Source of the DNA: Sulfuritalea sp.
GTDB lineage: Bacteria; Pseudomonadota; Gammaproteobacteria; Burkholderiales; Rhodocyclaceae
Length of the DNA: 40,968 nucleotides
Direction: 5' to 3'
Assembly (NCBI GenBank): GCA_030680805.1
Contig: JAUXUK010000086.1
Location: 1-40,968, forward strand
This document shows, in pieces, positions 1 through 40,968 of this stretch. The first letter of the stretch is position 1. The number at the start of each line of letters is the position of its first letter. Below the pieces are notes generated by a model. The model was not told the DNA's origin. It did not search any database and saw nothing but the letters and a program-made list of their open reading frames with translations. The position numbers were made by a program, and so were the translations under genes.

Positions 1-2120
1 GTGCCGGTGACGGCCAGGGTGCCGCTCTGGCTGACGGCACCGCTGCTGCTCACCGTCAGGTTGCCGCTGACGGTGGTGGCGCCAAAGCTGGTGGTGCCGG
101 CGCCGGTGCTGGTCGTGGTGCTCAGATCCACCGCGCTGCCACTCACCACCAACGCGCCCGCCGCGGTCAGGGTGCTGTTGCCGGCATCCGTCAGGACCGC
201 CGTCATGCCTCCGGCGTCCCTCAGGGTGATGCCGGTGCCGGCTGCGGTCACCGTGCCACCGAAGTTGTTGCCGCTGTCGTTCAGGGTGATGCTCTGCCCG
301 GTGGCGGTGAGGCCGCTGGTGCCGGTGACGGCCAGGGTGCCGCTCTGCGTTATGGCGCCGCCCGCCGTGACATTCAAATTCCCCGCTCCGGAACTGATTG
401 CCCCCAGCGTCACGGCCGTCGTCGAATGAGTCAGCGTCACATTGCCGCCGTTGGTCGTGATGGTGGCGCCCGTGCTGTCAAACGCCCCGCCGCCTGAACT
501 GACAAAATTGAGCTTGTTCGCGCCTGAGGCGGTAATGTTGTTGGCGGCATTGTTGAATGACACACCGCCAGCAACTCCATCGGCCTGCAATGTCAACGTC
601 GCATCACCGGAGTTCAGCGTGACCGCAATCGCGCTCTTGACGGTGATGTTGCCGGTCTGACTACCCGTACTGCCGGTGTTGATGGTTACGCTGGTTCCGC
701 CCTGCAACGACAAGACGATCTGGTCGACATCGGCGATCGCGTTGTCGGCAGTTGCGGTAAAAACGTTCGGGCTGAGCGAGTCGAAGCTGCCGCCAGACGA
801 GTCATCCCCTGCTGTCGTGGCGACGGTCTGGACATCCACATTTCGCGGATCAAGAAACCAGAGTCCGCCCTTGCCGGCCGGAGCACTTGCATCGACGCGG
901 CCTTTGGCCAGCAGGTACTCCTTCCCCGAAGTTTCTACGAGACCTCCATTTCCACCGTTCGCGCCGCCCCGCGCGGAAATGCTGCCGTAGAACCGCGTTG
1001 TTCCATCCGCCCAAACCACTACCTTGCCGCCATCTCCGGTCCCGATGGCATCGGCCTTGATGCTTGCGTCCTTTCCGACGTAGGTGGCACTGGCGTTCTG
1101 TTCCGGTCCCTTGCCCTGCCAGTTGCCGCCGACAAGCGCCGTACCGCCAGCGCCGACTCCCGAAACGTCGATGCTGGCGCTGTCGAACAGCCCAACACGG
1201 TCGCCCAGAATCTCGACCCGCCCGCCTGCGCCTGCGGAATTGCCGGCCTGCACCTTGCCCGACACCAGCGTGTCACCCACCGCCTTGAACACGACGCGCC
1301 CGGTTTCATCGAGTGACGCGGTATTCGCATTGGCGATGCCGGAATGCCTGATGGCACCGGCATAGATACCGATGTTGCGGCCAATCAGCTGCCCGACGTT
1401 CAGCGCCTGGTTGTCGGCCGCATTCACTTCGACCTGGATCGAGGGCCGCTGCAGGTCGACCAGATTTGCACTCTTGCCGGCAGCAAGGATGACATCGCCA
1501 TTGGGTGCATTGATGACGCCGTGGTTTTCAATATTGGGAGCGATGAGGGCAACCAGGCCGCCGGTCGCGGTTCGAATCACGCCCTGATTGATGATGCTGC
1601 CCGCACCCGCCTGCTGCGTGAAGTTGAGTCTGCCCGCCAGAAAATCGGCATTCGACAATCCCAGCGAAGACGCCACGAATCCGCCGACGTCAATTTGCGC
1701 ATTGGCACCGAACGCAATGCCGTTCTGATTGATCAGGAACACACGCCCGTTCGATTGCAGGGAGCCAAGAATGACGCTGGGGTCCCCGCTGGTGACGCGA
1801 TTCAGCACCTGGCTCGCGGCATCCGGCTGGATGAAGCGCGTGATCTCGCCCTGCCCGATGGAGAATCCCTTCCAGTTGATAACCGTGCCGTTGGCGTTGG
1901 TGACGGTGAGTGCATTGGCAGTGCTCTGAAACGTGGCACTGCCGGCCACCACGGTCGGATCGAGCGGATTGGCCTGCACCAGCGATGAAAAGGCGGCGGC
2001 CAGCGCAAAGGAAAGCCGCGTCAGGCGAAGGCGCGGCTTGCGTGCCACGCCAGGAGATCCGCGGCGGATCTCACCGACCTGCCGCGACCGGTCATTCAGC
2101 CGATTGGGATTAGAAGACAT
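1..2120 (-). CDS. Haemagglutinin-like two-partner secretion exoprotein (TpsA), partial
   Basis: Large secreted adhesin or exoprotein of the filamentous haemagglutinin type; the 3' part lies beyond the left edge, so about 706 residues are visible. Translation from the ATG at 2120 gives a long basic leader followed by a hydrophobic stretch (LSFALAAAFSSLVQA) and then NPLDPTVVAGSATF, typical of an extended signal peptide feeding the TPS domain. The TPS domain carries FLINQNGIAFG, matching the NPNGI-type motif of the family, followed by Gly/Asn/Thr-rich beta-helix sequence. Near the edge a 106-residue unit begins to repeat: bases 1-29 are identical to 319-347. The start overlaps the last 11 bases of the transporter gene, so the pair is very likely co-transcribed and translationally coupled. 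The secreted function (adhesion, contact-dependent inhibition or other) cannot be told without the C-terminus. Confidence 0.88.
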   Translation of the reverse strand, partial: MSSNPNRLNDRSRQVGEIRRGSPGVARKPRLRLTRLSFALAAAFSSLVQANPLDPTVVAGSATFQSTANALTVTNANGTVINWKGFSIGQGEITRFIQPDAASQVLNRVTSGDPSVILGSLQSNGRVFLINQNGIAFGANAQIDVGGFVASSLGLSNADFLAGRLNFTQQAGAGSIINQGVIRTATGGLVALIAPNIENHGVINAPNGDVILAAGKSANLVDLQRPSIQVEVNAADNQALNVGQLIGRNIGIYAGAIRHSGIANANTASLDETGRVVFKAVGDTLVSGKVQAGNSAGAGGRVEILGDRVGLFDSASIDVSGVGAGGTALVGGNWQGKGPEQNASATYVGKDASIKADAIGTGDGGKVVVWADGTTRFYGSISARGGANGGNGGLVETSGKEYLLAKGRVDASAPAGKGGLWFLDPRNVDVQTVATTAGDDSSGGSFDSLSPNVFTATADNAIADVDQIVLSLQGGTSVTINTGSTGSQTGNITVKSAIAVTLNSGDATLTLQADGVAGGVSFNNAANNITASGANKLNFVSSGGGAFDSTGATITTNGGNVTLTHSTTAVTLGAISSGAGNLNVTAGGAITQSGTLAVTGTSGLTATGQSITLNDSGNNFGGTVTAAGTGITLRDAGGMTAVLTDAGNSTLTAAGALVVSGSAVDLSTTTSTGAGTTSFGATTVSGNLTVSSSGAVSQSGTLAVTG

Positions 2121-3744
2121 AGGACAAGGAGCCGTGAAGGCGCATGCCGCGAGAGGTATGGGAGCCGTCGATCACCTGAGCGAAATCGAGGCGCGCCGTC
2201 GTGTCTTTGCCCAGGCTGGCGCGAACGCCGATCCCGGCACTGGAGATGCCCGTCGCGTAGATCTCCGACGCCGCCGGATGCACCCGCTTGACCCAGCCGA
2301 AGTCATAAAAGCCGAGCACTCTCAGCTTGAGTTGATCGGAAACCCGCGCGCCGAGTTCCGGCGAATAGAGCTCAAGGCTGCCGCGATGGCCCTTGTCGTT
2401 CGAGTGTTCGCGCTCAAGGAAGCCGCGCACCGAATCGGCGCCACCGATGCCGAACATTTCGCCTGTCACGAGGCTCTGGCGGGCATGCTGCCCGGTCAAA
2501 TTGGCGCGAAAGGCCCAATCACCGCCCAGCGCCTTTTGAAAATTCAAACCATAGCGCCACAGCTGATACTGCGCGTTGGCGCCGGGCCGGGCGCCCACTT
2601 TCTGAAATTGCTCGTCGTTGCCGTCGTTGCCGCCCGGCAGGTTTTGTATCAGGCTCAAATAGCCGGAAAGCTCCGAATCGGCCTTTCTCAACGTGCTCTG
2701 CCAGGTGACGCTGAGGGGATGTACCGTTACATCCGGTACCAGCTTGGTCGTGCCGCCGACAATCGTTACGTTGCTCTGGTACGCCCGCCAATCCCAGCCA
2801 AAGGCCAGCTTGTGCTCCCAGTCGCCACGCTTCGGAATCAACTGCGTATAGCGCAGGCCGAGGATGATGCCGCTGCCCGCAATATTGAAGTTGCCGCCGA
2901 CGGTATTGACCTGTCCGGAATTGACATTGGAATAACCGACAAACATGCCGAAGGTGCCGTTCGTCGAATACAGCGGAGCCTGGTATCCCAGGCCATAGAT
3001 TCTTACCTGACGCGCCCGCAAGGGCGAGGTGATGGCCTGAAAACTCACCACGTGGTCACTGTCAAACAGGTTGGCATGCTGAATCGCCGCGCCGAGACGA
3101 AACGGCCCCGTCTGGGCGTTGCCGGTGTTGTCAAAGGTCATGGCATAGCGGATCGGTGGCTGATCGCTGGCCCTCACCACGGCATCCACTTCGCCTTCAC
3201 TCTCGCCGGCGCGCATGACCACCGTAGCCTGCTTGGCAGGGTTCTCGTTTACCAGACGCAGGTTATCGACCATATTGTCGAAATTTGGCGTCTCGCCGGA
3301 TTTCAGGGCGACCAGTGAGCGCTGATAGTTCTCGCTGCTGAAATGCCGGTTGCCCTCGACCCGTATTTTCGCCAATCGGCTTTCGACCACCTGGAAGTGA
3401 ACCACGCCCGAATCCAGCGTCTGTTCGGGAAGAATCACTTGTATGGCGTTGAAACCTTTCGCTGCATACGCCTTTTCCAGGGCTTCCAGCGCCTGTTGAA
3501 CGGTTCCGAAATCACGCCGGGCACCCGTGTAGGGTGCCAACAGGTCATCGACTGCCTCCTGCGGAATCAGCGTATTGCCGTGCGCCACATAGTGCGTGAT
3601 GTCGAAGCGCAACGACCCGCCCTCGGCCGACGGGGACGCGTCGGTAGCGGCATCCGCACGCGGGGACGCGGGCTGCGCCGTCTGGGCCCAAACGAGACTT
3701 GCGGGAATCAGCGAAAAAAAGACCAGCAGAAAGCCGCGACGCAT
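2110..3744 (-). CDS. TpsB / ShlB-FhaC family outer-membrane transporter
   Basis: Outer-membrane Omp85-superfamily pore that exports the neighbouring haemagglutinin-like protein. The 544-residue product starts MRRGFLLVFFSLIPASLVWAQ, a clear Sec signal peptide. Two POTRA-like regions follow (for example SLRFDITHYVAHGNTLI and RLAKIRVEGNRHF), then a long beta-strand-rich C-terminal half with the conserved VRGF loop-6 motif near residues 439-442. It ends in SLSYVF, the terminal aromatic residue expected for Bam-dependent insertion. I chose the ATG at 3744 because the frame can be extended only to a TTG at 3810, which would place 22 residues ahead of the signal peptide. The gene ends inside the first codons of the exoprotein gene. 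No reason to suspect damage. Confidence 0.92.
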   Translation of the reverse strand: MRRGFLLVFFSLIPASLVWAQTAQPASPRADAATDASPSAEGGSLRFDITHYVAHGNTLIPQEAVDDLLAPYTGARRDFGTVQQALEALEKAYAAKGFNAIQVILPEQTLDSGVVHFQVVESRLAKIRVEGNRHFSSENYQRSLVALKSGETPNFDNMVDNLRLVNENPAKQATVVMRAGESEGEVDAVVRASDQPPIRYAMTFDNTGNAQTGPFRLGAAIQHANLFDSDHVVSFQAITSPLRARQVRIYGLGYQAPLYSTNGTFGMFVGYSNVNSGQVNTVGGNFNIAGSGIILGLRYTQLIPKRGDWEHKLAFGWDWRAYQSNVTIVGGTTKLVPDVTVHPLSVTWQSTLRKADSELSGYLSLIQNLPGGNDGNDEQFQKVGARPGANAQYQLWRYGLNFQKALGGDWAFRANLTGQHARQSLVTGEMFGIGGADSVRGFLEREHSNDKGHRGSLELYSPELGARVSDQLKLRVLGFYDFGWVKRVHPAASEIYATGISSAGIGVRASLGKDTTARLDFAQVIDGSHTSRGMRLHGSLSYVF

Positions 3745-3940
3745 TGCCGCAAAGGATGAAGAATGCAAAGTCGGGATTCCTTGCGCAAGCTTGAGCACTG
3801 ATTTCCCCAAACTGCTTGAAACTTGATGAGTCTAGCATCTCGTGATACAGATAATGCACCTAACTGGTTGTTGTGTGTGCGGTATTTGGCATTTCGGCTT
3901 CAATAGCCGGCACCCGGAAGCTGGTCATCCAGTCGAACTA

Positions 3941-3946
3941 TATAAT
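3941..3946 (+). promoter_or_regulatory. Possible -10 box of trxB
   Basis: A perfect TATAAT stands 33 bases before the trxB start, in the 235-base gap between the divergent TPS operon and trxB. No convincing -35 hexamer is seen at 16-18 bases upstream, so this is a tentative call. The rest of the gap (3745-3979) is moderately AT-rich, has no supported ORF and must also hold the promoter of the TPS operon, which I could not place. Confidence 0.4.
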
Positions 3947-3958
3947 TCCGTCCATTGA

Positions 3959-4930
<972 letters not shown>

Positions 4931-4971
4931 GCCGCCAGGCCCGCGAGTTCGCAATCGACGGCCCGCCAGGA

Positions 4972-5520
4972 ATGACCAAGCGCGCCACCGCGACACCCGA
5001 GGAACGCGCCGCTTTCGAGGAGGCGGTCGCCGGCGCTCAGCCGCTCACCTGGGATCGCGTCCACCACGAACCTCCCTTGCCGCCGGCGATTCCGCGCCAG
5101 CACCTGCATGATGAAGCCGCTGCGCTCGACGAATCCCTGCATGGCCCGGCGCTGATCGACCTGTATCTCGAAGGCGGCGACGAGGCCGCCTGGCGGCGCG
5201 ACAGCCTGCCGAAAGCCTGGCTGCGCGATCTGCGCCGCGGACGCTGGGTGACGCAGGACAAGCTCGATCTGCATGGCCTGAATCGCGATCAGGCACGGCT
5301 TGCCGTCGTCGGTTTTCTGTCGCAATGCCGGCAGCATGGCCATCGCTGCGTGCGCATCGTGCATGGCAAGGGTCTGAGCTCTCCTGGCCGCGAACCGGTG
5401 CTGAAGCGGCTGGTGCTCGGCTGGCTGAGCCAGCGCCGGGAAGTGCTGGCCTTCTGTCAGGCGCGTGCCGCCGAAGGCGGCGCGGGGGCGGTCGTGGTAC
5501 TGCTCGCCGCGAAGAAATGA
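4972..5520 (+). CDS. Smr (small MutS-related) domain protein
   Basis: Protein of 182 residues with a C-terminal Smr domain; members bind or nick branched or structured nucleic acids (SmrA/SmrB-type endonucleases). The hallmark motifs are present: LDLHG at residues 98-102 and HGKG at 131-134 followed by a Gly/Ser turn. The N-terminal 90 residues are charged and Pro-rich, as in the stand-alone proteobacterial Smr proteins. The reading frame is open further upstream inside trxB, but the ATG at 4972 has AGGA immediately before it and gives a protein beginning MTKRATATPEE, consistent with homologues. Whether it acts on DNA or on stalled-ribosome mRNA (as shown for E. coli SmrB) cannot be decided here. 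Confidence 0.88.
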   Translation: MTKRATATPEERAAFEEAVAGAQPLTWDRVHHEPPLPPAIPRQHLHDEAAALDESLHGPALIDLYLEGGDEAAWRRDSLPKAWLRDLRRGRWVTQDKLDLHGLNRDQARLAVVGFLSQCRQHGHRCVRIVHGKGLSSPGREPVLKRLVLGWLSQRREVLAFCQARAAEGGAGAVVVLLAAKK

Positions 5521-5525
5521 TCGGG

Positions 5526-5643
5526 CTAGTGATCCGCTGAAAAGTCCGTCACACCGGCGAACGCCGGTGTCCAGTGACTTGATTCGCCTGGATTCCGGCA
5601 TTCGCCGGAATGACGAATTTGAACCTGCTCCGCACTTCCCTAG
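5526..5643. mobile_element. MITE-like repeat, copy 1 (118 bp including CTAG ends)
   Basis: Non-coding element between smr and glnB, bounded by CTAG on both sides (5526-5529 and 5640-5643). The core holds two perfect hairpins: ACACCGGCG/CGCCGGTGT (5551-5570) and ATTCCGGC/GCCGGAAT (5592-5611). A second copy of identical overall length lies at 29037-29154, and the 68-base cores (5547-5614 and 29058-29125) match at 62 of 68 positions. The ends form degraded inverted repeats; the right end read inward is GGAAGTGCGG. The CTAG boundaries and GGAA ends recall IS5-family target preference and termini, which is inference. The hairpins may also serve as a bidirectional terminator between the convergent smr and glnB. 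Confidence 0.75.
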
Positions 5644-5646
5644 CGG

Positions 5647-7625
<1,979 letters not shown>

Positions 7626-7734
7626 GGGACTCACTATAGCGGATCAGACTCGCACCCCGCCAGGGGATGTCCCGCGCCTCCGGCGTGGATACAAATACCG
7701 GCCTTGTGGCGGGTACGGCGAGGCCGGGACCGGC

Positions 7735-8283
7735 TCAATACGCCGGCTTTTCCTTGGCACCCTGGTAAGCCGCGACACCCTCCAGGATTTCCTTCTTGGC
7801 GTCTTCCGCACCCAGCCAGCCCTGCACCTTGACGAATTTGCCGGGCTCCAGATCCTTGTAGTGCTGAAAGAAATGCGAAATCTGATCAAGGACGATCTGC
7901 GGCAGATCGCGCGGGCTATCGACATCACGATACATCGGCGTCAGCTTGTCCACCGGCACCGCCAGCAGCTTGGCATCTTCACCGGCCTCATCGGTCATCT
8001 TGAGCATGCCGATCGGGCGGCAGCGCACCACCACGCCCGGCGGCAGGGCAAACTGGGACAGCACCAGGACATCCACCGGATCGCCGTCGCCGGCGATGGT
8101 GTGCGGGATGTAGCCGTAATTGCAGGGATAGTGCATGGCCGTCGACATGAAGCGATCGACGAACAAGGCGCCGGACTCCTTGTCCACCTCGTATTTGATC
8201 GGCTCGGAGTGCATCGAAATCTCGATCACCACATTGAAATCGTTCGGCAAATCCTTGCCGGAGGGAACGCGATCCAGGCCCAC
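7735..8283 (-). CDS. ppa: Inorganic pyrophosphatase (family I)
   Basis: Cytoplasmic Mg-dependent enzyme that hydrolyses pyrophosphate to two phosphates, pulling biosynthetic reactions forward. The product of 182 residues carries the family I signature [10 protein letters not shown] with the metal-binding aspartates, and also KYEVDKESG and [10 protein letters not shown]. The start is a GTG at 8283: AAGGAG lies six bases before it and the protein then begins [20 protein letters not shown] as in homologues. The frame is open further upstream but without a ribosome site. Transcribed alone; the 100 bases between it and nadE show nothing recognisable. Confidence 0.95.
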
Positions 8284-8310
8284 GGCTGGCTCCTTTTTGC
8301 TAAAGATTGA

Positions 8311-8316
8311 ATTATA
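8311..8316 (-). promoter_or_regulatory. Probable -10 box of ppa
   Basis: TATAAT on the minus strand 28 bases upstream of the ppa GTG start and just ahead of its AAGGAG. The -35 region is GC-rich and not recognisable, so this is a moderate-confidence call resting on the perfect hexamer and its spacing to the gene. Confidence 0.5.
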
Positions 8317-8398
8317 GCGCTGCGAACATTTCGCCTTCCTGACGCGCGCGATTGCAAGAACGCCAGGCGACGATACCCAAACAACTTGCGGTCGCCCG

Positions 8399-8436
8399 TT
8401 GACAAAGGATTCGCTATAGATGAGAATGGTTCTCAT
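8399..8436 (+). promoter_or_regulatory. Fur-box promoter of the iron locus
   Basis: A TTGACA -35 hexamer (8399-8404), a 17-base spacer and a GAGAAT -10 (8422-8427) are overlain by ATGAGAATGGTTCTCAT (8420-8436), a perfect 7-3-7 inverted repeat that fits the Fur-box pattern. Fur with Fe2+ bound here would cover the -10 region and shut off hemP and what follows. Start codon of hemP lies 29 bases after the box. No second Fur box was found in the downstream gaps of the locus, so this may be the main iron-responsive promoter for roughly 10 kb. Confidence 0.85.
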
Positions 8437-8464
8437 TACGATACCTAGCCCCCAGTGAGTTCTC

Positions 8465-8647
8465 ATGAAAACCGAACCCCAGCAATCCGCGTCGAAGCCC
8501 GACAATTCCCAACAATCCATGATGGCGCGGCGCCCGCTGGACAGCGCAACGCTTCTGGGCCGCCATGATGAAGTGGAGATTGCTCATCACGGTGAAATCT
8601 ATCGCTTGCGGCGCACGCGCCAAGGCAAGCTGATCCTGACCAAATAA
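8465..8647 (+). CDS. hemP: HemP family small protein
   Basis: Product of 60 residues of the HemP/HmuP family, small basic proteins found at the head of haem- and iron-uptake operons; in Burkholderia and Bradyrhizobium HmuP activates transcription of the haem receptor operon. The diagnostic C-terminal half is present: [21 protein letters not shown] then [17 protein letters not shown], while the N-terminus is a variable Gln/Ser-rich tail. It sits directly behind a Fur-box promoter. Curiously no haem receptor or haem ABC transporter follows; the downstream genes look like ferrous iron and siderophore uptake. Its exact role here is therefore inferred only from family. Confidence 0.9.
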
Positions 8648-8710
8648 TTGGCCTTGCGACATCGACAATAGTTTCACGCCCTAGCGGCGGCACCCCGCGC
8701 GCTACCGAAT

Positions 8711-8747
8711 CCAGCCAGCCAGCCAGCAGCACGGCAAGCCAGCCAAA
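8711..8747 (+). repeat. CAGC tandem tract before the P19 gene
   Basis: The gap between hemP and the P19 gene contains CCAGCCAGCCAGCCAGCAGC (8711-8730) and a second short tract AAGCCAGCCAAAG (8735-8747). The same CAGC tetramer tracts recur in the two other larger gaps of the iron locus (12670-12714 and 14943-14977). They do not encode anything here and no hairpin is obvious. Confidence 0.7.
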
Positions 8748-8779
8748 GTCAGCTTCATGTTCTTCTTTGGAGGTTTGCC

Positions 8780-9328
8780 ATGTTTTCCATTCGTTCGTTG
8801 TTCCTGATTTTCGGCTCCGGTTTTTCGCTTGCCGCCGCCGCCCTCGAATACCCGATCGGCGCGCCGAAGAACATCGCCGGCATGGAAGTCGCCGCCGTCT
8901 ATCTGCAGGCGGTGGAGATGGAGCCCGAAGGCCACATGAGGAAAGCCTCCGAATCCGATATCCACCTCGAAGCCGACATCCACGCGCTGGCCAACAATGC
9001 CAACGGGTTTGCGGAAGGCATGTGGATTCCGCACCTGTTGGTGAAGTACGAGCTGACCAAGGTCGGCGGCACCGAGACCATCAAGGGCGACATGATGCCG
9101 ATGGTGGCGAGCGACGGCCCGCACTACGGCGACAACGTCAAGCTCAAGGGTCCGGGCAAGTACAAGGTGAAGTTCATCATCTATCCGCCCAACGCCAAGG
9201 AAAATACCCACGGAAATCATTTCGGCCGCCACACCGACCGCGCCACCGGCGTGCGTCCCTGGTTCAAGCCGGTCGAGGCCGAATGGGAGTTCACCTACGC
9301 CGGCGTCGGCAAGAAAGGCGGCTACTGA
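8780..9328 (+). CDS. Periplasmic P19/FtrA-type iron-binding protein
   Basis: Periplasmic metal-binding protein of the P19/Tpd/FtrA family, which helps high-affinity iron uptake, usually together with an FTR1 permease. The 182-residue precursor begins with a Sec signal peptide (MFSIRSLFLIFGSGFSLAAA) and continues with LEYPIGAPKNIAGMEVAAVY. The metal-ligand-rich regions are visible: EMEPEGHM, DIHLEADIHA (H62, E64, H68) and MWIPHLLVKY (M81, H85). It ends in the typical WEFTYAGVGKKGGY. A GGAG lies nine bases upstream of the ATG. It is followed after one base by the porin gene, so the two are co-translated. Family identity is firm; iron rather than copper as cargo is inferred from the Fur box and neighbours. 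Confidence 0.92.
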   Translation: MFSIRSLFLIFGSGFSLAAAALEYPIGAPKNIAGMEVAAVYLQAVEMEPEGHMRKASESDIHLEADIHALANNANGFAEGMWIPHLLVKYELTKVGGTETIKGDMMPMVASDGPHYGDNVKLKGPGKYKVKFIIYPPNAKENTHGNHFGRHTDRATGVRPWFKPVEAEWEFTYAGVGKKGGY

Positions 9329-9329
9329 G

Positions 9330-10748
9330 ATGAAACACAAACTGATCGCCGCCCTGCTGGCGGCGGGGTTCGCCGCGCCCGTCCTGGCCAACGACATGGC
9401 CGCGGTGCTGGCCGAGATGAAGCGGCTCTCGACGCGCATCGAGACGCTGGAAAAGCAAAACAAGGACATGGAAAAAGCGCTGGACACCCAGCGCCTGTCC
9501 GAAAAGGAACCGGAACTCGTCACGCGGCTGAAGGCCGTAGAATTCCAGACGCTGTCGATGCAGAAACAGGCGCGCCAGATCGAATCGCTGGAAGGAATCA
9601 CGGTCGGCGCCAGTCTCACCGGCGTGCTGCAAAAAGTCGGCGCTCGTGATACGGCGAGCGGCGCCGAAGAGGCGCGAGCGAACTACCGCGGCGACATTTC
9701 GGTGACGCTACCCGGCGGCGAAATGGGCAATGCCGAAGGCAAGATCTTCGCCCACTTCCGCTTCGGCCAGGGCGCTGGCATCGGCCTGCGTCCCACCTAC
9801 ACCAGCACCGCCAACAGCACCGCCTTCCAGACCAGCGCCGGCAGCGACGATTCCTTCGGCATCCTGGCCCAGGCCTGGTACCAGCTCAAGATTCCGCTGC
9901 TGGACGACGGGTTGAAGACCAACGCCCGCGAGCACCTCCATCTGACCGCCGGCAAGATCGATCCCTTCGTCTTCTTCGACCAGAACGGCGCGGCGGATGA
10001 CGAATCGGCCAAGTTCATGAATAACGCCTTCGTGCACAACCCGCTGCTCGATTCTGGCGGCGACATCCGCGCCGACGCCTACGGCTTCGCCCCCGGTGCC
10101 ATCATCAAGTACGAGAACTCGCGGCAGAAGGGCTCCGAATGGGCCCTGTCTCTGGGCGCATTCGGCTCCGGACCCGGCGCCAATTTCTCCGGCTCACTGG
10201 CCCACCCCTTCGTCATCGCCCAGGCCGAGACCGCCGCGCGCTTCAACTACCTGCCGGGCAACTACCGCGCCTACCTGTGGCGCAATGGCCGCGGCCGCGG
10301 CGCGACCTACGACCAGATCGAGCGCAAACATTCCGGCATCGGCTTCTCCGCCGACCAGAAGATCACCGACGACGTGACGCTGTTCGGTCGCTATGGCCAC
10401 CAGCTCAAGGGCACGGTGCGCTTCGACCGCGCCCTGACCGTCGGCGCCGAACTGGCCGGCAACCCGTGGGGACGCGCAGCCGACAGCATCGGTCTGGCGC
10501 TGAGTGCGCTGCGCACCAGCGCGGACTTCCGCCGCGACTCGCTGACCATCGACGCCGATGCGGACGGCAACGCCGATTTCGGCTATCAGGCGAGCGGCTC
10601 GGAGAAGCAACTGGAGCTCTACTACCGTTTCAAACTCAACAGCAAGGTCGAGCTGACACCCGACTTCCAGTTGATCCGCCAGCCCGGCGGCAATGCCGCG
10701 GCGCCGACGGTGAAGGTGCTGGGCCTGCGCGCCAAGGTCGGGTTCTGA
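9330..10748 (+). CDS. OprB-type outer-membrane porin with N-terminal coiled coil
   Basis: Outer-membrane beta-barrel of 472 residues. A signal peptide (MKHKLIAALLAAGFAAPVLA) is followed by a predicted coiled coil of about 60 residues (LAEMKRLSTRIETLEKQNKD onward), as in porins that tether to peptidoglycan or trimerise. The barrel then ends with the OprB-like closing pattern LELYYRFKLNSKVELTPDFQ, a PGGNAA turn and the terminal strand VLGLRAKVGF with C-terminal Phe. OprB porins are named for carbohydrate passage, but here the gene is wedged between a P19 iron protein and a cupredoxin, one and three bases away, so it may admit Fe2+ or a small chelate. That substrate is inference from context only. 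Confidence 0.85.
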   Translation: MKHKLIAALLAAGFAAPVLANDMAAVLAEMKRLSTRIETLEKQNKDMEKALDTQRLSEKEPELVTRLKAVEFQTLSMQKQARQIESLEGITVGASLTGVLQKVGARDTASGAEEARANYRGDISVTLPGGEMGNAEGKIFAHFRFGQGAGIGLRPTYTSTANSTAFQTSAGSDDSFGILAQAWYQLKIPLLDDGLKTNAREHLHLTAGKIDPFVFFDQNGAADDESAKFMNNAFVHNPLLDSGGDIRADAYGFAPGAIIKYENSRQKGSEWALSLGAFGSGPGANFSGSLAHPFVIAQAETAARFNYLPGNYRAYLWRNGRGRGATYDQIERKHSGIGFSADQKITDDVTLFGRYGHQLKGTVRFDRALTVGAELAGNPWGRAADSIGLALSALRTSADFRRDSLTIDADADGNADFGYQASGSEKQLELYYRFKLNSKVELTPDFQLIRQPGGNAAAPTVKVLGLRAKVGF

Positions 10749-10751
10749 GCC

Positions 10752-11108
10752 ATGCCCGCACCGCTCTCGCATTCGCTGTTCGTCCTTGCTCTCTGGATCG
10801 GCCTGTCCTGGGCCGCGCCGGGACGGGCACAGACACCCCCGGCACCGCTGCCGAGCTTCATCATCTCGGTGAAGGACGGCGTGTTCAATCCGGCGCGGCT
10901 GGAAGTGCCGGCCGGACAGCGCATCAAGTTCGTGCTGAGGAACGAGGGTCCCGGGCCGCTCGAATTCGAGAACGCCGACCTGCATGTCGAGAAGATCCTC
11001 GCCGCCGGTGCGGAATCCTTCGTTGTCGTCAAGCTACCGCCCGGCGAACACATGTTCGTCGACGAATTCAACATCGCCACCGGCGAACTTCTGGTCATCG
11101 CCAAGTAG
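10752..11108 (+). CDS. Periplasmic cupredoxin-like protein (FtrB-like)
   Basis: Small secreted protein of 118 residues with a signal peptide ending near GRAQ and one cupredoxin-type fold (FIISVKDGVFNPARLEVPAG onward). It has no cysteine and lacks the classic His-Cys-Met blue-copper ligand set; possible ligands are His in ADLHVEK and GEHMF. In FtrABCD iron systems of Bordetella and Brucella the second component, FtrB, is such a cupredoxin and is thought to oxidise Fe2+ or pass iron to the permease. Start ATG lies three bases after the porin stop. Assignment to the FtrB group is by fold and neighbours; I rate function as probable rather than shown. Confidence 0.85.
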   Translation: MPAPLSHSLFVLALWIGLSWAAPGRAQTPPAPLPSFIISVKDGVFNPARLEVPAGQRIKFVLRNEGPGPLEFENADLHVEKILAAGAESFVVVKLPPGEHMFVDEFNIATGELLVIAK

Positions 11109-11114
11109 GCTGCC

Positions 11115-12629
11115 TTGCAAACCGCAACCATCACCCTCTACCCACGCCTGCCGCAACTCCGCACGCGGCTGGCGCGGCTGGGCGACTGGATGGCGAGGCA
11201 TCGCAACGTCATACTGGCGGCGCAGTGGGTCATCGTGGTTTTCTACCTGGCCCTGGTCGCCCTGCCCGCCTTCCTGCCGCATCCGGGCGCCGAGGCCCGC
11301 CTGTTCTCCGGCGACATGGGCGCGGCGAGCTTCGTCGATCCGGCGGCCTGCATCACCCCGGCCGACGGACAGACCGCGGCTCCCGTGCTGCAGGAAAAAT
11401 CGCCGACCGTCGCCACCTGGCGCGAACGCCTGGTGCTGCTCGCGCAATACCTGTTCTGGGGCGTCTGGTGGCCCTTCGTCATTCTCTCCATCATGCTCAT
11501 GGGCCGCGTCTGGTGCGGCGTGCTCTGCCCCGAAGGCGCGCTGACCGAATTCGCCAGCCGGCACGGGCGCGGCGGCTCGATTCCTCGCTGGGTGCGCTGG
11601 GGCGGCTGGCCGCTGGTCGCCTTCGTGCTGACCACCGTCTATGGCCAGCTCATCAGCGTCTATGAATACCCGCAGGCCGCGCTGCTGATTCTCGGCGGCT
11701 CGACCGTCGCCGCCGTCGCCATCGGCTGGATGTATGGCAAGGGCAAGCGCGTCTGGTGCCGCTATCTTTGTCCGGTGTCCGGCGTGTTCGCCCTGCTGGC
11801 GCGAATCTCGCCCTTCCATTTCAAGATCGACCGCGCCGTGTGGAACAGCTATCCGCAGCGCACGGCGGCGGTCGACTGCGCGCCGCTGCTTTCCGTCAGC
11901 CATCTGTCGGGCATGGCCGAGTGCCACGCCTGCGGCCGTTGCAGCGGGCACCGCGACGCGGTGACGCTTGCCGCGCGCTCGCCCAATGCCGAGATTCTCG
12001 GCGGCGCACCGCACGCAAACCCGCCCGGCACCGTCGAGGCGCTGCTGCTGATGTTCGGCATGCTGGGCGTCGCCATCGGCGCGTTTCAATGGACCGTCAA
12101 TCCGTGGTTCGTCAAACTGAAGCAGGCCGCCGCCGAATGGCTGGTGGCGCGCGACATCTTCTGGCCGCTGGAAGACAGCCCGGCCTGGTGGCTGCTGACG
12201 CGCTATCCGCAAAACAACGACGTCTTCACCTGGCTCGACGGCGCGGCGATCATCGTCTGGATCCTCGGCGTCTCGCTCGTCCTCGGCGGCACCGCGCTGC
12301 TGGCGGTGAAGGGCGCGGCGAAACTCGCCGGCCTCGACTGGCGCCGGTTGGCGCTGGGACTGGTGCCGCTGGCCGGCATTGGCCTCTTCCTCGGCCTGTC
12401 GATGATGAGCGCCACCCATCTGCGCGCCGAAGGCGTGGCGCTGGGCTGGCTGCCCGCCTTCCGTGCCGCCTTGCTTGCCATCGGCCTGCTGTGGTCGGCC
12501 TGGCTGGGCTGGCGCTTGATCACCGCCGGCATTGAAAGCGCGGCGATGCGCCTGCCGGCCGCGCTGCTCTGGCTGCTGCCGCTGGCGATGATCGGCGCCA
12601 ATTGGTGGCTGACGTTCTTTGTCTGGTGA
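11115..12629 (+). CDS. FtrD-like polyferredoxin membrane protein
   Basis: Polytopic membrane protein of 504 residues of the NapH/FtrD class, thought to feed electrons into ferrous iron uptake. It shows two CxxxCP motifs on membrane-segment ends (WCGVLCP, C134/C138; WCRYLCP, C215/C219), and a cysteine cluster C255 plus C270, C273 and C276 in the stretch ECHACGRCSGHRDAV, which is a single rather than a double ferredoxin motif. About eight to ten hydrophobic segments are visible. The first usable start is a TTG at 11115, six bases after the cupredoxin stop with AGTAGG ahead; ATG at 11190 is an alternative and still precedes the first membrane segment. No FTR1 (REGLE-motif) permease gene accompanies it, which is unusual. 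Confidence 0.85.
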   Translation: MQTATITLYPRLPQLRTRLARLGDWMARHRNVILAAQWVIVVFYLALVALPAFLPHPGAEARLFSGDMGAASFVDPAACITPADGQTAAPVLQEKSPTVATWRERLVLLAQYLFWGVWWPFVILSIMLMGRVWCGVLCPEGALTEFASRHGRGGSIPRWVRWGGWPLVAFVLTTVYGQLISVYEYPQAALLILGGSTVAAVAIGWMYGKGKRVWCRYLCPVSGVFALLARISPFHFKIDRAVWNSYPQRTAAVDCAPLLSVSHLSGMAECHACGRCSGHRDAVTLAARSPNAEILGGAPHANPPGTVEALLLMFGMLGVAIGAFQWTVNPWFVKLKQAAAEWLVARDIFWPLEDSPAWWLLTRYPQNNDVFTWLDGAAIIVWILGVSLVLGGTALLAVKGAAKLAGLDWRRLALGLVPLAGIGLFLGLSMMSATHLRAEGVALGWLPAFRAALLAIGLLWSAWLGWRLITAGIESAAMRLPAALLWLLPLAMIGANWWLTFFVW

Positions 12630-12669
12630 GCGGAGAGCCCGTCCCACACCAAGCTCCGTAACCCATTTT

Positions 12670-12714
12670 CAGCCAGCCACCCAGGCGTTCGCATCCGCCA
12701 CAGGCAGCCAGCCA
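12670..12714 (+). repeat. CAGC tandem tracts before the small unknown gene
   Basis: CAGCCAGCCA occurs twice (12670-12679 and 12705-12714) in the 110-base gap after the polyferredoxin gene, and a further tract (12758-12770) falls inside the next gene. Same tetramer motif as at 8711 and 14943. No Fur box or promoter is recognisable in the gap. Confidence 0.65.
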
Positions 12715-12739
12715 ATCATCCAATTGGAGACTGCCCCGC

Positions 12740-13003
12740 ATGATGCCTCACTCGCAACAGCCAGCCAGCACTGTCGCCGGTGCCCTGGCCCATCTCGCCA
12801 CCCACATGTCGACCGGCTGCCCGCGCGCAGCGTATCTCGCCGCGATGCTGCTGGAACAGCTCGCCAACGACACGAGCGCCGACGATCACTTGCGCAGACA
12901 CGCCCGCGAGCTGGTCGACATTCTGGAACGCGAACCGCAAATGCCAGCCCCCGCGCCATTGCCCATACAGAAGCGCAGGCCCGCGTCGCGCGCCGCACTT
13001 TGA
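12740..13003 (+). CDS. Small protein of unknown function in the iron locus
   Basis: Product of 87 residues that I do not recognise as a named family. The central part looks helical (LAHLATHM, then AAYLAAMLLEQLAND and LRRHARELVDILER) with two His and one Cys near HMSTGCPRAA. The tail is Pro/Arg-rich. No signal peptide or membrane segment is seen, so it should be cytoplasmic. A GGAG lies about 11 bases before the ATG pair, and codon use resembles the neighbours, so I take it as real. It lies between the polyferredoxin and tonB genes, suggesting a role in assembly or regulation of one of them. A spurious ORF remains possible. Confidence 0.6.
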   Translation: MMPHSQQPASTVAGALAHLATHMSTGCPRAAYLAAMLLEQLANDTSADDHLRRHARELVDILEREPQMPAPAPLPIQKRRPASRAAL

Positions 13004-13073
13004 CCTTATCGCCGCATCGCCAGCGCCAGCGCGGTGCGTCCCTTCGGGAACTTTTCGCCCCAGCCAAAGACTG

Positions 13074-13709
13074 ATGAAGATTCTGTCGCCCCACGCCGCA
13101 CCGAACCGCTTGTCGCCCGCCGGACTCGGCATGGTCGTCTTGCTGCACGCGCTGGTCCTCTGGGGTCTGCTGCGGATGAACGTGATCACCCTGCCGGCTT
13201 CGCTGTCGGTGCTCACCGTCAGCCTGCTGCCGCCGGCGGAAGTGATCAAGCCGAATCCGGAAATCGTGCCGCCGAAGCCTAAGCCCGTGGAACGGCGGCC
13301 GACGCCGCTGCAGCAGCCGACCCAGCTCGCCGTCGCCGCCGAAGCACCGGCTCCGACGCCAGCCGCCGTGGCGCCAGCGCCGACTTTTGTCGCGCCCCCG
13401 GTCGCCGCGTCGCCGGCGCCGGCGCCGACCCAGCCGCGCTTCGACGCCGACTACCTCGACAACCCCAAGCCGCCCTATCCTGCGATTTCGCGCCGCATGG
13501 GCGAACAGGGCCGCGTCGTGCTGCGCGTGCGCGTCGATGCGCAGGGGCTGCCGATCGACGTCCAGCTCCATGCCTCAAGCGGCTCCGAACGCCTCGACGC
13601 CTCCGCGCTGCAAACCGTGCGCCGCTGGAAATTCATTCCGGCACGACTCGGCAACGAACCGGTCGCCGCCACCGTCCTTGTCCCGATTGCCTTCTCACTG
13701 AAAGACTGA
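13074..13709 (+). CDS. tonB: TonB energy-transducing protein
   Basis: Periplasm-spanning protein that passes proton-motive force from ExbB-ExbD to outer-membrane receptors. The 211-residue product has an N-terminal membrane anchor (LGMVVLLHALVLWGLLRM), a Pro/Ala-rich periplasmic linker (PPKPKPVERRP onward) and a C-terminal TonB domain with NPKPPYPAISRRMGEQGRV and RRWKFIPA near the end. The ATG at 13074 was chosen because it puts the anchor 17 residues from the start; the frame is open upstream but overlaps the preceding gene. It lacks an obvious Shine-Dalgarno sequence. exbB starts two bases after its stop. Confidence 0.94.
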   Translation: MKILSPHAAPNRLSPAGLGMVVLLHALVLWGLLRMNVITLPASLSVLTVSLLPPAEVIKPNPEIVPPKPKPVERRPTPLQQPTQLAVAAEAPAPTPAAVAPAPTFVAPPVAASPAPAPTQPRFDADYLDNPKPPYPAISRRMGEQGRVVLRVRVDAQGLPIDVQLHASSGSERLDASALQTVRRWKFIPARLGNEPVAATVLVPIAFSLKD

Positions 13710-13711
13710 CC

Positions 13712-14500
13712 ATGGAAAACCCTCTCGGCTTCGGCCACTTCCTCGCCAATGCCGACGGCATCGCGCGCTTCATCCTCATCCTGATGTTCATCATGTCGAT
13801 CGGCACCTGGTACCTGATCGCCACCAAGGGCATCCAGTCGATCCGCTCGCAGCGCCGCAGCGCCACCTTCCTCAAGGCCTTCTGGGCCGCCGACAGCCTC
13901 GACGCCGTGGCCCGTCACCTGCGTCAGAGCGGCGTCACCGAGCCCTTCTCGCATCTCGTACACCACGGCTTCACCGCCGTCGAGCAGCACCGCTTCGGGC
14001 GCGACGGACACAAGGGGCGCGGCCTGGTGGATGCCGGCACGCCCGACGAATTCCTCACCCGCGCCCTGAAGCGCGCCATCAACCAGGACAAGTCGCGCCT
14101 CGAATACGGCCAGACCTTCCTCGCCACCGTCGCGTCCTCCGCGCCCTTCGTCGGCCTCTTCGGCACCGTCTGGGGCATCTACCACGCGCTGATGGCGATC
14201 GGCATGAGTGGTCAGGGCACGCTGGACAAAGTCGCCGGCCCGGTCGGCGAGGCCCTGATCATGACCGCCATCGGCCTCGCCGTGGCGATCCCCGCCGCCG
14301 TGGCCTACAACGCCTTTGCCCGCGCCAACCGCAACACCCTCGCCGAGCTGAGCTCCTTCGCCCACGACGTGTTCACCTTCCTCGCCACCGGCCTGAAGAA
14401 CGCGCCGCGGCAGAGCGACGTCGCCGCCACCTCGGATCGCATCATCGCCCGCGCCGAAGCTGGCAACCCCGCGCGCGAGCACCTGAGGAGCGCGTCGTGA
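13712..14500 (+). CDS. exbB: ExbB/TolQ family proton channel subunit
   Basis: Inner-membrane subunit of the TonB energising complex. The 262-residue product has one membrane segment near residues 20-38 (FILILMFIMSIGTWYLI) and two more in the C-terminal half around SSAPFVGLFGTVWGIYHAL and EALIMTAIGLAVAIPAAV, the family-typical order. The context, flanked by tonB and exbD, makes ExbB more likely than TolQ. Its stop overlaps the exbD start by four bases (GTGA), so translation is coupled. Confidence 0.95.
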   Translation: MENPLGFGHFLANADGIARFILILMFIMSIGTWYLIATKGIQSIRSQRRSATFLKAFWAADSLDAVARHLRQSGVTEPFSHLVHHGFTAVEQHRFGRDGHKGRGLVDAGTPDEFLTRALKRAINQDKSRLEYGQTFLATVASSAPFVGLFGTVWGIYHALMAIGMSGQGTLDKVAGPVGEALIMTAIGLAVAIPAAVAYNAFARANRNTLAELSSFAHDVFTFLATGLKNAPRQSDVAATSDRIIARAEAGNPAREHLRSAS

Positions 14501-14916
14501 GCTTTGCCTCCCTCAACGACGACGACGGCAACGAAGCGCTGGCCGAAATCAACATGATTCCGCTGATCGACGTCATGCTGGTGCTGCTGGTGATTTTCAT
14601 CGTCACCGCGCCGCTCTTGACCCACGCGGTCAAGGTCGATCTGCCCAAGGCCAGTTCCGCGCCCAATCTGACCAAGCCCGACAACGTGCAGGTCGCCATC
14701 GATGGCGCCGGCCAGGTGTATTGGAACGGCGAGATCGTCGCCGCCGATGTACTCGACCAAAGATTGCGCGCCGCAGCCACACTCGCGCCGCAACCCGAAC
14801 TGCACCTTCGCGCCGAGCGCAGCACGCCCTACGAAAAAGTTGCCGAAGTCATGTCGGCCTCTGCCCGCGCCGGCCTGACGCGTATTGGCTTTGTCACCGA
14901 ACCGAAAGCGCACTAG
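14497..14916 (+). CDS. exbD: ExbD biopolymer transport protein
   Basis: Partner of ExbB in the TonB motor. The 139-residue product has the single N-terminal membrane segment with the essential aspartate (INMIPLIDVMLVLLVIFIV) and a periplasmic domain ending with AGLTRIGFVTEP. The start is GTG at 14497, overlapping the exbB stop codon. Normal length and no defects. Confidence 0.95.
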   Translation: MSFASLNDDDGNEALAEINMIPLIDVMLVLLVIFIVTAPLLTHAVKVDLPKASSAPNLTKPDNVQVAIDGAGQVYWNGEIVAADVLDQRLRAAATLAPQPELHLRAERSTPYEKVAEVMSASARAGLTRIGFVTEPKAH

Positions 14917-14942
14917 ACGCCAGTTTCTACCACCCCATCACT

Positions 14943-14977
14943 CAGCCAGCCAGCCCGTCCTCATGCCAGCCAGCCAG
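14943..14977 (+). repeat. CAGC tandem tracts before the receptor gene
   Basis: Two tracts, CAGCCAGCCAGC (14943-14954) and GCCAGCCAGCCAG (14965-14977), fill most of the 83-base gap between exbD and the receptor gene. Third occurrence of the same tetramer in gaps of the iron locus. No promoter or Fur box seen in this gap. Confidence 0.7.
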
Positions 14978-14999
14978 AACACTGCCCACGAGGACACAC

Positions 15000-17189
15000 A
15001 TGAACCCGAAAACCACGCGATACCTGCTGTCGCACACACTGCTGCTGCTTGGCGCCACCTCGCTGCCCGCCCTGGCCCAGGAAGCCGCAAAGGAATTGCC
15101 CACCGTCAGCGTCCAGGCCGACGCCGACAAACCCGACGGCTACCGCGCCACCACCACCCGCGTCGGCAAGGTGCTGCAGGACCCGCATGACATTCCGCAA
15201 GCGGTGACCACCATCACCAACACGCTGATGGAAGAGCAGCAGATCGGCAGCCTCAAGGAGGCGCTGCGCAACGTTTCCGGCCTCAGCTTCAACGCCGCCG
15301 AGGGCGGCCGCAGCGGCGACAACATGAACCTGCGCGGCTTTTACACCTTCGGCGACATATATCTCGATGGCATCCGCGACACCGCGCAATACAACCGCGA
15401 GACTTTCAACTACGAGCAGATCGACGTGCTGCGCGGCGCCGGCGCCATGCTCTTCGGCCGCGGCCAGGCCGGCGGCGTGATCAACCAGGTGAGCAAGACG
15501 CCGCTGCGCATCGAGCAGTACAAGCTGACCGGCAGCGTCGGCGACTACGGCTACCGCGAAGTCACCGCCGACATCAACAAGCCGATCAATGGCAGCACCG
15601 CGCTGCGCATCAGTGCCATGCAGCGCGACGAGGGTAGCTGGCGATCCAACCCGGCCTCCGGCAGCGAACCGGAGATCCATCGCAAGGGCCTGGCTTTCAG
15701 CCTGGGCCTCAACCTGCGCACCGACAACCAGTTCTGGCTGAATCATTACGTGCTGAGCACCAACGACAACCCCGACTACGGCATTTCCTTCGACGGCAGC
15801 ACCAAGCGGCCGGGTACCAGTTCGCGCTTTTCGCCGGACACCTTCTGGGGCGCCGACCGTACCTTCGACAAGAGCGACACGCGCATCACGACACTGGTTC
15901 ATGAATACCGCATCTCGGCAGACAGCCAGTTGCGCACGCAGTTGCGCAGCGCCGATTACGAACGCAGCTACTGGGCGCGCACGCCGAGCCTGACGGTCGC
16001 GCCCAAGGCCGACGGCTCGCTGTGCACGGCGCCCGCCACCTGCAACGGCGGCCCTACGCGCATTTCCGACTACGAAACCGTCACCCTGCAGTCCGACTAC
16101 AACACGAAGTTCACGGCCGCCGGCATGAAGCACGAACTGCTGGCCGGCTTTGAATACCTGAAGGAGAACAGCTATCGTCACGGCTTGCAGAATCTCGGTG
16201 GCACTACCGCTGCCAACCCGCCCTGGTACCTGCCCTACATCGCCGCGACTACTGGCACGCCGACCCGCTTCAAGTCCGATTCCTACGCCATCTACGCCCA
16301 GGACACGGTCGAGTTCATCCCGCAATGGAAGGCCACGCTCGGCCTGCGCCGCGACCTGATGGACGCGCAGTACAGCAGCGCCACCTCGCCCAAGCTGAGC
16401 TTCGGCGAGAACAGCATCCGCGCCGCGCTTTCCTTCCATCCCGCCGCGGACACGCACTACTACCTCGGCTGGAGCGACTCCTTCAGTCCCACGGCCGACC
16501 TCTACCAACTGACAGTGAAGCCGCAACCGGCCGAACGCAGCGAAGTGGTCGAGCTGGGCGCCAAGTGGCTGCTGATGGACGGCGACCTCGCCCTGCGTGC
16601 CGCGCTGTACCAGGCCACCAAGGACTGGGAGCGCAACGGCGACCTCGAATCGACCGCCGCGATCCTCACCAAAAAGCGCCGCACCAAGGGCGTCGAGCTG
16701 GAAGCGGCCGGACGCGTCAGCGACAACTGGGAGGTGTTCTCCGGCCTGGCGCTTATGGATGCGCGCATCCTCGAACCCGGCGAGAACGTCAACGCCACCA
16801 CCGGCGCCATCACCGTCGCCGATGCACGCTACGTCGGCCAGCCGGCGCGCAACACGCCGCCGTGGACCATCAACCTGTGGTCCACCTACAAGCTGACGCC
16901 GCAATGGAAGGTCGGCGGCGGACTGGAAGCCAAGGCGCACCGCTACGCCTACAGCCCCACCGGCGCCTTCCCGACCGTCGCCGGCGGCACCACCTTCGCC
17001 GCCAACACCGCGCCGGCCTATGCGCGCTGGGACGGGATGGTCGCCTATGAACAGAAAGACTGGACGCTGCGACTCAACATCAAGAACCTGTTCGACAGGT
17101 TGTACTGGGACGCCATCTACGACAACGGCGGCTTCGCCACGCCCGGCCCGCGGCGCACCGTGATCCTGACCGGCGAATTCAAGTTCTGA
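15000..17189 (+). CDS. TonB-dependent siderophore receptor
   Basis: Outer-membrane receptor of 729 residues that imports a ferric chelate using the TonB complex encoded just upstream. After a signal peptide (YLLSHTLLLLGATSLPALAQ) comes a TonB box (ELPTVSVQAD), a plug domain with NVSGLSFNAAEGGRSGDNMN and IDVLRGAGAMLFGRG, and a 22-strand barrel ending in VILTGEFKF. The plug pattern matches the FhuE/FpvA/PupA siderophore group rather than haem receptors. No N-terminal signalling extension is present, so it is not a transducer. The ATG at 15000 follows GAGGA; the frame is open upstream into exbD without a ribosome site. Ligand is unknown; no siderophore synthesis genes are in the window. Confidence 0.93.
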   Translation: MNPKTTRYLLSHTLLLLGATSLPALAQEAAKELPTVSVQADADKPDGYRATTTRVGKVLQDPHDIPQAVTTITNTLMEEQQIGSLKEALRNVSGLSFNAAEGGRSGDNMNLRGFYTFGDIYLDGIRDTAQYNRETFNYEQIDVLRGAGAMLFGRGQAGGVINQVSKTPLRIEQYKLTGSVGDYGYREVTADINKPINGSTALRISAMQRDEGSWRSNPASGSEPEIHRKGLAFSLGLNLRTDNQFWLNHYVLSTNDNPDYGISFDGSTKRPGTSSRFSPDTFWGADRTFDKSDTRITTLVHEYRISADSQLRTQLRSADYERSYWARTPSLTVAPKADGSLCTAPATCNGGPTRISDYETVTLQSDYNTKFTAAGMKHELLAGFEYLKENSYRHGLQNLGGTTAANPPWYLPYIAATTGTPTRFKSDSYAIYAQDTVEFIPQWKATLGLRRDLMDAQYSSATSPKLSFGENSIRAALSFHPAADTHYYLGWSDSFSPTADLYQLTVKPQPAERSEVVELGAKWLLMDGDLALRAALYQATKDWERNGDLESTAAILTKKRRTKGVELEAAGRVSDNWEVFSGLALMDARILEPGENVNATTGAITVADARYVGQPARNTPPWTINLWSTYKLTPQWKVGGGLEAKAHRYAYSPTGAFPTVAGGTTFAANTAPAYARWDGMVAYEQKDWTLRLNIKNLFDRLYWDAIYDNGGFATPGPRRTVILTGEFKF

Positions 17190-17206
17190 ACCCTGCGGAG
17201 CAAACA

Positions 17207-18331
17207 ATGAAACGCCGTCAATTTCTGCTCGCAGCGGGCGCCCTCGCCGCCCTGCCCAGGCTCGCGCTGGCCGCCGGCGACGCGCGCCGGGCCGTGCTCG
17301 GCGCCGCCTGGCGCGGCCCGAACAAGAGCGACCCCTACTTTGCCGGTGCGCTGGTCGCCGACTGGGAAACGCGCACGCTGGACATACGCTATGCCGTGCC
17401 GCTGCCGACCCGACCGCATGGCTTGCTGGCCGAAGCCGACGGCGGGCTGCTGGTGGTAGGCGTGCGCCCCGGCACCTGGCTGCTGCGCTGCGACGGCCGG
17501 GGCGAGGTGATGCAGCAGCTACGAGTCGATGAAGAAAGCGCGACCGCCCGGCTCAACGGCCATGCCATTGTCGCGGCCAAGGGCGACGCGCTCTACACCA
17601 CCGAAACCGACCTGAAGACAGGGCGCGGCAAGATCGGCGTGCGCGACCGGCAGACCCTGCGCAAGCTGGCCGAATTCGATACCCATGGCATCGACCCGCA
17701 CCAGTTGCTGCTCGACCACGAGGGCCACTTGATCGTTGCCAACGGCGGCGTGCCGCGCACACCGGCCGACAAGAAATTCGACCTGCAACGCATGGACTCC
17801 TCGCTGGTCCGGCTCGATACGGCAAACGGCAAGCTGCTGCGCCAGTGGCGGCTCGACGACCCACGCCTGAGCCTGCGCCACCTGGCCTGGAGCCGCAGCC
17901 CGGTCGACGCCGACGCCTATTTAGGCATCGCCATCCAGGCCGAGCATGATGACGCCGCGCTGCGCGCCACCGCGCCGATACTCGCCATTCTCGATGGCGA
18001 CCGGCTGAGCCTCCCCACCCGTGCCAACGACGGCATCGGCTACGCCGGCGACATTGCGGCGGCCTGGAACGGCGGCTTTGCCCTCTCCAGCAACCAGGCC
18101 GGGCTCGCCCAGCTCTGGCACCCCGGCGCAGCGGATCAACTGACCGCCCTTGTGAAAATGGAAGAAGCCTATGCCCTCGCCTCTTGGCACGGACCCGGCA
18201 AGGGCGGCGGCGTCGTGGTCGCCACCGGCCTCGGGCTGGTGCGCTCGCATCCGACCGCCGGGCCGGTCGCCATCCCCTGGCCCCGGCCGATGGCGCTGGA
18301 TAACCACTGGGTTTTGCTGAGCGAGGTTTGA
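17207..18331 (+). CDS. DUF1513 family exported beta-propeller-like protein
   Basis: Product of 374 residues matching the DUF1513 family, found beside imelysin/EfeO-type and other iron genes, with no established biochemical role. It starts MKRRQFLLAAGALAALPRLALA, a probable twin-arginine signal, which implies a folded or cofactor-bearing periplasmic protein. The mature part has repeated short blades with DIRYAVPLPTRPHGLL, NGHAIVA, GIDPHQLLLDHEGHLIVANGG and LRHLAWS, with several conserved His residues. It begins 17 bases after the receptor stop and is the last gene of the Fur-promoted locus. Family placement is fairly sure; function is not. Confidence 0.82.
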   Translation: MKRRQFLLAAGALAALPRLALAAGDARRAVLGAAWRGPNKSDPYFAGALVADWETRTLDIRYAVPLPTRPHGLLAEADGGLLVVGVRPGTWLLRCDGRGEVMQQLRVDEESATARLNGHAIVAAKGDALYTTETDLKTGRGKIGVRDRQTLRKLAEFDTHGIDPHQLLLDHEGHLIVANGGVPRTPADKKFDLQRMDSSLVRLDTANGKLLRQWRLDDPRLSLRHLAWSRSPVDADAYLGIAIQAEHDDAALRATAPILAILDGDRLSLPTRANDGIGYAGDIAAAWNGGFALSSNQAGLAQLWHPGAADQLTALVKMEEAYALASWHGPGKGGGVVVATGLGLVRSHPTAGPVAIPWPRPMALDNHWVLLSEV

Positions 18332-18354
18332 CCGGCCCGCGCTTCAATCTCTAG

Positions 18355-18405
18355 AGTCGGCGCTCGCCGGCCCGCCAAGCGGAATCCCCGGCGGACAAGG
18401 TCCGG
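18355..18405 (+). repeat. Dispersed 3'-end repeat, copy A
   Basis: Behind the DUF1513 gene, AGTCGGCGCT (18355-18364) leads into a 39-base unit (18367-18405, CCGGCCCGCC through AAGGTCCGG) that recurs inverted at 25926-25964 with 35 of 39 matches. The unit has no T-tract, so it is not a plain intrinsic terminator. It lies in a 249-base gap that also holds the OxyR-type site. Confidence 0.65.
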
Positions 18406-18469
18406 AACGGCGACTTCAACTCCCCGACCGGGCATCAATCCCCTCATGACCCGGGCCGCAAAGCCCTCG

Positions 18470-18506
18470 ATAGCCCATGCCTATCCAATCGATTTCAACA
18501 ATCAAT
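18470..18506 (+). promoter_or_regulatory. OxyR-type operator upstream of ahpC
   Basis: Tetranucleotides ATAG (18470), CTAT (18481), ATTT (18492) and CAAT (18503) are spaced by exactly seven bases each, fitting the OxyR consensus ATAG-N7-CTAT-N7-ATAG-N7-CTAT with two perfect half-sites and two imperfect ones. An AT-rich -10 region (TATATT at 18524-18529 or TAATAT at 18530-18535) follows, so OxyR would sit over the -35 region in activator position. Start of ahpC is 75 bases after the site. Confidence 0.78.
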
Positions 18507-18580
18507 TAGACGCTTCCGATTGTTATATTTAATATTCACTCCATCGCAGCAAACCAATCAACCACCCAAGGAGAAACACC

Positions 18581-19150
18581 ATGAACGCCAGCCTGATCAA
18601 CACCGAAATCCTACCCTTCAAGGCCACCGCCTTCCACAACGGCAAGTTCGTTCCCGTCACCCAAGACGACCTCAAGGGCAAGTGGTCCGTCGTGTTCTTC
18701 TACCCGGCCGACTTTACTTTCGTCTGCCCCACCGAACTGGGCGACCTGGCCGACCACTACGCGACCTTCAAGTCGCTCGGCGTCGAGATCTACTCGGTAT
18801 CGACCGACACCCACTTCACGCACAAGGCCTGGCATGACTCGTCGGAGACCATCGGCAAGATCAAGTACCCGATGATCGGCGATCCGACCGGCGCCATCAC
18901 CCGCAACTTCGGCGTGATGATCGAAGAAGCGGGGCTGGCCGAGCGCGGCACCTTCGTCATCGACCCGCAGGGCAAGGTCCAGATCATCGAGATCAATGCC
19001 GGCGGCATCGGCCGCGACGCCACCGAACTGCTGCGCAAGGTCACGGCCGCCCAGTACGTCGCCAGCCACCCGGGCGAAGTCTGCCCGGCCAAGTGGAAGG
19101 AAGGCGAAGCCACTCTGGCGCCGTCGCTCGACCTGGTCGGCAAGATTTAA
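18581..19150 (+). CDS. ahpC: Alkyl hydroperoxide reductase, peroxiredoxin subunit
   Basis: Typical 2-Cys peroxiredoxin that reduces H2O2, organic peroxides and peroxynitrite in the cytoplasm. The 189-residue product has the peroxidatic cysteine in DFTFVCPTE (C49) and the resolving cysteine in GEVCPAKW (C168). AAGGAG stands upstream of the ATG. It is the first gene behind the OxyR-type site and is followed by its reductase ahpF, so electrons come from NADH through AhpF. No anomalies. Confidence 0.97.
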
Positions 19151-19161
19151 ACAGCCCTCAA

Positions 19162-19189
19162 CCCGCCCCCATCGAACCAGAGGGGCGGG
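19162..19189 (+). terminator. GC hairpin between ahpC and ahpF
   Basis: CCCGCCCC (19162-19169) pairs perfectly with GGGGCGGG (19182-19189) around a 12-base loop, starting 12 bases after the ahpC stop. No T-run follows, so it may be an mRNA-stabilising or attenuating hairpin rather than a full terminator, leaving more ahpC than ahpF message. Confidence 0.55.
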
Positions 19190-19262
19190 ATTGCAGCGCC
19201 AAGCAGCGCCGAGCCACAAGTTCCGCGTGCTTGCCAGTGCAATCCCGACCAAGGAGAAAATC

Positions 19263-20873
19263 ATGCTCGACGCCACCATCAAGACCCAGCTTTCCGCCTA
19301 CCTCGAAAAGCTCCAGACACCGATCGAACTCGTCGCCTCGCTCGACGGCAGCGATGCCGCACGCCAGATGCGCGAACTGTTGGCCGACATCGCCGCGCTG
19401 TCGCCCAAGGTCAGCGTGCGAGTTGACGAAAATGCGGATGGCACTGACGTCCGCAAGCCCTCCTTCTCCATCGGCCGTCCCGGCGAGGCCGCCCGCATCC
19501 GCTTTGCCGGCATCCCCATGGGCCACGAATTCACCTCGCTGGTGCTGGCCCTGTTGCAGACCGGCGGTCATCCGCCCAAGGTCGATGCCGCCGTGATCGA
19601 GCAGATCAAGGGCCTGAGCGGAACGATGCGCTTCGAGACCTACATCTCGCTCTCCTGCCACAACTGCCCGGACGTGGTGCAGGCGCTCAACCTGATGGCT
19701 GTGCTCAACCCCGGCGTCGAGAGCGTGATGATCGACGGCGCCTTGTACCAGGACGAAGTGAGTGCACGCCAGATCATGGCCGTGCCGACGGTGCTGCTGA
19801 ACGGCGAACCCTTCGGCCAGGGCCGCATGACGATCGAGGAAATCCTCGCCAAGGTGGATACCGGCGCTACGGCGCGAGATGCCGAAAAGCTTGCTGCGAA
19901 GGACGCCTTCGATGTGCTCGTGGTCGGCGGTGGCCCGGCCGGCGCGGCGGCGGCGATCTACGCCGCGCGCAAAGGCATCCGCACCGGCGTGGTGGCCGAA
20001 CGTTTCGGCGGCCAGGTGCTGGACACCATGGCGATTGAAAACTTTATCTCGGTGCAGCGCACCGAAGGCCCCAAGCTCGCCATGGCGCTGGAGCAGCACG
20101 TCAAGGAATACGAAGTCGACATCATGAATCTGCAACGCGCCGAAGCCCTGACTCCGGCCGGCGACGATGGACTGGCCCAGGTGCGACTCGCCAACGGCGC
20201 GACGCTCAAGGCCAAAAGCGTAATCCTCGCTACCGGCGCCCGTTGGCGCGAGATGAACGTGCCGGGCGAAAAGGAGTACAAGGCCAAAGGCGTGTGCTTC
20301 TGCCCACATTGCGACGGCCCCTTGTTCAAGGGCAAGCGCGTCGCGGTGATCGGCGGCGGCAACTCCGGCGTCGAGGCGGCGATCGACCTCGCCGGCATTG
20401 TGGCGCACGTCACGCTGCTCGAATTCGACAGCAAGCTGCGCGCCGATGCCGTACTCCAGGCCAAGCTCGGCAGCCTGCCCAACGTCACCATCATCACCAG
20501 CGCGCTGACTACCGAGGTGCGTGGCAACGGAGAAAAAGTCACCGGCATTGACTACCAGGACCGCAACAGCGGCGAGAACGGCCATGTCGAACTGGATGGC
20601 ATCTTTGTCCAGATCGGTCTGCTACCGAACACAGACTGGCTCAAGGGCACGATAGGCTTGTCGGCGCGCGGCGAGATCGAGATCGATGCGCGCGGCCAGA
20701 CCTCGCTGCCCGGCGTCTTCGCCGCCGGCGACGCGACGACGACGCCTTACAAGCAGATCATCATCGCCATGGGCGAGGGCGCCAAGGCATCGCTCTCCGC
20801 CTTCGACCACCTGATCCGCAGCCCGGCGGTGAAGGCGGCAACGCCAAGCTTTGATCTGGGTCAGCCGGCCTGA
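19263..20873 (+). CDS. ahpF: Alkyl hydroperoxide reductase, flavoprotein subunit
   Basis: NADH-dependent disulfide reductase that recharges AhpC. The 536-residue product has an N-terminal double-thioredoxin-like domain with CHNC (C132-C135), a linker, then a thioredoxin-reductase-like domain with FAD motif [19 protein letters not shown], redox CPHC (C347-C350) followed by DGPLF, the NADH motif [17 protein letters not shown] and the C-terminal [17 protein letters not shown]. The ATG at 19263 follows AAGGAGAAAATC, an excellent ribosome site; the frame is open upstream into ahpC. Same operon direction as ahpC, 112 bases away. Confidence 0.97.
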
Positions 20874-20935
20874 GCGGAGGCAAGGTAGTCTAATCACGTT
20901 ACGTGTCCGACATTTCACACAGACAGGAGAACATC

Positions 20936-21433
20936 ATGAAAGCAACCAAGACCGTCAAAATCGCCAAGCTCGACATCGGCATCTCGGACAAGGACCGCGC
21001 CGCCATCGCGCAAGGCCTCTCCGGCCTGCTGGCCGACAGCTACACGCTCTACCTGATGACGCACAACTTCCACTGGAACGTCACCGGGCCGCAGTTCAAC
21101 AGCCTGCACCTGATGTTCATGGGCCAGTACACGGAGCAATGGAACGCGCTCGACCTGATCGCCGAGCGAATCCGCGCGCTGGGCCACCCGGCGCCCGGCA
21201 CCTACAAGGAATTCGTCAAGCTGGCCTCGATCCGCGAGGTCGAAGGCCAGCCGAAGGCGATGGACATGGTGCGCCACCTCGTCGCCGCGCAGGAAGCCAC
21301 GGCGCGCACGGCGAGGAAGCTGTTCCCCTTGATCGAGAAAGCCAACGACCAGCCGACGGCCGACCTGCTGACGCAGCGTATCGAAGTGCACGAGAAGACC
21401 GCATGGATGCTGCGCAGCCTGCTCGAAGAGTAA
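20936..21433 (+). CDS. dps: Dps-family DNA-binding ferritin-like protein
   Basis: Twelve-subunit mini-ferritin that oxidises and stores Fe2+ using H2O2, protecting DNA. The 165-residue product has the ferroxidase ligands in [13 protein letters not shown] and the following LHLMF..QYTEQW, and [11 protein letters not shown] further on, plus a short Lys-rich N-terminus ([11 protein letters not shown]) suited to DNA binding. ATG at 20936 has ACAGGAGA in front; an in-frame GTG at 20903 lacks one. It sits between ahpF and catalase, an OxyR-regulon grouping that couples iron sequestration to peroxide removal. Confidence 0.95.
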
Positions 21434-21470
21434 TTGCAAACACCCTTCACGACCCGAAAGGAGCATTGAA

Positions 21471-22922
21471 ATGAGCAAGAAACTCACTACCAACGCCGGC
21501 TGCCCCGTCGTCGACAACCAGAACGCGATGACCGCCGGACCGCGCGGGCCGCAACTGCTACAGGATGTCTGGTTCCTCGAAAAACTCGCCCATTTCGACC
21601 GCGAGGTAATTCCCGAACGGCGCATGCACGCCAAGGGCAGCGGCGCCTACGGCAGCTTCACCGTCACCCACGACATCACGAAATACACCCGTGCCAAGAT
21701 CTTCTCCCAGGTCGGCAAGAAGACGGAACTCTTCGCACGCTTCACCACCGTCGCCGGCGAGCGCGGCGCGGCCGATGCCGAGCGCGACATCCGCGGCTTC
21801 GCCGTCAAGTTCTACACCGAGGAAGGCAACTGGGACATGGTCGGCAACAACACGCCGGTGTTCTTCCTGCGCGATCCGCTCAAGTTCCCCGACCTCAACC
21901 ACGCGGTCAAGCGTGACCCGAAGACCAACATGCGCAGTGCGAAGAACAACTGGGACTTCTGGACCTCGCTGCCTGAGGCCCTGCACCAGATCACCATCGT
22001 CATGTCGGACCGCGGCATCCCGGCCAGCTACCGCAGCATGCACGGCTTCGGTTCGCACACCTTCAGCTTCATCAACGCGAAGAACGAGCGCTACTGGGTC
22101 AAGTTCCACTTCAAGAGCCAGCAGCCGATCCGGAACCTGACCGACGCCGAGGCCGAGGCCCTCATCGGCAAGGATCGCGAGAGTCACCAGAAGGACCTCT
22201 TCGAGGCCATCGAAAATCGCGATTTTCCGAAATGGACGCTGAAGGTGCAGGTCATGCCGGAAGCCGATGCCGCCAAGCTGCCCTACAACCCCTTCGACTT
22301 GACCAAGATATGGCCGCACAAAGACTACCCGCTGATCGAAGTCGGCGTCATGGAGCTCAACCGCAACCCCGAGAACTTCTTCGCCGAGGTCGAGCAGTCC
22401 GCCTTCAATCCAGCCAACGTGGTGCCCGGCATCGGCTTTTCGCCGGACAAGATGTTGCAGGGCCGCCTGTTCGCCTACGGCGATGCGCAACGCTATCGGC
22501 TCGGCGTCAATCACCACCTGATTCCGGTGAACGCCCCGCGCTGCCCGGTGCACAACTACCACCGCGATGGCGCCATGCGCACCGACGGCAACTTCGGCGG
22601 CACGCTTGGCTATGAACCCAACGACCAGGGCGAATGGGCCGAGCAGCCGGAATTCCGCGAGCCGCCGCTGGCGCTTTCCGGCGCGGCGGACCACTGGAAC
22701 CATCGCGAGGACACGGACTACTACTCGCAGCCCGGCGCGCTGTTCCGCCTCATGACGCCGGCGCAGCAGAAGGTGCTGTTCGAGAACACCGCACGTTCGG
22801 TGGGCGGGGCGCCGAAGTCGATCCAGTTGCGCCACATCCGCAACTGCCTGAAGGCCGATCCGGCCTACGGCAAGGGCGTGGCCGACGCGCTGGGCATCGC
22901 CTTGTCCGAAGTCACGGCCTGA
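21471..22922 (+). CDS. katA: Monofunctional haem catalase
   Basis: Haem b catalase that dismutates H2O2 to water and oxygen. The product of 483 residues is the small-subunit clade. Active-site His53 lies in [12 protein letters not shown], the catalytic Asn in VGNNTPVFF near residue 126, and the proximal haem ligand Tyr336 in [21 protein letters not shown] precedes the ATG. It is the last gene of the peroxide-defence group; a GC hairpin begins eight bases after its stop. The symbol is by family convention. Confidence 0.96.
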
Positions 22923-22929
22923 TCACGCC

Positions 22930-22968
22930 GGCGGCACAGCGATCGCCGTGCCGCCAGCGCCGACTTTC
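22930..22968 (+). repeat. Hairpin plus dispersed 3'-end repeat after catalase
   Basis: GGCGGCAC (22930-22937) pairs perfectly with GTGCCGCC (22948-22955) around a 10-base loop, seven bases behind the katA stop, and could end transcription though no T-run follows. The stretch 22942-22968 matches 26024-26050 at 26 of 27 positions and includes the recurring AGCGCCGACT decamer (22956-22965). Confidence 0.65.
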
Positions 22969-23015
22969 GAGGCGCGACGAACAGGAAATTATCGCAGCGA
23001 GTAAACCGGAGCGGA

Positions 23016-23222
23016 TCAGTCGGCGTCGAAACCGGCGTCCTCGATTACGGACTTGAGCTGGTCGCGCGTCACCTTCGCGGCGTCGAACTCGACCACCGCC
23101 TGCTTCTGCTCCAGCGAGACCTCGGCCTTCGTCACACCGTCGAGCGCCGTCAGCGCGCCGGTCACGCTTTTCACGCAGCCGCCGCAGGACATGCCGTCCA
23201 CCTTGATTGTCGTCGTTTCCAT
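23016..23222 (-). CDS. copZ: CopZ-like copper chaperone (HMA domain)
   Basis: Cytoplasmic 68-residue heavy-metal-associated domain protein. The metal-binding motif is MSCGGC near the N-terminus of a beta-alpha-beta-beta-alpha-beta fold ending in VIEDAGFDAD. Such chaperones bind Cu+ and hand it to the CopA ATPase. It lies one base behind the copA reading frame on the same strand, so it is the last gene of a rhodanese-copA-copZ operon. Mercury or other soft metals are less likely given the ATPase type. Confidence 0.9.
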   Translation of the reverse strand: METTTIKVDGMSCGGCVKSVTGALTALDGVTKAEVSLEQKQAVVEFDAAKVTRDQLKSVIEDAGFDAD

Positions 23223-23223
23223 T

Positions 23224-25437
23224 TCACTTCCCTCCGGGTTTCCAGTTTCTCAGCAGCAGCGAATTGCTCACCACCGATACCGAGCTCATCGCCATCGCCG
23301 CGCCGGCGATGACCGGGTTCAGCATGCCCAGCGCCGCGAGCGGGATGCCGAGCACGTTGTAGATGAAGGCGAAGAACAAATTCTGCCGTATCTTGGACAG
23401 CGTCGCGCGTGAGAGCGAAATCGCATCGGCGACGCCGTTGAGGTCGTCGCGCATCAGCGTCACGTCGGCGGCTTGCATTGCCACGTCGGAGCCGGCCGCC
23501 ATGGCGAAGCTGACGTCGGCCGCAGCCAGCGCCGGCGCGTCGTTGATGCCGTCGCCGGCCATGCCGACCAGACGGCCGCCGGCTTTGAGCTTGTTCACGG
23601 CGGCGGCCTTGTCGCCGGGCAAAACCTCGGCCTCGAAATATTCGATGCCGGCTTCATGAGCCACAGCCTGCGCCGTACCGGCGTTGTCGCCGGTCAGCAT
23701 CACGACGTCGATGCCGAGCCGGTTCAGGCGCGCCACCGCAGCCCTCGAGCTGGCACGCAAGGGATCGGCGATGCCGATGAAGCCGAGCAGTTTTTCATCG
23801 GCGACCACGGCGACCACGCTGCGTCCGGCGTGCGCCAAGGTCTCGGCCTCGGGCGCGGACCAGCCCTGCTCCTTGATCCATCCCGCCGAGCCAGCGAGCA
23901 CGCGGCGGCCATCGACTTCGCCCTGAAGACCCCGGCCCGCCGTCGTCACGACGTTCTGCGGCGTCGCCAGGGCGAGCCCGTCGGCCCTGGCGCGCGCCAC
24001 GATGGCGGCGGCGAGCGGATGCGTCGATCCCTGTTCGAGGCTGGCCGCGAGTTGCAGCAATGTCGCCGTATCGTCAGCGCCGACTTTTTCGGGAATCACG
24101 TCGGTCACCACCGGCTGTCCCTCGGTCAGGGTCCCGGTCTTGTCCACCACCAGCACCTTGAGCTTTTCCGCAAGCTCCAGCGCCACTGCATTGCGGATCA
24201 GCACGCCGGCCTTGGCGCCCTGCCCGGTGCCGACCATGATCGCGGTCGGCGTCGCCAGTCCCAGCGCGCAGGGACAGGCGATCACCAGCACCGCTACGGC
24301 GTTGACCAGCGCCTGGGTGAAGTCACCGGCCAGCGCCCACCATGCGACAAAGGTAAGCAGCGCAATCGCCACCACCACCGGCACGAAAATCGCCGCTACT
24401 TTGTCAGCCAGACGCTGCACCGGGGCTTTGGAACCCTGCGCTTCCTCCACCAGGTGAATGATGCCGGCCAGTAAGGTGTGGCTGCCGACGCCCGTGGCGC
24501 GGCAGCGCAGCAGCCCGTCGCCGTTGATGGTCGCGGCGAACACGCGGTCGCCCGCGGCTTTGGTCACCGGCAGGCTCTCGCCGGTGAGCATGGATTCGTT
24601 GGCCGACGATGCGCCGTCGATGACCTCGCCATCGACCGGCATCGCCTCGCCGGCACGGACGACGAAGACATCGCCGGGAATCAGCGTCGCCACCGGCACG
24701 TCGATCAATTCACCGGCGCGCTCGATGCGCGCCGTCTGTGGCTGCAATTTCGCCAGCGCCTCGATGGCGGCGGACGTCTTCGCCTTGGCCCGCGCTTCTA
24801 GAATCTTGCCCAGCAGCACCAGCGTGATGACCGTGGCGGAGGCCTCGAACTACACATGCTGGTGATGCAGGTCCCACACCGTGACGACGAAGCTGTAGGC
24901 CCAGGCCATGCTGGTGCCCAGCGCCACCAGCACGTCCATGTTGCCGGCGCCGCCGCGTATCGCGTTGGCGCCGCCGACGTAAAAGCGCCAGCCGATCCAG
25001 AACTGCACCGGCGTCGCCAGCAACAATTGCAGCCAGCGCGGAATGACATCGGTGTGAGCGTCGGCGTCGGCGCCGAACATGAAGGCCATCTGCGCCACCA
25101 GCGGCAGCGTCAGCGCGGCGGCGATCCAGAAGCGGTGCAGTTCCTCGTGATAGAGGGCCAGCTTCTTCGCTGTTTCCCCGGCCCGCGTATCCGTTGTAGA
25201 CACATCCGCCGTAAAACCGGTCTTCACCACGGTCGCGATCAAGCGGTCCACATCGACAGTGCCCGGCGCGTAGCGAACGTGCGCACGCTCGGCGGCGAAG
25301 TTCACCGCCGCTTCGACACCAGGGAGCTTGTTCAACTGCTTTTCGATGCGCGCCGCGCAGGCCGCGCAGGTCATGCCGCCCAGCGCCAGTTCGACGGTGT
25401 CGCGACTGCTGTCGGCGGGGGCCTGCGGCGCGTTCAT
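23224..25437 (-). pseudogene. copA: CopA-type Cu+ P-type ATPase interrupted by an in-frame amber codon
   Basis: Cu+-exporting P1B-ATPase of about 737 codons. Nearly everything is intact: one N-terminal HMA domain (GMTCAACAARI, C24/C27), the CPC transport motif in [15 protein letters not shown], phosphorylation site [25 protein letters not shown], and the last two membrane segments with YNVLGIP and [11 protein letters not shown]. However codon 196 is TAG (24850-24852), between HHQHV and [10 protein letters not shown], where homologues have Tyr. The frame is the same before and after, so this is a single substitution rather than a frameshift. Translation would give a 195-residue N-terminal fragment, unless the codon is suppressed, a downstream GTG (24819) is used, or the base is a sequencing error. 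The intact downstream motifs argue for a very recent event. Start ATG lies three bases after the rhodanese stop. Confidence 0.9.
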
Positions 25438-25440
25438 CGC

Positions 25441-25821
25441 TTACTCGAAATTTATCGGCTCGGGCTTCTCGGTGGGTCGGCCTTCGGTGTTCCAGACCTC
25501 GAAGCCGCCCGCCATTGAAATCACGTCGGCATAACCGATGCGCTGCAACTGCACCGTCGACAACGCGGCGCGGCCGCTGGTGCGGCAGTAGATCAGGTAG
25601 GGCCTGACCTTGTCGAGGCACTCGGCAACGGTGCCGATCTTGAACTCGAGCACGCCGCGCGGGATGTTGATCGCGCCGGGCAGGTGGCCGGCGGCATACT
25701 CGTCGTACTCGCGCACGTCGATGATGGTGCGCTTGGTCATCAGCGCCTGCGCCTCGGCAGTCGATACTTCCTTGATCTGCGACTTGGCTTCGACGACGAG
25801 GTCGTGGGGGGTGAGGGCCAT
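25441..25821 (-). CDS. Rhodanese-domain protein
   Basis: Single-domain rhodanese of 126 residues, a sulfurtransferase or persulfide carrier. The active-site cysteine is in IYCRTSGRAA, and family motifs TIIDVREYDEYAAGHLPGAI are present. No signal peptide, so cytoplasmic. ATG at 25821 follows CCGGAGAG; an in-frame ATG six codons upstream (25839) lacks a ribosome site. First gene of the operon with copA and copZ, hence a role in copper or sulfide stress, or delivery of sulfur to thiol chaperones, is plausible but unproven. Confidence 0.9.
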   Translation of the reverse strand: MALTPHDLVVEAKSQIKEVSTAEAQALMTKRTIIDVREYDEYAAGHLPGAINIPRGVLEFKIGTVAECLDKVRPYLIYCRTSGRAALSTVQLQRIGYADVISMAGGFEVWNTEGRPTEKPEPINFE

Positions 25822-25837
25822 GGTTCTCTCCGGAAAC

Positions 25838-25853
25838 ATTAGAAAACGCTAAT
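25838..25853. promoter_or_regulatory. Inverted repeat upstream of the rhodanese-copA operon
   Basis: ATTAG-N6-CTAAT, a perfect 5-6-5 inverted repeat, ends 17 bases before the rhodanese ATG. It is an AT-rich island in GC-rich DNA and could be an operator. It does not look like a CueR site. The cognate regulator is unknown and none is encoded nearby. Confidence 0.4.
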
Positions 25854-25888
25854 TATGGTCCCAGGCGCGCCGCGCCGCAAGTTGCCTG

Positions 25889-26050
25889 CCCGCGAAGCGG
25901 AATCCCAGGCATGCAAAGCACCTGCCCGGACCTTGTCTGCCGGGAATTCCGCTGCGCGGGCCGGCAAAGCGGAATCCCAGGCATGCAAGGCACCCGCGCC
26001 GCCCGATCGCCGGCATCGCCGCTATCGCCGTCCCGCCAGCGCCGACTTTC
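25889..26050 (-). repeat. Cluster of dispersed repeats between the copper operon and the SafE gene
   Basis: The 227-base gap contains a 28-base direct repeat, AAGCGGAATCCCAGGCATGC plus 8 more bases, at 25895-25922 and 25967-25994 (27 of 28 identical). Between them lies an inverted copy (25926-25964) of the 39-base unit found at 18367-18405, and at its end the 27-base unit (26024-26050) shared with 22942-22968. No ORF in the gap is supported. The last unit touches the 3' end of the SafE gene. Confidence 0.75.
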
Positions 26051-26756
26051 AGACCACGCCCTGCCAGAGCTTGCCGCCCAGCGCCGCCGCATTGACCAGC
26101 CCCCACACGCCGAAGGCCAGCACGATCAAGCCCGAACCCAGACGCAGCGCACGGCCCTGAACGACGCTGCGAAAGCGCACCAGCAGCAGCCCGGCAAGCA
26201 TCAGGTTGGGCAGCGTGCCGAGTCCGAAGGCCAGCATGATGGCCGCGCCCCGCACCGCGCTGCCGGACAGCAGCGTCATCGTCAGCACGCTATAGACCAG
26301 GCCGCAGGGCAGCCAGCCCCACAGCATGCCGAGCGGAAACGCCTGCGCCATGCCGCGCACCGGCAGGAAGCGCCGGGTCGAAGGCTGCACCCGCCGCCAC
26401 AGCCATTGGCCGGCACGTTCGGTAAAGGCCAGGGTCCGCGTCATTCCGGTGAGATAGAAGCCGAGCGCCACCATCATCAGGTTGGCGCCGACATACAGGA
26501 TCGTCTGCACCGGCAACCAGTTGTTGAGCAACAGGCCCAGGCTACCGAGCGCGCCCATCAAGGCGCCGGCGATGGCATAGCTGGCGATGCGGCCGAGGTT
26601 GTAGGCGAGATGGAGCGGCCAGACCGAACCCTGCTTCCCGGCGGGGCGCGGCGTCTGCAGGCTCAGCGCGGAGACGATGCCACCGCACATTCCGGCGCAA
26701 TGCACGCCACCGAGCAGGCCGATCAGGAATACCGCGAGAAAGCCGCTGTCAGGCAC
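26049..26756 (-). CDS. SafE/TauE-type membrane protein with HCxGMCGG motif
   Basis: Inner-membrane protein of 235 residues, six or seven hydrophobic segments, of the COG2836 sulfite exporter TauE/SafE group. It opens with FLIGLLGGVHCAGMCGGIVS; this His-Cys-Met-Cys motif is conserved in the group and looks like a soft-metal or thiol site. Members often sit in cbb3 oxidase assembly loci near ccoGHIS, so a part in copper or redox supply to the oxidase is likelier than sulfite export. The start is GTG at 26756, nine bases behind the hemN stop; no better start precedes the motif. Substrate unknown. Confidence 0.85.
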   Translation of the reverse strand: MPDSGFLAVFLIGLLGGVHCAGMCGGIVSALSLQTPRPAGKQGSVWPLHLAYNLGRIASYAIAGALMGALGSLGLLLNNWLPVQTILYVGANLMMVALGFYLTGMTRTLAFTERAGQWLWRRVQPSTRRFLPVRGMAQAFPLGMLWGWLPCGLVYSVLTMTLLSGSAVRGAAIMLAFGLGTLPNLMLAGLLLVRFRSVVQGRALRLGSGLIVLAFGVWGLVNAAALGGKLWQGVV

Positions 26757-26765
26757 CGCGGCTCG

Positions 26766-28154
26766 TCAGATGACTTTGGAATAGCGGACGCGTTCGCGGT
26801 CGGTGCGCAGATAGCGGTCGAACGCCATGGCGATGCCGCGCACCAGCAGTCGGCCACGCGGCAGGACGCTGATCCACTGGTCGTCGATGGTGAGCAGGCC
26901 GCCGGTTTCCATTTCCTTCAGGTCTGCCAGTTCGTCGGCGAAATAGGACTTGAAATCGATCAGGTGGGCGATCTCGATGGACTCGATGGAAAGCTCGAAG
27001 TGGCACATCAGGGCCTGGATGATGCTGCGGCGCAGAAGGTCGTCGGCGTTCAACTCGATGCCGCGAAAGATGGGCAGCGCGCCCTGGTCGAGGCTGTCGT
27101 AATACTCGTCGAGCGTCCGCACGTTCTGGCAGTAGCTCGGCCCGACCTTGCCGATCGCGGAAACGCCGAAGGCCATCAGGTCGGCCTCGGCATGCGTCGA
27201 ATAGCCCTGGAAATTGCGGTGCAAACGGCCCTGGCGCTGCGCCACGGCGAGTTCATCGTCCGGCTTGGCGAAGTGGTCCATGCCGATGAAGACGTAGCCC
27301 GCATCGGTCAAACGGCGGATCGCCAGTTGCAGGATCTGCAGGCGCGCATCGGCCGATGGCAGGTCGGCTTCATTGATGCGGCGCTGTGGCTTGGCCAGGC
27401 TGGGCAGGTGGGCGTAGTTGTAGATCGACAGGCGATCCGGATCGAGCTTGATGATCTCGTCCAGGGTGTGGTTGAAGCTGATCACGTTCTGCTTCGGCAG
27501 TCCGTATATCAGGTCGACCGAGATGCCCCTGAAACCAAACTCGCGCGCCGAGTCGATGACCAGTTTGGTCTCTTCGAGGCTCTGCACACGATTCACGGCC
27601 ACCTGCACATCCGGGGCAAAATCCTGCACGCCGACACTCATGCGGTTGAAGCCGAGCTCGCCAAGCAGTTTCACCGTCTCGCGGTCGACTTTGCGCGGAT
27701 CGACCTCGATCGAATACTCGCCCCCGGGCAGCAAACGGAAGTGCTTGCGGATGATGTCCATCAGCCGGCGCATCTCGTCGTTGGAGAGGAAGGTCGGCGT
27801 GCCGCCGCCAAAATGCAGCTGGACCACATCCCGACTGCCATCGAGCGCCGCTTCCTGCATGGCGATTTCCTTGCCCAAGTACTTGATGTACTTGGCGGAA
27901 CGACCGTGATCCTTGGTGATGATCTTGTTGCAGGCGCAGTAGTAGCAGATGGTGTTGCAGAAAGGGATGTGGACGTATAATGAAAGAGGTCGTCCTATGC
28001 CTCCCACCGTTCTCTGTCCGAGCCAGCGCACGTAATCGTCCGCGCCAAACGCTTCGACAAACCGATCGGCCGTCGGGTAAGACGTGTATCTCGGTCCGTT
28101 GACGTCAAAGCGACGAATGACCTCCGGGTCGAAAATCAGTTCCTGATAGTCCAT
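26766..28154 (-). CDS. hemN: Oxygen-independent coproporphyrinogen III oxidase
   Basis: Radical-SAM enzyme that decarboxylates coproporphyrinogen III to protoporphyrinogen IX without oxygen, allowing haem synthesis in anaerobiosis. The 462-residue product has the cluster motif HIPFCNTICYYCACNK (C66, C70, C73, plus C75) and the SAM-binding GGGTPTFL, and starts FDPEVIRRFDVNGPRYTSYP as true HemN does (not HemW). ATG at 28154 gives that N-terminus; the frame continues upstream into the fnr region without support. It is divergent from fnr, with an FNR box in between, so anaerobic induction by FNR is expected. Confidence 0.96.
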   Translation of the reverse strand: MDYQELIFDPEVIRRFDVNGPRYTSYPTADRFVEAFGADDYVRWLGQRTVGGIGRPLSLYVHIPFCNTICYYCACNKIITKDHGRSAKYIKYLGKEIAMQEAALDGSRDVVQLHFGGGTPTFLSNDEMRRLMDIIRKHFRLLPGGEYSIEVDPRKVDRETVKLLGELGFNRMSVGVQDFAPDVQVAVNRVQSLEETKLVIDSAREFGFRGISVDLIYGLPKQNVISFNHTLDEIIKLDPDRLSIYNYAHLPSLAKPQRRINEADLPSADARLQILQLAIRRLTDAGYVFIGMDHFAKPDDELAVAQRQGRLHRNFQGYSTHAEADLMAFGVSAIGKVGPSYCQNVRTLDEYYDSLDQGALPIFRGIELNADDLLRRSIIQALMCHFELSIESIEIAHLIDFKSYFADELADLKEMETGGLLTIDDQWISVLPRGRLLVRGIAMAFDRYLRTDRERVRYSKVI

Positions 28155-28235
28155 TGGCAGAATGGTTTGATAAATACGGCAAGCGCGACACATTTGCGCG
28201 AGCATGCAGAATGCCGCAATCGCCCGCAACTCGGG

Positions 28236-28249
28236 TTGACACAGATCAA
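28236..28249. promoter_or_regulatory. FNR box between hemN and fnr
   Basis: TTGACACAGATCAA matches the FNR consensus TTGAT-N4-ATCAA at nine of ten positions. It lies 82 bases before the hemN start and 32 bases before the fnr start, so it could activate hemN and repress fnr itself, as in other FNR systems. Confidence 0.8.
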
Positions 28250-28281
28250 AGGGGTACCCCTCACCGGGTAATGCAAGCAGC

Positions 28282-29040
28282 GTGCATGCAAACGTCAAAC
28301 AGAATGTGATTCCGATCACCGCTCCGGGACTCAAGGTCGCCTGCTCGCAGTGCAACCTGCGTGAGTTGTGCCTGCCCTTCGGCCTTTCCGAAAACGACAT
28401 GGGCCGGCTCGACACCCTGATCGGCGGTGGACGCAAATTGAAACGCGGCCAGCACCTGTATCGTGCCGGCGACGCGTTCGAGTCCATCTTCGCCGTCAAG
28501 GCCGGATTCTTCAAGACCGATGTGCTGACCGAAGACGGGCGGGATCAGGTCACCGGTTTCCAGATGGCCGGCGAAATCCTGGGCATGGACGGCATCAGCA
28601 CCGAGGTCCATTCCTGCAATGCGGTGGCGCTCGAAGACAGCGAAGTCTGCCTGATTCCGTTCACCGAGTTGGAGATGCTTTCCAGCGAAATTCACTCCCT
28701 GCAGCATCATTTGCACAAGGTCATGAGCCGCGAGATCGTGCGCGACCATGGCGTGATGATGCTGCTTGGCACCATGCGGGCGGAAGAGCGACTGGCGGCT
28801 TTCCTGCTGAATCTTTCGCAGCGCTTTACCGCTCGCGGTTATTCGCCGGCCGAATTTCACCTGCGCATGACGCGCGAGGAAATCGGCTCCTATCTCGGTC
28901 TGAAGCTGGAAACCGTGAGCCGCGCCTTCTCCCGCTTTCAGGACGACGGCCTGATCTCGGTGCAGCAGAAGCACATCCGGATTCTCGATATCCTGCGGAT
29001 GAAGGCCCTGTTGGCCCCGCCCGACGGCCGAATCGGCTAG
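28282..29040 (+). CDS. fnr: FNR-type oxygen-sensing regulator
   Basis: Crp/FNR-family regulator of 252 residues with a [4Fe-4S] sensor: cysteines C21, C24 and C30 in ACSQCNLRELCLP and C112 in VHSCNAV. The C-terminal HTH reads TREEIGSYLGLKLETVSRAF, with the E-xx-SR recognition helix that reads TTGAT half-sites. The start is a GTG at 28282; nearby ATGs are out of frame and the next internal Met is after the cysteines. Divergent hemN shares its FNR box. The stop codon TAG lies inside the CTAG that borders the second MITE-like element. Confidence 0.94.
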   Translation: MHANVKQNVIPITAPGLKVACSQCNLRELCLPFGLSENDMGRLDTLIGGGRKLKRGQHLYRAGDAFESIFAVKAGFFKTDVLTEDGRDQVTGFQMAGEILGMDGISTEVHSCNAVALEDSEVCLIPFTELEMLSSEIHSLQHHLHKVMSREIVRDHGVMMLLGTMRAEERLAAFLLNLSQRFTARGYSPAEFHLRMTREEIGSYLGLKLETVSRAFSRFQDDGLISVQQKHIRILDILRMKALLAPPDGRIG

Positions 29041-29154
29041 GGAAACGCTGAATAAGTCGTCACACCGGCGAAAGCCGGTGTCCAGTGCCTTGATTCTTCT
29101 GGATTCCGGCTTCCGCCGGAATGACAATTCGACACTTGATCAGTAGTTCCCTAG
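29037..29154. mobile_element. MITE-like repeat, copy 2 (118 bp including CTAG ends)
   Basis: Second copy of the element seen at 5526-5643, the same 118-base length. The flanks are CTAG (29037-29040) and CTAG (29151-29154), fitting a 4-bp target duplication. The inner ends are GGAAACGCTGAATAAGT and, on the other strand, GGAACTACTGATCAAGT (12 of 17 match), resembling IS5-family termini as I remember them. Two perfect 8-bp hairpins lie at 29062-29081 and 29103-29122. The left CTAG carries the fnr stop codon and the right one, on the minus strand, the sirB stop. No transposase is encoded, so mobility would need one in trans. It may also work as a bidirectional terminator. Confidence 0.8.
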
Positions 29155-29540
29155 AGCACTCCCGCCAGAAAGCCCGCCGGCTGGCGCGTCAGGGCCACCG
29201 ACACGATCCAGCCAAATACCGCCAGTGCGGCCAGCCAGCAGACGATGCGCGTCATTGGCGAACTCCCCTCCCGTAGCGCCAGCGAACCCAGGATGATGTA
29301 GGCAATCACACCCAGCACCTTCGCCGTGACCCAGCCGGCGACGAAGGGATATTGATCCGACATCACCGCCAGCGACAAGGCCGCCGCCAGCAGAATGGTG
29401 TCGTTGATGTGGGGCAGCACCTTGATCCAGCGCGCCTTCATCAGAGGCGAGTCACGCATCAGCAGCAGGCCGCGCAGGAAGAAGCCCGCAAGACTCAAAC
29501 TCACGCTGAAGAGGTGCACGTACTTGACCAGGGCATACAT
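29151..29540 (-). CDS. SirB-family membrane protein
   Basis: Inner-membrane protein of 129 residues with four hydrophobic segments, matching the SirB family (MYALVKYVHLFSVSLSLAGF, then WIKVLPHINDTILLAAALSL). The biochemical function of the family is unknown; the invasion-regulator name comes from Salmonella. The ATG at 29540 gives the family N-terminus; the frame continues upstream into nnrS. It starts five bases after the nnrS stop, so it is the second gene of that operon. Its stop codon is in the CTAG bordering the MITE-like element. Confidence 0.88.
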   Translation of the reverse strand: MYALVKYVHLFSVSLSLAGFFLRGLLLMRDSPLMKARWIKVLPHINDTILLAAALSLAVMSDQYPFVAGWVTAKVLGVIAYIILGSLALREGSSPMTRIVCWLAALAVFGWIVSVALTRQPAGFLAGVL

Positions 29541-29545
29541 TGTCG

Positions 29546-30760
29546 CTAGCCCGGCTTCCCATCCGCGCGCGGGCGCCAGAAGGCTGGCGCAAAGCGGCCG
29601 GCCCACACAGCGAAGGCGCCCAGCCACAACGCTGACGACAACCACATCAAGGGGTACGCACCGGGCAGTGCCGGCCATTCACTGACAACGCGCATGATCG
29701 CCGCCGCCTGCATCATGCAGAATGCCCACCACATCGCATTGTCGGCCGCCACCGGCCGGCCGGAATGCCCCATCGTTACCCGCGACGCCATGCCGAGCAG
29801 CATCGAGGCAAAGAAACCGAGCGTCAGCGCATGCAGTGGCGCCTGGCCAAGAAAACCCGGAAGCACACCGCGCACCACGCTCTGCAGGGCGAACAGGGCA
29901 AATGCCACGCCCAGCCAGGCGAAGGCGAGATGCAGGACTGCCAGCATCCGGTTCTGCATGGCTGCGCGACTCCACCAGAGCGATGTCAAACGCGCCGCGA
30001 CGAACATGGCCGGCAAGTCGGCCAGCCAGAGCCATTGCGGCTGCTCGAGGAACGTCAGCATGCCGTGCGCCAGGCCAAGCCCCAGCAGCGCGCGCAATGC
30101 CCATGCGGGACGACGAAGCACATAGCCGGGTACCGCCGAAGAGGTGAAGAAGGGCAACATGCGATGCGCCACGGTGAGAAACACCGGCAGCAGGAAACCC
30201 CAAACTGCCAATGAAGTTCCAAGCCGCGCCCATAGCGGCGCTCCGCCCGCGGCAAAGGCCCCGAAGGCGCCCAGCCCCGCAGCCCCAAGCCAGGCAGCCA
30301 ACGCAACGAACGCAATGTGTTCGCGATCCGTCGCCCGATGACGGGCAATCCGGGTCAGGGTCAAGGCCACCGCCATCCAGCCACCCACAGCCAGTGCGAG
30401 GCCGGCAACCAGCAACCGCGGCAGCAACAGCGCCGCCCAGACCAGCAGCCAGCCACTGGCCAACAGGAAGAAGGCAGGCAGAAAATCACGCGGGGACAGT
30501 TCGCCCGCCCCCTGCCAGCGCGGCCCGGCCGTAAGGATGAAGCCGAAAATGAACAAGGGAAGCACGCCGCAGGAAATCAGCAGCGCGTGCAGCACGGATG
30601 GCGGAAACAAGGCCAGCAAAGGCCAGGATGGAACAGTCCATAAACCGGCGTAGCGCCCGCCCATTTCGAACGACCAGAAGGCCATTGTCGCCAATGCCTG
30701 AACGGTACCCGCCAGAAACATCACGCGGTGCGGTGCGGCGAAGAATATGGGCAGAGGCAT
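29546..30760 (-). CDS. nnrS: NnrS family haem/copper membrane protein
   Basis: Twelve-segment inner-membrane protein of 404 residues of the NnrS family, haem- and copper-containing proteins linked to nitric oxide stress relief and denitrification. It begins MPLPIFFAAPHRVMFLAGTVQ, the usual N-terminus, and contains the conserved ALTLGFFASMLLGMASRVTM and GHSGRP near the end. The frame can be extended to 30952 but would then overlap the divergent regulator; ATG at 30760 fits homologues. Forms an operon with sirB and is divergent from the DNR-like regulator, 61 bases apart. Confidence 0.93.
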   Translation of the reverse strand: MPLPIFFAAPHRVMFLAGTVQALATMAFWSFEMGGRYAGLWTVPSWPLLALFPPSVLHALLISCGVLPLFIFGFILTAGPRWQGAGELSPRDFLPAFFLLASGWLLVWAALLLPRLLVAGLALAVGGWMAVALTLTRIARHRATDREHIAFVALAAWLGAAGLGAFGAFAAGGAPLWARLGTSLAVWGFLLPVFLTVAHRMLPFFTSSAVPGYVLRRPAWALRALLGLGLAHGMLTFLEQPQWLWLADLPAMFVAARLTSLWWSRAAMQNRMLAVLHLAFAWLGVAFALFALQSVVRGVLPGFLGQAPLHALTLGFFASMLLGMASRVTMGHSGRPVAADNAMWWAFCMMQAAAIMRVVSEWPALPGAYPLMWLSSALWLGAFAVWAGRFAPAFWRPRADGKPG

Positions 30761-30821
30761 CAGAACTATCGCTGCGGGGGCGATGCGTGGTAAGGTTCTA
30801 CGATAAACATAGAGTACCCTC

Positions 30822-31529
30822 ATGCAAGAGACCATGCACGAAACCAAGCTCGACATTCCCCAGATTCTTTCCCGCCTGCCGCTGTTCCAGGAACTTGCTC
30901 CCGAACAGATCGCCGCACTCGAATCGGCGTGTCGCGAGCGCCGACTTGCCAAAGGCGAGATGCTGTTTCAGAAGGGCGATTTGCCGAAAGGTTTTTTCGT
31001 CGTCGTCTTCGGCCAGATCAAGCTGGCCTTCCCGTCTTCGCAGGGCAATGAAAAAGTGGTGCAGATTCTGGGCCCGCGCCAGAGCTTTGGCGAGGCGGTG
31101 ATGTTTCTCGATCGCCCCTGTCCGGTATTTGCCGAAGGTCTGGCAGACAGCCTGCTGCTGCATATCGGCAACACTCCCGTGTTCGAACTTCTGGAGCGCG
31201 ACCCGCTGTTCGCCCGGCGCATGCTCGCGGGACTTTCGATGCGGCTGCATTCGCTGGTGGAGGACGTCGAAACTTACTCCTTGCGCTCCTCGGCGCAGCG
31301 CGTGGTCGGCTATCTGCTGCAGCATTGCCCGCAGCAAGAGGGGCCCTGCGAGGGCTCGTTCGAAATATCGCTGCCGACCTCGAAGCAGGTCATCGCCTCG
31401 CGCCTGAACCTGACGCCGGAAACGCTCTCGCGAATCTTTCACGATCTCTCGGCCAACGGGCTGATTAGTGTGAGCGGAAAACAAATCACCATCAACGATG
31501 TAAAGCGGCTGCGCGAATTTGATCTCTGA
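30822..31529 (+). CDS. DNR-like Crp/FNR family regulator
   Basis: Regulator of 235 residues with an N-terminal cyclic-nucleotide-like sensor fold (LFQELAPEQIAALESACRER) and a C-terminal HTH (SKQVIASRLNLTPETLSRIF). No N-terminal cysteine cluster is present, which separates it from FNR and places it with DNR/NnrR regulators that sense NO through haem. The SR recognition helix predicts FNR-like TTGAT half-sites. ATG at 30822 has no clear ribosome site; a second ATG four codons on (30834) follows AAGAG and is a fair alternative. It lies between two NnrS-type genes. It overlaps the convergent downstream gene by 38 bases. Confidence 0.88.
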   Translation: MQETMHETKLDIPQILSRLPLFQELAPEQIAALESACRERRLAKGEMLFQKGDLPKGFFVVVFGQIKLAFPSSQGNEKVVQILGPRQSFGEAVMFLDRPCPVFAEGLADSLLLHIGNTPVFELLERDPLFARRMLAGLSMRLHSLVEDVETYSLRSSAQRVVGYLLQHCPQQEGPCEGSFEISLPTSKQVIASRLNLTPETLSRIFHDLSANGLISVSGKQITINDVKRLREFDL

Positions 31530-32787
31530 AGCGCTGGTAGCGCCGGAGTGCCCCCACCAGATTCCAGCCCAGCCAGGCGAATGACGCGGCCAGTGCCAGG
31601 CCTGCCAACCGGGTCAACCCGGGCTGCCAGACCGCGGCGAGCAGCAGCACAACGGCAAGTACATGCAGACGCAGCTGACCGGTCATGGCCTCGGCCGGAA
31701 TCATCTTTTTCATGTTCGGCACGGCAGACAAGGGCGCGCCCAGGCGCTGCAGGTGCAGCCAGTTGAGGAATGGCACGATCTTGTACATCATGCCGGTGAT
31801 GGCCGGCACGAATACCCCGGCGAAAGCCAGCACGCCCAGCCAGATCATGAATCGGGGATCGGCACCAATCTCCGGACGCAGCACCAGCACACTCGCAGAA
31901 GCAGCGAATGCGAGCAGGGCCAACATCGCAACACGAAAGTAGATGGATGTCGCGTCATGGATTTTCCTGCGGCGCGTGTACTGCAGCCACAAGGTGATTC
32001 CCGCATAGGCCGATGCCAGCAGGAGCAGCGGCAGCGCGATAGCCAGCGACCACCGCACATCGCCGAAGAAGATCTGCGATGACCAGGCCAGCAGCAACAG
32101 CAGCAGCAACGGGCCGAACCAGCGGGCGAACGACGCCGGATAGGGTCGCGTCAGCTGAAACATCGGCACCACGTGGTAAGACACGCCGGCCAGCAGCATC
32201 AGCGACCAGCCACCGAGGCCCCACGCCAGATGGATGTTGGTCAGTTCGACAATAGGCACCGGTAGTCCATACGCCAACGCTTCGGCCAGAAGCGAGCCCA
32301 GCAGCACGGTAACCGCCAAGCCCCCGATCGCCATGCGCATCGCCCACAAAGTTGTGCCGGTGGCCGGTGTTCGCCATAGCGCCAGTGCAACCGCCACAAC
32401 AAAGCCGCCCAGCGCCAGCAGAAACAGGGGAACCGCAGCGGACAGCAGCACGGGGCGGCCGAACAGCATGCCCGCGACCAGCAGCAGCGTGGCCAACAAC
32501 AGTACCGGTTGCACCGTATTGGCGACCAGTTTCGGACGCCAGACATTGCCGCCCACCGCCACGGCGATGAACTGAAACAGCGCCCCGCACATGGCTTGGA
32601 GCATGAAGCCGAGGGCGATCAGATGGGTCAGCGCCAGCGCCTCCGGCGTCCACCTTGAAGCAAAGGCGTCTGCGCCCGACCATGCCAGAAGAATTCCGGC
32701 CAACACCCCAAACCAGGGCGCCACCAGGAAAAAGCGGTACGGCACCGAAATCGGTGGTGCCTGATCGAAGGAAAGGCTGGGGTGCAT
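31492..32787 (-). CDS. NnrS-like polytopic membrane protein
   Basis: Inner-membrane protein of 431 residues with about twelve hydrophobic segments. Conserved-looking His motifs, LALTHLIALGFMLQAMCGALFQ, NIHLAWGLGGW, GVSYHVVPMFQLTRPYP and MMYKIVPFLNWLHLQ, resemble NnrS and haem-copper oxidase subunit I relatives seen in denitrification loci, so haem binding is likely. I chose ATG 32787; the open frame runs upstream through the DUF2249 gene but without homology. It is the last of an operon with hemerythrin and DUF2249 genes and its 3' end overlaps the DNR-like gene, tail to tail. Specific function unknown. Confidence 0.8.
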   Translation of the reverse strand: MHPSLSFDQAPPISVPYRFFLVAPWFGVLAGILLAWSGADAFASRWTPEALALTHLIALGFMLQAMCGALFQFIAVAVGGNVWRPKLVANTVQPVLLLATLLLVAGMLFGRPVLLSAAVPLFLLALGGFVVAVALALWRTPATGTTLWAMRMAIGGLAVTVLLGSLLAEALAYGLPVPIVELTNIHLAWGLGGWSLMLLAGVSYHVVPMFQLTRPYPASFARWFGPLLLLLLLAWSSQIFFGDVRWSLAIALPLLLLASAYAGITLWLQYTRRRKIHDATSIYFRVAMLALLAFAASASVLVLRPEIGADPRFMIWLGVLAFAGVFVPAITGMMYKIVPFLNWLHLQRLGAPLSAVPNMKKMIPAEAMTGQLRLHVLAVVLLLAAVWQPGLTRLAGLALAASFAWLGWNLVGALRRYQRFRDQIRAAALHR

Positions 32788-32801
32788 CCGATCGGCGTCA
32801 A

Positions 32802-33026
32802 TCAAGCAGGAAGCTTGTGAATCCGGATCTCGCGCGTTCCGTCGGGGCGAAGGTTTTCGCTCCAGGCGTAGCCATTTTTTCTCAGGATGTTGAACAACGG
32901 ATGCGGCTGGCAATACAGCAGCAACAGCAGTTCATCGCCATCGGCAAGCGTATCCAGCGCCTCCAGGGTCCGCTCCATCGGCTCCGGCGGCTGCAGTTCG
33001 CGGCCATCGATTACATGCTCGCTCAT
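32802..33026 (-). CDS. DUF2249 domain protein
   Basis: Product of 74 residues with the DUF2249 pattern: DGRELQPPEPMERTLEALD, LLLLLYCQPHPLFNILRKNG. The fold is TusA-like (beta-alpha), but the sulfur-carrier cysteine of TusA is not at the usual place. Such proteins are common in NO and denitrification clusters and often adjoin hemerythrins; function unknown. The start overlaps the hemerythrin stop by four bases (ATGA), so translation is coupled. Confidence 0.9.
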   Translation of the reverse strand: MSEHVIDGRELQPPEPMERTLEALDTLADGDELLLLLYCQPHPLFNILRKNGYAWSENLRPDGTREIRIHKLPA

Positions 33027-33460
33027 GACGGGTTCAATCTCGCGACCAGGGAAGCGCCGACATCCGACGCACCCAATGCGTTATCGCACATCGGATACAG
33101 GATGTTTTCCTCCTTCATGTTGTGCTGCTGCATGAGGATGAGCAAGGTCTCTGCCGCGCCACCGAACGTATCGCCGTCGCGGGCCGCCAAAGCTCCCTGC
33201 ATCTGCGCCAGCAGGTCGCGCATCTGGCGATGCTCGCCGCGCATCACTTCGGTCGGACCGGAGGTCATTCCGGTAGCCGACTCAAAGGCCGGGAAGAGAA
33301 TCTCTTCCTCGCTCGTGAAATGGGTTTCGAGCTGATCGAGCAGAAGCGCGAAAGCCTTCCCGCCCGCATCCCAGTTTCCGTCGGCGCAGGCCTCCTCGGC
33401 GTCGGCAAACAATTCGTCGCAATGCTTGTGGTGCTGGAAAAGCGCGGTAGTGGTCGACAT
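33023..33460 (-). CDS. Hemerythrin-domain protein (NO/O2 binding, RIC-like context)
   Basis: Four-helix bundle of 145 residues with di-iron ligands HHKHCDELF, DQLETHFTSEEEILFP, GEHRQMRDLL and QQHNMKEENILYPM, the HHE pattern. It could bind O2 or NO, or help repair iron-sulfur clusters. ATG at 33460 has GGAG nine bases before it; an in-frame ATG at 33475 is possible. First gene of an operon with DUF2249 and the NnrS-like gene; an FNR-type box lies 58 bases upstream. Confidence 0.92.
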   Translation of the reverse strand: MSTTTALFQHHKHCDELFADAEEACADGNWDAGGKAFALLLDQLETHFTSEEEILFPAFESATGMTSGPTEVMRGEHRQMRDLLAQMQGALAARDGDTFGGAAETLLILMQQHNMKEENILYPMCDNALGASDVGASLVARLNPS

Positions 33461-33517
33461 GACGGCAAACTCCATCTGAACAGCCGTCGATTCTGCGTAC
33501 TGCCTCGCCCGACAACA

Positions 33518-33531
33518 TTGACCGCCATCAA
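33518..33531. promoter_or_regulatory. FNR/DNR box upstream of the hemerythrin operon
   Basis: TTGACCGCCATCAA fits TTGAT-N4-ATCAA at nine of ten positions, 58 bases before the hemerythrin start on the minus strand. Either FNR or the DNR-like protein of this window could use it. Confidence 0.7.
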
Positions 33532-33547
33532 GAGCACGGCATGTTCG

Positions 33548-33564
33548 TATTCAAAACTTGAATA
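33548..33564. promoter_or_regulatory. Perfect AT-rich palindrome between phaC and the hemerythrin operon
   Basis: TATTCAAAACTTGAATA is a perfect 7-3-7 inverted repeat in an otherwise GC-rich 214-base gap, 16 bases beyond the FNR-type box. It could be a regulator site or an upstream element; no poly-T follows, so a terminator is less likely. The rest of the gap up to 33674 shows no supported ORF. Confidence 0.45.
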
Positions 33565-33674
33565 ACCCTACCTTGAGCCGGGAGAAGCAGTCGACATGCC
33601 GTGGCCCTTCCTCAGCAAGACAGACCCCCGACGTCTTCAGCGCCTCGCTGGGCTCGCTCCATGCCGGCGTCGCT

Positions 33675-35405
33675 TCACGGCTCAAGCACATAGGTGCCCG
33701 GAGCATCCGCCAGAGCGGGGAATTTCGACGTCGCAACAGGGGGGGCTGCGACCAGCTTGCCGGACTGCGGCTTGAGCCAGGCCATCCAGTCTTCCCACCA
33801 GCTGCCGTTATGAAGGTCGGCCCGCTCGCGCCAGTCCTCCGGCGTATCGTATCGTTCGACGTTGGCCACGTGGTACTTCCGCTTGGGCGGACTGACCACC
33901 GGATTCACGATACCCAGAATATGGCCCGAACTCGAGAGCACATAGCGGCGTGAGCCGGCGACGAAGTTGTTGATGCGGAAGGTCTGGCGCCACGGCGCGA
34001 TGTGATCATCCTCGGCCGACACCGCATAGAGCGGCTGGTCGATCCGCCCGAGGTCGATGTTCTCACCGGCCAGCTTCAGCGCGTCCTTCTTGATGAGAAG
34101 GTTCTCGAGATACAAGTTGCGCAAGTACCAGCTGTGCATCGTCGCCGGCATCCGCGTCGCGTCCATGTTCCAGAACAGCACATCGAACGGCGGCGGCGCC
34201 TCGCCAAACAGGTAGCCGCGCACCACGTAATGCCAGACCAGGCTGTTGGACCGCAACAGGCGGAATGCAGACGCCATTTGCTTGCCATCGAGATAGCCCT
34301 TTTCGGCCATCGATTTTTCCAGGAACTTAATGCTGCTCTCGTCGAGGAACACTTCGATGTCGCCCGGCTTGTGATAATCCACCAGCGTGGTCAGCAGCGT
34401 AACCGATTCCACCGGCACGTCCTTCCTGGGGTAGCGTGCATTGGCCCACGCCATCCAGGTCGCCAATGCCGCACCGCCAATGCAGTAGCCGACGGCATGC
34501 ACCTTGGCCGAACCTGTAATTTCACGGGCGGTTTCGATGATCCGGCCGATACCCTCCGTCAGATAGTCATCGAAAGTCACATCGCGCATGTCCGCCGTCG
34601 GGTTCTTCCAGCTGGTGATATAGACGTCGTAGCCCTGATCGACGAGAAATTTCACCATGCTCTTCTTGGCGTTCAGATCGAGAATGTAGAACTTGTTGAT
34701 CCACGGCGTGACGATCACGATCGGCGTCTCGAAGACCTTTTCCCGGGTCGGCGTGTAGTGCACCACCTCCAGCAGGCGATTGCGAAACACTATCTTGCCC
34801 GGCGTGGTGCCCAGATCCTTGCCGACCACGAAGTCCGTTGGACGTGCCATCTGGACGTCACCTGCCTGAAAATCAGTCACGAAATTGTTGAAACCCTTGA
34901 GCAGGCTCTCGCCACGGGTTTCCATGGCCTTCTGCATGGCGGACGGATTGGTCAGCAGGAAGTTGGTCGGGGCCATGGCATTGAGCCATTTACGCCACCA
35001 GAACGCTGCACGACGCCGGTCGCGGTTGGAAAGGCCCGGCGTGTCGTAGAGCATGTCCTGCACCTGGTGAGTCATCATCAGGTACCACTCCTTGACGATG
35101 TCCCAGCTTGCCGATTCGCTCCAGATCGGATCGGCGAAGCGGGTGTCGTCCGGATTGGGCGACACGACATCCTTGCTTTGCATGCCCAGCGCGCGATGCC
35201 ATGAGTGTGTCTGCAACTCCCACAGCCTGGTCGAGAACTCGGTGAGCGTCTCCGACATCTCCTGGGGATGGGACAACCAGGCCAACTGCGCATGCATCAG
35301 CGGCGTTGCCATGCCGATCGGATCGATTTTGGCCTCGACCGCCTGATTCACGGCGCGCCACGCAGCCTGGGGGGTTGCCGGTGATTTGGGTTTGGTCGTA
35401 CTCAT
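33675..35405 (-). CDS. phaC: Class I polyhydroxyalkanoate synthase
   Basis: Polymerises (R)-3-hydroxyacyl-CoA into PHA storage granules. The 576-residue product has the lipase-like box with catalytic cysteine (VGYCIGG, C308), the acid in AVSAEDDHIAPW and the His in SSGHILGIVNP, plus PWINKFYILDL typical of PhaC. ATG at 35405 follows GGAG at good distance; a longer frame to 35471 lacks one. No phaA, phaB or phasin gene is adjacent. Divergent from uspA across a perfect FNR box, hinting that polymer synthesis is tied to low oxygen. Confidence 0.95.
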   Translation of the reverse strand: MSTTKPKSPATPQAAWRAVNQAVEAKIDPIGMATPLMHAQLAWLSHPQEMSETLTEFSTRLWELQTHSWHRALGMQSKDVVSPNPDDTRFADPIWSESASWDIVKEWYLMMTHQVQDMLYDTPGLSNRDRRRAAFWWRKWLNAMAPTNFLLTNPSAMQKAMETRGESLLKGFNNFVTDFQAGDVQMARPTDFVVGKDLGTTPGKIVFRNRLLEVVHYTPTREKVFETPIVIVTPWINKFYILDLNAKKSMVKFLVDQGYDVYITSWKNPTADMRDVTFDDYLTEGIGRIIETAREITGSAKVHAVGYCIGGAALATWMAWANARYPRKDVPVESVTLLTTLVDYHKPGDIEVFLDESSIKFLEKSMAEKGYLDGKQMASAFRLLRSNSLVWHYVVRGYLFGEAPPPFDVLFWNMDATRMPATMHSWYLRNLYLENLLIKKDALKLAGENIDLGRIDQPLYAVSAEDDHIAPWRQTFRINNFVAGSRRYVLSSSGHILGIVNPVVSPPKRKYHVANVERYDTPEDWRERADLHNGSWWEDWMAWLKPQSGKLVAAPPVATSKFPALADAPGTYVLEP

Positions 35406-35498
35406 GACAATTTCTCCACTCCGCGGGGTGGCGTATGGTCGAACCGCCACCATGCCGATATTGTGCCCCATGCCGCTCGGGTATAGTTCAGACTGCTA

Positions 35499-35512
35499 TT
35501 GATCTTGATCAA
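35499..35512. promoter_or_regulatory. Perfect FNR box between phaC and uspA
   Basis: TTGATCTTGATCAA is an exact FNR consensus palindrome. Its centre lies about 62 bases before the uspA start and 100 before the phaC start. Placement near -41.5 for a uspA transcript starting about 20 bases before the gene would make it a class II activator site. Confidence 0.85.
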
Positions 35513-35567
35513 CGCCGGTGCTGTTTAGTGCGTTAAGCTCAACTACCCTTTCGGAGGATGAAATCCC

Positions 35568-36011
35568 ATGTTCAAGCACATACTTGTACCCACCGACGGA
35601 TCGCAACTCTCGTCCGACACATCACGACGCGCGATCGCTTTTGCCAAGGAAACCGGGGCAAAGGTGACGTTCTTCTTCGCCAAACCCGATTACCCGGTGG
35701 CCTTTTACGGGGAAGGCGCGCTGATCGACCCCACCACACCCGACAAGTTTGCGGAAATGGCCGAGCAGCAGGCCAAGGAAATCCTTGCCGCGAATGAAGC
35801 GGCAGCCAAGGCCGAAGGCGTCGTCAGCGCTGGTGTGAGTTCCGTCAGCGATATCCCCTACGAGGCGATCATTGCGGCGGCCGAACAGGCCGGCGCCGAT
35901 TTGATTTTCATGGCGTCGCACGGCAGGCGTGGCATCAGCGGTCTGCTCCTCGGTTCGGAAACGCAGAAGGTCCTGACGCATTCCAAAATTCCGGTGCTGG
36001 TCTACCGCTGA
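35568..36011 (+). CDS. uspA: Universal stress protein A family
   Basis: Product of 147 residues with the UspA fold: MFKHILVPTDGSQLSSDT at the N-terminus and the ATP-binding GRRGISGLLLGSETQKVL near the end, so the ATP-binding subfamily. Usp genes under FNR control are common in anaerobic survival regulons, and a perfect FNR box stands upstream. TCGGAGGAT lies before the ATG. A hemerythrin gene follows after 24 bases, likely co-transcribed. Confidence 0.93.
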   Translation: MFKHILVPTDGSQLSSDTSRRAIAFAKETGAKVTFFFAKPDYPVAFYGEGALIDPTTPDKFAEMAEQQAKEILAANEAAAKAEGVVSAGVSSVSDIPYEAIIAAAEQAGADLIFMASHGRRGISGLLLGSETQKVLTHSKIPVLVYR

Positions 36012-36035
36012 TCCGGATCAGGTTCGGGGCGAGCC

Positions 36036-36626
36036 ATGCTGAACTCTGCGCTGGCCATCATTCGAGACGAACATCGTTCGCTCGCGGCCGTGGTTCATGG
36101 CTTGAGATACCTTGTGCGCGAGATCAACGAAAGAAACTCGACGCCCGACTTCAGGCTGCTCTGGGCGATGATCTTCTATCTCGACGAGTTTCCGGAAAAG
36201 CTGCATCACCCCAAGGAAAACGCTTATCTCTTCGCCAGACTTCGCCAGCGCACCGGCGAGGCTGACGCGGTGATCGCCGAACTCGAAAGCCAGCACGTGG
36301 CCGGTGCGCGGCACATACGCGACCTGGAACTCGCCCTCGGTCACTACGAGGCCGGAATGCCCGATGGACTGGAGGTGTTTTCCGCGGCAGTGGACAAGTT
36401 TGCCGATGAAACCATGAAGCACATGGCGCTGGAAGAAAGCACCGTTCTGCCGTTGGCGAAAAAGTATCTGACGGGGGAAGACTGGGTCGAGATTGGTGCC
36501 GCCTTCAGCGAAAACGGCGACCCGCGCTTCGATGCCGACGCAGATCAGGAATGCCGCGACCTATTCACACGAATCGTCAATCTGGCGCCGCCACCGATCG
36601 GTGTGGGGCCAGCGAGGAAACAGTAG
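36036..36626 (+). CDS. Hemerythrin HHE-domain protein
   Basis: Product of 196 residues with a HHE cation-binding four-helix bundle: RDEHRSLAAVVHGLRYLV, FPEKLHHPKENAYLF, ELESQHVAGARHI and HMALEESTVLPLAKKYL carry the His/Glu di-iron ligands. It differs in length and sequence from the hemerythrin at 33023-33460, so it is a separate family member. Follows uspA by 24 bases and is closed by a good intrinsic terminator; probably FNR-controlled together with uspA. Role as O2/NO sensor or iron store is unknown. Confidence 0.9.
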   Translation: MLNSALAIIRDEHRSLAAVVHGLRYLVREINERNSTPDFRLLWAMIFYLDEFPEKLHHPKENAYLFARLRQRTGEADAVIAELESQHVAGARHIRDLELALGHYEAGMPDGLEVFSAAVDKFADETMKHMALEESTVLPLAKKYLTGEDWVEIGAAFSENGDPRFDADADQECRDLFTRIVNLAPPPIGVGPARKQ

Positions 36627-36636
36627 CTTCCCCGGC

Positions 36637-36663
36637 ACTGCACGCTCCTGCGTGCAGTTTACT
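36637..36663 (+). terminator. Intrinsic terminator of the uspA-hemerythrin operon
   Basis: ACTGCACGC pairs perfectly with GCGTGCAGT (36637-36645 with 36650-36658) around a TCCT loop, followed by TTTACTT. It begins 10 bases after the hemerythrin stop. The tail overlaps the stop codon of the convergent small membrane protein gene, and the hairpin may serve both strands. Confidence 0.85.
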
Positions 36664-36931
36664 TGCCGCAACCGTCCCCAGAGGATGGGCCCGCACCGAC
36701 CCCCTTGTTCACCTCTGCGGCGCTGCGCTGCAGGAAGCAGGTCATCAGGCTGGATGCCGCACAAACCGTCCAGAAACCAAAGAACCCTATCGAGTAAGTC
36801 GCTATTTTCGAAAGGTGCACCGCCTCGCCAAACAGATAGAACTCCTGCGGGTCGATCACGGTGAAGAAAATGCCTTCGGCGATTCCGGCGACCAGAAAGG
36901 ACGGCCACAGCACCCATAAGATCCTCAGCAT
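36659..36931 (-). CDS. Small membrane protein of the cbb3 oxidase region
   Basis: Product of 90 residues with two hydrophobic segments (ILWVLWPSFLVAGIAEGIFF and ATYSIGFFGFWTVCAASSLM) and a Cys-containing tail. Similar uncharacterised proteins occur beside cco genes in betaproteobacteria as I recall. AAGGAG lies six bases before the ATG, so the start is firm. It is 32 bases downstream of fixH on the same strand. Function unknown; a part in oxidase assembly is a guess. Confidence 0.8.
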   Translation of the reverse strand: MLRILWVLWPSFLVAGIAEGIFFTVIDPQEFYLFGEAVHLSKIATYSIGFFGFWTVCAASSLMTCFLQRSAAEVNKGVGAGPSSGDGCGK

Positions 36932-36963
36932 TTCTCTCTCCTTTGCATCCCTTGCGAAAGCAC

Positions 36964-37512
36964 CTACTTGGCGCTTCGGATGTCCGCGGGTACTTGAATG
37001 GCGACAGCCGGCGACGGCGAACTGCCGATCAGGGTTTCTCCATTGGCCGGCAGGATGACATTCCCCATCAGGCGCCAGGTCTTGCGCTCGTCTTCGAGCA
37101 ACACCAGCCAGTGCCCTGCGGTCGGCAGGCGTATTTCGCCCGAGTAGGTATCTCCCTTCCCCGCCAGCACCCGAAACTGATCGAGGCCGGCACGGGTTGG
37201 ATGCGCAATAGTCACGGCCAGCGTTGGTGGCATCATGAAACTCTTGTCGTTCGCCTGCATTCGCACCGACAGAGTGTCGCCGGCAATTCGCACTCCTGCC
37301 ACCAGCCCCAGTTTGCTTGCCAATTCACTACGGGCAATGGTCTGGTTGGCGGCAAGGCCCTTCCTGTAGTAATCCTCCGTAACCAGCCCATCGTTGCTGA
37401 CCACGGCAAGCCACGCCGTGTAAATCCCCGCGATCACGACGATGAACGGCCCGGCCGCCAAAATCCATGGCCAGGGTTCGCGGTACCAGGGACGACCAAT
37501 TGCGGTATTCAT
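36964..37512 (-). CDS. fixH: FixH family cbb3 oxidase assembly protein
   Basis: Membrane-anchored protein of 182 residues (FixH/CcoH) that stabilises the cbb3 oxidase during assembly. After REPWPWILAAGPFIVVIAGIY comes the membrane segment and the family motif VTEDYYRKGLAANQTI, then a periplasmic domain. ATG at 37512 has AAGGA seven bases before it; another ATG at 37527 overlaps the ccoG stop (ATGA) and is equally possible. The usual next genes ccoI and ccoS do not follow. Confidence 0.92.
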   Translation of the reverse strand: MNTAIGRPWYREPWPWILAAGPFIVVIAGIYTAWLAVVSNDGLVTEDYYRKGLAANQTIARSELASKLGLVAGVRIAGDTLSVRMQANDKSFMMPPTLAVTIAHPTRAGLDQFRVLAGKGDTYSGEIRLPTAGHWLVLLEDERKTWRLMGNVILPANGETLIGSSPSPAVAIQVPADIRSAK

Positions 37513-37523
37513 GTTTTCTTCCT

Positions 37524-38945
37524 TCATGGTTGCAGGAAACTGGCCTTTTCATGCACGGCCACCTTTTCGTCGGCAATCGATTTCACGTCAAAAAAGATCT
37601 GGTTCGAACCCTTCTTGCCTGAGTCCGGCGGCACCCGCACCTGAACCGAGAAACTTCTGGCCGCCGCAGCCGGGACTTCGAGGATGCGCTCGCCCACCAT
37701 GTCGATTCCCGGCAGGCCGGACACGCTCACGGCATAGCGGCGCGGTGTTTCGGACACATTGATGACATGCAGCCGATACACATTCTCGATCAGGCCGCCC
37801 TCGACCTCGCGCGCCAGGGTTGCGCGGTCACGAATGACATCCACGCGCAAGCTCGGCTTGGTGGCGATACCCCAGACAAAGGCCACGCAGATCGCGGCGA
37901 GAATTGCCGAATAGATGATGACCCGCGGCCGGACGACGTGGCCAAGAATCTCCTTCCAGCCCCAATGCGACTCGATCGCATGCTCGGTGGAATAGCGGAT
38001 CAGGCCCTTCGGATAGTCCATTTTTACCATCACCTGATCACAGGCGTCGATGCATGCCGCACAGCCGATGCACTCGTATTGCAAGCCGGCGCGAATGTCG
38101 ATGCCGGTCGGGCAGACCTGAACGCAGATTCCGCAATCAACGCAATCACCCTTGGCAATCGATTGCGGATCAACGCCCTTCTTGCGAGCGCCGCGCGGCT
38201 CGCCGCGCTCCGTATCGTAGGTAATGGTCAATGTATCCGGATCGAACATCACGCCCTGGAAGCGTGCGTAGGGACACATGTGCTTGCATACCTGCTCGCG
38301 CATGTGGCCGGCGAACAGGTACGTGAAGGCGCCGTAGAACAGCATCCAGAAGGTTTCCCACGGTCCCAGCGAGAAACTCCAGAGGGAACTCCACACCGTT
38401 TTGATCGGCGTGAAATAGCCGACAAAGGTGAAGCCCGTCCAGAATGCCAGCAGCCCCCAGGAGGCATACTTGGCCGTGCGCAGCCATAGCTTGCGTCCGC
38501 TCATGGGTGCCGCATCGAGCTTGATCCGCGCGTTGCGCTCGCCCTCGATCTTTTGCTCGATCCAGGTGAATATCTCGGTGTAAACGGTTTGCGGACAGGC
38601 GTAGCCGCACCACAAGCGCCCTCCCACTGCCGTGAACAGGAACAGCGAATACGCCGAAATGATCAGCAGGATGGCGAGGAAGATCACGTCCTGCGGCCAG
38701 AACACCAGCCCGAAGATGTAGAACTTGCGTTCGACCAGGTCGAACAGCACCGCTTGCCGCCCGTTCCAGGGCAGCCAGCAAACGCCGTAATAGATCAGTT
38801 GGGTAATCCAGACCAAGGCCCAGCGCCAGGTAGCGAAGATGCCGCTGACGGCACGCGGGTGCACTTTCTGGTGAACTTCGTAAAGGCTTTCCTCGACGAA
38901 GACGGGTTTGGCTTCCTGCGACGGCCCGGGGGAGGCGGATGTCAT
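37524..38945 (-). CDS. ccoG: cbb3 oxidase accessory protein CcoG (polyferredoxin)
   Basis: Membrane polyferredoxin of 473 residues that reduces Cu2+ to Cu+ for cbb3 oxidase maturation. It has a CGYACPQTVYTE motif, a second WCKH-like CKHMCPYARFQ, two [4Fe-4S] motifs (CVDCGICVQVCP and CIGCAACIDACD), five or so membrane segments and a C-terminal Ig-like domain of the FixG type. The ATG at 38945 has no Shine-Dalgarno sequence; instead a perfect palindrome ends five bases upstream. The gene is separated from ccoP by a terminator, so it needs its own promoter. Confidence 0.95.
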   Translation of the reverse strand: MTSASPGPSQEAKPVFVEESLYEVHQKVHPRAVSGIFATWRWALVWITQLIYYGVCWLPWNGRQAVLFDLVERKFYIFGLVFWPQDVIFLAILLIISAYSLFLFTAVGGRLWCGYACPQTVYTEIFTWIEQKIEGERNARIKLDAAPMSGRKLWLRTAKYASWGLLAFWTGFTFVGYFTPIKTVWSSLWSFSLGPWETFWMLFYGAFTYLFAGHMREQVCKHMCPYARFQGVMFDPDTLTITYDTERGEPRGARKKGVDPQSIAKGDCVDCGICVQVCPTGIDIRAGLQYECIGCAACIDACDQVMVKMDYPKGLIRYSTEHAIESHWGWKEILGHVVRPRVIIYSAILAAICVAFVWGIATKPSLRVDVIRDRATLAREVEGGLIENVYRLHVINVSETPRRYAVSVSGLPGIDMVGERILEVPAAAARSFSVQVRVPPDSGKKGSNQIFFDVKSIADEKVAVHEKASFLQP

Positions 38946-38949
38946 GATA

Positions 38950-38962
38950 ATCGTATTACGAT
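38950..38962. promoter_or_regulatory. Palindrome just upstream of ccoG
   Basis: ATCGTATTACGAT is a perfect 6-1-6 inverted repeat four bases from the ccoG start codon, where a ribosome site should be. It is followed upstream by an AT-rich stretch with TATAAGAAT on the minus strand that could be a -10 region, giving a very short leader. Confidence 0.4.
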
Positions 38963-38980
38963 ATTCTTATAAAGCTGCCC

Positions 38981-39016
38981 AAAAATTCCCCGGCACCACA
39001 CTACGTGGAGCCGGGG
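38981..39016 (-). terminator. Intrinsic terminator of the ccoNOQP operon
   Basis: On the minus strand CCCCGGCTCCAC pairs with GTGGTGCCGGGG (one mismatch in 12) around a 5-base loop, followed by AATTTTT. It lies 13 bases behind the ccoP stop and is a textbook rho-independent terminator separating ccoNOQP from ccoG-fixH. Confidence 0.93.
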
Positions 39017-39029
39017 ATACGCAGCCAGT

Positions 39030-39992
39030 TTACTTCTTTTCTGCCGGCGCGGCTGCGGCCGGTGAACCAGCCGGCGCTGCGGCAGAAGCATCCTTGACAC
39101 CGCCACCCAGTCCATACACATACGCAGTCAGCAGATGCACCTTGGCATCGCCGAGGAACTCGCCGAAAGCCGGCATGCGGTTGGTACGGCCCTTGGTAAT
39201 CGTCTCGACGATGCTTTCCTCGGAACTGCTGTAGAGCCAGACCTTGTCCGTCAGGTTCGGCGCCAGCCCGAGGACGCCCTTGCCGTCCGGCCCATGACAG
39301 GCGGCGCAGGCCGGAGCAAACAGCTCCTTGCCACGCTGGACGCGGATCGAATCGGCGGCGAGGCCCGACAGGGAACGCACATAGTGGGCGAGGTCCTTGA
39401 TCTGGTCACCGTTCAGATCGGGCTTGACACCCTTGGCCGGCATCATGGCGTCGCGGCCCTTCTGGATGGATTCCTTGATCTGGTCCGGTGTGCCGCCAAA
39501 CAGCCAGTCGTTGTCGACCAGGTTGGGGAAGCCGCGTGCGCCCTTGGCATCCGAACCGTGGCACTGCGCACAGTAGGTCAGATACAGGCGCTGACCCATT
39601 TCCCTGGCTTCGCTGTTGGCCGCCACGGCCATGATGTCCTGGCTCTGGAACTTCTTGAAGATCGGCCCGTACTGCTCCTCGGCCTTCTTCATCTCGCCGT
39701 CATACTGGCCGGTGGAAGACCAGCCGAAACCGCCCTGATAGGTGCCCAGGCCCGGATACATTGCAAGATAGAACAGCGAGAAGACGATGGTGATGTAGAA
39801 CAGCCAGCGCCACCAGCTCGGCAAGGGATTGCTGAACTCCTGCAAATCCTCGTCCCAGACATGACCGGTGGTCTCGCCCTCCACATGCTTGGCCGAACTC
39901 TGCATCCAGAGCAACGCGGCACAGGCGATGATACTGGCGAGCACAATGCTTATTACGTAGTAATTCCAGAAGCCGCTGACAAAATCACTCAT
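39030..39992 (-). CDS. ccoP: cbb3 oxidase dihaem subunit CcoP
   Basis: Membrane-bound dihaem cytochrome c, 320 residues, that carries electrons to CcoO/CcoN. Two haem c sites are seen: CAQCH (C141, C144, H145) and CAACH (C229, C232, H233), with Met ligands in MMPAKG and RMPAFG. Two N-terminal membrane segments (residues about 10-30 and 62-80) bracket the typical NPLPSWWRWLFY. An Ala/Pro-rich tail ends the protein. Its start overlaps the ccoQ stop by four bases. Confidence 0.97.
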   Translation of the reverse strand: MSDFVSGFWNYYVISIVLASIIACAALLWMQSSAKHVEGETTGHVWDEDLQEFSNPLPSWWRWLFYITIVFSLFYLAMYPGLGTYQGGFGWSSTGQYDGEMKKAEEQYGPIFKKFQSQDIMAVAANSEAREMGQRLYLTYCAQCHGSDAKGARGFPNLVDNDWLFGGTPDQIKESIQKGRDAMMPAKGVKPDLNGDQIKDLAHYVRSLSGLAADSIRVQRGKELFAPACAACHGPDGKGVLGLAPNLTDKVWLYSSSEESIVETITKGRTNRMPAFGEFLGDAKVHLLTAYVYGLGGGVKDASAAAPAGSPAAAAPAEKK

Positions 39993-40174
39993 GATGATTT
40001 CCTTTCCTGATTCTCCGGAACCTGTGGCACGAACGGGCTGTCATCGTCGAGCGGCAGCATCGCCGCCTCGTCGTATGTCTTCTTGCGCCGGTCCGAGTAG
40101 GCCCACCACACGATGCCAATGAAGGCGATGAACGCCAGCACCGTGAAGAGGGACCGCAGGTCGTTGATGTCCAC
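39989..40174 (-). CDS. ccoQ: cbb3 oxidase small subunit CcoQ
   Basis: Product of 61 residues with one membrane segment (LFTVLAFIAFIGIVWWAYS) and a charged tail, the CcoQ/FixQ pattern; it stabilises the core complex. It starts four bases after ccoO and overlaps ccoP by ATGA, so translation is coupled. Confidence 0.93.
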   Translation of the reverse strand: MDINDLRSLFTVLAFIAFIGIVWWAYSDRRKKTYDEAAMLPLDDDSPFVPQVPENQERKSS

Positions 40175-40178
40175 TTGA

Positions 40179-40790
40179 TTACCTTGTCTGCTTGAGCGCG
40201 AGGCCCAGGCCCTGAAGGTAAGCGATCAATGCGTCGAGTTCCGTCGCGCCTTCGATGGCCTTTTTCGCTCCGGCGATTTCGGCATCGGTATAAGGCACGC
40301 CGACCGCGCGCAGCGCCTTCATCTTGGCGTCGATGGCATCATCCTTGAGCGGACGATCCAGCCAGGCATAGGCGGGCATGTTCGATTCGGGCACCACATC
40401 GCGCGGATTCAGCATGTGAATCTTGTGCCACTGATCCGAATAGCGGCCGCCTACACGCGCCAGATCCGGGCCGGTACGCTTGGAGCCCCACTGGAAGGGA
40501 TGGTCATAGACGAACTCGCCGGCCACGGAGTAGTGGCCATAGCGCTCGGTCTCGGCGCGGAACGGACGAATCATCTGCGAGTGGCAGTTGTAGCAGCCTT
40601 CGCGGATGTAGATGTCACGGCCCGACAAACGCAGCGGGTCATAAGGCTTGACCAGTTCGTTGGTCGGCGTGGTGGTGGATTTCTGGAAGAACAGCGGGAC
40701 GATCTCAAGCAAACCACCCACACTGATGGTGAGGATGGTCAGAACGATAAACAACCCCACGTTCCGTTCGATCTTGTCATGCGTCAACAT
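40179..40790 (-). CDS. ccoO: cbb3 oxidase monohaem subunit CcoO
   Basis: Membrane-anchored monohaem cytochrome c, 203 residues. An N-terminal anchor ([20 protein letters not shown]) precedes the haem site CYNCH (C66, C69, H70) in the family stretch [20 protein letters not shown]; the Met ligand is in ESNMPAY. It follows ccoN by 33 bases in the ccoNOQP order. No anomalies. Confidence 0.97.
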
Positions 40791-40823
40791 GATGTATGGC
40801 TCCTTAATCTGTGCAATCGGGGC

Positions 40824-40968
40824 TTAGTGAGCCGCTGCGGGCGCGAGTACTGGCGCATTGACCGCCTTGCCGCCCGCCATGGTCAGGAACATGTTCCAGG
40901 CCATGATGAACATGCCGGAGAGGAACAACAAGCCGCCGAGCAAGCGTATGGTCCAGAACGGGTAGGTT
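40824..40968 (-). CDS. ccoN: cbb3 oxidase catalytic subunit CcoN, C-terminal part only
   Basis: The last 47 codons of the haem-copper catalytic subunit, cut by the window edge. The visible part contains the final membrane segment (LLGGLLFLSGMFIMAWNMFL) and the tail ending APAAAH, as in CcoN. The haem and CuB ligands lie outside the window. Identity rests on this fragment plus the ccoO-Q-P genes behind it. Confidence 0.9.
   Translation of the reverse strand, partial: TYPFWTIRLLGGLLFLSGMFIMAWNMFLTMAGGKAVNAPVLAPAAAH

Follow-up and report, generated by a model that had tools for sequence, protein, structure and literature searches.

Copper-transporting P-type ATPases of the CopA type (P1B-1; 3rfu, 7r0g, 3j09) export Cu(I), and the CcoI/FixI enzymes form a related, CopA2-type group. 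In E. coli, the single gene copA reportedly encodes a chaperone as well as a pump by means of a programmed frameshift, and this frameshift is located early in the gene. According to a review, assembly of the cbb3 oxidase depends on CcoI and CopA1-type pumps export excess copper (PMC7558416); in Campylobacter, deletion of ccoI almost abolished oxidase activity, which was partly restored by copper, and copA and copZ mutants also showed reduced oxidase activity (PMC8267372). The DNA analysed here, referred to as the window, is the 40,968-base contig C62 of G000, a draft metagenome-assembled genome of or near Sulfuritalea. It carries a copA gene that is interrupted by one in-frame TAG and flanked by a copZ-like gene and a gene for a rhodanese-like protein:

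23016..23222, minus strand: copZ-like copper chaperone, 68 aa, directly after copA (PF00403, 66.5 bits; TIGR00003, 65.3 bits, cut-off 62)
23224..24849, minus strand: copA after the stop, E1-E2 ATPase and hydrolase domains, 541 aa (TIGR01511, 550.4 bits, cut-off 397)
24850..24852, minus strand: in-frame TAG, copA codon 196 (direct reading; Tyr in all 109 related loci read)
24853..25437, minus strand: copA before the stop, HMA domain and first membrane part, 195 aa (PF00403, 51.6 bits)
25441..25839, minus strand: rhodanese-like protein, upstream of copA (PF00581, 70.8 bits)

The copA frame and its constraint

The copA frame (25437..23224 on the minus strand) spans 738 codons including the final stop and is in the same phase on both sides of its one internal stop, which reads CTA on the plus strand. 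The original prediction of a single amber codon in an otherwise intact copA thus stands, also for the part after the stop, where the score for the copper P-type core clearly exceeds the curated cut-off and the CPC and DKTGT motifs, which we take to be those of CopA-type enzymes, are present. The 195 residues before the stop, with their metal-binding HMA domain, align to the N-terminal parts of Cu-ATPases of known structure, and the catalytic part matches the solved copper ATPase 3rfu at 1e-144. Because both parts match copper ATPases and all related loci read carry Tyr instead of a stop, the frame is more than a product of chance. The gene resembles the CopA-type P1B-1 ATPases in its HMA domain, the two motifs and the copZ-like gene that follows (for which NF033795, at 85.9 bits, scores just below its cut-off of 91), but differs from them by the TAG, which aligns just before position 188 of 3rfu, ahead of a core membrane helix. 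As the first residue after the stop corresponds to this position, a product ending at the stop would lack the ATPase domain. Owing to the TAG at codon 196 there is no single continuous reading frame, and the gene is therefore a copA gene with a nonsense codon and not a proven working CopA. Like the E. coli frameshift product, the predicted stub would be a shortened N-terminal protein with an HMA domain; in contrast to the early E. coli frameshift, however, the stop lies behind the first membrane part and is not conserved in relatives. A promoter and terminator scan around the stop returned none of either. Farther downstream, the segment 21430-23015, which contains what is presumably a catalase-like frame (21471-22922), is skipped in the alignment to the single-contig relative G002 between collinear flanking blocks and thus looks gained here or lost in G002.

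The original prediction had also named Tyr as the residue that homologues carry at this codon, and this was borne out: Tyr occupies the column in 109/109 related loci read (L007-L115), at least 12 of which are second copies of the same record (detected among the 41 loci, out of 55, whose frame was extracted), and TAG in 0/109. These loci comprise 29 from a search of 61 genomes, 60 of which had a match (the window's own locus excluded), and the best 80 of 570 confirmed from named genomes. Among these best 80 of 570, the closest named relatives are metagenome-assembled genomes of Sulfuritalea, Rhodocyclaceae or Rhodocyclales, whose protein identity after the copA stop reaches 93%. The end of the copA sequence is identical in G011, whose genus is listed as the same, and in the named Sulfuritalea locus L036.

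Selection was estimated as omega from pairwise NG86 distances and three-point branch lengths, comparing the window's branch with three neighbour branches. On the window's branch, omega is 0.088-0.099 before the stop and 0.094-0.106 after it; the neighbour branches gave 0.035-0.131 before the stop position and 0.08-0.14 after it. Of 343 columns invariant among the 29 relatives, the window copA keeps 342, and the one exception is located before the stop; eight relatives under equal treatment miss 0 or 1 invariant columns each. We roughly estimate that, had the gene been dead for more than a few per cent of the branch, this would be visible. Constraint is thus unrelaxed on either side of the codon, in line with the recent nonsense mutation originally proposed; selection being unrelaxed after the stop, the stop must be very young, read through, or not truly present. 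An old pseudogene is ruled out by the omega of about 0.10 after the stop, the 342/343 invariant columns kept and the lack of further lesions.

Other copper ATPases of the genome

The amber codon had been thought to matter for respiration too, on the grounds that no ccoI accompanies ccoG/fixH, so that the interrupted ATPase might also supply the cbb3 oxidase. The cco genes in question lie at the end of the window:

36964..37527, minus strand: ccoH/fixH (PF05751, 112.4 bits)
37524..38945, minus strand: ccoG/fixG (PF11614, 105 bits; PF13746, 142.3 bits)
39030..39992, minus strand: ccoP (PF14715, PF13442)
40179..40790, minus strand: ccoO (PF02433, 282 bits)
40817..40968, no strand given: contig end inside ccoN, overlapping the start of contig C35 (143/152 identical)

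Neither step of this argument is supported: the window ends within ccoN, and the cco operon continues on the adjoining contig C35, which carries an intact ccoN (478 aa), ccoS (FixS, 84.2 bits, with no stop in the 61 codons read) and an intact ccoI (C35:2069-4519, 816 aa) with PF12156, HMA domain and ATPase core. In the single-contig relative G002, the counterparts of C62 and C35 are collinear and lie side by side in this order, and about 18 kb separate copA and ccoI. PF12156 and the place beside ccoS identify the C35 gene (frame C35:2072-4519) as CcoI/FixI; it is a separate gene that is 39% identical to the CopA part after the stop, and PF12156 was not found on the window copA. Because ccoI is intact here and cbb3 assembly depends on CcoI, CopA need not supply the oxidase (PMC7558416; PMC8267372). 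By analogy with the Campylobacter mutants (PMC8267372), loss of CopA might still lower oxidase activity indirectly.

The genome-wide search for further copA or ccoI genes also recovered a third copper ATPase, intact on contig C64 (824 aa; TIGR01511, 565.8 bits), which perhaps represents another kind of copper ATPase in the genus. At this locus (G000:C64:18921-22463, L002), an extra N-terminal HMA_2-like part scores 28.3 bits, below the cut-off of 30, and a further open frame follows. There is no second copy of the window copA in the genome, the next best match being 49%. Loss of the only copper ATPase is ruled out by the intact genes on C35 and C64.

Origin of the amber codon

G000 consists of 3.14 Mb in 107 contigs and is 86.2% complete and 5.49% contaminated. 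At the junction of C62 and C35, positions 40817-40968 of the window and C35:1-152 disagree at 9 of 152 bases, an indication that the bin contains more than one strain. A second mid-gene TAG was found on the minus strand at G000:C1:16889-16891 (L171:16889) in a calcium-type P-type ATPase, so that 2 of the 5 P-type ATPases of G000 are interrupted in this way. At the second site, Glu stands in 22/22 loci at 67% identity or more, and two more distant loci have one Ile and one Glu.

The frequency of such stops was assessed by a codon-usage scan. Under an initial, permissive rule, 465,490 bases contained 77 sites, 7 of which were read more closely; a stricter rule gave 25 sites in 862,490 bases, with a sensitivity of 3332/4940 at random codons (about two thirds), and 31 same-frame junctions in 1,064,743 bases (34% of the genome). 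Two of the 31, the copA stop and C1:16889, were recognised as mid-gene with homology on both sides. Most of the remaining junctions, judged by eye, have a start codon no more than 11 codons away and look like the beginning of the next gene; L162:15966, L172:6736, L177:1099 and L226:8497 are ambiguous or have no start within that distance, and L172:6736 reads as a gene end. For comparison, 435,001 bases of G002 contain 4 same-frame junctions in the raw scan output. In a homology check, 10 of 35 matched frames had an internal stop: two are the true mid-gene cases (the copA row also includes the stop of the preceding gene), one is the end of a gene, and for seven the frame on the opposite side scores better, although for L172:7473-6799 the difference is slight (0.22 vs 0.24). 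In three of the seven better-scoring opposite frames, internal stops read as gene ends. None of the 35 matched frames, at least 7 of them antisense, has a frameshift-like break, and the assembly is thus not grossly poor. At a rate of about 1.4 wrong or rare bases in every 10 kb, the coding bases sampled would contain two such nonsense codons, and that both are TAG is unsurprising because TAG results from 52% of the single-base changes that create a stop here. A literature search on stops or pseudogenes in metagenome-assembled genomes returned no paper.

On balance, we regard the TAG as probably, though by no means securely, an error of the consensus or a base contributed by a minor strain, in a Sulfuritalea draft genome that is probably a mixture of strains, and not a feature on which copper handling depends. 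A single-base event in the assembled consensus would have created the codon, and the dominant cells would have copA in full length; in any cell where the base is real, ordinary translation would end at codon 196 and leave a membrane stub without ATPase domains. The Tyr found throughout the related loci, the unrelaxed omega and the kept invariant columns are consistent with this reading, as are the draft statistics, the differences between the ends of C62 and C35, the second mid-gene TAG and the modest error rate that two such codons imply. Against an error count the 35 matched frames free of frameshift-like breaks (at least 7 of them antisense) and the fact that both mid-gene stops recognised in the 34% of the genome scanned fall in P-type ATPases. 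Random error does not predict the latter, a coincidence of about 2% by our own rough estimate; its weight is reduced because C1 was sampled for holding an ATPase. Close behind ranks a genuine, very recent nonsense allele fixed in the strain, by which CopA copper export would be lost while CcoI and the C64 ATPase remain. That this happened is quite possible, if short of an even chance: the stop is single and clean in an assembly whose matched frames show no frameshift-like break, the neighbouring copZ and rhodanese genes are intact, other copper ATPases could serve as backup, and unrelaxed selection agrees with an allele that, as roughly estimated, arose within the last few per cent of the branch. 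However, one base alone speaks for loss, with no second lesion; all 109 loci read are intact at the site; and the genome is a mixed draft. Of the three options originally offered for the codon, recent loss and a wrong base are both plausible, and suppression has become unlikely.

Readthrough by a suppressor tRNA, recoding or a programmed mechanism, with full CopA still made, would agree with constraint as strong after the stop as before it, and a suppressor tRNA could sit in the missing part of the incomplete genome. We nevertheless consider it very unlikely. Release factor RF1 is present (527 bits vs a cut-off of 423), TAG terminates 71 of 312 long coding-like frames (the interrupted C1 frame excluded), and ccoI itself ends in TAG immediately before ccoS. 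The search for amber suppressors found the anticodon CTA in 0/36 tRNAs, all 36 matches having been read in this 86.2% complete genome, and the best PylS score (24.6 bits) is below the cut-off of 178. TAG is also absent from the copA position of the related loci, and at the second mid-gene TAG the residue of the relatives is Glu instead of Tyr, which, although only two sites are compared, speaks against a single recoded meaning. Thus, TAG has kept its use as a stop and RF1 is retained, no tRNA to read it is among the 36, and the two in-frame codons do not share a residue; with the PylS score, these observations rule out a change of the genetic code or pyrrolysine. It is less probable still that copA is a split gene, with the stub either joining a restarted C-terminal part to make up the pump or serving by itself to bind copper. 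The stub retains the whole HMA domain, and E. coli copA is said to give two products, but the first start codon past the stop is a GTG at the 11th codon, the nearest GAGG, as read by eye, is some 20 bases upstream of this GTG, copA is followed by a separate copZ, and no stop occurs at this site in the 109 loci read. The most far-fetched idea is that the amber codons in the copper pump and the calcium-type pump are read through in some cells by an undetected suppressor, so that ion export would vary between cells or with stress.

Meaning for copper handling in Sulfuritalea

A fresh stop in copA, whether it reflects a wrong base, a minority variant or a mutation of very recent date, is ordinary, because two intact copper pumps remain, including the kind that serves the cbb3 oxidase. 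A literature search pairing Sulfuritalea with CopA turned up one paper, on mine tailings. One stop codon in a draft genome assembled from a metagenome says little about whether a gene has been lost, and a gene that appears to be missing beside a contig end, as ccoI does here, may be found where the adjoining contig begins. Should the allele prove genuine and fixed, it would be a modest natural example of CopA being lost while CcoI is retained, and would allow the detoxification of copper to be told apart from its delivery to the oxidase.
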